Positions 1-64,000 of a DNA stretch of 64,000 nucleotides are shown here, piece by piece. Under the pieces are notes generated by a model, which ran no database searches, had not been told where the DNA came from, and worked only from the letters and a program-made list of their open reading frames with translations. Source of the stretch: Tipula vernalis (taxonomy: Eukaryota; Arthropoda; Insecta; Diptera; Tipulidae); assembly GCA_958295665.1 (NCBI GenBank), contig OY282559.1, positions 262,670,057 through 262,734,056 on the forward strand, read 5' to 3'. Every line of letters starts with the position of its first letter. Position 1 is the first letter of the stretch. The translations under genes were made by a program, and so were the position numbers.

Positions 1-9
1 AATTACGGT

Positions 10-209
10 NNNNNNNNNNNNNNNNNNNNNNNNNNNNNNNNNNNNNNNNNNNNNNNNNNNNNNNNNNNNNNNNNNNNNNNNNNNNNNNNNNNNNNNNNNN
101 NNNNNNNNNNNNNNNNNNNNNNNNNNNNNNNNNNNNNNNNNNNNNNNNNNNNNNNNNNNNNNNNNNNNNNNNNNNNNNNNNNNNNNNNNNNNNNNNNNNN
201 NNNNNNNNN
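10..209. other. assembly gap
   Basis: Run of 200 N. The first nine bases of the window lie on the far side of the gap, and the true gap size is unknown. It directly abuts a pure AT dinucleotide tract, which probably caused the assembly break. Confidence 0.98.
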
Positions 210-499
<290 letters not shown>

Positions 500-529
500 C
501 GTCCCATGCAAATGAGAGTATGATAAGTT
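500..529. repeat. left terminal inverted repeat
   Basis: The first 30 bp match the reverse complement of 4013-4042 with two mismatches in the inner third. The outermost 23 bp are identical. Confidence 0.9.
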
Positions 530-1035
530 AAAAATGTCATTTTTCAGGAAAGGAGTTTGAATTTTTTTACTATTAAATCCATTGTGACTGTTTTACTACA
601 AAGTTAATTTCAACGGTTTCAATAAAAAAATGTGAGGTGTTATCAGTTCTTTAAGCTTTTAATATCCCCATTAAAATTAATTAATTATTTATAATGAAAA
701 CTAAGTTTAAAAATGTTGTAATAGTCTTGTGCGGTTTTTTTTTACAATGTACTATGATAAACTATACATGTATTATAATCAACTGGAAATAAAATATATT
801 TCTGGGTACTAAACGACGAAATCATAATTTGATTAGGAGAGATATTAATATTCGTTATATTAAAATAGTTTATAATTGTTTTTGTTGAAATATTTCAAGT
901 TTTATTCCATATAATATAAAATTGCTGAAAAATTTAATGTAAGTATAAAGAATATTCCATTTATTAAAATAATATCAGAAAAATAAGAAATTCACGAAAT
1001 CACGAATAATATCACGAAAAAAAATTTGGTTTCTT

Positions 1036-3511
1036 TTATTCATCATCCGAAGCTTCCAAATTATCGGATGAATGAGGCAGATTTCTGTAAAAATTGTGGT
1101 ATGCAGAATTAATACTTTTTTTATTACAGAGATCTACCAAATCTTTGTATTTGGCCTCCGTTATCGGATGGAGCGAATTGTACGCCTGTTTTAATTCAAA
1201 ACAAAGATTCGTTGATTTGGTCGAATTTCGTCCTCTAGATTTAATGTCTTTAACTAAAGCAATGATTCTATAGGGCTCTTCAAATGCATATTTGTATTTT
1301 AGATGTTGTGGATTATTTCGATCAATAAAAAGCTGTTTCATTTTGCTGGTACAAAATTTTTCCCCATTAATATTTTTGGTAAAATTAAAGTGGTTTGAAG
1401 GAGTTTTGAAGTCAATAAAATCTTCAAAGTTCATTTCAATAACTTTATAAGCTGGTGGTTTCACTTTTGCACATCTTATTAGCTGGTACCACTGCTCCGG
1501 CACAAAAATTTCTTGATTTTTCGCCACACGTTCAATACAAGAGTGAACGCTGTCGCCCTCATTTTGGGTGTGGCCCTTCTCCAAATATGTATGCGAGATG
1601 TTGATATTATAAGTTTTAGAAGCCCAAGCGTAAAATGTGTACAATATTTTATTTCTGTTCTGGCCAGGGCAATTGTCTGACCAAAATCTAAAATCTTTAC
1701 AAGTTGGATGCAATTCGATAAATTGCTTAAGGCAACTGGCGACTTCTGTTCCCCCACGTTTACCAAGTGTCTCGTGCCAAACAAAGCAGAATCCAGTATT
1801 GCTATTCATAGAATATACAGTAAAGTTATACACAAAGTATTTTCGCTTATAGTAAAAAACTGACGCCCGAGATTGTGGTACAGTTAAAATTTTTTGAAAA
1901 TCAAACACTGCACTGACGATTTTACCTTCACTTTGTTGAGCTTCCAGTTTTTCGATTTCTTTTATTTTTCTTGATTCGATTTTATTCGACAAGTGCCTGT
2001 CTTGAATTAATTTGTTTTGTTCTTTTTCTTCGGGCGACAAATTGTCAAATCCAATGCATTGGTCGCATTGATCTTTCTTGGGTACAAAAAACCCTATTGT
2101 ATTGACGTTCAGTCACGCTATGTTCAATCGAACTTGCTTCCATAAATTCAACGAATAGCCGGTACATTTTTGCAACAGTTAAATTTCCTTCTAAATATTT
2201 TTTATTGCTTTTTTGTCGGCAATAATGTGCATCAACGCATGGAAATGAATTTATATGCTCACAAATTGTATTGAACATAGCAAGCTTCCGTATGTCTTCC
2301 GATCGCTCGTGTTTGCCCCTACGATCAATATCTAAAACGCCACTTCCAGATTGTTTTTTCTCATATGCCGTTGTGATCCACTGGCTATTAATATCCAACG
2401 TATTGAGAAACATTAGTTTACATACCTAAAATAACAAAAGTTTATACATGTACACATGAAACAAATTTCACAATTGTTACCTTCTGTCGAATTAAAGAAC
2501 TATTCCCGCTCGAAGCTAACAAAAAATATTCACGGTTGCCGCCCCTTTGCCTATTTGCAGCACATTTGGCTCAAATTTTTACTTTTTGTTCGGTGTACTG
2601 AATTATAAAGTTCCATTGGCGATAGCGTTCACCTAGGCTCCAAAACTGATTAAAAAGAAATTCTCTGTCTGTATTTGTAATTTTGTCGGAGCATTTATTT
2701 TGGCAGGAAGTGCAAGGCGGCCGCATCTGCCGTCCTTTTATTGGTTGGCCTCTCTCATTCACGTGTGTCAATCCCTTATTATAGGCCGTTTTAGAAATTC
2801 TGGAAATCCAATTAAGCTGATCCCTTTTACGTTTTCTTACGTTTGGTTTATTGGACTTTGGCGTGGAGTTTACATTCTCAACAACGTTAATACCTTGAGC
2901 TTCCGTTCCTGAATTAGGGGGAGTAACAGCAGTAACAACGCTCAAAGCATTCTCACCTACATAGATAATTGAAACCCGTTGAATATAAATATTAAAATGT
3001 ATTATTTAATTTTCCAACCTGATAAAATAGAGGTTATTTCATCCTCCGACGAACTTGACTCACTATTACTTGGTTTATATTCGTTTCCACTGTCAGGGAA
3101 ATCTATATGAATAAATTAGTATAATGTTACGGTTATTATTTTACAGTAACAGCTTAAATGTTAGAACTACTAACCAAATAAACTAGAATCATTTTTATCA
3201 ATTGGTTCTTCCAATTGTCTGAAGTTTTCGTTAACTTTCCTGTGACACACTAAATTAAAATTCCAAAAACAGTTATCCCCAAATATATAATTTTACGAAT
3301 GAGCCAAAATACTAACTTAGCAAGTCAGCTTGCGGTTGAGAACGGTTCTCAGTAATTATTTCATCACTTATTACACTTTCATTAGCTAAATAAAAATAGT
3401 ATTTACCCTTAAGAATTACCTCTTAAATAGTGCACTTATCATAGTCTTACCGATTTTTTCGTCAATTTCATTCAATGCCAATTTTAATATTTTTTTACCT
3501 CTTAGCAACAT
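1036..3511 (-). pseudogene. transposase, six exons, DUF7869-like; one nonsense codon and one frameshift
   Basis: Exons read on the minus strand: 3511-3451 (start ATG 3511-3509), 3385-3317, 3249-3175, 3102-3019, 2956-2481, and 2425 to the TAA at 1036-1038. All five introns are short (about 55-75 bp, about 65 bp on average) with GT...AG ends, and the reading phase is kept across every junction, giving about 717 codons. The N-terminal part is Ser/Glu/Asp-rich. A Lys/Arg-rich stretch and a Cys pair follow (CTSCQNKC). The C-terminal half carries FWSDNCPGQNRN and EKGHTQNEGDSVHS, a probable DDE-like catalytic core with acidic and His residues conserved in this group. Two lesions are visible: an in-frame TGA at 2571-2573, and a one-base frameshift at a T6 run near 2085. 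Both could be mutations; the homopolymer one could also be an assembly error. The family function is inferred from the element ends and these motifs. Confidence 0.8.
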
Positions 3512-4012
3512 TTTTTTGCATTAAATTGATATCCAAGTCCGTTCTGATTAAAACTCAAATAAAAACTAACAAAACAAAATAAAAAACAATATGTTTAAAT
3601 ATTACGCAAAACATCCTTCGATATTAATCCAATTAAAATTATTATAAAGTGATTTATGATTGGTAAAGTTCTAAGAGTTGCCCAATTGAACTATTATAAA
3701 GGTCAGTTATTATTGAGAAAGGAAAAAAATAACGTTCTAAAGTAGTTTATGAATTATACAAATAAAAAAACACAACTGAAAGTATGATAAATGATTTTGT
3801 AAAGGAATAAATAAAAATAGTTACGTGCAAGAATATTTGAAAATACTTTGCTATATTCTACTTTGGAGAAATGTATAGCAGAAAAGAAAGTGAGAGTATA
3901 TTTTGTTGTTTTTAACCATCAGGGAGGATTTCGAGTTTTACGAAAAACTGCCATAATATAAAATCATATTCAGAGAATTCAATTATACGATTATTTGAGA
4001 GTATGATATAGT

Positions 4013-4040
4013 CACTTAACATACTCTCATTTGCATGGGA

Positions 4041-4042
<2 letters not shown>
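4013..4042. repeat. right terminal inverted repeat
   Basis: Inverted partner of 500-529, immediately followed by a TA tract. Additional partial copies of the end motif lie just inside this end, around 3998-4009, 3891-3900 and 3777-3790. Confidence 0.9.
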
Positions 4043-4116
<74 letters not shown>

Positions 4117-4120
4117 TATA
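4043..4120. repeat. (TA)n microsatellite
   Basis: Almost pure TA tract flanking the right end of the transposon and continuing the target-site tract seen at 210-493. Confidence 0.95.
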
Positions 4121-5030
4121 TTTATAGAGTGCTTGTAAAATCAAGTTTGATTTTGCAATAATGATGAAAACTGTTTACTATAAAAATACATTTTCTCGTA
4201 AATTATATCAAGCGACAAAAGTATTTAAGTACACGCCGTAATTGCCTAAATAAATATAAATTTTAAAAAGTTCAATACACAGAGAATTATATGAAATTCC
4301 CTCATCCCGCATTCTAAAATTTTTTGTGCTCGTTTCATTTCCATTTTTTGTTCTCTGGTAAGGTTATACCAGTTGAGTTGTGAAGTAATACCTAATTTTG
4401 CCGAATTGTTTTTGTTTATTTTAATAAATGAAAAGTTCATTTTCTTAAATGTTTGGGATGGCAGACAATAAATTAAACCAATAACAATAAATTTTAAAAT
4501 AAAAAGTTATACACACACGCATAATACACTCGTATAAGAATTAAGAAGGCGAACAGAAAAGAAAACAAATTGATTGATGAGTTTTGCATGAATATTGAAG
4601 AAAATAAAAAAAGCTTTTAAAGCTCACACGAAAACCATCTATATAACTTTCGCCGTTTTACATTTTGATGACTTTTGAAAGCGTCTTTTATTAATAAGGA
4701 TTGATTTTTAGAATTTTTATGAAAGTTTTGAAATTAATAAATATTTATTTTTTTGAATTTAATGTGCACCCACACTCAGCACAAAAATTAATGGCATGGA
4801 AATAGTAATTAAATAATATCTAGGTTTGGCGTGATAATAGCCACGCGATGTGCGCTTTATGCTGATGTTTCATGAATTGGTTTAATGATTTATGTGAGGT
4901 GCAGATTTTTATTAATTGCAAATTAAATATGTAATTGTTATCGTACGTAATAAAGGATGAGCGAAAAAGAGTTTCACCAGGTGAATAGTAAATAAAAAAT
5001 TATTGTGTTGGAATGATTTTGATTTCTTTA
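4121..5030. other. AT-rich intergenic DNA, nothing recognised
   Basis: Non-coding AT-rich sequence. The open frame at 4246-4440 has no recognisable domain and looks like chance. The last 60 bases carry a short GTTTCACC/GGTGAA palindrome that resembles one at about 5655-5676 and may mark the end of the neighbouring mariner remnant. Confidence 0.5.
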
Positions 5031-5044
5031 TTGATCGATAACAA

Positions 5045-5470
5045 TTATGTGTGAAACATAATATTAGTCAAATGTTCACCACGGCTTCCCCGGCACATTT
5101 TAATCCGTTTGTCCAAATTTAGGATGACATCCTGGAATAATCCCTCTTCTATATGCCTTATTACCTTATTATCTCGTTCTTTAGCTCTTGAATGGTTGCT
5201 GTCTTATTGTCATAGACATTACTTTTGAGATAACCCAAAAGAAAGATGGACAAGGTTGTTAAATTGCACGATCTCGGTGGCCAATTGATCTCACTATTTC
5301 GCGAAGTAATGCGTCCCGGGAACTTCTCGTACAATAAAACCTTTATTGCATTGGCTGTATGGTATGTGACACATTTCGTCTACATCCATAACATCCAATT
5401 CGGAAAATAAAAAGTTAGTTGGCGTGGTAAGATAGCATTCACGTCGACAAGTTCACGCTAGATAGATTAT
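5045..5470 (-). pseudogene. mariner-like transposase C-terminal remnant
   Basis: Reading the minus strand from 5470, fragments in shifting frames match the C-terminal half of a mariner/IS630-type transposase. FSELDVMDVDEM resembles the segment before the second catalytic Asp. INWPPRSCNLTTLSIFLLGYLK is the block around the third catalytic acid. The stretch ends in the usual helical tail with LDKRI and a Gly-Arg-rich end. The segment that should read F-Q-Q-D-G-A is lost at a frameshift near 5370, and the third acidic position appears replaced. Short GTTTCACC-type palindromes near 4969 and 5655-5676 could be its terminal repeats. This is an old, inactive copy. Confidence 0.65.
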
Positions 5471-5679
5471 AGTAGATTATTAACACCAAATGCGCTATAT
5501 GCATTTCTTTTGGAACGCCCCTTTTCATAATACGCTTCGATAATGTTAACGAGTTGTGCCACCGTGTATCTAAAACATGACTTATATTGTTAATGACTGT
5601 AGACGACAGATATCAAAATGAAACAATTTTTTTTTCTACATTTAAATTTTATTCACCACTCTCATGGTGAAACGCCCAC

Positions 5680-6780
5680 CCATCCATTTATAAGAGGAAA
5701 TGATGTTATTTGTGACTTTTTGAACAAGACCTTGGTTGAATCATTATTTAGGGTATAAAATCTCTATTTTACGTTTTTAACAATTTTATTTTAATTTTGG
5801 TTCGAACAGTTTGGTTTTTCGATTTATGTTTGGTGGTAGGAATAGAGGCGAATCTAGAATCGATCAGCTTTATACTTGATGAGCACGGTTTTAAAACTCA
5901 GGCATAATATTTAAGAAAACTTTAGATAAATGTTTTGAAGATTCGTCATCAAAATAGATAATTTAGTTATATTGGCAGACGTGGGTCTACTACCAAATTG
6001 TTATCTATCTAATTGTGTACATATATTTATACATTACCTACAAAGACCATGAATACTTTGAAATGATTATGACACCGATTATCTTGCAATTCAACAGCAA
6101 TTCATCACTAATAAAGTATCAAGTAACTTCAAACAGTTTTCATTAAAATCAAACAATCTCGAATAATCTGGAAAATTTGCAATAATCTTGAACATCTTCA
6201 ATAATTTCGAATAATCTGTTACCCTAACTCGAAAATTTCCAAAACATCCGATAATGTTTAATGATAATCTTGAAAGTGTCAAATAATCTTGATATAGCAA
6301 GCAACCCAATGCAGCTCGTTTCAATATCTGGATTAATTCCTAAAAGTATCTTTGAAAACTAGCTATGCAAATCTCGGAAAGCTTAAAATTATCTTCATAA
6401 TTCAGTAATTATTTAATAAGACCCTTTCAAATTTCGAAAATTCTCGAGGAACAGTAGACTCGAATAAAGTTTTAATCCTGGAAAATTTTGAAAAATCTCA
6501 ATACTGAACAATTCAAAAAGCAAAAGAACATTTTTCTCGAAAAAAATAACTGAACAAGAGGAATTTTGGAACGGGATGGAATTTTGTTAGAGCGGGAAGA
6601 GAGAAGGAGAAGATTGATTTTTCTATAATCATAAGTTCATCAGTTCGAAACTGGATTGAATTCTCTTACAATCTTCGGAACATACTCGTATTAAAATCAT
6701 ATAGAAGGAGAAGGTTTGCAATATACTTAAAGCATGGCTGTAGACTTAGATTGATACACCTTCGGGACGTCAGCAATCCG
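5680..6780. other. AT-rich DNA with GAATAATC-type quasi-repeats
   Basis: No coding signal. From about 6110 to 6500 the words AATAATCT, TCGAATAATC and GAAAATTT recur at irregular spacing, giving a cryptic repeat texture. The frame at 6091-6324 is a by-product of this composition. Confidence 0.5.
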
Positions 6781-7160
6781 TATGAATTACCACAAACGAA
6801 GTTTAAAAAACTATTTATAGATTATCATAACCAGCTGTACAATTTATTATTGAAAAATTGGAAGCAAGATCTCAACCAAGAGACGTTTACGAGCGGTAAT
6901 TTTACAATTTAAACCCCTCGTTTCTTGAGTGATTAGGGAAATAACGAAACTAATCGTCCAACACCTTTTTAAAGATTTTGTTAAATTTCCACAAAGTATT
7001 TTAGAGCAAGTTTTAGTTTTTTCTAGCAACAGTTAAAAACAAGTTTAACCAAAAATTTCAAATGTCTAAAATTATAGGGGCTATAAATGGTTCTCACATA
7101 GCTTTAGTTGGACCACGAACCGAGACTTCTTGCCAATTTCATCAAATTTCGATTTAATGA
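6780..7160 (+). pseudogene. PIF/Harbinger-like transposase remnant
   Basis: Plus-strand fragments resemble the middle of a Harbinger (DDE_Tnp_4) transposase. A helical segment (VIREITKLIVQHLFKDFVKF) precedes the hallmark KIIGAINGSHIALVGP at about 7056-7110, which corresponds to the GAIDGTHI block. The catalytic Asp of that block is Asn here. Stops and frame changes flank it, and downstream sequence to about 7660 no longer aligns to anything I can recognise. No terminal repeats were found. Confidence 0.55.
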
Positions 7161-7169
7161 AAAATTAAT

Positions 7170-8046
7170 TCGTGCACCGAATATTATTGAAAAGTGTTTT
7201 GGGTGAGGTGTGTCCTAAAATCCCGTTTTCGATGTATGTATCATCATAGAACTCTTCATTATCATATACACGTATAATAGTTCCAACAGTGACGCTAGTT
7301 CAGGCGGTGATATAGTAATTCAGATAGTGAGGAAGATCGTGATGTTGATGAAAATGCGGCAGAAACCGGTGACTACTTACACAGATTTACAAAATGATTC
7401 TTGGTATATATAAGGCAGGAGAGTATGATGCTTCTAACCTCATCGATGGAAACAATGAAATTAGTCGAGTCATGCTCGTAATATCATCAATGTTTTAATG
7501 ACATCTTTTTATGCCGTCAAATTCAACCACTTTAGGAGACAGTTCATAGTTTTTTTGGAACATCTCAGCGAGGATTTTACCTTTTCCTGGAGTCGAAATT
7601 ATTTTGCTGTTGTCTAGTGGGTTATTTAAAGGAAGACTAGATGAATATTTTTTTTATGTACCGTATTGTATGCAAGCGGTGTTTGGAACCTTTAACCAGG
7701 TGGCTTAGCTTGTTTTACTATTTACTATTGACCATCTCATATATTTTTTGCCTGATAACGTTTAATAAATTAATTATGTTTTTAAGATAGGGACAGCGTT
7801 TTCGGATCCACTATCTCCGTTTAATGTTTCGAAGTCTTATCAACAATAATACTTCTTCTGAATGTATTAATTTATATATGGAGGAAGACCTTTTTATTGG
7901 AACTGTCAGGTGGATGGCATGATTGATAGAAGAATTAAAATAATCAATGGTTTCACCAATTAGATTATAGTCTGTCGTAGTTTCAGAGAAATTAAAAGCC
8001 TTGATTTGGTTTCGATTTTGCTCACCGGAATTGAGCTGTTAGATAT
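7170..8046. other. intergenic DNA, nothing recognised
   Basis: Possibly includes eroded downstream parts of the Harbinger remnant, but no motif could be supported on either strand. Confidence 0.4.
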
Positions 8047-8480
8047 TGTTACATGTTTGCTTTGTCAAGCAAGGTTCGTATCACTGGCTTGTGAATAAAA
8101 CAAAACAATTCAGTTTATCACAAACGAATTTATTTTTTGCCCACAAAAATAAATACAATACAATTTATTAAAAAAAAATTAACAAAATCACTTTATATAA
8201 ATTTTCGCACAATTTTGCTGTTCACTTATAATTTTTGAATCGCACTACAACACTTTTTAAATCACTCTTTATTCACTTTTTAATCCTTATAGTTTCGCTT
8301 ATCAAATACTCGCCTTTTTATATACACAAACCAAGCTTCTAGAAATTTCATGACTTTTCCATTAAGAATAGTCTAGAAACATTTAGAACAGTTTTATCAT
8401 GGAAAATTCCATTTTAGTACAGTAAAACATTGAGCTATTAATTTAACTTATTCTATTACACCCTAGGTGTCACCGTAACA
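8047..8480 (-). repeat. solo LTR of the Gag-only element family
   Basis: Reads TG...CA on the minus strand, starting TGTTACGGTGACACC. It matches the LTRs at 33355 and 36396 along its whole length, including the segment around GGTTTGTGTATATAAAAAGG (probable TATA box) and the ending that precedes GTAACA. It is 434 bp against 494 bp and visibly diverged, with several small deletions. The 4-bp sequence ATAT lies on both sides (8043-8046 and 8481-8484), the target-site duplication expected for a Gypsy-type insertion. No internal sequence remains, which points to LTR-LTR recombination. Confidence 0.88.
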
Positions 8481-9079
8481 ATATAAAAGTATCTAATCTA
8501 CTATTAGATCTATTATTTTGAAAATGGATGGGAGTATCTTAAGAGTGCAAGATGCAGTTATGGTTACTATTAAGAAATCATATAAAATACGTCAGCCTTG
8601 TTTGTTTTACTAAAATTTCAAAAGGATTGTTTGCAGTTGAAGTCCCCTTCACCCCAGATTAAAGCTGAATTAATGTTCGTAAGTCGGGTAAGATCGCGTC
8701 TAACTAACATCTACATGGCTAGAGTACGGTGAATGGCAGCAAGTAATCTTTAGTGCACCGGTCGGTAGATCTAAAAGTAAAGACATATTTTCGCTTTCTA
8801 GGACTAGGATAGGAAGAACCGAATATTGAATGGTAATTTTAATAGATATAGCAACTCCTCGTTTACATCGCACAAACAATATGAGTGTGGCCAACGTGAC
8901 TTGCTATACACTTTACTAAAATATCTCACATAACTGTATTGTTTAATATTGTAGTTACTATTAATATAAAACGCATAAGAACCATAGATAATGTCAAGGT
9001 AGAAGCAATAGCCGGAGTTGAAATTTGAGTGAAAATTTTGAAGTTACTAAGTAGGTTCGTTTGGCAAAGGCTAAGTATT
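8481..9079. other. intergenic DNA, nothing recognised
   Basis: No open frame with a recognisable domain. The frame at 8700-8894 has no family signature. Confidence 0.4.
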
Positions 9080-9239
9080 TACCATTGATACACTGCGATA
9101 TAATAAATCGGATTTAGTGAATTTTCCTAGTTTAGCCGTAATGTGTCAACCCTAATTTTGGCTAATCGCGTTTTATTTCATAGAGTAACTGATCCAGTTT
9201 AGCTAAATCGGATTTATCAAATCGCAGCGTGTGTCAATG
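9080..9239. repeat. short inverted-repeat (MITE-like) element
   Basis: The ends ACCATTGATACACTGCGAT (9080) and, inverted, ACCATTGACACACGCTGCGAT (9239) pair along about 40 bp with a few gaps around a short core. Size and structure suggest a foldback MITE. No target duplication is certain. Confidence 0.6.
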
Positions 9240-9440
9240 GTATTAGGATGATAAAACTCTTCTTCAAACCTTATTGTGATATGAACCGTTACCTACCAAA
9301 AGCCATAATATTCATATTTTGTAAGACAGGTTTTGGGTTCTGAGATCATTGTTCATGTTCATTCTATGTATATTGTGCTGCTTAATAGAGATGTTAAGGC
9401 TACATTTTAACATTCTTTTCCAAAATGTGTTTTTTTCCAT

Positions 9441-9688
9441 TAAGCTTGTATTCTATGAGAAAAATTGACTCACAGTAAGCAAAACGAAAAGAGAAAAATA
9501 ATCCGATGCTCCATATAAGAGAAAAAGACAAAATTTTTTTAATTTTTTATTTTATAGCAAAATTGTTTTGCTATAAAATAAAAAATAAACAAAACCGTTG
9601 TCTTTGTTTCTTGTATGGATCATCGGATTATTTTTCTCTTTTCGATTTTTTTATTGTGGGTCAATTTTTCTAATGGAATACAGGCTTA
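9441..9688. repeat. spacer-less 248-bp palindrome (foldback MITE)
   Basis: Two arms of about 124 bp are near-perfect reverse complements meeting at TAGCAAAATTGTTTTGCTA near 9563. The outer ends read TAAGCTTGTATTC and, inverted, TAAGCCTGTATTC, with TA at both outer edges as a possible target duplication. Transcribed RNA would form a long hairpin. No coding potential. Confidence 0.85.
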
Positions 9689-9805
9689 CGTATTACATTC
9701 GTTCTCAACATCAAAATAATTAGAAGTTTCGTTTTTCGCCTCTAAACGAAACATTATTGCATTCTATAATAGAAAATTAATTTTGTTTTGCTATAAACTA
9801 TAGTT

Positions 9806-10062
9806 GTATTGCTTTCACCAAAAGTAAAAAAATTACAACAACAATCGTACAACATAGACCAAAAAATAGTTTAGCTAACCCAAAAAAAAATTCGTGGTTA
9901 AACAAATCTTAACCAAATTTTTAATTTTAATACCTGCCACAAGAGTCGAATTGACAAGAAAATACACGAAAAAAAAAGTACACGAAATTTTGGTTAATTT
10001 TTGCTGAGCAGCCGTTAACCAAATAAAATACCTAACTCATTTTGGTTGAAAGCAATACGCTT
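9806..10062. repeat. MITE-like element with short terminal inverted repeats
   Basis: GTATTGCTTTCACCAAAAG at 9808 is inverted at 10042-10062 (GTATTGCTTTCAACCAAAA when reversed). About 220 bp of AT-rich non-coding DNA lies between. The family is unknown. Confidence 0.5.
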
Positions 10063-10556
10063 TATTTAGAAAAACTGAAATATTTCGCGTCTCCTGGGGG
10101 TCAATTCTCGTTCAATGAAAAAATCGAATGAACAAAATCTTTCCATTTGGTTTCCATCACGTCTTTTTCATTTGTATCTTTTCACGCAACAACAATATGC
10201 GATTCTCGTTGTCCAAATGAAAACGAATGCTGAAAAACGCTGAATAAAATGTTTCCATAATTCGCCACAAAGCAAAATATCAAATATAAATTAGAGCCGG
10301 ACTCAGCTAGGTTAACTTAACCCGGATTTATTCTGTCGATAGAAATATTTAGATTCTTGCCTTTGACATCAAGACTTTAATGTTTACGAAAACGACGAAA
10401 TACCTTTCCTTCGTTCGGAGACGTTAGGCCCGTCCGTACTCTGTCAATACGAACGAATACATGTTCGCAATAGTCTAAGGACTTGGGAATAAAAATAGGC
10501 GGAACATTTCACTTGCGAGTGTCAACAGGAAATATTTTTACACGAAGCCTTTCTAC

Positions 10557-13121
10557 ATAGTTATGTGGATCGGAACTATCGTTGGAGCTGGTCTCGAAAA
10601 ATTCTCCTGGTAATCTGTGGGCTTGACCGTAAACTAGTTCAGTTGGAGAGCATTTTAATTCATCCTTTATTATTGCTCATATTCCCAGCCATACGATAGA
10701 AAGCTCAGTGCTCCATTTAATTATATTTCCTCGAGCTTTGAGCGTTCGACAATACCATTTTTCATCCTGTGGATGATAGGCTGTGATACGAGTCATATGA
10801 GCGCCTAGTAAACGCGTGAGTTCAGAAAAGAGCTTTGACTCAAATGGAAGTAAGATCCCAAATCTTGAAACGTATTTCTCGACAAATGTCTTAGCAATAG
10901 TGATAGCGGTGCTATCTTGAATAGTATATTCCTCAGGACAACGAGTGAATCGATCGAAAATAGTAAACACGTACACAGAGCCTTCGGATTGTGGCAAAGG
11001 TCCCACTTTATCCATATGTATATGTTCGAACCGTTGAGAAGGGAGATTAAACTTACTGGGTTCCGACTTTGTGTGCTTTGTTTTTCTGGCAGCCTGCAAG
11101 ACTTTACCCAGTATGTAATGTCCGTGTTCATATTCGACCAAAAATATATACTTGAAATTAATTTTAGAACATCGAATATTAATTGGAACATCGAAAACTA
11201 CACGTCTATAAAATGCAGGAACAAATGGACTCAGGAAGTATGGTGAGTTCCATTTTGAATTTGAAATTCTCAGGGCGCGATGAATTATTCAATAATTGAT
11301 ATAGCTCATCATCAGATTGTTGTGTCTGAGCTATATTTTTAAGATCAAGGTTGACGGAGTCTACTGTTGAAATGTGATCGCTAAAACGTGACAATGTGTC
11401 AACGACTACGTTTTGCTTACCTTCTACATGTTAAATGTCCGTCATGAACTGAGCTATATAGTCGAAATGTCGAGTCTACCGTGGACTCTTCTCGCTGAGA
11501 GATTATGTCTTTATTCAAAGGCTTAAGATCCGTATAGACCGTAAACTGTCTACCTTCAAGGAAATAGCGAGAAGTTCTCTGTCAAAGGCAGAGTATTTTA
11601 CCTCTGTTTCTGAGTTTTCTTAGTAGGACTGCTTCTACATCACTACCAGATGCATCAGTGGAGATGCTATATTTTTGTTCTTGAAGCGATTCGGCTAGTC
11701 TTGGAATAAATCGATGATTATAATTGACCATTCCGACGAAGCGCTGAATTTGTTGAATTGATGTTGGCGGGGAAAAATGAGGTAAAGACACCGCAGAAAT
11801 GACGGTCGGCATATACCCAGTTGGACCATGTATATGTTTGAACTCGGTAAGCGCAGTTTTATCTTTAACTGGATCCAGCCTGCGTGGTCTTGAAAAAGGA
11901 AGTTGACCTTCAGTGAAGATATAATATATCACGTTGTGCTTTGCTGAAACATCTTCAAGAGCGAATAATATCCGTTTGTAGCAGATGGATGGATTGGAAT
12001 AGGTGTTTTGACCTTTGCTGTCATTGCATTCACAGCAAGATTCGTCGTCGGATCCAAGATGTGTCTTTCATGGAGGTCGACGAGGCGACCATATTTTGTC
12101 AGGAAGTCAGCACCGATAATCGGTCCGTTAACTGACGCTACTGTAAAAATGGGTGAAAATTGTCGCCGTAAGCCAATGTTAACATTCAGTAATTCTGTCC
12201 CGTAAGTCTGAATTACTGAACCATTAGCTGCGGAGAGGACCAGATCAGGGTCTATTTTTGACGCGTAGATTTGGAAATATTTCACGGGAAGGACCGATAT
12301 GTCAGTACCGATATCTACGAGAAACTGAAGTAAGCGACGATTAATTCGTATCCGATTAGTAGCCGCACCCGCTATCGGATTTATTATTTGTTTTGAGAAT
12401 TGTTTGAAGATTCCGGTGTTTGAAAACCTCCCTGTGGAAGGTGGAAGGTTTGTAGCTTTTCTTGCGGCACTTCCAAATTTGTGATGAAAATAGCAGGATC
12501 CATTGCCGTTGAAACGACGTCTGCTGCTGCTTCTTGGTCTCCATGGGCTTCTTGGTTGATAGTTGGTGAGCGGCTGCGACCCATACTTAACAAGCCTTTC
12601 ACCGAGTTGTTTTATAGTTGCCACAACTACTGATAATTCTGGGCCGCGGAAAGTTGATTGTTCAAGGTTAAGGGAGAAATCATCGCCACACTGGGTGAGG
12701 TTATTTCATATATTTTATCAGCTAGCGTAAGCAGTTCATCTATGGGCTTATCCCCAATTGCAGTAAGTGCGACCTCACTGGGTTTTCGATCACCCAATTC
12801 CGCTCTTTCTAATAATTTTTCGAGACGTCGTTCCGTAGAAAGGGCGTGTTGAATTATTAGAGCGGATTTTAAATTGACATATTTTTCGTTTTTCAGAGGA
12901 TTGATGATCAACTCCATTACAGACTCGCAAATTTTGTCGGTAGTGCAAAAACAATATGCGAATATTTTGCTTAATATTAAACTGAGCCTCGGCTTGTGCG
13001 AACCAAACATTGAGATTATTGGGCCAGAAGGGAAGTAATTTGATTCGAGAAGAATCCACTGAGGAGGTTTGTACCTGCTTTGTTTCATCGTCGAACATTG
13101 CGAATAATATATTTCGACCAT
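10557..13121 (-). pseudogene. decayed Gypsy-type gag-pol (copy Gypsy-1)
   Basis: Minus-strand order is gag (13098-12627, two frames), protease (12624-11929), scraps of RT and RNase H (11932-11582), a linker (11394-11206) and integrase (11141-10560). Gag shares its layout with the element at 41033 (KLLPFWPNN, ELGDRKPSE, ADKIYE). The protease reads VDIGTDISVLP, so the catalytic D-T-G is D-I-G. Nearly all of RT is deleted: the frame jumps from a PRRLDP segment to the post-catalytic QRFVGMVNYNHRFIPRLAE segment. RNase H keeps STDASGSDVEAVL. Integrase keeps HIHMDKVGPLP and HPQDE but lacks the T-D-Q-G block. No LTRs were recognised. It belongs to the same clade as the Gypsy elements at 32846-42745 and 57568-59478 and is clearly the oldest of the three. 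Confidence 0.8.
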
Positions 13122-14911
13122 GTTAAGAGGAAAAATAAGGTTATAAAATTAGGTAATGGAACATCAATCGGAAATCTGTATTTCTCACTGAAAATATTTT
13201 TCATTGTACTTTTCACAGAACGTGAATTGACCCCGTGGATGATGAGTTAATGAGGGCAATAGGGATTGGATTTGACCTTTTTTTATTCAATTTTCACTTT
13301 GTTGACCTGAAAGGATATAGAGTACGCATGGGTATGTATTTCCTAACAGTTAGGGCTTAATTTCACAGACCCAACCTTCCTTCCAATTTAGATAAAATCT
13401 TCTTAAATTTCAACAATGATTCTCATCAAAACTGTTAAGACGATTTCTTTTAAAATTTCAAATGCATCCTCTCGTAAACAAATAAATGTCTTGATCCTAA
13501 AGCAATTAAAATAAAATTTCAAAATTGAAAATTTCACATTTTAATGAAAACATTAAATTGAACTGTCTACTTAATGACACATTTACACAAAAAGAAATAA
13601 CCATAAAAATCATTTAGCACAGCATATAAAACGAAAATTATGTGATAAAAATTTGGGAAATTTGCTGTTATCACATCATACAATATTATACAATGTATAA
13701 ACGTGTTACACACATTCATACTCATACATAAACACGATACTTGGCGATAAAATGAAAAACTACTTAATTTAATTACTACATTTATAAGAAAATAATTTTC
13801 TACCTGAATATTTATTTGTTGTTCTCTTCGTTACCTGTTTATAAATATTACAACAGTATAAATTATACATGTTGTGTGTATGTACCATACACTGGAAAAC
13901 TTTTCATTTGGAATTTCCTTAATTTTTCACTTGACTTACTGTTGGTTTATTTTATTTTTTTTAATAAAAATCAAATTAAAAGTCAATTAAAGTGAAATAA
14001 AATTTCTTGTCGGAATTTGATAAGATTTTTTTATGTTTTTGATTTGTGTGTTTTAAAATTAATTTTTTGGGGGAATAAGATTGATTATGAATTTAAGATA
14101 TTAAGGAATTTCGATTTAAATGTAAAATTACGTTAATGGTTCAATAACAATCAATTTTTCATTATGCTGGTACCTTGGCATAGTTACTCACATCGTACTG
14201 AATTTAATATTCTCATGTAACATATATCTGGTTGTTTAGGTACGAGATACCTAATATCAAATAAAATTAATTGAATAAAACAAAACAAAAGAAATAACCA
14301 AAACGTTTCCTTAGAATCGGAAAATAATAATAAAAATTTTAATTTATTCTATTAAAAAAGCAATTCTGGGTGTCAAAAGCACAGAGGGGTCAGAGAGCTT
14401 CTAGTTATACGTTTGTACGTAATAAATATGTATCCTTAAATTTGATTTAATTTAAATTTTGCCTACATTTTTGCCCTCGCTGCTTTGCTTTGTACCAATT
14501 ATGTTTTTTGGGTTCGTTGCAACTCAGGTGTATGGGCGGCCGACTTTTATATACTGTATCATTATTTTTGTGTGGAAAGTTTTTCCCATAAATTTTCCTA
14601 TTGTGCTTACTTACTATATGTGCGTGTGTGTGTGTGGATCTATTTTTGATTTCATTTATATTTGGTTGGAAAATATTTTTAGAATAAATAATGTTTTGTG
14701 ACATTTGATTTTACAACAATGTAATAGACATTTAGCCTGTTTACACAATAATTTTTGCATCATTTTTCCTCGTGTCTTACGTCTTTCCCTATTACCTAAA
14801 ATCAGTTAATAGTATAAGGGAAAGAAACGCGGAAAGTCTTGTGCATGAATACTCGTATAAACATGCTAATTTAAAGAATAAGTATGCATCTTGTTTCTGT
14901 AGGAAGAAGGG
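13122..14911. other. AT-rich intergenic DNA, nothing recognised
   Basis: No supported genes. It may contain the eroded 5' LTR or leader of the Gypsy-1 remnant. Several short frames near 14447-14975 have no domain and look like chance. Confidence 0.4.
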
Positions 14912-15119
14912 TGAGCAAATTTTCTTCGAAGAGAATAGACGTGTTTTTGTTATCCTCTTCAAAAATTTAATTTAATTTTATTTTTATTTTTTTTTTGTTT
15001 TATTTATGTATTGCTATGTATAAGCTTTATATACATATGTGTATTATACACATTTTAATTATAATTTTAACTCTATTCAATTCAATTTTAGTGAAATAAT
15101 AATTAAAGTGTAAGAGAAA
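14912..15119 (+). repeat. dispersed repeat X, copy 1, left part
   Basis: Plus strand matches the reverse complement of about 43960-44150: shared landmarks are AGACGTGTTTTT, CCTCTTCAAAA followed by TTTAATTTAAT, and the doubled AAATAATAATTAAAGTGT. The match stops near 15119 and resumes at 19130, so copy 1 appears split by about 4 kb. Confidence 0.6.
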
Positions 15120-15768
15120 TAATAATTAAAGTGTTCGGTACTAAAATAATGTCAAAGCTGAAAACATAAAAATCCATACATTCATAAGCGACCGCTTTTG
15201 TCTTGTCATCACTAATCCATAAACGCTGAAACAAAATAAAATTGTATTATCATTTTTACATATTCTGTTTTTGTAAAATTTGTTATACTAAACCTTAAAG
15301 ACCAATAATTAATTGTAATCAAAATAATTATCTGTAAAATTCCATTTGACATATATAATGTCAAAATGGTAGTCGAATTCTACTATTTAATTTATATTAA
15401 CAGAATTGTAATAGAATTATAATGTTTAATTTGCAATGAAGTGTCGAAAATTATAAGCATCGACGCGACATCTGTGATGAATACATCATATTAAACGTTG
15501 GAATATAATTTTTGACTCCGTACAGCTTTTTTTGTCTTGTCAAATCAGTAACCTAGCCACTGTTACGTCACCTCTTGGTTTTGTAACCCTGTGTTCTGTT
15601 TGGTCTGGTGCGCACATACTGGTTGGCCCGTGTTACTGTACTTCGATAAACCATGTCGGTATTATGTAATGCAAATCAATTTGTTTGTAGTTCAATACGG
15701 AACATGCGATTTCTTATTTTTTTTTTTTGTTTTGGTGTTCATTACAATGTACATTAATTTGGTCAATA

Positions 15769-15908
15769 CACCTGTCCCTCGATTAACACGGTACTTGATT
15801 AACGCGGCGAAACTTCTGTGCGTGTTAATCAAGACTTTGTCTCAATTCGTTGACCGTGTTAAATCAAATCCGTGTTGATCGGGTGCCGTATTAATCGAGG
15901 GACAGGTG
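15769..15908. mobile_element. 140-bp MITE, pogo/Tigger-like ends
   Basis: Begins CACCTGTCCCTCGATTAACA and ends with the inverted partner at 15908; about 26 bp of each end pair with two mismatches. TA lies immediately outside both ends (15767-15768 and 15909-15910), the target duplication of Tc1/mariner/pogo elements. The CTCGATTAA-type end resembles pogo/Tigger termini. Several internal GTGTTAATC-like repeats are present. There is no coding capacity, so it would need an autonomous relative. Confidence 0.8.
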
Positions 15909-16877
15909 TATATGGTATTAGTGCGTTTGTTTACTACTCGAGTATGAAATATATATTTTGGGCTCTCTCGTTTCTTTTTTTTTTTTTTTTGGTTCGCTGG
16001 TGATGACTGAGAGATTGGTGATTGTTCATGTTCGCGAAAAGAAAAAAAAAGGAAAAAAATAAATAAATAAAGATCATCGTGGAAAACATTTTTTTTTGAG
16101 TTAGTCCAGTTTTTGATCTCGATTGCGACGAGTCAAATTTATTTTTTCTTTCTACTGATATCTACCTCCATGGTGAGGAGCCGAGTTTTTTTTTTGGCAT
16201 CAAGATAGAAAAAGTTTGGGTGTGGCGTAGTAAACCCGCCACGCTTCCATTTTTATTATTTTTCACATATATTTTTGGATTAATTTTTTTTGTGTGGTCG
16301 ATGATTATTTTTTTTTTGATTTTTTTTTTTTTTTGAGACAAAGGCCAGAAAGATCATAAGTTTTTTTTTAAAATGGAATTAAATTCTTTTTCCTTTGATC
16401 AGACGTTATTTTTGAGTAAATTGAAATAAAAGAAATATACTGTTGTTAAAAAAAATAAAAGTAAAATAAGACATTGTGTATACTAATTAAGTTATAGATT
16501 TTTTTTTTTTATTTAAGTACTATATTGTAAAAATACATGATTAAAGTTGATAATAAAAAAAAAAAGAACCATAAAAATCTGTATAACTGTTAATAAATAA
16601 AATATTGTGAACTTACATTTGTATTAAACCAAAATTGTGTATAGTAAAAAAAAGTCGAAATAAAAATTAGTTTTTAATAAAATTTAAAGAGTGGACTAAA
16701 GTTATTTCCTATAAAATGAAAAGGTTTGGTGTGTTCCGGTAATTACGAGGATATGTATATATCTAAACAGTTTTCATCGTGTGTGGTCTAAAGAAAAAAA
16801 AAAACAATTAAAACATATAAGCTAGTGTTCCGGTGTTGCGGTTCGAGGTTGGGAAAATCAAAAATAATCATTTAAAA

Positions 16878-16941
16878 AATTCCGTATATGGTATACGGTA
16901 GTTTCACCAGTAACTACGGAAGCAGTATTATATACGGAATT
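16878..16941. other. 64-bp compound hairpin
   Basis: AATTCCGTATAT (16878-16889) pairs perfectly with ATATACGGAATT (16930-16941). Inside, GTAGTT pairs with AACTAC, and CCGTATA pairs with TATACGG, giving alternative folds. Confidence 0.6.
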
Positions 16942-17250
16942 TGCCTTCTTTCCGTACGGCGCTTAGTGCGGTAGTTCGGGTTTTATGATATGCCCCAGAG
17001 TTTTGTTGGTGGACTACTTTGTTGAGCTGCAGGTATATTTGTGCTAGGCCAGTCATCATCGATATTTTTTTTGTTCCGAAAGTTCCGAAATACAACGGAA
17101 GTGTTAAGCCTTGGGCAAATATACGGAGTTGGATAGCAGATTGAGGCGAAGGTTATCAAGAATTATCAGAAGTGCAGCCGTGGTTTTTTTATTTTTTTTT
17201 TTGCTTATGTTTGTTATCAGTATTAGTTTTTTTTCTTAGTTGTAAATTTT

Positions 17251-17252
<2 letters not shown>

Positions 17253-17306
<54 letters not shown>
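17253..17306. repeat. (TA)n microsatellite
   Basis: About 50 bp of pure TA repeats. Confidence 0.95.
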
Positions 17307-17307
<1 letters not shown>

Positions 17308-19129
17308 CGCAGATTTAAGGAAGAAAAATTGAAAAGGTACTGTTGAATAACCTGCTGAGGTATGGTTATTCTTACCTCGTGTCTCGTAATTTAGCACTTT
17401 TTTTTTTTTTTGTAGAGTAAGTTTTTTTGGTTTTTTTATTGATATCGCAAGATTTTTTTTTTATGATTGTTCATGGCCATAGTCAATAACGGTCCGAGCA
17501 TATTTCCATAATTTTCTTTATTTAATTTTTTTTTTCCTATTAATACGTATATTTTTCGATTAATATACTTCGAATTTTTTTCTATTTTTTTTTTTTTTTA
17601 TTTATTACATCGGTTGATGATTTTTTTTTGATTATTTTTTTTATTCTTTGAAACTTCATTTACAGCTGTCCTCAGTAATCTCAGTCATCATTTCGCCGTT
17701 ATTATTATTATTTTTTTTCCCCTTGTTTTTTTTCTTTCACTCTGTTAACTATCATATAGCAATGTATAGTTACGAATAAAGCGGCTTTGAAGTTCGGGAT
17801 GGGTGAGGATGTTGAACTCAGGTGCTCGGGACATTAGAGAGTTTTTTTTTTCAATTTTATTAAAAACTCCTGTTAGACTGGTGATTGTTCTTTTCCTTTT
17901 TCTTTTATTTTCTTCTCTTTTTTTTTAAATTCTTTTTATAATCTATGCGGTTATACAATCAGGGATTCAAGTCTGGAAACCCCCACGCCAAAATAAACCT
18001 ACCCTGAGCTTTAGCCGGCTACACAAAACCGCACCAGACCGCTGGATCCTTGTCTGATAACGGAATCCTGCGGGATTTCGTTACACCACAGCTGAACAAA
18101 AAGAATAAAATAAAAAGTCATACTATGAATAGTAAAAAATAGAGTTTTTTTGTCCAAGAAATCCATGATACAGTCCACGTCGTTCATCTTGGGGAAAGTG
18201 AACACAGTCTTGCTAAATCATAGCACATAATTTAGATTGTGCCCCAACATAAAGTGTATTTTTGGAAAATGCAATCCACCGGGATGCATTTATCAGGCAA
18301 TGTTTTATATTTATAGATAAAGAAATCAAAATTGTTGATTTTTTGATTAAGTGCATGATTTTAACTTTTATGTGGTTGTACATGGAATTTAATTACTAAA
18401 ATCTGATAATTGGATCGTATTAAATTGATTTTAACTTAATTTGATAAATGTCGTAGTTAATTTCATATCTGATTTTATTTTTACGCTTACTTGAAGGTGT
18501 TCTTGTATTTGATTTTATGTACAATCGACACAAATATATTCTTGAAACTTGATACATAGCAAAACCAAAAAAAATATTTATACAAGCCGTCTCTGTCATA
18601 TGATATTTAAACAACAACAAAAATAGAGAGACATTTTTGTTGGTTTTGGTATAGTCGTTACAAATATTTTCCTGTATCTTAATACATAGAACAGGAATGT
18701 TTGTATGTTCGCTATAAAAGTATCATTTATATATAATATAATGAAAACATGTTACGTCTCCTGCGACGCACATGGAGGATTGTAGAAAAATATTTACCTT
18801 CAATGTGTGTTGGTGGTTTAGTATATAAGATTTTGTTATTTTTAGGTTGGTATTGTTTTCCCTCATTGTGTTTTTTTGTACGCATGAAACAACTATAGTG
18901 CTATTGATAAAACATGATCTTTACAAACACATAGAAAATTTTAGTGTATTCGACTCAAATAGGATTCTTATAGTTCGTATAATCGAGTAAGTTTGAGTCG
19001 AATCGGAAACCGCCTTATATAATCCATACCAAATAGTTTATTTAGGTATGATTAATTTTTTTTTTTTTTTCAAATAAATTTAATTAATATTAAAAGATTA
19101 TAAATTAACTATATTATATAAATAAAATA

Positions 19130-19425
19130 CTAATTTGGAAATATTAATTTTGAGTTGAGTTGAGATTTGGTTTGCAACACATTATGACGTATTTATTTAT
19201 GCATGCCAAATTTCGATAAAACGAATGTGAACAATGTGGAATTATGTAAAAGCAAAGCGAGAGGCTAAATGTATTGTACTTAATTATTAACTTAATGGAT
19301 TTATTGAAGTTTAGGTTGCAGTTTTTACATACAAACGTCAATATTACTTATATGGCACACCGATAAATTTTTAAGAAAATAATGTTTCAATTTCCTTTAT
19401 TTTATTATTTTATTTTACTTACTTT
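19130..19425 (+). repeat. dispersed repeat X, copy 1, right part
   Basis: Matches the reverse complement of 43925-43705, for example GAATGTGAACAATGTGGAAT and AGTTTAGGTTGCAGTTTT. It continues past ACACCGATAAA into sequence that matches the reverse complement of 31795-31735. This shows what the other copy looked like before a LINE inserted into it. Non-coding. Confidence 0.65.
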
Positions 19426-20045
19426 GCATGCTTGATTTTGCAGAATAATATGTCCATGAACGGCGTTGAAGTTTCATGGGAGTACATAAGTAATAAATGT
19501 CGAAGATGTTGATTTTGTTTATCTTAATTATGTCAACAGGATTAGTAAAAATACAACATTAATAATAATAATAATTGTTGATGTCCTGATTTAGATTTAA
19601 GGAATCCTGAGTTCTGGCATTGGATTCCAGAGGAACGAGCATCTAATCTTGTAGTTAAAATGTACTGTCTTGTGCTAACAAGTGTGTTTATCATTTATAA
19701 TTTATTGTACTAATAATTTACTAATTATTAATCGCTTAGGAGTCTGCAAAAGGGTTGAATCTGTCCCAACTAATAATCGTATCCTATCCATTGGTTTTGG
19801 TATCTGTAAATGGGTGTACGGTGTGTGCCCGGGAATACTGATGATCCTGTTATAGTAATTATTTGTTTAAGTAATACAATTTGGTATTATGGTGATTTAT
19901 TAATTAAATTTAGTTTTCAAGGTTGCCTGGGAATTTTTATAGTAATTTTATTTGTTGATTCTTGATATACTTATAGTACCTAATTGAATTATTGAGGAGT
20001 CTAGGGTGTTGTGGTGCTGTAACATTATCATTTTTAAGTCATTTT
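19426..20045. other. intergenic DNA, nothing recognised
   Basis: AT-rich, without supported genes. Confidence 0.4.
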
Positions 20046-20052
20046 ATATAAA

Positions 20053-20943
20053 CTTCACTCATGTTTTGTATGCATATGGTCAGTTTTTGTTTATTCTCCA
20101 AAACATCTCGCAAGTGGTTCAAAAATTTGTTATTAACATCACTTAGAATCTTATCCCATCCGGTTTTCTTGGCACCCTGTCACAAATTTTTGGTCTTGTT
20201 AGATCATGAATCTCTTCCACTTTAACTTAAGCCTCCGCACGTTTGAATCGAAACCCTGCCCTGACCGAGACAAATAATTTTATTCAAGACTTTTGTATAA
20301 TTTTACGGTAATGATTCTTCTTATGTATGGGAGTTTATCATCAGCTACTCGTAGGAATGTTACTTTATGATATAAAACGAAATTGAACATTCTCATTGAA
20401 TAGTTCAGTTTTTACAGCCGTGTAACCTTTTATTTGTTGCCCAAGGGAAAGTAACCGAGGCTACATCCACACTAATTGATGCTCTATGTTTATGTACTAA
20501 TAAAAATATTTCCAATATTATCAAATTAAGACATAACTCACTAATTTATGCATAAAACTGTTTTAAATAGTTCAATGGGATTATCTTATGATGCCGTTCA
20601 CATTTCGTTTCCTCACGGTTGCTCATATTTCGTTTGTGTGTATGCCCTATAAACTACAACTGTTCAAGGCCATAGTTCAATTTTGATTTATTTCATGAGG
20701 TAATATTCCTAGTTGAAGATAAACTAGTTGGTCGTCAATTTGCTCTTCAGCGCAATAATTCTACCTTACATAAGAAAAATTATTGCCACAAAATTATTCG
20801 AAAATCTTGAATATAATTGGGGTGCCAAGAAAACCGAGTGGGATAAGATTATGTGATGTTAATAACAAATTTTTGAACCACTTGCAAAATGTTTTGGAGA
20901 ATAAACCAAAACTGACCATATGCATACAAAACATAAGTGACTA
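20053..20943. repeat. large inverted repeat, arms about 125 bp
   Basis: 20053-20182 is closely matched by the reverse complement of 20816-20943, around GTTTTGTATGCATATGGTCA and CAAGTGGTTCAAAAATTTG, with a spacer of about 630 bp. Read outward, each arm gives a peptide with the W-D-K-I...N-N-K-F-L texture of a Tc1-like transposase C-terminus, so this may be two facing copies of a Tc1-element end. No intact gene is present. Confidence 0.6.
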
Positions 20944-20989
20944 TATCATTATTTAATTAGTCAGAAATAATTTTAAATTTAATTGATTT

Positions 20990-21264
20990 ACTATTTTATT
21001 TTGATTTTTTCCATATTGCACAAATAATTTTGACAACAAATTTGTGGGTACAAGTAATTTTGGCAAAAACTAAATTAACTGTAATTTCTCCTAGAAGTAA
21101 AATTAAAAAAAAATTTTTTTGATTGAAGTGTAAAGCAGGGTAATTAAATTTATTAAATTAAAATTAATGTTTTCAAAAAGTTTATTATTTATATAATTTT
21201 TAAAGTTATTTGCGTTATGTTGCATCACATATTTAGCAGGTACAAATAATTTTGGTTAGGACTG
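20990..21264 (+). repeat. right end of a Tc1-like element (IR/DR type)
   Basis: Read from 21264 inward, the end starts CAGTCCTAACCAAAATTATT, with TA outside at 21265. The core ACCAAAATTATTTGTACC recurs in variant form twice further in, around 21035-21060 and 21010-21025. This is the repeated-end arrangement of several Tc1-like transposons. The matching left end was not found. Confidence 0.5.
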
Positions 21265-23026
21265 TATATGTTTAGTTTATTAAAGTTAAAAAAAAAAAAT
21301 AAGTAGATGGGGCATTTGAAATTTGAGAAAAAATGGCGGAAATGTTTTAGACTATCCAATAAATGATCATCAATTCTTAGATAAAAAGTTTTAATCCAAA
21401 TTTTTTATAAAATTTCGATAAAACCGTTACTTTTTCACTAACGAAAATCTCTCATTAATTAAACGATCCCGTAATAAACAGACACCTAAGCGATCGATAG
21501 TTAGTAAATTGTTAGTAAATACGAGTATATAGTAAAAATAGTTAACACAGGACAACACATTTTCTAAACTACAGCTTATCTAAATGATCCTGGAGAGTTG
21601 ATTCAAGCTAAAATTTAATTCTGAAACTCAGGATTAATTTTAATTCATATAATAATGATTAATTCTGGAACCATGTTATACTCTGAAAATTGAATTATTT
21701 ATTAGCATATTGAGGAAGAGAAGCCTTTAATTATTCTTTAAACTAAATTAATTAATTTTAATTAATGAGCAAAACACAATATATTACAAATTACAAAAAT
21801 TAACATTTCATGAAATCGAATATGGAGAATTTCTCAATTCTAAGCTAAAAATTCTAAAAGAATGTTTAAAAATTTTAAATTACTAAGCTACGATTTAAAT
21901 TCACAGCGCTTGTTCCATTAGTTACCGTTATCATGTAGATAGTTAATTAATTGTTTACATACTGCAACTAGATTTAAAAATAAAAAGTTAAAAATATGTA
22001 TTTAACCATAAAATTAAACTTAAACTAATCAGCAATTTCCTACAGATCTAGAAAAAAGGAAATTAATAATGTTGAAGTTAATTATTTAAAAAATTAAATA
22101 TTAAATTGATTATGTCATGGCACAAAAAAGTCTAGAATCACCAATAATTTAGTTAAGTATACATGTATATAGGATATTTACGAATAAAGCTCGAATAGAA
22201 TTTTTCAGGTATCTCTGAAAACTAAATTAAATTAATAATTCACCATTATACCATATCTTTACTACTTAATTAATAGAATTTAACGTATATAAATTAGTTA
22301 GCGATAAATAAAATAAAATAGTTATCACAACACAATACAATTTCTACCCTACATAACAGCTGGATGGTTGGAGTTTCTGGACGCTGAGCGAGAATTCACC
22401 AGTATTTCTGTAGCTAGGAGACGATCTAACAATTATATATAATTAAGTATAATTTATAACAGCTACATATTCTAATGGTTTCCTTCACATTAGTCATTTT
22501 CGCAACTTAAAATTATTGTTAAGCTCAAACTACTTTTATAGTTGAACCAATTCCGCAAATTTTCCACAATCACACTACCCCTCATCGTTATTAAATTAAC
22601 TGATAACATCCTACAATCCAACAATTCCTTCCATTTACAGTGAGTAACTTCAATACTCGGTCCCTCCACCGTCCCCAGTCCCCAAAGGCTTCCTGGCACT
22701 ACAATAACAAAAATATTAATGTTTCTCCCCCAAAAACCAATACTCGGCCAACCCCCAATAAAACTCGAATAATTTCATATTAAATAAATAAGAATTGTAA
22801 TAAAAATGCTAAAACTACTATACCACCATTTCAACGTTCACATACCCCAACATTCGGTTTTTTCCATTATATATACATTTATTTAAATTAACGATACAGT
22901 TTTTCGATATTTTGAAGGATTTTGTTAATCTACTAATATATAATTCACAGTGTGCGGCCGTAACGCTTTTCTTATATTTCCAATTTAGATGCTTGGATTT
23001 TATAACTGAGTAGTCCGAGTGATATA
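21265..23026. other. AT-rich DNA with a stray Tc1-type end
   Basis: No genes. At about 22636-22665 the sequence TACAGTGAGTAACTTCAATA and what follows resembles the terminal repeat of the Tc1-like element at 23027. It is probably a degraded end of another copy. Confidence 0.45.
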
Positions 23027-24699
23027 CAGTGGGTAACATTAATATTCGGTTTTTTTTGTTTAGCTGCTTTAAGTACTAATAAAAACGTTAAAATTAATAG
23101 AAAATTAAATTTAGTGATGCCAAACTAAAGTTCTTTATTTCAGCTAAAAATTGATGTACAAATTAATGATTTTTTTTTAGGGTATTACAACAAAAAAATT
23201 AAAAATAAAAATAAAACACAAATTCATGCAACATTAATATTCGGTTTTTTTTTTGTTAAATGAAAAATAAAATTATTTAAAAATAAAAACTTTCTGCAAA
23301 TTAATATTTTGTGTGATATCCTTTGTTTTTTATGACATCACTTAAACGTTTTCGCATATTGGATATAATTTTTAATGTATATTTGCTCGTTATTTTGTTC
23401 CACTCTTCCTGAAGCCGTGCTTTCAGTTCCGTAATTGACGAAACAGGGTTTCTTCGTACACGGCGGTCCAATTCACTCCATAAATTTTCTATTGGGTTTA
23501 TGTCAGGTGATTGGGGTGGCGTTTCTATTACTTTGGGACAATTATACAGCAACCATGACCTCACTTTATAGGCTTTATGTTTAGGGTCATTATCTTGATA
23601 AAGTTTAAAAGTGTGTGAAATACCCATTTTGTCAGCGGATTGTTTTAAGTTGTCCTTTAATATTTTTAGGTAAGAGTCCTGGTTCATAATCACATCTATA
23701 AAAACCAAATTTCCAATCCCTTTGGATGAAATGCAGCCCCACACCATAACATTACCACCTCCGTGTTTTACAGTTGGTGTTAAGTGTTGATGACTTAGCT
23801 CTGTATTTGGTTTGCGCCACACCATTACTCTTCCATCACTTCCAAATAAGTTGTATTTGCTTTCGTCAAGAAATATGACATCATTCCATCAGGTTTGATC
23901 CTTCTTGATATGCTCTAATGCAAAATCCAATCGTATTTTCCGATTTTTCATATTTATAAGAGGCTTCTTTCTAGCTACTCGGCCATTGTACCCTTGGTTT
24001 TTGATGGTTCGACGAACTGTTTGTGCCGATACAGTTTTAGCATGCTCTGCGAAAAGTTCGGCAGCTAGAACAGGAGCACTTAATCGGGGATTTACTTTGA
24101 TTTTTCTTACAATCCCTTGCTCCTCTCGAAGCGTCAATTTTTTAGGCTGTCCTTTTTGCTTTATTGAAGCCACTCTTCCCTCGTTTTTAAACCTTCTCAC
24201 GATATCACCTACAGTACTAGGCTTCATATTTAGTAATTCACCAATTTTTTTGTATTTGTTGCCCGTTGAATACAGTTTAAGAACTAGTTTACGTTCCTCC
24301 AATGAAGAATTTTTTCCTTTGCGCGGCATTTTCGTTCACACCTCAATGATTTACAGTCAACTAATATGTTTTGTTCATTATCCTTTGTCTATGTTATTTC
24401 TATACGGGGAATTCCCTTTTTATATAATTTGTGTATATTTGGAGTTGCCAGAGGGACATTTTATATCATTTAACAAAAAAACCGAATATTAATGTTGCAT
24501 GAATTTGTGTTTTATTTTTTATTTTTTATTTTTTTGTTGTAATACCCTAAAAAAAATCATTAATTTGTACATCAATTTTTAGCTGAAATAAAGAACTTTA
24601 GTTTGGCATCACTAAATTTAATTTTCTATTGATTTTAACGTTTTTATTAGTACTTAAAGCTGCTAAACAAAAAAAACCGAATATTAATGTTACCCACTG
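23027..24699 (-). mobile_element. Tc1-like transposon, nearly intact, IR/DR ends
   Basis: A 1,673-bp element with long terminal inverted repeats of about 230 bp (23027-23258 and 24471-24699) and TA on both outer sides. The end motif starting CAGTGGGTAACATTAAT is repeated in direct orientation at the inner edge of each arm as GCAACATTAAT. This is the IR/DR layout of Sleeping Beauty-type and related Tc1 elements. The arms are almost identical, which suggests a young copy. One transposase gene fills the space between the arms. Confidence 0.92.
23301..24329 (-). pseudogene. Tc1-like transposase, DD34E, one nonsense codon
   Basis: A continuous minus-strand frame of 342 codons plus stop, starting at ATG 24329 (MPRKGKNSSLEERK). 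The N-terminal half has paired helix-turn-helix DNA-binding domains with a linker motif (QKGQPKKLTLREEQG). The catalytic core keeps all three acids: Asp in VIFLDESKYN, Asp in LYQDNDPKHKA, Glu in PDINPIENLW. The tail KGYHTKY is typical. The only lesion is an in-frame TGA at 23889-23891, just before the first catalytic Asp, at a position that follows KDQT. A single base change separates this copy from an open gene. It should be checked as a true variant, since other copies may be active. Confidence 0.9.
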
Positions 24700-24714
24700 T
24701 AGGTGGTGAGTTTT

Positions 24715-25050
24715 TAACAAGGAACTTCGAATACAAAATGTTTCGGGTTCGATGCTCATCGAAGTACTTATTAATTTTAATAATTTTTTTGCCTATAACG
24801 GTATTTCATTTTTTCAATACGAATTGAAAAACATAAAATTTTATATTGTAAGACAATGATTATAATGTAATATGTAATAATACATTTTTTAAAACTGTAA
24901 TGTACCTTTAGGCTGGTACTGAAAATTATTTTTCGATATTCAATTTTTTCCAATAAGCTTTCGGGTTCGATCCTCACCAAGAACGTTTTGCATTATTTTT
25001 TTTTTTTTCGTTTTATAACGGCATTTCATTACAACATAACGAATTGAAAA
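24715..25050. repeat. imperfect direct repeat with GGTTCGA box
   Basis: TTTCGGGTTCGATGCTCATC at about 24742 recurs as TTTCGGGTTCGATCCTCACC at about 24959. Each is followed about 45-60 bp later by TATAACGG(T/C)ATTTCATT and an ACGAATTGAAAA segment. GGTTCGATCC resembles the B box of tRNA-derived sequences, so a degraded SINE pair is possible. Confidence 0.45.
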
Positions 25051-25087
25051 CTATATCCTCTTTATTCATTATTAAATAATATACCGA

Positions 25088-25129
25088 GTGTGGGGCGAGA
25101 CGCTATATGTATAATTATACACCCCACAC
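25088..25129. other. hairpin near presumed Helitron 5' end
   Basis: GTGTGGGG (25088-25095) pairs with CCCCACAC (25122-25129) across a 26-base AT-rich loop. Confidence 0.6.
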
Positions 25130-25647
25130 ACTAACACTACTACAAACTAAATGCACCAACACCTCATTGTATCAATATTTCGCGTATAATACGGCCCGCT
25201 GTAAATTTCAGCTAAGTAAGCCTTTTTTAATTCGTGGAGCCCTTTCGATGCAATCATGACCATAGGAACCATTGTAAAATTAGTTTCAAATACTCATATA
25301 GGTATCGGGTGTGTTTATAAAAATAAGAAACTGAAATTTATTTTATTTCTTCAATTGTTTTGTTTAGTTCTTATGTTTTACGTGTGAGTAAAGTGTTAAA
25401 ATTGTGTCATTTTATTGAATTTAAAGATAGTTTTTTATTATTGCACTAACGTGTGAAAAATTAGAGCGAAACTTTCGCTCAATTTTTAACGAATTTACAC
25501 AGACGTTGTGTAAATAGATTTGTTATATAGACCTTAATAAATGTAAGCAATATTAAAACTTTTGAAATGTCAATGTTCCCGAAAAAGATTAAATTATTTA
25601 AATTTTACTTTACATGAGAAATCAAAATTTTAAACTTTTTAACTAGA

Positions 25648-26925
25648 ATGGAACGAGAAACTCCGGAAGGACGGAAATTGCGTTTGAATTGTGAACGACA
25701 ACTAAGGTGGAGAAATCGACAGTCGCAAGAAGGTCGTCAACGCAATAATGAGCAAAAACGCCAAGGACTTTTAAATAAAATGCCGGGAGAAGGCATAATT
25801 CACAGAGCTCAAAATGCAAATCGGATGCGAAGATCGAGAGCCGCTGGGAATTCATCGATTTTTGATCATGAAACCTTCCGAGACAATGAAATTAATGCTC
25901 ACAGTTGTGGTGTGATGAATGTTGAATGTCGACATTGCCATTCTCTCAATTTTAGTGCTGAAAAATCTTCGGATGGAAACTTCTAATTTTGTTGCCACAA
26001 AGGAACTGTATTGCTTGAAACTAGCTGCCAGCAAATGCGACAATTTCCGTTTCTTCTTTATGAGCTTCTCAGTAATCCTCATCACCCACATTTTCGAGCC
26101 TTTCATGATAACATTCGATCGTACAACTCTATGCTTGCATTTGCTTCAATGGGTGCGCAAATTCATCAGTTTCAAGGACGAGGCCCTTATGTTTTTCGCG
26201 TTCACGGTCAGATCTATCATCGTACTGGCCACATGCATTCAGCTGAAGGTGAGCAACGACAATATGCTCAGCTATATGTTATCGACTCAGCTATGGCGAA
26301 TCAAGATCGCATGAATCATCCTGCTAATTCGCGATTGAACGCAACTATTGTCAGCACTTTGGATGAAATGATTCGAGAGCAAAATATTTATGCGAAAGCC
26401 TACCGAAATCTTGGTGAGGTTGAGCGGGAGGAAGAACAAGCAGCGGCAGCCGACAATCGAACGCTTCCCGTTGTGAACATGGCATTTCGGCGCGATGTCG
26501 TTGGTCGATCTGTCATCTTGCCATCTTCATTTCAAGGTTCCCCTAGCAACATGCGCGAAAAGTATCACGACTCTATGGCAATTGTGGCAAAGTACGGTAA
26601 GCCTGATCTTTTCATTACTATGACATGCAATCCCAATTGGCCAGAGATTCGAGAGAACCTTTTTCCTGTACAACAGCCCGGTGACAGACCAGATTTGGTT
26701 GCTCGAGTGTTTAGCATTAAGTTGAAAGCACTACTCGATGACATAGTAAAGAACAAGGTTTTTGGAAATGTCATTGCATACGTTTACACGATTGAGTTTC
26801 AAAAAAGAGGACTTCCCCATGCTCACATGCTCTTCATTCTGGCCAATGACTCAAAAATCGACACAGCCAAGAAGATTGATCGATTTGTGTGCGCTGAGAT
26901 TAAGTGCACAAGGACCGATTGTTCA
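25648..26925 (+). pseudogene. Helitron Rep (HUH nuclease) region, tyrosine segment deleted
   Basis: Starts at ATG 25648 with a basic N-terminus and a CRHCHSLNF zinc-finger-like motif. An in-frame TAA at 25984-25986 interrupts the frame, which then continues through NIRSYNSMLAFASMGAQI, the conserved Helitron N-terminal block. Rep motifs follow: DLFITMTCNPNWPEI and the HUH motif in EFQKRGLPHAHMLFIL (about 26800-26840). Normally about 150 residues later comes the motif with the two catalytic tyrosines. Here the sequence jumps at about 26905 from DRFVCAEI straight to EIKKFLDARYV, in another frame. The nucleophiles are therefore gone, and strand cleavage by this copy is not possible. Confidence 0.85.
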
Positions 26926-29167
26926 TGATGAAATTAAGAAATTTCTCGATGCGCGTTATGTTTGTGCTCCTGAAGCAATTTGGCGACTGCTCGAAAATCC
27001 AATGAACGATCGATCGCATGTTGTTTATCGTCTTGCCATCCATCTTCCAGACGAACAAATGGTTTATTTTCAAGACGGCCAAGAAGATGCTGCAGCTGAT
27101 CGAGCTCAACACCGATACACACATCTGACTGCATGGTTTGAGCTTAACAAGCACGAAGACGAGAATGCTCGACAATATTTGTATTCCGAAATTCCTGAGC
27201 ATTACGTATTTGACAAAACTTTTTGCATTTGGAAAGTTCGCAAGCAGAGAGGAGATAGGATTATCACTCGAGTGTATGCTGTCAGTCCGAAAGATCGCGA
27301 GCGCTTTTATTTGAGACTGCTATTACAACACATTCGTGGAGCTCAAAGTTTTACCGATCTTAAGACCGTCGATTCAGTGATTTTTGACACCTTCAATGAT
27401 GCAGCACGAGCCATGAACCTTCTTGAGGATGATAGCGAATGGGAACGATGTTTAAGTGAAGCAAGTCATGTGTGCATGCCGCATCAAATTCGCCTAACAT
27501 TTGCTTTGATTTGTGTCTTCAATTCGCCAAAAAATCCTCTTGCGCTTTTCGAGCAATTCAAGGAGTATTTAATCGCCGACTACATCATGTATTTCGATCA
27601 CATAACCGCTGACAAGAAACTGATTCAAGACATTGAGGTTATTTTGCGCATGAATGGCATGAAATGCACAGATTTTCCCCTTCCTGAACCGGGCCCGATT
27701 CAAAACGTCGAACATGTTTTCGCTGTCAAAGAGCAAGCTCAAATGGCCATAAACTTGATCGCCACCCTTAACCCAATGCAGCGTGCCATTTTCGAAGAGA
27801 TTGCTGCTGTAATTGATGATTCGATGGCTGAGTCGAGATTTTTCTTCCTCGACGGTCCTGGCGGTTCGGGAAAAACTTACATTTACAACACTTTGATGAG
27901 TTATGTAAGAGGCCAGAGTAAAATTGTTCATGCTTTCGCCACGACAGGAATTGCAGCGGATTTATTAGTTGGTGGTAGAACTGCCCACAGTGGTTTCAAA
28001 ATTCCGCTTTCTGCTAACGAAACATCGGTGTCATCCATGAAAATCCCCTCGCAGGAATCCATTAAATTACGAGAAGCTGAAATGCTCATTATCGATGAGG
28101 CTTCACTTCGCATTCTCTTCGAGTGATTGATCTGCTTCTGCGAGGAATCATGAGTAATATTCGTCCTTTCGGTGGCAAGATTCTCATCCTTGGCGGTGAC
28201 TTTCGACAAACCTCAAATGTTGTTCCCAGAGGAAAAAATGCTGATATCATCGAAATGTGCGTGAAAAATTCTCTTTTGTGGCGGCATATGAAGCAGCGAA
28301 CTCTCATCACCAACATGCGAGCATTTGGACAACGAGAGTTCAACGAATGGGTTTTGCAATTGGGCGATGGCAGATTACGAAATGATCTGGAAGAAGCCGA
28401 TCCCGATTTAGTCGAAATTCCTGAGGAAATAATAGAGCGTGAAAACATCATCATTCGATCAATTTTTGGAGTTGAAATTCGAACAACAACTGCTGATGAA
28501 ATCGCCGATGTCACCAACAAGATCATTCTCAGTCCAAAAAATGTTCATGTCACAAAGCTCAACAATGCCATTCTCGATCTTTTACCGGGAGATGCAACAA
28601 CCTTCCTGAGCAATGACTCAATGATCTCCGACGACCCGAACGATGCAATCGATTTTCCAGTCGAATTTTTGAATTCTCAGACCCCTTCTGGCTAGCCTCC
28701 TCATTCACTGAAATTGAAAGTTGGTGCGTTCATCATGTTGCTAAGGAATTTTATCCAAAGAAGGGACTTCTGAATGGAACTCGATTGATCGTGAAAAGCT
28801 GTTCAGGAATTGTATCAAGGCGGAAATAATCGCAGGCAGCAATAAGGGAGCGGAAGTTTGCATCCCCCGAATCGACTTGGAACCAAGCGAAAGCAGCTTA
28901 GGATTTCAAATGAAGCGACGACAATTTCCCATCATTTTGGCTTTTGCAATGACGATTAACAAGGCTCAGGGACAATCATTCGATAAGGTTGGGGTGTTTT
29001 TACCAGAACCTGTTTTTGCTCATGGCCAGCTTTATGTAGCTTTAACGCGAGTACGAAATCATGAAAACCTTAGAGTGCTGATCAACAATTTCTCATACCA
29101 AGGCGCAATAATAAATGATAACTGTACATTTACAAGAAACGTTGTGATAAAAGAATTATTGAATTAA
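26910..29167 (+). pseudogene. Helitron PIF1-like helicase region
   Basis: Continues the same polyprotein in a second frame (to 28126), then a third (28123-28695) and further shifts to 29167. It begins with a linker (ARYVCAPEAIWRLLENPMNDRSH). Walker A is DGPGGSGKT at about 27850, Walker B is MLIIDEAS at about 28083, then LILGGDFRQT (motif III-like). The C-terminal motifs AMTINKAQGQSFDKVG and LYVALTRVR lie at about 28950-29060. Small deletions or frameshifts occur just after Walker B (about 28110) and again around 28695-28870, where stops accumulate. The role in intact Helitrons is unwinding during rolling-circle transposition. Confidence 0.88.
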
Positions 29168-29170
29168 TAT

Positions 29171-29550
29171 TAAATTGTCTTATTTCGTATTATTTTAGGA
29201 AAAAAAAAACATTTTACTTTTCAGGCTATGGGGCCATATTACGTAACGCTTCATGGGGGTGGCTTCATGATTTGTTACGATTTGTTAAAGATAGGGAGGA
29301 GCGAACATAGATCATATCATTGATGCCCGTTTTCTTAATTGCAAAATTCACTTTCACGTGATTAAAATAATTTAAAAATGTGAATACTTTTATGTTACGC
29401 CTGGGAGAGGGAGGGGTTTTGAAATATGTTACGATCTTTTAGGAAGGGGAAGTAAGGGGTATAAAAAGCAAATAAATATGTGAACTACTATATTTTGAGT
29501 TTTCAGAAACTTCCGTCAGTTTTGACGGGTAATTACTTGTTAATATAATA
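29171..29550. repeat. repeat-like DNA with GTTACG motifs
   Basis: Non-coding. It contains ATTACGTAACGC, GTTACGATTTGTTAAAGATA, GTTACGCC and GTTACGATCTTTTAGGAAGG within 250 bp, each followed by a purine-rich GGGAGGGG-type run. It may be part of a MITE or the 3' end of the Helitron. A short hairpin CCGTCA/TGACGG sits at about 29510-29527. Confidence 0.4.
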
Positions 29551-29619
29551 ATACGTAGTTCTCAGTTGGCCGTGGTATTGTAAAGTTTTTTTTTATATTT
29601 TTTATTTTCAAAATTTAAA

Positions 29620-31166
29620 ATGGGCCGTAAAGGAAAGAATTCAATATTGAAGCAACGAAAGTTAACAGTTTGGCATTACGCTAAAGGTCATACGTATGCG
29701 GAAATTGCATAAATGCCGAATATACCAAAAAATACAGTTGGCAATATCGTTCGGCAGTATAAAAGTAAAGGGAGGATTATTTTGAAGCAGCAAAAGGGCC
29801 AACCTAAAAAATTAACTGAAAGTGATAAACGTTTAATATTAAGACAAATTAAAAAAAAAAAAAAAAGTTTAAATGCGCCGAAAATTGCATCAGAGGTGTT
29901 TGAAGAACTAGGAAACGCAGTACATCCACAAACCATCCGCAGAACATTAGAACAGCAAGTTTTAAAGGCCGCAGTGGTTTGGCGTCTATTGGAGGGGGGG
30001 ATCAAAGTTAAGTAGATTAATCTACCACCTCCGTAACCTTCCAGTAGGGTGCGCATCACGTGATCTGTTCTGGTCTTATCATTAGGCAACTGCATGATGG
30101 GTACAATTGTGTAAGGGGTAACCTGTTCACAATTCGCAAGTGTACGTGCTGCCTCCTTGTGGCAACCACTGGTAACTAAGGCCAGTTGGCATATTTTTGG
30201 GCATTTGGCACAGGCTAAATTAAGGGGCTAAAGGAGAAAACTTTGACAAAAAACCCTAATCTAATGTGGAACAGCATAAGCCGATGGATGAATAGCTGAT
30301 AGGTTAATCAGTCCAAAATATGCGGACTCTGGATACCAGGCACCCTCCAGTTTTATTTAGCCTTCCTGTATTAAAGCTGGGTGACCTACAGGTGATTTAC
30401 CATTCCCAGCAACTCGTAAGAGTAAAATCAAACGGAATACTCGGTCCTTGAGCTCCAATGCTACCGTCTTTCTAGCGGAACTACATGCTGTAGTAAACGT
30501 CTAGGAGGGAGTGCAATAACCCCAGATAGTATGTATCATATACCGGGAGGCAGTATTGTGAGGTTCATTAAGAACCTGAATATTGACTGGACGGATAATT
30601 AAGCAGGGGCCAGCACAATAGATCTTTTAGGTCGCAGTGCGAAGTGGCTGATCGCCCGCAAGGCCCCCCAATAATAATAATAAGGGCCGCGAGGCCAGAA
30701 AAAAAAACATTAATAAATGAGCGGAAGTAGTTTGCCAAGGAATATATTGGAAAAGATTCCAGTTTTTGGAACGACGTAATATTTGCTGACGAGAGCAAAT
30801 ATAACATATTTGGATCAGATGGACGAACTGTGGGTATGGCTTTGATGTAATGAGGAGCTCAAACCATCAAATATTACGCCAACTGTAAATCATGGTGGTG
30901 GACATGTAATGGTGTGAGGATGTATATCAGCAAATGGGGTTGGGGTGTTAGTTTTTATTATTGAAAACTAAGGGATAGAAAATATAAGGGATGCTCTAGA
31001 CAGGCGAATGCGAACTACTTCGATTATTTCAGTAACTGATTTGAAAATTAGGCTGAAACGGGAATGGACTGAAATTGGCCAAGATTATTGCAAAAACAAT
31101 GATGAGAATATGCCAAATCGGTTACATCACGTTTCGAAGCAGAACGGATATCCCACAAAATATTAA
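29620..31166 (+). pseudogene. Tc1-like transposase, broken
   Basis: Starts ATG 29620 (MGRKGKNSILKQRKLTV) and shares its layout with the transposase at 24329-23301, including QKGQPKKLTESDK. Codon 31 is TAA (29710-29712). The frame runs to about 29966, is split by the LINE insert, and resumes at 30685 with GREARKK; a one-base shift follows in an A9 run. The first catalytic Asp survives (VIFADESKYNIF, about 30780). The segment with the second Asp is deleted: after LVFII the sequence jumps to ENIRDALDRRMR near 30985. The last codons are YPTKY with TAA at 31164-31166. Inactive. Confidence 0.85.
29973..30684 (+). mobile_element. 5'-truncated LINE with (AAT)n tail
   Basis: Sits inside the Tc1 transposase with GGCCGC on both sides (29967-29972 and 30685-30690), probably part of its target-site duplication. 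The 3' end on the plus strand is AATAATAATAAT, as in I-like LINEs. Internally, around 30445-30510, a degraded peptide SNATVFLAELHAV resembles the RNase H domain of I/LOA/R1-type LINEs. The rest is unrecognised, and many stops are present. Confidence 0.65.
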
Positions 31167-31415
31167 TTTAACATATTTTACTTTGCAATATTGATTTTGG
31201 CCGAATATTAAAGTAACGATGAAATAGCTGCATCTTTTGTTTCAACATTAATAACAATATCTTCGTAATATTATTCAATATGAAAACACTCGAACTCACT
31301 GAATATCAATAAAACCTCCATTCTTGAAAAAAAAACACCTTCTTCATTCCAATAGCAAAAAGCCCCCGAAACCTAAAGACAATAGAAAAACCGAACACCA
31401 AAGCCACTCACTGTA

Positions 31416-31734
31416 TCTCCATTTGTACTTACAAACACAACCTTTAAGATGTAATAAAACCTTCAAAACTCAGAAAAGTACCGCTCAACAGTTAAAATTA
31501 CTAAGAGTATACGTAACTAATTAAATTCAACACCATGGTCATTAATATCTCTGAAAATGTACATTAAATTAACTGGCTGGCTATTCGTTATTTGAAGGAT
31601 AGCGATCATCAATATTTCAACATTATATTTAAAACTTATAAAACAGTAGACTACCTAAATAAAAATCCAATTAGCATCATTCATCTATTGAAGAGATCTC
31701 CGCCACACCATTTACCATCACCACTTAAAAATAC
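31416..31734. other. intergenic DNA, nothing recognised
   Basis: AT-rich stretch between the Tc1 end and the left flank of repeat X copy 2. No supported gene. Confidence 0.4.
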
Positions 31735-31795
31735 AAGTCACTAAAATAATAAATCAATGAAAGAAAATTGAAAAATTATATTCTTACAAATTTTA
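31735..31795 (-). repeat. dispersed repeat X, copy 2, distal part
   Basis: Reverse complement matches 19362-19425 (AAATTTGTAAGAATATAAT against AAATTTTTAAGAAAATAAT, then TTTATTATTTTA). It is separated from the rest of copy 2 (43705-44150) by the LINE and everything nested in it. Confidence 0.5.
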
Positions 31796-31796
31796 T

Positions 31797-32845
31797 AATA
31801 ATAATAATAATGCTTTATTCAATGTATAAACCGTGGCTTTTGTACATCACACATATTTACGACAGCAGAAAATAACTTAAAATTAACAATAAATATTTCA
31901 ATATCAATATAACAATAATTAGCAAATATACAACAATGGACATACTATATATACATTAATTACAATATGTACAAAAACTTTGATATTAAGTTACTAATTT
32001 AAACATAACCTTTTTAAATCTGTTAATGGAACTTATATTTTTTAATTCTGTAGGCAAACTGTTCCCAGTGATAATCGCATTTATTAATCCAGAGTTATTG
32101 TAAACATTAGTTCTACTAACTGGCAAATTAACGTTCCTAGTTCTCAATGACATAGAACGACATAGACAAGTCACATCCAAGGATTGAATCTTTAAATTCG
32201 GAAACATGATCAAACTTTCTAAGGTCATGAACATATCTCACACAATTTTTAAACGTAACCTCAAGTAACCGCTTTGAGGAACTATCACAATTAGAAAATA
32301 TCACATCACAATAGCTGAAAATTGGTATAATTAAACTTTTCACAAGATATATGCATAAGTCAACTGGACAAAATTTTTTATTAGTCTGAGTGAATATAAA
32401 CCGTAATTAACACGCTGGCACATAGAACTTACATGATCATTCCAAGTAAGTTTTGAATTCAATAGTAATCCTAGGTTATTAACCGTTGGAACAAATGAGA
32501 TTATATCATTGTTCAAAAATAGCACAGGTGCAATATTATGCGAATTATTTCTAGTGAGCAATAATGCTTTAGTTGGATTAATGGAAAGTGAATTATTTTT
32601 GGCCCATGACGAAATATTCCTCAGATTTGCATTAAGTTGAATAACGATTTCCCCCAATTTTAACAAGTCACCACCAATATACAGTTGCAAATCATCAGCA
32701 TAAAGATGAAATCGGCAATTTAAAATATGCCAAGGTAGGTCATTTATATAAATGGAAAAAAATAAAGGGCCTAAAATTGATCCTTGAGCCACCCCAGCAA
32801 TTACATTACTTATACCAGAAAGATCATCACCAAGCTTTATAAATT
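31797..32845 (-). pseudogene. CR1/Jockey-like LINE, 3' half of reverse transcriptase
   Basis: Minus-strand RT sequence starting right at the Gypsy insertion: LGDDLSGISNVIAGVAQGSI leads into GPLFFSIYINDLP (fingers/palm), then the catalytic box FHLYADDLQLYI (about 32690), then WAKNNSLSINPTKALLL and a thumb region with frame changes near 32340 and 32230. In this group G-V-P-Q-G is usual; here it is G-V-A-Q-G. The 3' end on the minus strand is (ATT)n near 31797-31810. The 5' half of the same RT is at 42750-43705, beyond the nested Gypsy element. Confidence 0.85.
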
Positions 32846-33354
32846 TGTAGTATGTGCCCTTATTTTTTTTTTTTAATAAAATAAAAACACAAGTAATTAA
32901 CTTCACTTTTTAAAAAAACTTTATTTTCAAACAATTTTATTGTATTATATGTATATAGCACCACCGTTTCGATTGCGCGTCGTATAAGTACTGCCTCTCA
33001 AAAAGAAGAAAAACCCGAAATAATGCGCGAACGATTTTGATTCCCCTTCCCCTCGAAAAAGTTTGGCTGTATTAGAAAAGTGGCTTATAGTGTACGCAAA
33101 TTTTATATGGACGTATGACGAGCAAAGTAGTATAATAATATGAATTCGTTGTATGTATATATTAATTATGTATGTATTATACCGTCGTGATTATTTCACG
33201 AAATTTTGGACATGCCGGATGGTAATAAAAAGTACAAATAAAAACATCGTGGTTTTATATGTAAAATGGAAAGCAATTTGACTACATTATTTATTTCATC
33301 TACCGTTCAATCTTTGGTTATTGCGAGCGCGCATGACAACAAAAGAGAATGTAT
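32846..33354 (-). repeat. outer Gypsy 3' LTR, first part
   Basis: Starts TGTAGTATGTGCCC on the plus strand. The minus strand holds AATAAA-type signals near the end. Interrupted after 33354 by the Gag-only element, whose target duplication GTAT is 33351-33354. Compared with 42239-42745 it has about 118 bp more around 33060-33180. Confidence 0.92.
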
Positions 33355-33848
33355 TGTGACGGTGACACCTAGTGTGCAATAGAATAAGTAAAACTAATAG
33401 CTCAATGTTTACTGTACTAAATGGAATTTTCCATGATAAAAATTGTTACGTAATGTTTCTACGCTATTCCAACTGGAAAAGTCGTGAACTTTCGAGAAGC
33501 TTGGTTTGTGTATATAAAAAGGCGAACAAGATCGAATTGGATTATTAGTATTTGGAACGCGATAGTGTAAAGGTGTAAGAATAAGTAATATTTGGAAAGC
33601 GATAGTATAAAGATTAAAAAGGAATTAAAAAGTGATTTAAAAAGTGTTTTTGTGCGAAATAAAAAGTAAAAGTGATTAGTAAAATTTGAGAATAATTTAT
33701 ATAAAGTGATTTTGTGAATTTTGATTGATAAACTGTGTTGTAATAAATTTTGTGAAATAAATAAATTCGTTGGTGATAAATTGAATTGAGTTTGTATTAT
33801 TCACAATCCAGTGATACGAACCTTGAGTGACAAGGCAAAAACGTAACA
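33355..33848 (+). repeat. 5' LTR of Gag-only element
   Basis: Starts TGTGACGGTGACACC, ends AACGTAACA. GGTTTGTGTATATAAAAAGG near 33503-33522 is a plausible TATA-box promoter region. One base differs from the 3' LTR. Confidence 0.95.
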
Positions 33849-33851
33849 AAT

Positions 33852-33868
33852 TGGTGACAGCGGTGGGA
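33852..33868 (+). promoter_or_regulatory. candidate primer-binding site, Gag-only element
   Basis: TGGTGACAGCGGTGGGA, three bases after the 5' LTR, starts with TGG as for tRNA priming. The tRNA was not identified. The first seven bases match the outer Gypsy site. Confidence 0.6.
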
Positions 33869-33891
33869 TTGTGAATAAAAAGATAAAGAAA

Positions 33892-36384
33892 ATGATTCTC
33901 AGCGAATTAAAAGTTCCAGAATTAAAGAGCGAACTTGAGAAACGGGGTTTGGCTACTGATGGTGGTAAAGCAGCTTTACAAGCGCGACTACGTGATGCCA
34001 TGGAGAAAGAAGGGCTGGACGCGGAACATCATGATTTTGGAGAGAAAGTAACGGATGCGGCAACCGTAGAGCAGAAAGCAGAAGATAAACAACCGTTGGT
34101 CGAAAAGACACAAGAACATTCTGGAAGTTTCGATTTGTCGCAGTTAATAGCTGCTATGAACCAGATGACGGGACAGATGAGTCTAATGAAACAACAAAAC
34201 GAACGACAGCTAGGAGAAATTAAAAATCAAATGGCGCAACAAGCAGTGCAGTCAAACCAAGAAATTAAGAATGAAATGGAACAACAAAATGTGCGGCAGT
34301 TGGAGACTATAAACCAGTCAAACGAAGAAATAAAACGACAGTTGGAACAACAAAATCAGTCTAACCAAGAAATGAAACAACAAATGGAGACTATAAATCA
34401 GTCAAACCAAGAAATGAAACAACAAGGAGAGGAAATTAAAGACCAAATTATAGATGGTCAAAAGAGAATGGACGAGAAACTTCTCGAATTATCTACTAAC
34501 ATTCACGGCGAAGTGGAGAAGCTGCAAATGGAGATTCAAAAGGTTGACGAAAAATATGAAACGAAGGTTCAGCAGGTCGAAGAAAAATTACAAGCAGAGG
34601 TTCAACGTCTCGGGAAAGAGCTAACTGATATCAAGGCAAGTGGAACAACAACACAAGTGGTACAAACCATTCAATCAGTTAAGTTAAAACCACCAAACTT
34701 CGACGGTACAACATCTTTCGTCATTTTCAAATTTCAATTTGAGACGGCAGCCAATCAAAATCATTGGAACGACGAACATCGTGTCGCAGCGTTAATAGTG
34801 GCCCTTAAAGGTGAAGCAGCGGAGGCCTTACAAACAATTCCGGAAAAAGATCGCAACAGTTATCTCGAAATTATGAAGGCGCTGGATAGGAAGTACGGAA
34901 GTGACCACAAGCGTGAAATCTATCGAATGGAATTGAAAAGCCGCTACCAAAAGGGAGGAGAATCACTTCAGGAATTTTCATCGGCAATCGAGCGACTAGT
35001 ACATCTAGCACATACCAGTACGTCGGCTGATTATATGGAAAGGCTAAAAATTGACGCATTCATTGACGGCATTCGAGATCCAGAGACACGCAGGGCGGTG
35101 ATGTTGTTACCTAAAGCAACGTTTGCGGAAACCGTTGCGTTTGCGTTAACGATCGAGGCTGTGCAGAACTTCACCAGACCGTCATTATTTAGGCGCCAAA
35201 TGAACTCAGACAAGAACGGCAGCATGGAGCGAATGGTACCGACAGTCGGAAGAGGCAGGCTTAGGTGTTGGAAATGTGACAAGTTGGGTCACATCTCAAT
35301 GGACTGTCGGAGTGTTATACAGAGAAAGATGAGATCGCCACCTTTTATGCGGACAAACGCCGAACGGTCGGGACAAAGGTCTAGAAGCAGCGAGCGAAGA
35401 TGTTGGGTATGTAACAGGATTGGCCACATCTCGCGAGATTGTTTGGAAGCAGGAGGAAAGCGACACGGATCACCATCTTCCGTGGAAAGAGCACGAAGAG
35501 CAGAGCAGGGAACGGATGAGCGGATGGCAACAGTCGGTAAAGTGGAAAGGTTAGAAGTCAGTTTGAAGGAACCGAAGCTGGCTTCACCGTCTGGTTGCCC
35601 CATAACATTCATCCCTGTTACGAGTGAAGCACGAGGCGGAAGCAGCGTCACAGTTAGGGGCGGTGTTGATGGGAGGAGGTGTATTATTACGCTGGATACC
35701 GGAGCAACCCACACAATTGTTCGGAAAGATTTGATCGCAGGAGCAGTGCAGCTGGTTGATGGGTTAAAATTAAGAATGGCAAATGGGGAGAGTGCAATGA
35801 TTAAAGGGAAAAAGATCGTGAGCATAAGGATCGGCGAAACTCTTTTCCCACACGAAATTCTAGTCGCAGACATTGTGGACGAGGTCATTTTGGGAACGGA
35901 CTTCATGAGGATGAATGGCTTTGTGTTGGATTTTGGCCGAGGAATATTGAGTAGCGATAACATCGAGCTGAAACCTAAGTTTAACGGTACGGATGCGACA
36001 GTAAGGCGAGTAACAATCAGTCATTACGAGGAGCTGCCATCGAAATCTGAAACAATTGTTGAGGAAACCAAAGAACACCAGGTTAAGCAGACTTTGGATA
36101 AGAAGGGCCGAGTTGTGCGAGGTAGAGTGCGAGTGTCGGGCGACTGGATGAGAACTCGATGTGCCATACGGGCAAATGGCCAGGGATTACACGAGGGGCA
36201 ACTGGTGTGGCATCACAACTCGCAACAAAAGAAGGGGGATTTATCGGCGAAAGTGCAGCCTATATGGACGGCACCCTACAGGACAAGAAAAGGACAAGGA
36301 GGTAAACCAATGGCGGTACATTTAGAGAGGCTGGCCCTCTACCGAGGAGGTAATTTCGGTCCTGTTCGGGACGAACAGGCTTAG
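33892..36384 (+). CDS. SAP-like domain Gag-protease protein with integrase-tail remnant
   Basis: 830 codons, uninterrupted. The first ATG is 33892; the open frame reaches further upstream only through GTG. Order: residues 1-40, a SAP-like DNA-binding helix pair (LKVPELKSELEKRGLATDGG); about 80-240, a Gln/Glu/Asn-rich coiled coil built of degenerate SNQEMKQQ-type repeats; about 265-425, a capsid-like region (KPPNFDGTTSF, ALKGEAAEALQ, ALDRKYG, ERLVHLAH); two CCHC knuckles, CWKCDKLGHISMDC and CWVCNRIGHISRDC (35268-35442); an aspartic protease with LDTGATHTIV (35690) and VILGTDFM. Then at about 36100-36160 the frame passes directly into ANGQGLHEGQLVW...WTAPYRT, the C-terminal tail of a Gypsy integrase. 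Everything in between (RT, RNase H, integrase core) is missing, yet the frame stays open. It is likely able to form particles. The SAP domain call is by motif only. Confidence 0.88.
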   Translation: MILSELKVPELKSELEKRGLATDGGKAALQARLRDAMEKEGLDAEHHDFGEKVTDAATVEQKAEDKQPLVEKTQEHSGSFDLSQLIAAMNQMTGQMSLMKQQNERQLGEIKNQMAQQAVQSNQEIKNEMEQQNVRQLETINQSNEEIKRQLEQQNQSNQEMKQQMETINQSNQEMKQQGEEIKDQIIDGQKRMDEKLLELSTNIHGEVEKLQMEIQKVDEKYETKVQQVEEKLQAEVQRLGKELTDIKASGTTTQVVQTIQSVKLKPPNFDGTTSFVIFKFQFETAANQNHWNDEHRVAALIVALKGEAAEALQTIPEKDRNSYLEIMKALDRKYGSDHKREIYRMELKSRYQKGGESLQEFSSAIERLVHLAHTSTSADYMERLKIDAFIDGIRDPETRRAVMLLPKATFAETVAFALTIEAVQNFTRPSLFRRQMNSDKNGSMERMVPTVGRGRLRCWKCDKLGHISMDCRSVIQRKMRSPPFMRTNAERSGQRSRSSERRCWVCNRIGHISRDCLEAGGKRHGSPSSVERARRAEQGTDERMATVGKVERLEVSLKEPKLASPSGCPITFIPVTSEARGGSSVTVRGGVDGRRCIITLDTGATHTIVRKDLIAGAVQLVDGLKLRMANGESAMIKGKKIVSIRIGETLFPHEILVADIVDEVILGTDFMRMNGFVLDFGRGILSSDNIELKPKFNGTDATVRRVTISHYEELPSKSETIVEETKEHQVKQTLDKKGRVVRGRVRVSGDWMRTRCAIRANGQGLHEGQLVWHHNSQQKKGDLSAKVQPIWTAPYRTRKGQGGKPMAVHLERLALYRGGNFGPVRDEQA

Positions 36385-36395
36385 GTGAGGGGTAG
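36383..36395 (+). promoter_or_regulatory. polypurine tract, Gag-only element
   Basis: AGGTGAGGGGTAG directly before the 3' LTR, overlapping the end of the open frame. Confidence 0.75.
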
Positions 36396-36889
36396 TGTGA
36401 CGGTGACACCTAGTGTGCAATAGAATAAGTAAAACTAATAGCTCAATGTTTACTGTACTAAATGGAATTTTCCATGATAAAAATTGTTACGTAATGTTTC
36501 TACGCTATTCCAACTGGAAAAGTCGTGAACTTTCGAGAAGCTTGGTTTGTGTATATAAAAAGGCGAACAAGATCGAATTGGATTATTAGTATTTGGAACG
36601 CGATAGTGTAAAGGTGTAAGAATAAGTAATATTTGGAAAGCGATAGTATAAAGATTAAAAAGGAATTAAAAAGTGATTTAAAAAGTGTTTTTGTGCGAAA
36701 TAAAAAGTAAAAGTGATTAGTAAAATTTGAGAATAATTTATATAAAGTGATTTTGTGAATTTTGATTGATAAACTGTGTTGTAATAAATTTTGTGAAATA
36801 AATAAATTCGTTGGTGATAAATTGAATTGAGTTTGTATTATTCACAATCCAGTGATACGAACCTTGATTGACAAGGCAAAAACGTAACA
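36396..36889 (+). repeat. 3' LTR of Gag-only element
   Basis: 494 bp, same ends as the 5' LTR, followed by GTAT. AATAAA-like words near 36790-36805 could serve polyadenylation. Confidence 0.95.
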
Positions 36890-37008
36890 GTATTTTGGTA
36901 AATTATTTCACTAACGCCTGAATGTTAGCGCAAAATACGATTACGTTATTTTCCAATTGGAGCGCGATTGAAATTTTATTTTATTTAAAATTTAAATCGG
37001 TCGCTACA
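36890..37008 (-). repeat. outer Gypsy 3' LTR, second part
   Basis: Resumes with the duplicated GTAT and continues to GGTCGCTACA, matching 42631-42745 almost exactly. Confidence 0.92.
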
Positions 37009-37021
37009 GTACTCCCCTCCT
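37009..37021 (-). promoter_or_regulatory. polypurine tract, outer Gypsy
   Basis: Minus strand AGGAGGGGAGTAC directly precedes the 3' LTR start TGTAGCGACC. It would prime plus-strand DNA synthesis. Confidence 0.75.
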
Positions 37022-37045
37022 AGTTGATTCTAGTAAAACTTGAAT

Positions 37046-40000
37046 CTAAACGATAAATGACACTGCTTGGTTGGTTCGGGATTGTAAAGTATGCTCAACC
37101 GAACTTAGGATGCCAAAAGCAGGTTTAAGTCTATCAATTGAAATATTATGATTTTTGTATTTGATAGATATAATAAAATATTTACGAAGGCGTCGTATGA
37201 CTTTGTCAGGTCCTTCATAAGGAGGAGTGAGTCCAACACAAACTCTGTCAGACCTGACAAAAACAAAATCACAGTTGTCCAGAGCTTTCGGGACAAATAT
37301 GCGGTTCTGAGTTGCTATACGCGTAGGTGCAGGTATGAGATTTTTCATTGTGTTTCGGTGTTGGTCGACTATTGTGTCGCTAGAAGGTAACGGTGAAGAA
37401 GGATTGTCAACAAAGAACTCCCCGGGAAGTTTAATGGTCTGACCATAAACCATCTCTGCGGGTGAGCATTTAAGATCTTCTTTCACAGAAGCACGTATAC
37501 CTAATAAAATAATTGGAATTTCAGAACTCCAATTAATAGTGTTGCCTCTGGCCATTAGAGCAGCTTTAAGCTGTCTATGGAAACGTTCAACCATGCCATT
37601 GGCTTTAGGATTGTAAGCCGTTGTACGAATACGATTAGATCCAAGAAGTTTAGTTAATTCTGAGAAAAGCTTGGATTCGAATTGTGTGCCCTGGTCAGTT
37701 GTAATCTGCGCAGGAACACCAAAACGTGCAATGTAATTATTGACAAATGTAGTAGCAATGGTTGCGGCTGTCATGTTGACCATGCAGTACGCTTCAGACC
37801 ATCGTGTAAGTAAGTACACATGTAAGTAAGTACGAATATCCATTGGAAGGAGGAAAAAGTCCTACTATATCCAAATGGATATGCTCAAATCGACCAGGTG
37901 GAATTTCGAATTGACCATACGGTGAGATAGTATGGCGTTGCACTTTTGAACGTTGGCAAGCACTACAAGAACTCGTCCATTGGGTTACGTCCCTGTTGAT
38001 GCTTGGCCAAAAATAGCGAGCCGTAACCAATTTACGAGTGGCTCTGATACCAGGATGTGATAAATTATGTAACGAGTCGAATATAGCTCGACGTAAAACT
38101 TTTGCGATATAAGGGCGATTTTTGCCTGTAGATGTTTCGCAATGGACTTCGAGGCCGGGTAAAATAATTAGTTCAAGCTTCCATTTGGAAGTTGACTGGC
38201 GTCCCGATTTATCTAGTAACGATTTAAGTTCGTCGTCGGATCGCTGTGTCGAAATAATGTTATTATAACTGCAGTCTGTTTCAACTGCGGCCGAGTCAAC
38301 ATTATTTGTTCTTGATAAGGTATCTGCGACAACATTGTCGGTACCAGGCACATGCTGGATATCGGATGTAAATTGGCTAATGAAATCCAAATGGCGTGAT
38401 TGCCTAGGATTACGTTCAGTTTTAGACTGAATAGCTCTAATTAATGGTTTATGATCTGTGAAAACTGTAAACTCACGGCCTTCCACAGAATATCTAAAAT
38501 GCTTAATAGCTTGATAAATTGCTAAAAGTTCCCTATCAAATGCTGAGTATTTTAACTCAGGATTCGTTAATTTTTTAGAATAGAATCCTAACGGTTCCCA
38601 TTTATTATTATTATACTGCTGCAGAACAGCGCCAACGGCGGTGTTTGATGCATCAGTAGTAATGCTAATTTTGGCGTCACTCAAAGGGTGCGCTAGCAAT
38701 GTAATTTTGGCTAGTTCGTTATTTAACTGAGTGAATGCTACTTGACATTCCTCGGGCCATGAAAAGTTTTTAGCTGTCTTAGGTTTTTTATTCAAAGAAG
38801 ACAAATGGCCGTGTATCGGTGCGAGATATTCAGCTAATCTGGGTATGAATCGGTGATAATAATTGATCATTCCGATATACCGCTGAATATGCTTAATTGA
38901 ACTAGGAACTGGGAAATCCTTGATTGCTCGGATTCTTTCCACACTGGGTTGGATTCCAACAGGGGAGATCTTGTGGGTCAAAAAATCTAAAGTCTGTACG
39001 CCAAAAACACACTTTGGTGTTTTGATATGTACATCATACATGGCTAGTCTTTGAAATAATTGTTCGAGATGCAATAAATGTTGTTGTTCATTCTCTGAAG
39101 CAACTAAAATATCATCAATGTATACATAAACGAAGTCGAGTCCGCGGACCACCTCGTTCATAAATCGCTGGAATGTCTGTGCAGCGTTTCGTAGACCGAA
39201 AGGCATACGTGTGAATTCGAAGAGTCCAAAAGGCGTAATAATAGCCGTTTCATGGATATCTTCCTCTGCGATTGGTATTTGATGATAAGCTCTGACAAGA
39301 TCTATTTTTTGAAAATATAGTGCAACCATTCAAATTCATAGAGAAATTTTGAATGTGGGATATCGGATATCTGTCCGGTGTAGTAACCGTATTTAGCTGC
39401 CGATAATCTCCACATGGTCTCCAATCGAGATCTTTTTTGCGTACCATGTGTAAAGGACATGATACGTGGGACGCCGATGGTCGACAAATACCCAATTCCA
39501 CCATATGTTGGAACTCAAATTTTGCGGCGTTGTGTCTATCGGGATCTAGTCTTCGTGGTCGCGCCGTTGGTAAATGACCTGTAGTTACAATGTGGTGTAC
39601 AACATTGTGGCGGACCGGTAACTTGAAATCAGGCAGTGCTGTAAGAGTAGGAAATTTTCGTAGCAGCGTGCCGTAAGCGTTATTAATAACAAAATTAATG
39701 GGGGTAGGAGTTGGATCGTTTTTAATTACCGCACACACTGATAATTCAGTGAGAGTATCAATTAGTCGCTTTTGTTTCAAATCGACTAATAGGCCGAACT
39801 TTACAAGAAAGTCGGCGCCAATGATCGGACGGTTCACCGCTGCAATTATAAAGGCGTGAGTGAAACTGCGTTTTAGACCGATATCTAATTTGATCAACTT
39901 CGTACCATAAGTACGAATAGCTGATCCATTGGCTGCTGTTAGAGCTGGATCCGATTTTCTATTAAGATATATATTTATTTTTACAAAATTCAATGGGATG

Positions 40001-40128
40001 ACCGATAGGTCGGCGCCCGTGTCTATTAAAAAATTCATATTAGTATTTTTGTCATATATAAATAGTCGGTTACTAAGTAATTTATTTACCGTAACCGATT
40101 TTACTTTGCCGCCCCCTAATCGTTTTTT
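37046..40128 (-). pseudogene. outer Gypsy Pol: protease, RT, RNase H, integrase
   Basis: Protease: [13 protein letters not shown] (about 40030). [37 protein letters not shown] and the catalytic VYVYIDDILVAS (about 39120). RNase H: ISITTDASNTAVGAVL, REFTVFTDHKPL and GTDNVVADTLSR. Integrase: the HHCC zinc finger (HNLSHPGIR...CSACQ), catalytic Asp in HIHLDIVG, Asp in TTDQGTQF and Glu in NGMVERFHR, then a C-terminal domain to the stop at 37046. Lesions: one extra A in an A6 run near 39312 shifts the RT frame, and around 37805-37835 a short ACTTAC-type duplication replaces the segment after LLTCV in integrase. All other catalytic residues are intact. Gypsy superfamily, no env. Confidence 0.92.
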
Positions 40129-41033
40129 GGTTGAGCCGATGATTGCTCAACGTTGGCTTTATATGTCTTATTAAAATTGCAAGGCGGTTTGCAATTGTTT
40201 GCTCGCATTTTATATTTATTATGGTTGTAACACCATTGTTTATTATAATTAGGTAATCATATATGGTAATTTCCGCGGTCATTCGAGTTTCGATTCCCGG
40301 AATTACTTCGATTCCTATAATTGCCATTAAAGTTGCGGGAGGTACTCCTACCTCTGTTGTTACCTAACTGGTTAGATAAATTATTTAAACGGGCCTCCAT
40401 CGTGTTCAACTTTTGCATAATAGCTTGCAGGCTTAATGGCTTATTATTATTTGTATTGGTGGTTTTAAAACTGTTATTAAGTGGTGGTCTAAATGAACTG
40501 GATGAAGATGGTTTATTTATTTGTGCCATTGCTGGCGTACGATCCATGGCATCGTAAATTTTATCGGCCATCTTCGCCAGTACATTCAATTTGGCATCGT
40601 CTGGCTGAGTCATCAGCGTAATACGCACCACTTCCGGTAATCTTCTTGTCCAGAATGTTTTGACTATAAAATCGTTAAAATTTTGGCCTGCTAGTGATTC
40701 TATTTTCTGGAGGAGTTCGGATGGGTGCATATCGCCAAGATCGATGCCACTCAATAATAATTCCAGTTTACGTTCGCCATTTAGAGCGAGTCTCTGGATT
40801 AGAGTTGCTTTTAATGCTTCGTATTGATTTTCTTTTGGTGGTTTTCGTATGAAATCGCTCATTTTTTCGCTGACCTCAGGAGTGAGTGCCGTTATAACGT
40901 ATACAGCTGTTTTACTATCCGATTTAATTTTTGCCAGTTCGAATTGATACTCGGCGGTATCAAACCACGTCTGTGGATTATCAATCCAGAATGGCGCCAA
41001 TTTAACACTCATAATTTCGTGATCAACCTCCAT
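40116..41033 (-). pseudogene. outer Gypsy Gag
   Basis: Starts ATG 41033 (MEVDHEIMSVKLAPFW). The matrix/capsid-like helical region includes NPQTWFDTAEYQFEL, IDLGDMHPSELLQKIE and KMADKIYDAM, followed by a Ser/Asn-rich linker and an Arg/Asn-rich stretch near 40330. An in-frame TGA at 40257-40259 cuts the frame; beyond it the same frame encodes WCYNHNKYKMRANNC...PC, the Cys/His cluster that ends Gag in this clade, and stops at TAG 40118-40116. The -1 slippage site lies seven codon-steps earlier. The nonsense codon is consistent with a C-to-T change at CGA. Confidence 0.85.
40122..40128 (-). promoter_or_regulatory. -1 ribosomal frameshift heptamer A AAA AAC
   Basis: On the minus strand AAAAAAC is in the correct phase: gag reads CCA AAA AAC GAT TAG, and slipping back one base gives AAA AAA CGA TTA, entering the pol frame just before the protease. 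The gag stop is two codons downstream. This is the canonical X XXY YYZ slippery site. Confidence 0.75.
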
Positions 41034-42216
41034 ATGTTGAAGTTCCTATGTTGAGTATCTCATCCGCCATTTCAAAAAGTAAAACGCAAAACCACCAAAA
41101 GAAATTATAAAAAGAAAAATTGGTATTGGTGCGGCTTAGTATGCGCAGATCGTTTGAACGATCGCAATACCTGTCCTAAAATTATATGTGTAGTTTATTC
41201 GCAATCGTGTTACTTATTAAACTGTGATTATATTTAATATGTATCGTAAACTACGTGAAATTACCGAAAGAATTATTGGAACAATTGCGCAACTTAATAA
41301 TAATGATCGAATAATGAATGACGTAAGAAATTTAACCCATCAATTATTGGACGTAATAAATGTGTCAGAAAATAACCCAACCAAACTATTTCAAAAGTAC
41401 TATGGTTCCGCACAATTCAACGTTATGTATAAAATCGGAATGCAACATTCGAAAACACAGAAATAAATGAATGGTGCTAAATTTACAGAATGAGGTTAGT
41501 ATAAGCCTAATGTGTTTTTAAAAAAACAAACAGGATATATAAATTATTCTTTTAGTGTTAGTAATTATATAATATAATGATTTATGTATCATAGAAATAT
41601 ATTATTTCGTTTTTATGATAAAAATGTAATGTTTATATGTGTCACTAACTAGGTGATTCTACTTTACTTTTACTTTTCTTTCTTCATCGGCAAAAAAAAA
41701 AAATAAAAAAACTCATCTGTAAATTTTGATGCGGTTGATGTAAGCTGCGATGGTGTCCTTCGATGTAATTGATGATGTCCATTGATGAAACTGCTGATTA
41801 ATTGCGATTGCGTATCTGCATGTCCAATATGGCTACCAAAATACACGCGTTTTCGTATTTAATTTTCCGCTGAGTTTCCGAAATTGAATAATCGTAATTA
41901 TATTTATACAATTTTTAATTTGCGGCAAAGCTCGCCACAATCACAAATAGTTGTAGGTCGTGGAAATTAATATCCACCCGTGTCGCAGGTTACGTCGGAA
42001 AACAAGAAATAATTTGTTTTAATATTTTGTGGATAATTCACTTGTGATAAATATGGTTATAAAAGGTTATAAAAGAAATGGCTGTACGTACCATTTTCTT
42101 GGCACGAAAAACTTGTGCCAAGAGTCCAATTATTTTCGTATAATATCCAAAATTTTCAGCTTAAGCTAAATGTAGGTGCTTATAAATCTGCTGCTGCGGC
42201 TCCTATTCCCTAAAAA
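41034..42216 (-). other. 1.2-kb leader of outer Gypsy element
   Basis: Region between primer-binding site and gag. No sense coding signal; it carries the antisense ORF at 41239-41466 and a short palindrome GATCGTTTGAACGATC at about 41149. Confidence 0.6.
41239..41466 (+). CDS. antisense ORF in Gypsy leader, 75 codons, unknown
   Basis: An ATG at 41239 opens a 75-codon frame on the strand opposite to gag-pol (MYRKLREITERIIG start, QHSKTQK end). The peptide is hydrophilic and predicted helical, with balanced charge and no Cys. No domain is recognised. Its normal amino-acid composition in a non-coding leader is suggestive, but chance cannot be ruled out at this length. If expressed, it could encode an accessory protein or simply mark an antisense transcript. 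Confidence 0.3.
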   Translation: MYRKLREITERIIGTIAQLNNNDRIMNDVRNLTHQLLDVINVSENNPTKLFQKYYGSAQFNVMYKIGMQHSKTQK

Positions 42217-42234
42217 GGGCCGTCGGAGTCACCA
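42217..42234 (-). promoter_or_regulatory. candidate primer-binding site, outer Gypsy
   Basis: On the minus strand TGGTGACTCCGACGGCCC lies four bases inside the 5' LTR and starts with TGG, complementary to a tRNA CCA end. The tRNA was not identified. Confidence 0.6.
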
Positions 42235-42238
42235 AAAA

Positions 42239-42745
42239 TGTAGTATGTGCCCTTATTTTTTTTTTTAATAAAATAAAAACACAAGTAATTAACTTCACTT
42301 TTTAAAAAAACTTTATTTTCAAACAATTTTATTGTATTATATATAGCACCACCGTTTCGATTACTTGTCGTATAAGTACTGCCTCTCAAAAAAAAGAAAA
42401 ACCCGAAATAATGCGCGAACGATTTTGATTCCCCTCGAAAACCGTCGAGGGGCCGATACCGTCGTGATTATTTCACGAAATTTTGGACATGCCGGATGGT
42501 AATAAAAAGTACAAATAAAAACATCGTGGTTTTATATGTAAAATGGAAAGCAATTTGACTACATTATTTATTTCATCTACCGTTCAATCTTTGGTTATTG
42601 CGAGCGCGCATGACAACAAAAGAGAATGTATTTTGGTAAATTATTTGACTAACGCCTGAATGTTAGCGCAAAATACGATTACGTTATTTTCCAATTGGAG
42701 CGCGATTGAAATTTTATTTATTTGAAATTTAAATCGGTCGCTACA
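42239..42745 (-). repeat. outer Gypsy 5' LTR
   Basis: 507 bp, TG...CA ends. Nearly identical to the interrupted LTR except for a missing block of about 118 bp, replaced by a short CCCCTCGA...TCGAGGGG inverted repeat near 42435-42455. Confidence 0.92.
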
Positions 42746-42749
42746 AATT

Positions 42750-43724
42750 GTTTACGATTACTCAAATAAGAAAGAAGCAACAAAATAGCAGAATCTGAAA
42801 AATTATAATATAACTTTAACTTTTGATTCAAAAGGATATGATTAACACAATCAAACGCTTTAGAAAAGTCTAATAGGACTAAAATTGCAAATGAATTACT
42901 TTTATCTAAAATAGCAGATAAATCATCAACAATACGCACAAGTGCAGTACTAGTACTACGGCCAAATTTGTATCCAGATTGGAATTTCCATAGATAATTA
43001 AAGCTATTAAGATGCTGAAGAATTTGAAGTTGTATAATTTTTTCCAGGACCTTGGATATGGCAGGCGAAATACTAATCGGGAGAGTGTCACAAATATTCG
43101 AAATTACATCCTTTTTAGGTAGAGGAATAGTCGATGCCACTTTCCACAAATTAGGAAATACTGATTTGGTCAAACTCTGGTTAATGATAAATGTAATTTG
43201 GGACAGAAACAAATCAATAAATAATTTTATTACTCTGAAGTTTACCATGTCATATGCCATCGAATCAGACTTAACCGTATGAATTGCATTCAATACCGTT
43301 CATCGACATAATCAAAAACAAACCCATAACTATTAGAACTAATAAAATCAAAATCGGGTAAGGGCAAAACACCTATAGATTCGTTAAGTTTACTGATCCC
43401 TACCAAAATTTCATCAGCAGAAAAGTCAATGACTGCTTCAGTCGACTTACATGAAATACCTAGTTTCTTCAAATTGCTCCAGGTTGTTTTAGGTTTGTGC
43501 AAATTTCCAAAATAAAATATATTTTTAGCTTGATTGATGTATTTGTTGGTTTTATTTCTAAAAGATTTAAATGATTCAAAATTGAGCTCTAATCCAAATC
43601 TTTTATATTTTTTGTAAGCCAAATCTCTTCTTTGCATTAAATTCAAAATAGGTGCCAATCCAAATTTATAATCAGGAACAACCGTATATGAAATTTTCTT
43701 CATTTTATCGGTGTACGTAAGCAA
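42750..43724 (-). pseudogene. CR1/Jockey-like LINE, 5' half of RT and upstream linker
   Basis: Minus strand. A linker rich in Lys and aromatic residues (43705-43290: LAYKKYKRFGLE, FKSFRNKTNKYINQAKNIFY) is typical between endonuclease and RT in this group. The frame then shifts at about 43290 into RT: LWKVASTIPLPKK, LPISISPAISKVLEKII, FQSGYKFGRSTSTALV, and the first catalytic Asp in LLDFSKAFDCVNH (about 42870). RT is cut at YLSNRKQFV by the Gypsy insertion and continues at 32845. The endonuclease domain is absent; the LINE seems 5'-truncated at about 43705, where repeat X starts. Confidence 0.85.
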
Positions 43725-44150
43725 TATTGACGTTTGTATGTTAAAACTGCAACCTAAACTTCACTAAATCCACTAAGTTAATTAATTAAGTTCAATACAT
43801 TTAGCATCTCGATTTTCATTTACATAATTCCACATTGTTCACATTCATTGAATCAAAATTTTGCATACATAAATAAATACGTCATTCAACGTTCAACCAA
43901 ATCTCAATTCAACTCAATGGATGGTGGATTTCATTTTCCAAAATTACACTATAATTATTATTTCACTTACACTTTAATTATTATTTCACTGGAATTTATT
44001 TGATTTAGAATTAAAAATGAAATGTTATGCTTTATATACATATGTATATAAACTATATACATTACATTTGACACTAACAACACTTAAATAAAAATAAGAT
44101 TAAATTAAATTTTGAAGAGGAAAAAAAACACGTCTGTCCTCTTTGAATGT
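43705..44150 (-). repeat. dispersed repeat X, copy 2, proximal part
   Basis: Reverse complement matches 14912-15119 and 19130-19362 in that order without the 4-kb interruption of copy 1. Non-coding, AT-rich. Identity unknown. Confidence 0.6.
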
Positions 44151-44166
44151 TTGCACTCACCCCCGG

Positions 44167-44880
44167 CCACTTCCGGTTAGCCGATTTGGAGTAAAATTCA
44201 CTGGGACCTCCCAATTTAACAAAAAAGCTTAAATCTGAAGTTTCAGTTCGATTGGTTAAACCATCTAGGCTGTAGAGATGACACAGACTGACAGGCTGAC
44301 AGACAGACACCATTTCGAAACCCACTTTTTCGGACTCAGGGGACCTCATAACAGATAAATCTCTAAAAATCTCAAGGTCCAAAATTTTCATGATTAATAT
44401 ACTTATTTTACTAGAGTAAAAGAAAGCAAAACAGCCTCAGTCTCCCGTGAGAAGTGAGGAAACTTATCCATTATCGGAAAATACAAAATCGTAAAATATC
44501 CTCGGTGGGTATTTCCGCGGCGGACCGGATTTGACGATATCGGACAAATTTCTTAATATGTTTATGCATTATACATAGCTAGATAATAATAGAAATCGAT
44601 AAACTTTAGGCTTTTTTTTTGCTTTCTTTTACACAAGTAAAATAAAGTATAGTAATCGTGAAAACTTTGAACCTTGAGATTTTTAGAGATTTATCTGTTT
44701 TGAGGTCCCCATGAGTCCGAAAAAGGAACCATGAGTCCGAAATGGTGTCTGTCTGTCAGTCTGTGTCCTCTCTACAGCCCAAATATTTTAACCAATCGAA
44801 CTGAAACTTCAGATTTAAGCTTTTTTGATGAATTGGGAGGTCCCAGTGAATTTTACTCCAAATTTGCTAACCGGAAGTGG
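44167..44880. repeat. foldback element, arms about 270 bp
   Basis: 44167-44437 pairs with 44608-44880, with about 170 bp between. Both arms share CCACTTCCGGTTAGC ends, GACCTTGAGATTTTTAGAG, and a GTCTGTCTGTCAGTCTGTG tract near 44280 and 44750. The similarity is high but imperfect, with a small duplication near 44710-44740. No coding potential. It could be a foldback transposon or a head-to-head pair of one repeat. Confidence 0.75.
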
Positions 44881-45559
44881 TCCCTCTTGGTCCAGAAAAT
44901 TTATTTTGCAAATATCTTATAAAGTATAAGGTTTAAAAAAACTACTTAATACAAAATGTTTCCAAAAATTAAAAAAAAACAAAAAAATTAAAAAAATATA
45001 AAAATAAAAAATAAAAATTCTCTGTTCCTAAAAGAAAGTCGTGTGTTGGCCACACCTCCACTTTTTTGCTATGTACACGGAAAAAGTAAATGGATTAGGT
45101 TCCAATATGCATTACATTTGCACTTTATACAAATTTTAAGTAATTACGGCAATAAATAATTTAAATGATAGCGAATTTTTTAGTTACACCCGATAAACCC
45201 ATCATTTTGGGAAGTTACAAATGAAGTAAATTATTCATTTAAAGGAAGAACAATTATTGTAAAAATTCTGGGTTATTCAACAAAAAGTGGTTAACTGGAG
45301 AAAACCACTTCTTGTAATAACACTATTTCTAGACAAGCAAATAAAAATAATACCAACACTGTGACAATATTATCAGTTGTGTTTACTTTTAATTCTTTGT
45401 TTCCAGCGTAAAATTTAGTAACGCCTTTAAATTCTCCTTTTAATTTTAGAAATACGCAAGATAGAAAGAGGCATTCCAAAATATTAAAAATTTATATGAT
45501 TGTTTCGTTGAGTTCAAAATTGAAATCGAGGAAAAATCGATTTTATTTTTAGTGGACAT
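44881..45559. other. AT-rich DNA, nothing recognised
   Basis: No supported gene. A-rich tract near 44975-45020. Confidence 0.4.
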
Positions 45560-45805
45560 TTGTCGTTTTCGACTCAACATCTAGCTTTGAATATTCCAGC
45601 ACATCAAATCCGCTTTAAACGAAAAAAAAAGTCAATGGGGCTTATAGTATTCGATATTGAAAATACATTTGATCGTGTTTGGCATAATGGACTTATTTTT
45701 AAATTAATTAATTATAAATTTCCGATATATCTTATTAAAATAAATCATAACTATCTTAATAGCCGACATTTTTTGTCTTTGAAACTGGAGATAAATTTCC
45801 ATTAA
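45560..45805 (+). pseudogene. Jockey-like LINE RT scrap
   Basis: About 80 residues resembling the RT palm of Jockey-type LINEs: MGLIVFDIENTFDRVWHNGL, with the catalytic Asp in FDIE retained, then KFPIYLIKI and NYLNSRHF. It stops at 45805, and the downstream sequence has no G-V-P-Q-G box. It is a different family from the LINE at 31797-43705. Confidence 0.7.
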
Positions 45806-46167
45806 TCCAAAAAATATTAAAACTGATGACCTTAACATGATTTCCTCTTCCCTTCTCAATATTATTTTTGATTTGTGTTTATCTATTATAGATACATACT
45901 TATGTATAATGATTCAACTCATAATGAACATTTCTCATGCTTTTGATCTAAAATTAAACATTAAACTTCTAATGCAATCGTTAATTTTTATAGATTTTTC
46001 TTCACAAAGACTAAGAATTTTAAAGTCAATCTCCTTTTAATTAAATATCTGTTCTAATGGATATGAACACTTTAAAACTTTGTTTCTTTTTATCTTAAGT
46101 ACACATAGTCAGTAATTATAAAAATAAAATGTACGTTATGTAACTTTTGTTTTGTTTTCTCTTTCAG
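45806..46167. other. probable intron sequence before host exon
   Basis: AT-rich. Ends with a pyrimidine-rich tract TTTTGTTTTCTCTTTCAG, a good splice acceptor. Confidence 0.5.
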
Positions 46168-46351
46168 TTCCAGATCATATACGACCAAGAGTATGCTCAT
46201 TACCCGAACGTCCGTATAATCCACGACAAAGTGATGATTTATATCGTCTCCGAACATTTTCAATTAGTAAAGGTACAGTGGTTAATTGTGGCGATTCAAT
46301 TATATCGCGACGCTCCCGAAGTAATACAAGTGTTAATTCAACAACAAGCAG
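46168..46351 (+). CDS. internal exon of a host gene, possibly RGK-type GTPase N-terminal region
   Basis: 184 bp bounded by a strong acceptor (TTTTCTCTTTCAG, 46155-46167) and a donor (CAG|GTAAAT, 46351/46352). Two bases, then 60 codons, then two bases. The peptide is compositionally normal and unlike the transposon scraps: VCSLPERPYNPRQSDDLY, then YRLRTFSISKGTVVNCGDS, then IISRRSRSNTSVNSTTS. The Y-R-L-R-x-F-S...K-G-x-V-V-N-x-G-D...R-R-S-R-S pattern is what I recall from the N-terminal extension of insect RGK (Rad/Gem/Kir-like) GTPases, but that identification is from memory and weak. No GTPase motifs are in the window. The neighbouring exons lie outside or were not found. Serine/arginine-rich ends suggest phosphorylation sites. 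Confidence 0.65.
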
Positions 46352-47399
46352 GTAAATTACATTAAAAAAAAAATTTTTTTTAGTTTTAATTACATTTATA
46401 ATTAAATTTGTTTAACAATAAGTTTATAGTCAAGAATTTTGTTATTCCACCATAATCGCACAGCTCGTCGTTCTGCATAGCAGTGAAATTATTATTGATA
46501 TAATTTCATTTTAGTTGCATTTTAATGACGATGTAATGTAGAATTTTTATTGCTGTGCGCTATCTCTCCAACTATTATACGGTAATGACATGGAATTTTA
46601 TTTAATGAATTTAATTATAAATTTGCACCATTAACGTTACTTTAATTGTCTGGAATTTGATATAGAAATGTGGAGATATATATAAGTGCTACATCGATCA
46701 TATGCTACTGTGTATATATTTGTGTTTTTAATTTGTGTATTATAATAATCAGCGTCATTTTTTTAGCTCCATTTTAAGCAATCGAACAATTCATAATTAT
46801 TAAGCAAAACAAAAATCGATCATAAAGATTGATTATCTGATAAAAGTACGTCGCCACCCAATACCAAACTGTTTATTTAGTTTACCACCAAACAATTTTA
46901 TTGTTTCGTTATGCTCGATTTCCTAATTTCCAAATCAATCATTTCCTTCTTTCTATTATACACTTTTGTTGTTTTAAATCAAACAAGTTGGAGAAATGGC
47001 CTGTCGTTGGAATTTTATTATTATTATTATTATTTTGTTTACTCTCCACCAATTGAATTGTAAATAAAGCTATTTATTGTGTGTTATGTTGAAATTAGTT
47101 ATAGAAAGGGGGTTATTCAACTAACGATTGACACAAATAATATAAAATTAATGTACATTAAGTTTTACAATAATATTACCAGAATTTAGGTACCGGACGG
47201 AATAATAAATTCCACAGGTCCACATAGAGAAGAGAGAAGTGCTTTAAATGCTGCTTTAAATCAATACTTACAATTATAAAAGTCAGCCACCGGCCTTTTG
47301 AAATAAACGATCGTTTATAACATCGGACGACAACGATCGGATAACACGAAGTTCATTGCTAATTTAAAAATATTTTTGAAAACGAGAATGCATACGTGA
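46352..47399. other. probable intron sequence, nothing else recognised
   Basis: AT-rich, including a short ATT repeat at about 47017-47034. No supported gene. Confidence 0.45.
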
Positions 47400-47840
47400 G
47401 CTCATCTCAAGTCAACTGAATATAAACCCCAACTCAACTCCCTAACCAATACCTAACGGAGCTCCTTGATCCCTTACTCAACCCCAGTTCAATCTCAAAC
47501 TCAACCTCCAACTCAACCCCAGCGTATCCTCCAACTCAATTCCAACGCTATCATTAAATCAACCTCCAACGCAACCAGCAACTTATTCAACCCAAACGAA
47601 CTTAATCTAACCTCCAACTCAACGCTCAAATCACTCAACCTTCAACTCAACCCCAAATTACATGAACTCAACTTCCAAATCGACACTCAACATAACCCCA
47701 AATTAATCCCGAAATGAATCGCTGACTCAACCATAACTAAATCCCAACTCGACCCTAACTCGACTCCGAATACATCGCTCAGCTCAACTCCAACTCAACG
47801 CCCAACTCAACTTCCAAATCAACATAAACTAAAGATACAC
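47400..47840 (+). repeat. degenerate CAACTCAACC tandem tract
   Basis: About 440 bp dominated by CAACTCAAC, CCAACTCAACC and AACCTCCAACTC words at roughly 6-12-base spacing, strand-asymmetric (almost no G or T runs). The long open frame at 47466-47717 is a product of the repeat. A second tract of the same type is at 53156-53450. Confidence 0.8.
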
Positions 47841-47849
47841 GGATATGAA

Positions 47850-49700
47850 TTGACAGTTTACACATTACTTTCTTATTAAATTATTAATAAATTGTTTAAA
47901 ACAATTTATTAATTATGTACTTCTTAAATTTCTAAAAACGTTTTGCCTATTGACAGAATGAAACTATCTGTCAGTTCAACTAAATTTAAGGTTGTTTAAT
48001 TGAATATAAAAACAGACTCAATAAATCATTAAGTTGACCGAATTCAGACTACTTTAAGACTAGTTTCAGTGAAATCACCTTTTAAATGTTGAATTTAAAT
48101 TGGACATTTTTAGACGGGTCATTTAGTAATAGTCTGAAAAATTACATGCGTACATGAAGTCAACTGAAATCAACAACTAGCTAACTCAAATAAACAACTC
48201 AACCAACCCTAATCCCTACAAATCGATCTGCAACTCAAACCTTAAACCAGCATAAAATTATATAATGTGGATCGAAAACCATGTCGAAATACCACAGTGT
48301 CACGTCGTTTTGGGTAAATTCGTAATGTGGCAGGTAACCGATCCTATAAAAAGTAAAATGAAAATAATTTTCAATGGTAACTACTAAACTGTAATCTGAA
48401 TGCATAGAAATAAAGGTTCTAACAGATATTTAGATTTAGAAGAGAATTCGCTAAACTCGTTCGAAATTAAAGCTTTCGACATCAAACGAATCCGATTTTA
48501 GTGTTTGCTGGGTTGATTTATTTGTAATAGGTATACGTTTTGCACTCCAAATTTATCTTTTTTGTACTTCAAACTCAATTTGATACAAATCAAGTTTTGA
48601 TTAGAAAAGGTAAATTGTTGAAACTTTCTTCCTAGAAAACTACCCAACTGCGACTGAAATAATTTCTGGTTTCCCTCATCATTATAAGCGCCGTTGTCTT
48701 TAGAAAATGGATTCCATATTGGATTAATGGATTATTTACCGGAATTTTGATCACCGGTAAACGGTAAATACAATTTACCGATAAACCGGTTTATTCAATA
48801 TATTATTCGAAGTTCCGGTTATTGAAGTGTGTTTGAGTTTGTGGAGTGTTTTTGATTGTTCAATGTTACTCGAGAATCTTCGAACCTGTTCGATATTTAT
48901 GAAATTAGCTGATACTATTTGAGTATTACAATCTAATTCGAATTTTGCATATCGCTTAGCATCATTTTGCTTAGTAGTATTTTTGCTTAATTGACAAATA
49001 GTTCGATAATTTAACGAATTTTCCGAATTTTTCGAAATGCTCGTGGGTTTTCTAGATTTTTGTTGGAGATCAGTAGAGATTCATATAACATTATTCGACT
49101 TTTTTTGGCGTAATTCCGTGGTTTATTCTAGATTTATTAAGTCCTCGATATTTTTAGGATATTTTTCGTTTCTATATTCTCCATTGAGTTTTGGGAACTT
49201 GTAAAGTAAATCTGGTTCTTAATGTTTAGTAGATTTGTCGAGATTATGACAAAATTTCACAATTTTTTTCCCGATTTCTTAGGTCATTCAAAATTATTCA
49301 TTTTACATGGCAGTGATAGCACGTATAGGATATCCTTTGGTTTTACATTCTTACGGATTATTATGAGAACTTTCTAAAATATTCCAGATCCTTTGAAAAT
49401 TCGACATTTTTGAGATTATTTCGAATTTATTGATATTTTTCAAATTTTGTTTGAAGTTTGTTATGCTTTATCGATATATTTAGAAATGGACATAGCTTTG
49501 AGTTGAATTCAAAATTGTTAGGAAATATAAACTTGTAAAAAATTTCAATTTGCGCCCGTTTAGTCCAATTTCTTAAATCCTAGTCTCGAAATCAGATAAT
49601 TTTAATTAATGAGGCTGGATAATAGGAAGAAATAAGTTTTAAATTACAAAAGAAAAATTTTGCGAGGGAGGGGGTGGCGAAATTTATACTAATGCCACTG
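47850..49700. other. AT-rich intronic or intergenic DNA, nothing recognised
   Basis: No coding signal. From about 48840 to 49480 words such as TTCGAATTT and GATTATT recur, similar in texture to 6110-6500. Confidence 0.4.
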
Positions 49701-49726
49701 CCCCTTTGCCCAAAGATGAAAAATAA

Positions 49727-50437
49727 ATGCGAGAATTTTTCAAAATATTTTGGACAATATTTTGGATGTTTGTCTGCGGTTTGACCGGGATGCAACATAT
49801 GGTTAGTTTTTTAGGCGTTGATACTCCGAGCATAAATATCGTGAATATTGTTCTTAAGTCTTCACTAAATAATAAAAAGGCAATAAAATTATGTTGCTGC
49901 AATGCGCGAAGTCAGTTATATAAGATGGACGAGGATAGGTTCTTATTGAGTAAGATCTGTTTGGATATTGTTTGTATTACTGAAAGCTGCGGAAACTTAA
50001 CGGGTTTAAACTATATCGGAATGATTGTGACATTAAAAGATCTGGAGGAGTATGTGTTTATATCCGGAAAAGTATTACCTCTAAAATTATTCATGCCAGC
50101 TCTTTATCTGAAGTCCTACAGGCTTTGTTAATTGAAATTAGATCGGTCCAAACCAAACTACTTCTGATGATCGTATGTTAATCACCACGAAAGAATTTTC
50201 TGCCTGAATTTGAAGATATTTTACTTGACTTTGCGACCATTTACGATATAAAGTAGTCATTTGTGGGGATTTTAACTGTAACTTCCTTGATCCTAAAATG
50301 TATGCAAATTTCCGTGACCTTCTTCAACGATTTTTATTGGATGTTGTGAATACAGAGCCAACATATTTCTATGATCGTGGCTCGAAAAAAGTGATTTTTC
50401 ATCATCTTACGATCGGTGATGAAGATGAACAGATCTA
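49727..50437 (+). pseudogene. LINE endonuclease domain fragment
   Basis: Plus strand. LCCCNARSQLYKMDEDRF followed by DIVCITES is the start of an apurinic-endonuclease-like domain of a CR1/Jockey-type LINE (the N-A-R-S and C-I-T-E blocks). After frame changes and stops, VVICGDFNCNFLDP (about 50250) carries the G-D-F-N catalytic motif, then VVNTEPTYF. The final S-x-x-D block is altered. No RT follows. 3'-truncated or broken by the Mag-like insertion at about 50500. Confidence 0.75.
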
Positions 50438-50509
50438 ATGACCCCCTGTTGAGAGTGCGGATACATAACACTTCTCTCATGACTTATGACTAAGGTTTAT
50501 ATTGAGATC

Positions 50510-52610
50510 GTTCCGGCATCTTCTTGTCACGAGTCGAGCGTCTCAAAGGTGAAGCCACGACAAGCTTCTCTCAGGTTATGGAGCTCGGCGGTATTGTCGC
50601 TGGTTCATCTAACAGTGATTCAGGTTGTTTAGTAGCTTCGCTTTCTTTCGACCCCGTCGGTTGTATATCATTCAATTCAGTAAGTTTCTCAAAAGGCGGA
50701 GTAACCGTCTGAACCGGTAATTTTGAACTCAAAATTTTAACTATGATTCCAGCTTCCCAGTTGAATGATGCATTCAAACGGAAAAGTATATTTTCATTCT
50801 CTGCGAATGATTTAGAAAGATTAATATTTATTAGTTTCGGTATACCTTTTTCTGGTGTTGATCCAAAAGCTGGTCTCAACTGTGTCAAACGGGTTCTCGG
50901 TTCAAACCGTAGTATAAAGCTCGATGGTGTTTCAGTACTTGTAGAAGTCTCCCAATGATTTTCGAAGGCTTTTCCTTACCGTCTGCACACCCCGTTCTGC
51001 CAAACTGTTTGCTCGAGGTACGTATGCCAGACTCTTTAACGGTGATATGCCATTATATTGGCAACACTTTATGAACTCCGATGAACTAAATGGTGGGCCT
51101 CTATCTGTTACTAGCTCGGCCGGACAACCAAACGTCGAGAATATTTTTTGTAGCTTATTGATTAGATCAGCAGCAGTTGTTCCTTACATTATTTGAACTT
51201 CAATCCACTTCGATGTTGAGTCAGTTACTAGTAATAAAGTTCTTCCTCCAAAATGAATAAAATCTGCGTGAAGTCAATACTACACTCGTTCAATCCTTGG
51301 CCACTTTGAGTCTTTGAAAACAGCTGAGTTTGCGTTTTGATATTTTTGGCAAACTTCACACGTTTTGAGAACCTTCTCGATTTCTTCTTCCATATTTGGC
51401 CACCAGCGTACAGATCTTGCTACCATTTTCATCCTTACGACTCCCGGATGCTCTTCATGTAGTAATTGAAGAACACGCTTTTGAAACGACCTTTGTAACA
51501 TCAACGGTCGATCGCCTTCCTCAGTTACTTGGCTAAGAACGGCGCCCACCCAAAAGACTTCTGGTCCAGATAAAACTCACGTCTTTTTTGTTAATTCATA
51601 GTGTGGCGCCAGTTCCAACGCCATCATCGGCATGAACTTTCGGTTATAATTTACCAACCCCAAAAAAGCCTTGAGCTGCGTGACATTTTGAGTTACTAGA
51701 GCATTGTTAATAGCCGCAGTCTTACTTGGCTCGGTCTTACTCTACATCCACTAATTATGTGACCTAGATATTCCACTTGACACCTACAAAATAAACATTT
51801 CATTTCAGTAATGTGAACGTTATACTTAGCAAGTTGTTGAAACACTGCTTCCACATTGCACTGACACTCTTTTTGATCTGCACCAGCTATCAGAATATTA
51901 TCGAGATAGCAAACAGTTTTCGGCAACTCCTGAAAAATTTTATCTATTATTTGCTGAAATATGGTAGGAGCAGAGATGAGTGTTGATTGTGAAAAATTCC
52001 GACGAGTTTTCAGCTCCTACAACTTGCTGGTATGTGCCGGCCAGATCTAAAACTGTAAAATAGTTGCTTCCTGATAGATTAGCCAAAATATCATCGATAT
52101 TTGGTAAGGAGTAATGATGAAAAACAACCCACTTATTAACTGTCACTTTAAAATCGATGCAAATTCGGAAACTTTTATCCTTTTTGGAACTATCACAATG
52201 GGGCTAGCCCATTCGCTGTGCTGCTCAGAAATCAACACACCAGTCTCACCCATCTTTCTCAGCTCCACCTCCACCTTTGGTTTAAGCGCGTATGGCACCG
52301 AATACGGCTTACAGAATATAGGCTTTGTATCTTCTTTCAAGACAATGGTTATTTCAAAATGTTTCACGGAAGAAGGCTCACTTAAAAACACAGAGGGATA
52401 TTTCCTCTTTAGACCCAACAAGTGTGGCTCCCCACATTCCCCGCCATCACCAAATATTTGTGCTCCATTACCATCCGTAGAAAATTCGCAAATCTTTTCG
52501 CGCCAGGTAGACATTAATTTAACCATGGTCTACCCAAGAGAGGTACACGATGTCCTGCTCGGAAAACAAACATTTCCAATTGTTGTTCCGTTACTCCACT
52601 CTTAACACAA
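50510..52610 (-). pseudogene. Mag-like Gypsy pol, RT to integrase (Mag-A)
   Basis: Minus strand. RT from 52530: KPIFCKPYSVPYALKPKVE, ASPIVIVPKR, then FTVLDLAGTYQQV (first catalytic Asp, about 52060) and VCYLDNILIAG, where the usual Y-x-D-D is Y-L-D-N (about 51900). Part of RT and most of RNase H are missing between 51700 and 51550. Integrase: LHEEHPGVVRMK...CEVCQ zinc finger (51480-51340), then HADFIHFGGRTLLLV, VTDRGPPF and NSLAERGVQTV, carrying the D, D and E (51280-50980). A Glu/Pro-rich tail ends near 50570. Several stops and frame changes. The G-x-A-E-R-G-V-Q-T-V motif and zinc-finger wording point to the Mag group. Confidence 0.82.
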
Positions 52611-52659
52611 ACGACTGCCTTTCCCACAACGCCCAATGTTTCACCATTTGCTATAATAT

Positions 52660-53155
52660 ATTTCCTCGAAACTCTGGTCAAGGACAACTTAAAGAGGACA
52701 TTTCGTATCCGGACATTTCAGACGCTTGAGACTAATAAACCTTTCTATCGTTTTTGTTTATATGAGAGTATGTTTTTTGCAATTCGGGTTTGCATTTAAT
52801 TTTGAGTCACTAAAACACAATTCGAATCAAGTTGCTTTATAACAACCTACAGATAACATGTTCTTACCGGCCGCTGGGCCGTACGGGATCAACAATAAGA
52901 CTCCATCGGGTTTTATCCTAAGTGAATCACGACCAACACCGTACAACTTTAGTTTATCGGCGCTTGTAGGGCGTATATTTTGATTTTAGTAGACTTAATG
53001 GATACAAAAGACGATTATCAGCGGTCCTCACTCTTTTGATGAAAGGAAAAATCTCCAAGTTTCGGTGGTTTCTCTATGAGATTTTTTCAAAAATTATTGT
53101 CAGAAATTTATACTAAAAATATAAAGACCCTGAAGCCTCGTTAGGTGATCAGAAA
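52660..53155. other. intergenic DNA, nothing recognised
   Basis: No domain seen. It may hold broken element sequence between two Mag-like fragments. Confidence 0.4.
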
Positions 53156-53450
53156 TTCGGTCAATTTAACTCCCAAATCAATCCCTAACAGAACATCTTA
53201 AGTCAATCTTCAGCGCAACCTCCAACTCAATTTAAAACTAAGCCTCCAACTCAATCGCAGTCACCAAATTAACCGCCAACCCAACCCTCAACTCAATTTC
53301 CAAATCAATCCCAAATTAACTTTAAAATCAACCCTTAACCTAACCCCAAATCAACACTTAAATAATTCCCCAACCGAGAAACTCACTCAATATCAATCCA
53401 AGGTAATTAAACCCTAACTCAACTTTAGCTCAACTTAGCTCGAACTAAAT
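53156..53450 (+). repeat. second CAACTC-rich degenerate tandem tract
   Basis: CAACTCAATTT, CCTCCAACTCAA and AACCCTCAACTC words at irregular spacing, the same family as 47400-47840. Confidence 0.7.
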
Positions 53451-54074
53451 CTCAACCGTCAATTCCGTGGCCAACACATACTCGTTTATGCCTTGAATAA
53501 TGTATGTTATCAAAGCTTCATTAGGTACTTTGCGTTTGCCAATCGCACACATTTCGTAAAAATATTCGATTAAATTTTGATCGGGTCTTCTGATTTTCAT
53601 TCGTAACGATTCGTGAATATCTACATCATTTGTTTTCGGTTTGAAATTATCTTTCAACTCAACTGCAAATTCGGTCCAAGTTAAACTGTGGTTTTTAATA
53701 GACTTGAACATTCTTGTTGTGCTAGACACGAGTTGCACCTCCAACCATTTGGAGTAGGAGTCGACTAAAATAAAAAACACTTTGTCTTGAAATGGTCCCG
53801 CAAAATCAACATGTACCCTAGACCATGGTCTCTTCGCTTCTTCCCAAAATTGAATGGGTGCTTGGGGATTTTCAGGCCGGTTTTCCTGGCATGGTCTGCA
53901 TGATCGAACAAGCTTCTCTATATCATCGTCAATTTTCGGCCACCAAACGTAACTTCTCGCCATACTCTTCATAAGCACAATTCCTGGATGTGCGGTATGT
54001 AAGGCGACCAATATTGATTGACGGTAACATGATGGTGTTATTGTGCGTTGTCCCCATAGTATGCAGTCTTTCAT
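53445..54074 (-). pseudogene. integrase N-terminal part fused to a gag-type domain
   Basis: A 209-codon open frame. First part: Mag-like integrase with zinc finger ALHTAHPGIVLMKSM...RSCRPCQ and the start of the catalytic core RVHVDFAGPF (first Asp), VDSYSKWLEVQ. At about residue 120 (VSSTTRMFKS) the core stops. The remainder, WTEFAVELKDNFKPK then IHESLRMKIRRPDQNLIEYF, MCAIGKR and ITYIIQGI, looks like the C-terminal half of a retrotransposon capsid. The second and third integrase acids are missing. The frame stays open through the junction, which is either a chance in-frame deletion between two elements or a recombinant. Confidence 0.75.
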
Positions 54075-55200
54075 ACAACTAATTTCGGTTCGACGTATCC
54101 AGAACGGTTTGAATTGATTGTCGAATTCCTCGGGTCAACCCCTGAGGCCTCAAGAAAGAACTCGAGAAAGAAGAGGATCCTCTTTGTAGACGCGGCGATG
54201 TCACTCGCGAATACAGCTGGACGTTGTATTATGTCTATGGTGGATTTTTCCATATATTATTCAAAGTCCGCTCAGAAATAATGCTATATCTCGAGCCCGA
54301 ATCGACTTCAAATTTTCATCGCGTTTTATTAATGATCACCACAGTATCCATTTTAACTTCAGGTGGCGAGGAGACCAGCTTCACTAAATTGAAACGACCT
54401 TTACTCCTTCTAGATTTTCTCTTTGTTGTCGTTTGTCGGTTGTCTGGATTGGATCGACATACCTTTCTAATGTGACCGGTGATACCACAAAACGAGCAAA
54501 TGGTTGATCGAAATCTACAGGTAGATCTCGGATGATTTTCTTTACAACTCTCACAATACAGGGGTGTACCATGTTGTTTATTTACGGATGGTCGATTGTT
54601 GATACGGTCGGTTGGCGCGGCTGTTGAATGAATTTGACTTGCGCATGCGTATCGGCGATGGCTTTGTGGTCCATACTTGCCGTTTCTGCAGCAACGGTTC
54701 TTTCAATAACGGTCTCCAATAAAATAGTTTTTTCAGCCCAAAACTGTAAATTTGAATCCCATACACCACAAACAATTTTATCGCGAAACATGCGGTCCAG
54801 GCTACCGGTCGGGAAATTGCAATCCTTTGCTAAACGGCGTAACTCGGCAATGAAATCGGTTGCTTTCCCTTCCGGTATTTGGTCCCGTTTAAAAAATTTA
54901 AATGAAGCCGTGATTTACGACGGGCGTGGGGAAAAGTGATCAGTTAGTTTAGAAACTATTTCTTTGAAAGCTAGATCACTTACCTTGCTGGGAGCTATTA
55001 ACGATTCTAACAGCTCAAATGTTCCACCACCGCACAGCGTCAGGAAAATCGCACGTTTTTTATCGTCGTATTTAATACTGTTTGCTTCGAAATATAACTC
55101 AAATCGACGACAATACTATATGTCCCCCAACAACGTGGTGTCTTCATCTCGAACGGTTCCATTGTTCCAATTACAGATGATGCCATTTTTACCGTAACAC
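54071..55200 (-). pseudogene. Mag-like Gypsy gag and protease (Mag-B)
   Basis: Minus strand. Capsid region: RRFELYFEANSIKYDDKKRA, FLTLCGGGTFELLNSLIAPS and DRMFRDKIVCGVWDSNLQ, the conserved end of Mag-type capsids. Two Cys/His knuckles follow at about 54545-54470: CESCKENHPRSTC and CSFCGITGHIRKVC. The protease reads EVDSGSRYSIISE (D-S-G, about 54290). In-frame stops lie before the protease (TGA at about 54305) and after it (TAG at about 54237). RT is deleted: a short tail with PEEF and KPFWIRRTEIS, the segment before integrase, leads straight into the integrase-gag frame at 54074. Confidence 0.8.
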
Positions 55201-55329
55201 AAAACTTTTATGCGCACACAATTTATTTTAATTATTTGGAAATAATTTAAGTTGAACGCAACGTTTATCTTCGTCGCTAATATTACATTCAATATTATAT
55301 TATTAGGAGACAAATACTCCAATATGTTT

Positions 55330-57150
55330 TTTTGTTCGGAAAATGGTCAGAATTATTGGCAATAGTACTATAAAATTCATCACTAAATCGGCGGGCCTTG
55401 AGGTGTTCAATGTTTAGGAAAGCGTTAGGTTCTGCAAAAAAAAAAATACCTTGCAATTCATTTTACTGAGTTTCAATTATCTTAACTTCACAGTGGAAAC
55501 ATTAACAGCTATAATTTTCTCGGAAACAAGCGACCATCGAATTTACCTGGCTTTTTAATTAACGAAAATAAATTTTTATTTTGTCCAATCTAAATGTACG
55601 AGTAACGTTGTGAAATCCGAAATAAATTGTTGCACCTATAGTAGAAAAGGGAGATGAACACAAGTACAGTACATAATTTAAGATATAGAACCGTTTATTT
55701 CTTTTCAACTCTTAAAATAGCAGCTTTACCGTAAACAATCTAATATTAATTTTAAGCAAACTATTAGATACCTTTTTTATGGGTATATCTCCTTTGCGCA
55801 TATTAGATTAACACAATCCGAAAAAAATGGCGTTTATACATACATATATTCAATTTTTAAACCGCACACAAATAAAATTATTCCCCCGGCATAGATCCAT
55901 ATAATTATGTAGTTGGATTTTTTTTTTATTATTCTGTTTAAATCCCCCGGACGCAGTTTTCCAATAAATTATTAACGTTTTACTATATCTATGTACAATC
56001 TACATATGTACACGAAACAGAAATAAAACCCCTCATTTGATATTATCGTCTCAAGCAATTTATATAGATTTTTGAATGAACAGGAGCACCCATATACATA
56101 TGTACATACATGCATACCTACATTTTATGGAAAAAATTCGGAAGGGAATTCAACGATAATTTTCCAAATGGTTTTATGGTGTGCTTTATATTTGTAAGTC
56201 TCTCTTTTTTGGGTTATATTTATAGAATTTCCAATTTTACTATATAGGTTTACCAGGAAACACAACCCTATATGTTATCTACACTTATTTATCATCCCTC
56301 CCCTCCCCTTGAACAAACAAAAAAAATATTAAACTCATTTCCCATTGTTTTTACTTTTATTCAATAATAACAATAATAATCATAATAATTTAGTCAACAA
56401 GTAGTTGTATGAAAATTTAATAAAACAAAAACACGAAGAATAAAAACCAAATTGATGAAAATAAACAACCCAAGAATATATAGGAAAATTGGATGGAAAA
56501 CTCCCATTGTATTATTGTTGTTATTGTAGCGGAGGGAAAATAATAATTTCAACAAGTTATAAAAAAAAAAAATAAAATAAATTTGGAAAATCGAAAAGTT
56601 GAATTCCCTATATCAGGCGAAAAATGTTTGCACGAAAGTGAAATGTTTGTATATACAATATTTTGTCTGCTTGTATATACCATGTAAATGGCTGTACAAT
56701 GAGAAAGGATAATTCTTTTATAATCCGCATGTAGTATGTCTCAAAATTATTTAGGTAAACATAATAAACGAAAACCCACACATTTATTTTGTACTGTTTC
56801 ACATCGGCTTAGATTAGTACGATTACAATTTTCTTAAGCATAATTTAAGATTCAACCAGGTTTTTTTATTTTTAAAAGAATTGAAAACCGAATCGAAATT
56901 TATTTCCGGTCAGTGATTATTAGAATGACATTAACTCCTTCCGTTTATAGTTTGGTTAAATTGTTCGATTTAATGGACTGTAAATTGTTCTTTATTATTA
57001 TTTTTATTATCTTTCACCATTCCAATCCGGAAACGAGATATAAAGGCAGAAAAGCTTTAATGGACCGGGTAGTTATAATCCATCACCAAAAGAGTATCAA
57101 ATCTAGTTTTAAATTAATCATATAACTTTCTACGATTTAATATACATGAC
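55330..57150. other. AT-rich intergenic DNA, nothing recognised
   Basis: No supported gene on either strand. Frames at 56608-56802 and 56913-57125 have no recognisable domain. Confidence 0.4.
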
Positions 57151-57177
57151 TGTAGCGATGTAACGAACAAATTAAAT

Positions 57178-57272
57178 AAAACATTAACATTAGCCGCGTT
57201 TTTTTATTAGCCCCGGATAGATCGTATCCGGAGTAGCTAATTTTCTGTGAAAAAACTAATGTTTGACAAGCT
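57178..57272. repeat. imperfect hairpin, about 90 bp
   Basis: CCGGATA (57215-57221) pairs with TATCCGG (57227-57233) around GATCG. The stem extends outward imperfectly through ATTAGC/GCTAAT to AAACATTA...TTAATGTTT-like ends. Probably a small MITE. Confidence 0.5.
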
Positions 57273-57567
57273 ATTTATGAATAAAATTAATTAATTTCAA
57301 ACTAATCTATAATTTTTCATTCAACATCTTATTTATCGGAAGCTGCTATCCGAAGCTGTTATCGGGAGCAAAGGGAAATTTTTTGTTTTTTTTTTGTTTT
57401 TTGTACAACCCTAGAAATTGTGGCAAACTTCATTTCGGTTTAAAAATAATGTATGTCAAATTGACATATGAAATATCATATCGACATGAAAAGTTTTCTG
57501 AATAATAAATATGTACGTATTTAAATTTTGTAAAACCGTACTGATTTTTTATAGTAAAAAGTCACGT

Positions 57568-58175
57568 TGTATTTGACTCACGGAAATCCGTCGTGAATAA
57601 AAACACTTGAGATTAGAGTTTTCACAAATTTTATTTATAATTTAATCACTATCTGACTCCAAGTAACTTTAACTTTTATGGTTAATTGTTATGATTAACT
57701 TTACAATTATTTCACTGAATTTATCTATGTTAATTTACCTTTTACCACTTCGCCATTATAACACTAAAAACGAGCGCGATAAAATTAATGTACGCGGAGC
57801 GTATTTACTCGAATTGAAAGCAGAAGAACGACTGACTCAAAAAATCCAACCCAATCGAAAAATGAATTGCCATACGAAAAATCGTAATTTCAAATTTTCG
57901 GCGATCTAATCAACGCGAGATGGAAAACACAGAAAAATCAATTCGAATTTGAATTGAGTAAGCTAATGAAAACGAGATGGAGTAAATATCACAAAATATA
58001 ATTTAGTGATCAATTATATTTTGTGTCCATATTGTTTCGTTAGATGGCAAAATAAAAATATGTTACGCAAAGAAATATCTTAATCGCAAACCTTATGTGT
58101 CTGTGGTGGTGAATGTATTACAATTTATATAAACAAATAATTAATTTATATGATTTTAATGCGTGAGCCGCTACA
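57568..58175 (-). repeat. 3' LTR of truncated Gypsy-2 element
   Basis: About 608 bp, TGT...ACA. The right edge GAGCCGCTACA and the adjoining minus-strand purine run (GGGGGAGTCC) parallel the outer Gypsy LTR and polypurine tract at 37008. The left edge is chosen from TGTATTTGACTC and is less certain. The minus strand carries AATAAA-type words near the end. Confidence 0.7.
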
Positions 58176-58260
58176 GGACTCCCCCGCAAGTGAGTCCTCC
58201 TTCCTATGGAACAAGTTTATGGCTGAAAACGAACATGTTTAAGTGAGCGAAGAACTGATT

Positions 58261-59478
58261 TTACATCAGTAGAACACAGTATGCCGTAAGCCGGTTTGAG
58301 CCTATCAAGTGAAATGGTTTGATTATTTCCATTAATTGAAACGGTGAATTGTTTCCGAAGACGTCGAATGACTTTAAACGGGCATTCATAGGGGTAGATA
58401 AGCCTGTGCGCACCTTGTCTGTTCTTACGAACACAAACTCACAGTTGGCAAGTGCCTTTGGAACAAAAATATCATCTTGTTTGGCTTGCCGTGTTGAATT
58501 CGGGATAAGGTTTTGCATAGTGTCACGTAGTTGTTCGATAACTGTGTCGCTAGTTGGAAGTAGTGTAAGAGAATTTTCGACGAAGAACTCACCTGGTAGC
58601 TTGATGGTTTGTCCATAAACCATTTCAGCTGGAGAGCACTTCAATCTTCTTTGACTGTTGCTCGGATTCCAAGTAATACGATTGGTATTTCCGAACTCTA
58701 ATTGATTGTGTTTCCTCTGGCCATTAACGCGGCTTTGAGGTGCCGGTGGAAACGTTCGACCATGCCATTGGCTTGGGGATGGTAAGCCGTTGCACGAATA
58801 CGATGTGAGCTGAGGAGTTTTGTTAACTCAGTGAAAAGCTTCGACTCAAATTGCGTTCCTAGATCGGTAGTGATATTAAGGGGCACGCCAAATCGTGAAA
58901 CGTAATTGTTGACAAAAGTTGTGGCAATGGTTGCAGCTGACATATTAGTCATGCAATAAGCTTCGGGCCAGCGAGTAAATCTATCGACACAAGTGAGCAA
59001 ATAAGAATATCCATTAGAAGGAGGAAGTGGTCCTGCTATGTCTCTATGGATATGTTCAAAACGAGCAGATGGTATTTGAAACTGCCCATGTGATGATTTT
59101 GTATGCCTTTGGACTTTGACACGTTGGCAGGATAAACAGGACTAAGCCCAAAGGCTTACGTCCTTGTTAATACAAGGCCAAAAATATCGAGCAGTAATCA
59201 ACTTATGAGTAGCACGAACACCAGGATGCGAAATGTTATGTAAAGCGTCGAAGATTGTTCGGCGCAGTGATTGTACGATGTATGGGCGATTGTACCCAGT
59301 TGATGTCTCGCAGATAATCTCGAGGCCAGGCAATTTAAAAAGCGCCAGTTGCATTGATGCACCGGAGCGACATTCGGAACCAGAAAGTAAATTCTGAAGT
59401 TCTAGGTCAGCTTTTTGTGTAATTGCTATTTTGTTTAAATCGAATTGTGTCTCGACTGTGGCCGTTTCGTGGTTCGTA
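58261..59478 (-). pseudogene. Gypsy-2 integrase, 5'-truncated element
   Basis: Minus strand from 59478, beginning in the RNase H-integrase linker. Integrase zinc finger (HNISHPGVR...CLSCQR, interrupted by a stop near 59145), core with Asp in HIHRDIAGPLP, Asp in TTDLGTQF and Glu in NGMVERFHR (59060-58740), then a frameshift near 58690 into KCSPAEMVYGQTIKLPGEFF and a C-terminal domain with shifts near 58390. Close relative of the outer Gypsy element at 32846-42745 by wording throughout. Protease, RT and the 5' LTR are absent: the sequence joins a BEL/Pao pol fragment at about 59478. Confidence 0.85.
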
Positions 59479-61037
59479 TGCGGAATTTTTCATAAATCTT
59501 CTTTCGATTTGTAATAACCTTGCGACGGCCTTTCTCCTTGATTTTCCCAATTTACCGTGGTTACCCTTAAATGGAATTTGTACTATATATCGCTTATCAT
59601 GACATCGTTCTGCTGTTCTCTGAAACAGCTCCTCAACCTTATCTTCTTCCTCAGTGGGACTTCGTTGCTCAGGAATGTTGTCGTTTTCCACGAACAATCT
59701 CAATTGTTCTTCGATTGATTTGGTTGACACCATGGTTGTTTTGGTTTGCTTTTCTAAATTATACCCATGCTTCCAATTATGATCCATCCGAACTCCGTGT
59801 GTTATGCAATGGACTCCTGACACCCGCCTTTTATCAAGTTGTTTTTAATTATCGATGGATAGTAGTCTGCCCCTAGCACAAGATCGATTGATTGAGCTTG
59901 GTATAGTATGATGGATCTGTTAATTGTATATTCTGCAGATATAGGTCCATTTACTGGTGTCGACATTTGTCTCGGGTAGTTGTTGTGTTAATTTGTCGAA
60001 TACTAAGGCTTCAACCTCTAATCGGAAGTCTCCCTCGAACCTTGGGGCTAGTTTTAGGTTTATTACATGCTTACAAATGCCAGCCTTATTTCCGCCTATG
60101 CCAGAAATGTTCACATGAACCTTCTTCTTTTTAATGTTTAATAAGTTGGCCGCCTTTGCAGAGATTAATGTTGCCTGTGAGCCTGAATCTATTAGTGCCC
60201 TCAGTGTGGTGAAATTCCCATTTCCTGTTTCTGCTTTAATTATTGCAGTTGGCAATAATACTGGGCCTTGCTGGTTGACCAGGAATGTTTGTGTCGTACC
60301 CTTAGTGGTTGTTGATACTGAGTTGTCTCCATGTAGAAGAGTATGGTGAGTGCATACCATGCAGCGTGTAGTTGATGAGCAGGAATAGGGAGTGACGTCA
60401 TTGTTGGAATGTTTGTTTAAGCAACGGACACAGATAGTTGCTTCGCTCACCAATTTTTTCCTATCCAATGTTGACATCTCCTTGAATAATTTGCACTCAT
60501 CCAACTTATGACTATCTTGACATCCCTTTACCAGGCACTGATTGTTGATTGTTGCAGCAGTAATATTTCCCAAGCTTTCTCATAGTTGTCACCCGTTGTT
60601 GCTAGATGACTGATTAGTTGTTCTGATCCTTTCTGAATGTGCCATTTTAAATACGTCATTTTTACCGTATCTCATTTTTACCATAGCTGGTTGTTTCCGT
60701 GGATGAGCTCTGTGAAGATATCGTTGAAAGAGCTCCATTGCTCATAATCCCCATGAAATGTTGGTAGTTCGACTTTAGGCAGCTGCACTGTTGTTGTTCT
60801 GATCGAGGTTGTTGGTTCGGTCTGTCTTTCTTGCAATCGCACTATCATGGAGTCCACCCTATCCTTGAGTGTACCGTAGTAGTTTTCACGGAAATAATCC
60901 GATGTCTGCTCATGTTCTTCTGTTTCTACGAGGATCGTTATATGTAGTGAATCAATCTCTTCCATCTCCTTGGTCAGTTGATTCATTTTTAATTCGAAGT
61001 ATGTGTTCAGGTTTTTGTTGGTATCCAGTGAGTACTC
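59479..61037 (-). pseudogene. BEL/Pao element, gag, protease and start of pol
   Basis: Minus strand. Gag (61037-60660): helical region then VQLPKVELPTFHGDYEQWSS, the conserved DUF1759-type block. After a frame break, zinc-finger region (60573-60300): CLVKGCQDSHKLDEC, ATICVRCL and CMVCTHHTLLH. Protease: TLRALIDSGSQATLIS (D-S-G) and INISGIGG-like flap sequence (60230-60090). The frame breaks near 59920, then pol begins: QLRLFVENDN, TEEEDKVEELFQRTAERC, YIVQIPFKGNHGKLGKSR and LLQIERRF (59720-59490), which is the segment ahead of RT in BEL/Pao pol. RT and beyond are missing. The gag N-terminus is cut at 61037 where a LINE tail starts. Confidence 0.85.
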
Positions 61038-61039
61038 TA

Positions 61040-64000
61040 TTGAGGCTAGGTTAGGTTAGGTTAGGTTGGAGTGGCTGCTTACGCACACTTAGACCGGTGA
61101 CGGTCCATTGTGATACCACAGGATGTATCCCCTTTTATCCCTATTGGAACCATTTCGAGCTACTTATGTAGCGTATGACGTCCCGCACTTTACTGTTTTC
61201 GAGATCCGAGAGGCAGTCCATCCTGAACTTACCTAAGTGTTTGTTCCTTCTGAGAGCCAATGCTGGACACGAGCAAAGGAAGTGGACCAACGTCTCTTCC
61301 TCCTCTTCGTCCAAGCAGCCTCTGCACAAGTCATTAGCCTCCAGACCCAGCCTTCTTGCATGTTCTCCAAAAAGGCAGTGTCCCGGGAGAATTCCTACGA
61401 CCGTTCTTAATTCACGTCTACGTAAGGATATTAATGCCCTAGTGCGCCCCAAGTCCAGCTTTGGCCAAACTTGTCTTGCAACTCTACAGGTGAGGGTGTT
61501 AGACCACCTCTCCCCCGCTGAGGATAGCGCCTGCTTCCCAAGTGCTTGTCTCAGCGCTGTAATAGGCCTCCGCAGACTTGCCCTTTCCGGTTGCAGCTGG
61601 AGAGTCGTACCATGCCTAGCAAGTTCATCTGCCCTGCAGTTCCCCATGACCCAGACTACCTGGATATTGAAATGCTCACTAATCTCGTTTAGAGATGAGT
61701 GACAACTCAACGCCACCCGTGACGCCAAAGACACCGATTCTAACGACCGGATCGCCGCTTGACTGTCCACATAGATTGTGATATCGTCTGAGGATAACAC
61801 ATTATGCTTCAACCACGTCATGACCTCCTCAATCGCTACGACTTCAGCTTGGTACACGCTGCAGTAATCAAGGAGACGAATAGAAATGTTTACATTTAAT
61901 TTGTCACAGAATACTCCAGCTCCTACTTTGCCGTCTAGCTTGGAGCCATCAGTGAAGAATTGCAACGCTTTGGTTTCCGATAACGGTCTATCCCTCCAGG
62001 ATTCCCTTGAAGGGAAGGAGGTCCGAAATCGCTTCTCGAAGCGTAGAGTAGGTTTAATGTAGTCAAGATTCGCCAGCTCATCCTTCAACGATCTAACAAT
62101 AGTAGAGTGTCCTATACTAAGACACCTCCACTGCGAGACGGCTGGAAGTCGTACAGCCGTATTTGCCGCCATCTGTTTGCCAAAAATGTCGACCGGAAGA
62201 AGGTGCAACATAACCTCTAAGGCACTTGTCGGTGTCGACCTCAATGCCCCGCTAACAAGCATACAGGCTGTTCTTTGCACTCTCTCAATCTTACTTTTAT
62301 AAGTTACCTTGTCCAGAGCTGGCCACCAAACACCCACCCCGTACATGAGTACAGGTCTCACTACAGCGGTGTAGAGCCAGTGTACCAGCTCCGGCTTCAA
62401 ACCCCATCTATGACCAATAGCGTTCCTACAGGAGTACAAAGCAATAGCAGCTTTGTTTATTCTCTCCAGCATGTTGGGCTTCCAACTAAGCTTACTGTCC
62501 AAGATAATGCCCAGATATCTAGCTCTGTCAGTAAAAGCAAGTCTCGTGCCATTTAAGGTAGGAGGGACAACTACCGGGATTTTGTATTTCTTAGTGAAGA
62601 GTACCAGCTCTGTCTTGGATGGGTTAATACCAAGTCCACATTTGCCGGCCCATTTCGTAACGATGGTAAGCGCATTCTGCAATACGTTTACAATCGTGCC
62701 CAGGAATTTCCCGATAACAGCTAAAGCTACGTCATCTGCGTGAGCGATAACTTCCGATACCCTCTCTCGCCAATTCAAGTAGTAACCCGTTTACCACTAT
62801 GTTCCAGAGAAGAGGGGACAGAACCCTCCCCCTGCGGTGTTCCCTTAGTTACTCGCCTCTTGATGGTGGAGTCCCCCAACTTCGAGCTAACAATCCTGCT
62901 TCCCAGCATATAATTGATTAACCCTATCAGAGGAACGTCCACCTCCAAAAATGGCAATCCCTCCTTGATTGCCTCCGCTTTCACATTATTAAAGGCGCCT
63001 TCTATATCCAGGAAGGCCACCAAACAGAATTCCTTCGAACTAATCGATTTCTCAATCGTACACACCAAGGCGTGCAGAGCAGTGTCTACAGATCTACCCT
63101 TTGTGTACGCATGCTGAGACGATGCCCACTTCCTGGCACCTATTTTATCTCTGATGTATACATCCAGCAGCCTCTCCAAGGTTTTCAAAAGAAAGGATGA
63201 TAGAGTTATTGGCCTTAGGTCCTTAGGATAGACATGTGAGCTTTTCCCTGCTTTCGGTATAAACACCACGTTGACCTCCGTCCAGTACCTAGGAATATAG
63301 CCCAGCTTCAAACACCCTTTGAATATAGCTTCCAGGTAGGGAAGAATAATTACTGAGTTGTTTTGAAGTTCAGCTGGTATAATTTGATCCGGACCAGCCA
63401 ATTTAAATGGTTTAAAACCCCTCAGTGCCCATAGGATCCGTTTCCTGGTTACGATATCCTATGGGATTACTGACAGTGATTCCTGATGATTGCTACGCAC
63501 CAACAGGTCTTCAAAGCTCCCTGGGAAGTGTGTCTCGAAGAGAAGCTCCAGAGATTCTCCACTAGAATCCGTCCGGTTTTATCAAAAAACTGGGACTAGA
63601 TGTACTTTTGGAAAGAATCTTTCTAGGGCGGGAGGTTTCGGATACCTCTTCCATTTTATCACAGAAGATTCTCCAAGACCTCCTTTGTGCCTTTCTTAAT
63701 TCTTTCTTATAAATTCCGAGTTTCTCCTTATAGGAGTCCCAATCCTGTGCCTCCGTTGTATTTTTGGCTCTATTAAAGTCTGTCCCACAAGATTTACGAT
63801 AGGCTCCCAGTTCTCTGGACCATCATACCGGTTTTTGCCTACCCCTAGGCTTATCCAGTGGGCAGGCAGCACGAAAGGATCGGTTGCATGAGCTAGTAAC
63901 GCTAGCCATTATGTCCTCCAGCTCCCCAATGGTCGTCTGGGGCTCCATAGCCCTCGTCGGTAACATTTCCTCCAATAATTCCCCGTATTTGCTCCAGTTG
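61040..64000 (-). pseudogene. LOA/I-like LINE, RT and RNase H, with (CCTAA)n 3' tail
   Basis: Minus strand, running off the right edge. Upstream linker (64000-63430) contains QDWDSYKEKLGIYKKELRKA and several stops. RT: GPDQIIPAELQ, VNVVFIPKAGK, LRPITLSSFLLKTLERLLD, FLDIEGAFNNV (first Asp) and GTPQG, then two one-base frameshifts at about 62825 and 62780, then VIAHADDVALAV (catalytic D-D). Next come thumb residues SKTELVLFTKK. RNase H: LQFFTDGSKLDGKVGAGVF, YQAEVVAIEEV and TIYVDSQAAIRSL (about 61960-61730). A Cys/His cluster follows (CRGCLDEEEEETLVHFLCSC) before the stop at 61141. The 3' end after a short UTR is CCTAACCTAACCTAACC, with no poly-A. Confidence 0.9.

Follow-up and report, generated by a model that had tools for sequence, protein, structure and literature searches.

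A Gag-protease retrotransposon family in Tipula vernalis that probably depends on a full-length partner

Positions 33355-36889 of the window (the whole 64,000-nucleotide stretch of Tipula vernalis DNA that we analysed) are an intact 3,535-bp LTR retrotransposon, classed as Ty3/Gypsy-type from the domain order of its full-length relative. The family it belongs to, which we call G, is most likely large, long-lived, and semi-autonomous. Judging from the sequences, G would provide its own Gag and protease in cis, use the enzymes of a full-length relative (family A) in trans, and recombine with A in shared particles.

Structure of the element and its protein

The sequence-only reading described a Gag-only type of element at this site, lacking RT, RNase H, and integrase apart from an integrase tail, and this is the structure that we found. 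(The window protein has zero Pfam matches to RT, RNase H, or the integrase core.) Its two 494-bp LTRs with a one-base difference, its GTAT duplication, and its 830-codon frame were also as described (Table 1). Both LTRs have TG...CA ends, and the single mismatch is G33827/T36868. The element interrupts an older minus-strand Gypsy LTR (32846-37008) whose partner keeps the empty site, so the insertion was clean. The primer binding site (PBS)-like sequence TGGTGACAGCGGTGGG starts at 33852.

Table 1. Features of the window element and its insertion site
Feature	Position	Strand	Remarks
Older Gypsy target LTR, left part	32846..33354	-	interrupted by window element
Target site duplication GTAT, left copy	33351..33354	.	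single copy in uninterrupted LTR 42239-42745
5' LTR, 494 bp	33355..33848	+	one mismatch vs 3' LTR
PBS-like sequence TGGTGACAGCGGTGGGAT	33852..33869	+	read from sequence
Single 830-codon frame, Gag-protease-integrase tail	33892..36384	+	stop included
SAP domain	33898..34002	+	PF02037, residues 3-37, E 7.4e-11
42-nt (14-codon) repeats	34249..34440	+	probable coiled coil
Capsid region	34798..35076	+	Retrotrans_gag E 2.1e-7 (Pfam, capsid piece)
CCHC knuckle 1	35257..35313	+	Pfam CCHC
CCHC knuckle 2	35398..35442	+	not seen in the four helper Gag ends compared
Aspartyl protease (LDTGA)	35656..35910	+	PF13975 gag-asp_proteas, E 1e-7
Deletion junction zone between protease and integrase tail	36057..36114	+	exact 36-mer 221 times in genome
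Decayed integrase C-terminal tail	36115..36384	+	matches integrase C-termini
Polypurine tract GGTGAGGGG + TAG	36384..36395	+	purine-rich, directly 5' of 3' LTR
3' LTR, 494 bp	36396..36889	+	pairs with 5' LTR
Target site duplication GTAT, right copy	36890..36893	.	as left copy
Older Gypsy target LTR, right part	36894..37008	-	interrupted by window element
Partner LTR of older Gypsy, no insertion	42239..42745	-	empty site

The SAP domain that had been proposed is borne out: PF02037 matches the window protein with 41.8 bits, above the Pfam cut-off of 23.9. That reading called SAP at the N-terminus of a Gag unusual, but the domain is not peculiar to the Gag-only element. The Gag of A aligns to the window Gag throughout the SAP domain, and Gags from other species exceed the cut-off too. 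A coiled coil is probable, and our sole basis for it is the 42-nt repeats (14 codons are two heptads). An AlphaFold2 (AF2) model of the capsid has helices throughout, with a mean pLDDT of 80.6, and the CCHC family matches two stretches of the protein (E 2.2e-7). The junction between protease and integrase tail does exist, as described, although its position (about 36057-36114) is slightly to the left of the proposed 36100-36160. Beyond it, residues 713-819 align, at E about 1e-10 to 1e-11, to the C-terminal ends of integrases in arthropod proteins that are K02A2.6-like by name only, and Pfam assigns no family to the tail piece alone. When residues 1-60 were scored in a homology search, nothing matched at E <= 1; this piece is too short for the database used. 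A pattern search of viral_contigs matched 2 stretches, neither of which encodes a relative.

Copies of G and their full-length relative

The sequence-only reading held that the element is non-autonomous and that the deletion form was itself multiplied. This agrees with the genome: an exact 36-mer across the junction has 221 matches, on both strands and on several contigs (a control had 0). The other outcome it had allowed for, a unique junction left by a one-off deletion after insertion, was not what this search gave. The 181-bp junction is identical in all 40 scored matches (from 900 first-look candidates). All 15 G copies that we examined have the junction, each with different flanks, and their internal lengths are 2358-2547 in total. 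The long single frame is kept in 12 of them, matching 4-bp target site duplications flank 13 (11 ATAT and 2 GTAT), and the LTR pairs are 0-1 base apart in 14 (one of these has a gap too).

A full-length relative exists as well, as had been foreseen. An exact marker of A is found 321 times in the genome. In one A copy, three pieces of which were searched, we found RVT_1, RNase H, H2C2, and rve, in the order RT - RNase H - integrase. (At L041, the first copy bears a different deletion, which is A-derived.) In the copies compared, A and G have in common the PBS, the polypurine tract, the preference for ATAT, and near-identical LTRs. The PBS-like letters are identical at the same place in 23 of 24 copies (two copies' sequence was read only as far as GGGA, and the exception is G52, with TGGTGGCAG). 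A also has a predicted -1 frameshift signal, with a heptamer (GTTAAAC) and a hairpin (z -0.86 over 90 bases, and z -3.05 over a 59-base stretch that was picked once the stem had been seen). G lacks the heptamer, and its Gag, protease, and tail are all in one reading frame.

The protease is under constraint within G (omega 0.36-0.45, P 0.001-0.009). Six conserved protease sites are lost by G and 4 by A, and the protease of G looks about as constrained as that of A. The integrase tail of G is, from the sequences, decayed, and a constraint test on the tail within G was not significant. (We set aside a pairwise within-G value for the tail, which had included the recombinant G51.)

Different parts of G have different relationships to A. 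The 3' LTRs are identical among four G and four A copies. LTR likeness is overstated for all A copies used and for ten G copies, because these were drawn from the sequences that best matched the LTRs of the window element, or from the neighbours of such sequences. The five G copies picked by the junction have 3' LTRs that are 95.8-98.4% identical to that of the window element. Between G and A, CA is 86-96% identical and the NC-protease-tail core (NC-PR) about 68%, with a sharp step near internal position 1336, and dS for the protease is about 0.9. In trees of 24 copies (G and A together), G is one clade for the protease (100/100), but its monophyly is rejected for the LTR (p 0.0026), for the 5'UTR-SAP region (p 6e-60), and for CA (p 7.6e-4). 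When the 15 G copies were scanned in windows, the 5' half was a patchwork, the core was G-like in all 15, and the end was A-like in G33 and G51. Both are flanked by a matching ATAT duplication, and their LTR pairs are 0-1 base apart, so each recombinant moved as a unit. CA has 4 switches between G and A, versus a shuffle mean of 7.5 (2 of 300 shuffles were as low), so the CA regions of G and A are not freely mixed.

We propose that G RNA would be translated, without the frameshift predicted for A, into a single protein in which SAP, Gag, NC, and protease are followed by a vestigial integrase tail. This protein would co-assemble with the Gag and Gag-Pol of A into mixed particles, and A's RT and integrase would copy and insert G via the common PBS, polypurine tract, and LTR ends. 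When RNAs of G and A are packaged together, template switching between them would repeatedly replace the LTRs and the 5' half of G and would occasionally swap its 3' end, while the core would remain private. More tentatively, this core (two zinc knuckles, a frameshift-free Gag-protease fusion, and a shortened tail) may be a co-selected module that favours its own RNA in mixed particles. G would then be a distinct parasite of A, with the remainder continually borrowed. If so, G and A would form a modular retrotransposon system of two members in an animal, and the protease dS of about 0.9 between them would make that system ancient.

Other explanations for G and its mosaic

Deletions in full-length inserts, at or after integration, do arise in LTR retrotransposons (the A-derived deletion at L041 is one). 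But a one-off event of this kind is refuted for G, because the exact junction is present in so many copies, on both strands of several contigs and within 15 sets of flanks; we give it practically no weight. The sequence-only reading took G for a simple deletion derivative of its full-length relative, recently formed and then amplified. The existence of full-length A fits this, and so do the near-identical LTRs and the same PBS, polypurine tract, and target preference in the compared copies. However, identity between G and A is just about 68% in the NC-protease core, and G has its own 100/100 clade there, so G is not a simple recent derivative of A. The protease dS of about 0.9, the second knuckle, and the missing frameshift heptamer also argue against recent derivation from A, which we consider very improbable. 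The core of G might also come from an unseen full-length family B, in which the deletion occurred, with A-type ends gained later by recombination. The sharpness of the identity step is in favour of this, and the nearest full-length core that we found is A's, at 68%. On the other side, we looked narrowly for a full-length parent whose protease resembles that of G. A degenerate 29-base probe at the protease-RT boundary gave 671 matches at <=1 mismatch, and the 3 that were fetched were all old, degraded A-type sequences. We view family B as quite possible, if somewhat doubtful. It is compatible with our main mechanism because it bears on origin only.

As for the mosaic itself, its main source could be ectopic gene conversion among copies in the DNA. 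LTR-LTR juxtapositions and same-strand junction pairs do exist. Also, G53 and A43 lack matching target site duplications, and each runs into the PBS of another copy, like the products of LTR-LTR exchange. But the mosaics G33 and G51 have matching duplications and near-identical LTR pairs, and conversion is unlikely to be the main route. Exchange at the DNA level could be the source of part of the mosaic. For most of it, we favour template switching in particles shared by G and A.

Comparison with known systems

Most known examples of Gag-only LTR retrotransposon partners are from cereals. G and A give a clear example, from an animal, of a type of partnership reported mainly in plants, in a genome with hundreds of marker copies of each partner, and their recombination record separates the common parts from the private ones. 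Given the marker copies of both partners and this record, two questions become testable: why a parasite continues to produce Gag itself, and whether LTRs become homogenised through the sharing of particles. The loss of the frameshift in G, which is still spreading, bears on how strict the ratio of Gag to Gag-Pol is.

The TR-GAG elements of plants are LTR elements whose only domain is GAG. Unlike them, G has a protease and an integrase remnant in frame with Gag, and an animal host. CM-gag, a repeat from the mosquito Culex pipiens, is said, in the title of a paper cited in PMC3286476, to contain a gag gene and nothing else; by description only, it is like G in being gag-based and from an insect. 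(We dropped P0021 from Aromia, with gag, a partial protease, and an integrase tail, as a second case; it may be a spliced gene model.)

The comparison to BARE-2-like elements in the sequence-only reading was the wrong one, because BARE2 has a disrupted GAG and its remaining genes are intact, according to a passage in PMC9744471. In the window element, the Gag frame is intact and the RT and integrase core is missing. The same source describes RLG_Sabrina_SA of wheat as a semi-autonomous GAG-Pro Gypsy element, and an autonomous Gypsy is proposed to move it (PMC9744471). Like G, it encodes protease as well as GAG, has neither RT nor integrase, and is present in high copy number (PMC9744471). It differs in being from a plant, and the passages that describe it mention neither SAP nor an integrase tail (PMC9744471). 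Set against it, G has LTRs and a 5' half that are far nearer to its helper than its core is.

In einkorn, RLG_Quinta is a non-autonomous, Gag-encoding partner that has its PBS and LTR ends in common with the autonomous RLG_Cereba, much as G does with A, and its mosaic GAG is ascribed to template switching (PMC11302176). Unlike in G, the mosaic described is between two Quinta lineages, the element is centromere-targeted, and a protease fusion goes unmentioned in the parts of that paper that describe it (PMC11302176).

The best experimental precedent that we found for Gag-only partners is a mouse retrovirus derivative, IAP 1-delta-1. It is a deletion-type derivative of a vertebrate endogenous retrovirus, and we set it beside G by description only (PMC6466679). 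As in G, an internal deletion led to a novel Gag-Pol fusion frame, and, in the account given in PMC6466679, the element requires other IAPs in trans and its own fusion protein works in cis.

The window element and its two families

The element is an LTR retrotransposon, as had been proposed from the sequence alone. Its LTRs (494 bp each) differ by a single base, and a 4-bp GTAT duplication lies on both flanks. It went into an LTR belonging to an older Gypsy element on the minus strand; in that element's partner LTR the site is still empty and GTAT occurs once. The 830-codon frame read earlier also stands. In its protein, Pfam supports the SAP, CCHC, and protease domains; the capsid piece matches Retrotrans_gag and is modelled as all-helical by AlphaFold2 (mean pLDDT 80.6); and the tail is similar to integrase C-termini.

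Positions of the element and of nearby or related features (window coordinates unless a locus is named)
Feature	Position	Strand	Remark
G element, window copy	33355-36889		exact ends
Single frame, 830 aa	33892-36384		window element
Partner LTR	42239-42745		empty site
Nested insertion	32340-43760		G element inside minus-strand Gypsy; that Gypsy apparently splits a non-LTR reverse transcriptase frame
Pieces of that frame	32340-32909 and 42718-43760		judged by eye
Lone LTR, older relative	8046-8479	-	about 74% identity to the G element's LTR
Frames resembling a Helitron-type helicase	25987-28695		presumed from the translation
Separate, independent deletion derivative	L041 (fetched locus):467-3546	-	A-type internal 1-1182 joined to 4060-5050

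We compared 15 copies of the short Gag-protease family, G (the window copy, 9 from loci reached by LTR matches, and 5 from the 40 junction hits), with 9 copies of the full-length family, A, all from loci reached by LTR matches. (Partial or older copies at these loci were excluded; among them were an additional G copy in L034, the copy that comes first in L041, and fragments in L038, L042, L045, L048, and L050.) In A copies the LTRs are 5.0-5.2 kb apart, and the gag frame is overlapped by pol in the -1 frame (1205-1216 aa, open in 6 of 9); one copy, searched piecewise, contains RVT_1, RNase H, H2C2, rve, and Integrase_p58_C. G copies have 2358-2547 bases between the LTRs. In 12 of 15 copies almost this entire length is covered by one open frame of 781-844 aa; in the others the frame is shortened to 679, 738, and 780. 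Target duplications are ATAT in all 7 matched A copies, and ATAT (11) or GTAT (2) in 13 matched G copies.

In 18 rows (in L034, L036, L038, L041, L042, L044, L045, L048, L049, L050, and L051), an LTR hit of this group had a second one at a distance of 0-12 bases; the rate is not representative, as loci were chosen by LTR matches. In 8 of the 18 the two hits are separated by ATAT or by a longer (AT) run, which suggests repeated insertion at ATAT next to earlier copies.

We searched the assembly from which the window comes, which has 340 contigs totalling 1.27 Gb. The LTR probe gave 57 matches (40 scored of 1561 first-look candidates). Probes of 181 bases for the G junction and the helper's reverse transcriptase each matched at full length and 100% identity at 40 of 40 scored places (from 900 and 1364 first-look candidates). 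An exact 36-mer across the junction occurs 221 times and one at the protease-RT boundary of A 321 times, with no occurrences of the reversed controls; diverged copies escape these 36-mers, which are absent from 2 of 15 G and 1 of 9 A copies. Both the recurrence of the junction and the full-length relative suspected in the sequence-only reading are thus borne out. Among the matches listed, at least 7 same-strand pairs of junctions lie about 2.9-3.5 kb apart (for example, C1:89637913/89641298, C1:174714188/174717731, and C2:76193529/76196415), which suggests tandem dimers with a common LTR.

Mosaic structure of G and A

From zinc knuckles to protease (NC-PR), nine other G copies are 94.6-96.6% identical to the window copy and the nine A copies are 67.7-69.5% identical. 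The capsid (CA; 87-97% in G, 86-95% in A) and the 5'UTR-SAP segment (88-100% and 90-99.5%) give overlapping ranges. (These values omit the five junction-picked G copies.) In trees of all 24 copies, one change parts G from A in the protease core (support 100/100), while 5 changes are needed for the LTR, 8 for 5'UTR-SAP, and 4 for CA. G as one group is rejected for CA (AU p = 7.6e-4) and also for the LTR (0.0026) and 5'UTR-SAP (6e-60), where rows identical in G and A were left unconstrained. Against 300 label shuffles, the LTR (5 vs. a mean of 6.1) and 5'UTR-SAP (8 vs. 7.6) look random; CA (4 vs. 7.5, as low in 2 of 300) retains some structure.

A scan in 150-base windows showed the 5' half to be a patchwork and the core to be purely G in 15 of 15 G copies. 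Two of these, G33 and G51, have A-like ends, and the breakpoints of their A-type tails differ. Because each is flanked by matching ATAT duplications and their LTR pairs differ at only 1 and 0 bases, respectively, these recombinants themselves moved as transposing elements.

Origin and function of the G protein

The element had been taken for a deletion derivative of a full-length relative. Given the NC-PR identities and a protease dS of 0.94 between the families, the G core is too distant from A for a recent deletion. Either G split long ago from A's ancestor and went on borrowing A's ends, or its core derives from an unseen full-length family. A narrow probe for such a family found only old A-type copies at the three places fetched.

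The protease's dN/dS between G and A is 0.24, from 13 of the 15 G copies and 8 of the 9 A copies. Within the 15 G copies, distinct codon changes from the window copy in the protease number 19 synonymous and 22 non-synonymous, the latter below expectation (P = 0.001-0.009, depending on the transition weight). CA has 38 and 21 (P < 1e-9); CA is, however, exchanged with A. The tail (13 copies) has 10 and 17, including one stop, which is not significant. Comparing one G and one A sequence with outgroup proteins, 6 conserved protease sites were lost by G, 4 by A, and 35 kept in both (two outgroups); in the tail, G lost 14 and A none, with 19 kept (three outgroups), and the G sequence has an 11-residue deletion. 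Because protease losses are about equal and tail losses are confined to G, protease function seems to have been kept in G and integrase function lost.

All 9 A copies have the heptamer GTTAAAC at the end of gag. In the copy inspected it reads G TTA AAC in the zero frame, and a stem of 10 bp comes after a spacer of 6 bases. The hairpin has a z of -3.05 over 59 bases but only -0.86 over 90, and by eye its loop GGGGC could pair with a downstream GCCCC. We predict that A frameshifts. In G, Gag and protease have one common frame, and the heptamer was not found at internal positions 1200-2000 in any of the 15 copies; the stem still folds at the matching place in the window copy (z = -1.68). We predict that G's ancestor frameshifted.

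Pfam backs the SAP domain reported earlier. A's Gag aligns with the window Gag across the whole domain, and SAP exceeds the Pfam cut-off in three Gag proteins from other genomes (P0001, P0017 from Bactrocera dorsalis, and P0018). SAP is a trait of this group of Gags rather than of elements that have Gag alone. Our literature search (titles and the starts of abstracts) found no paper on a SAP-bearing retrotransposon Gag.

Comparison with known elements

In Aromia moschata, one annotated protein (P0021) combines Gag with an incomplete protease and the C-terminus of an integrase, which could reflect either a spliced gene model or another deleted family. To go by its title, CM-gag is an earlier insect example of a repeat with gag alone. 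In titles and the starts of abstracts, with most subscription literature outside the search, we found no semi-autonomous Gag-protease family in insects. Wheat RLG_Sabrina_SA and RLG_Quinta are reported to have a comparable mode of action (PMC9744471, PMC11302176), as is mouse IAP 1-delta-1, whose fusion protein is described as active in cis, with the enzymes supplied in trans (PMC6466679).
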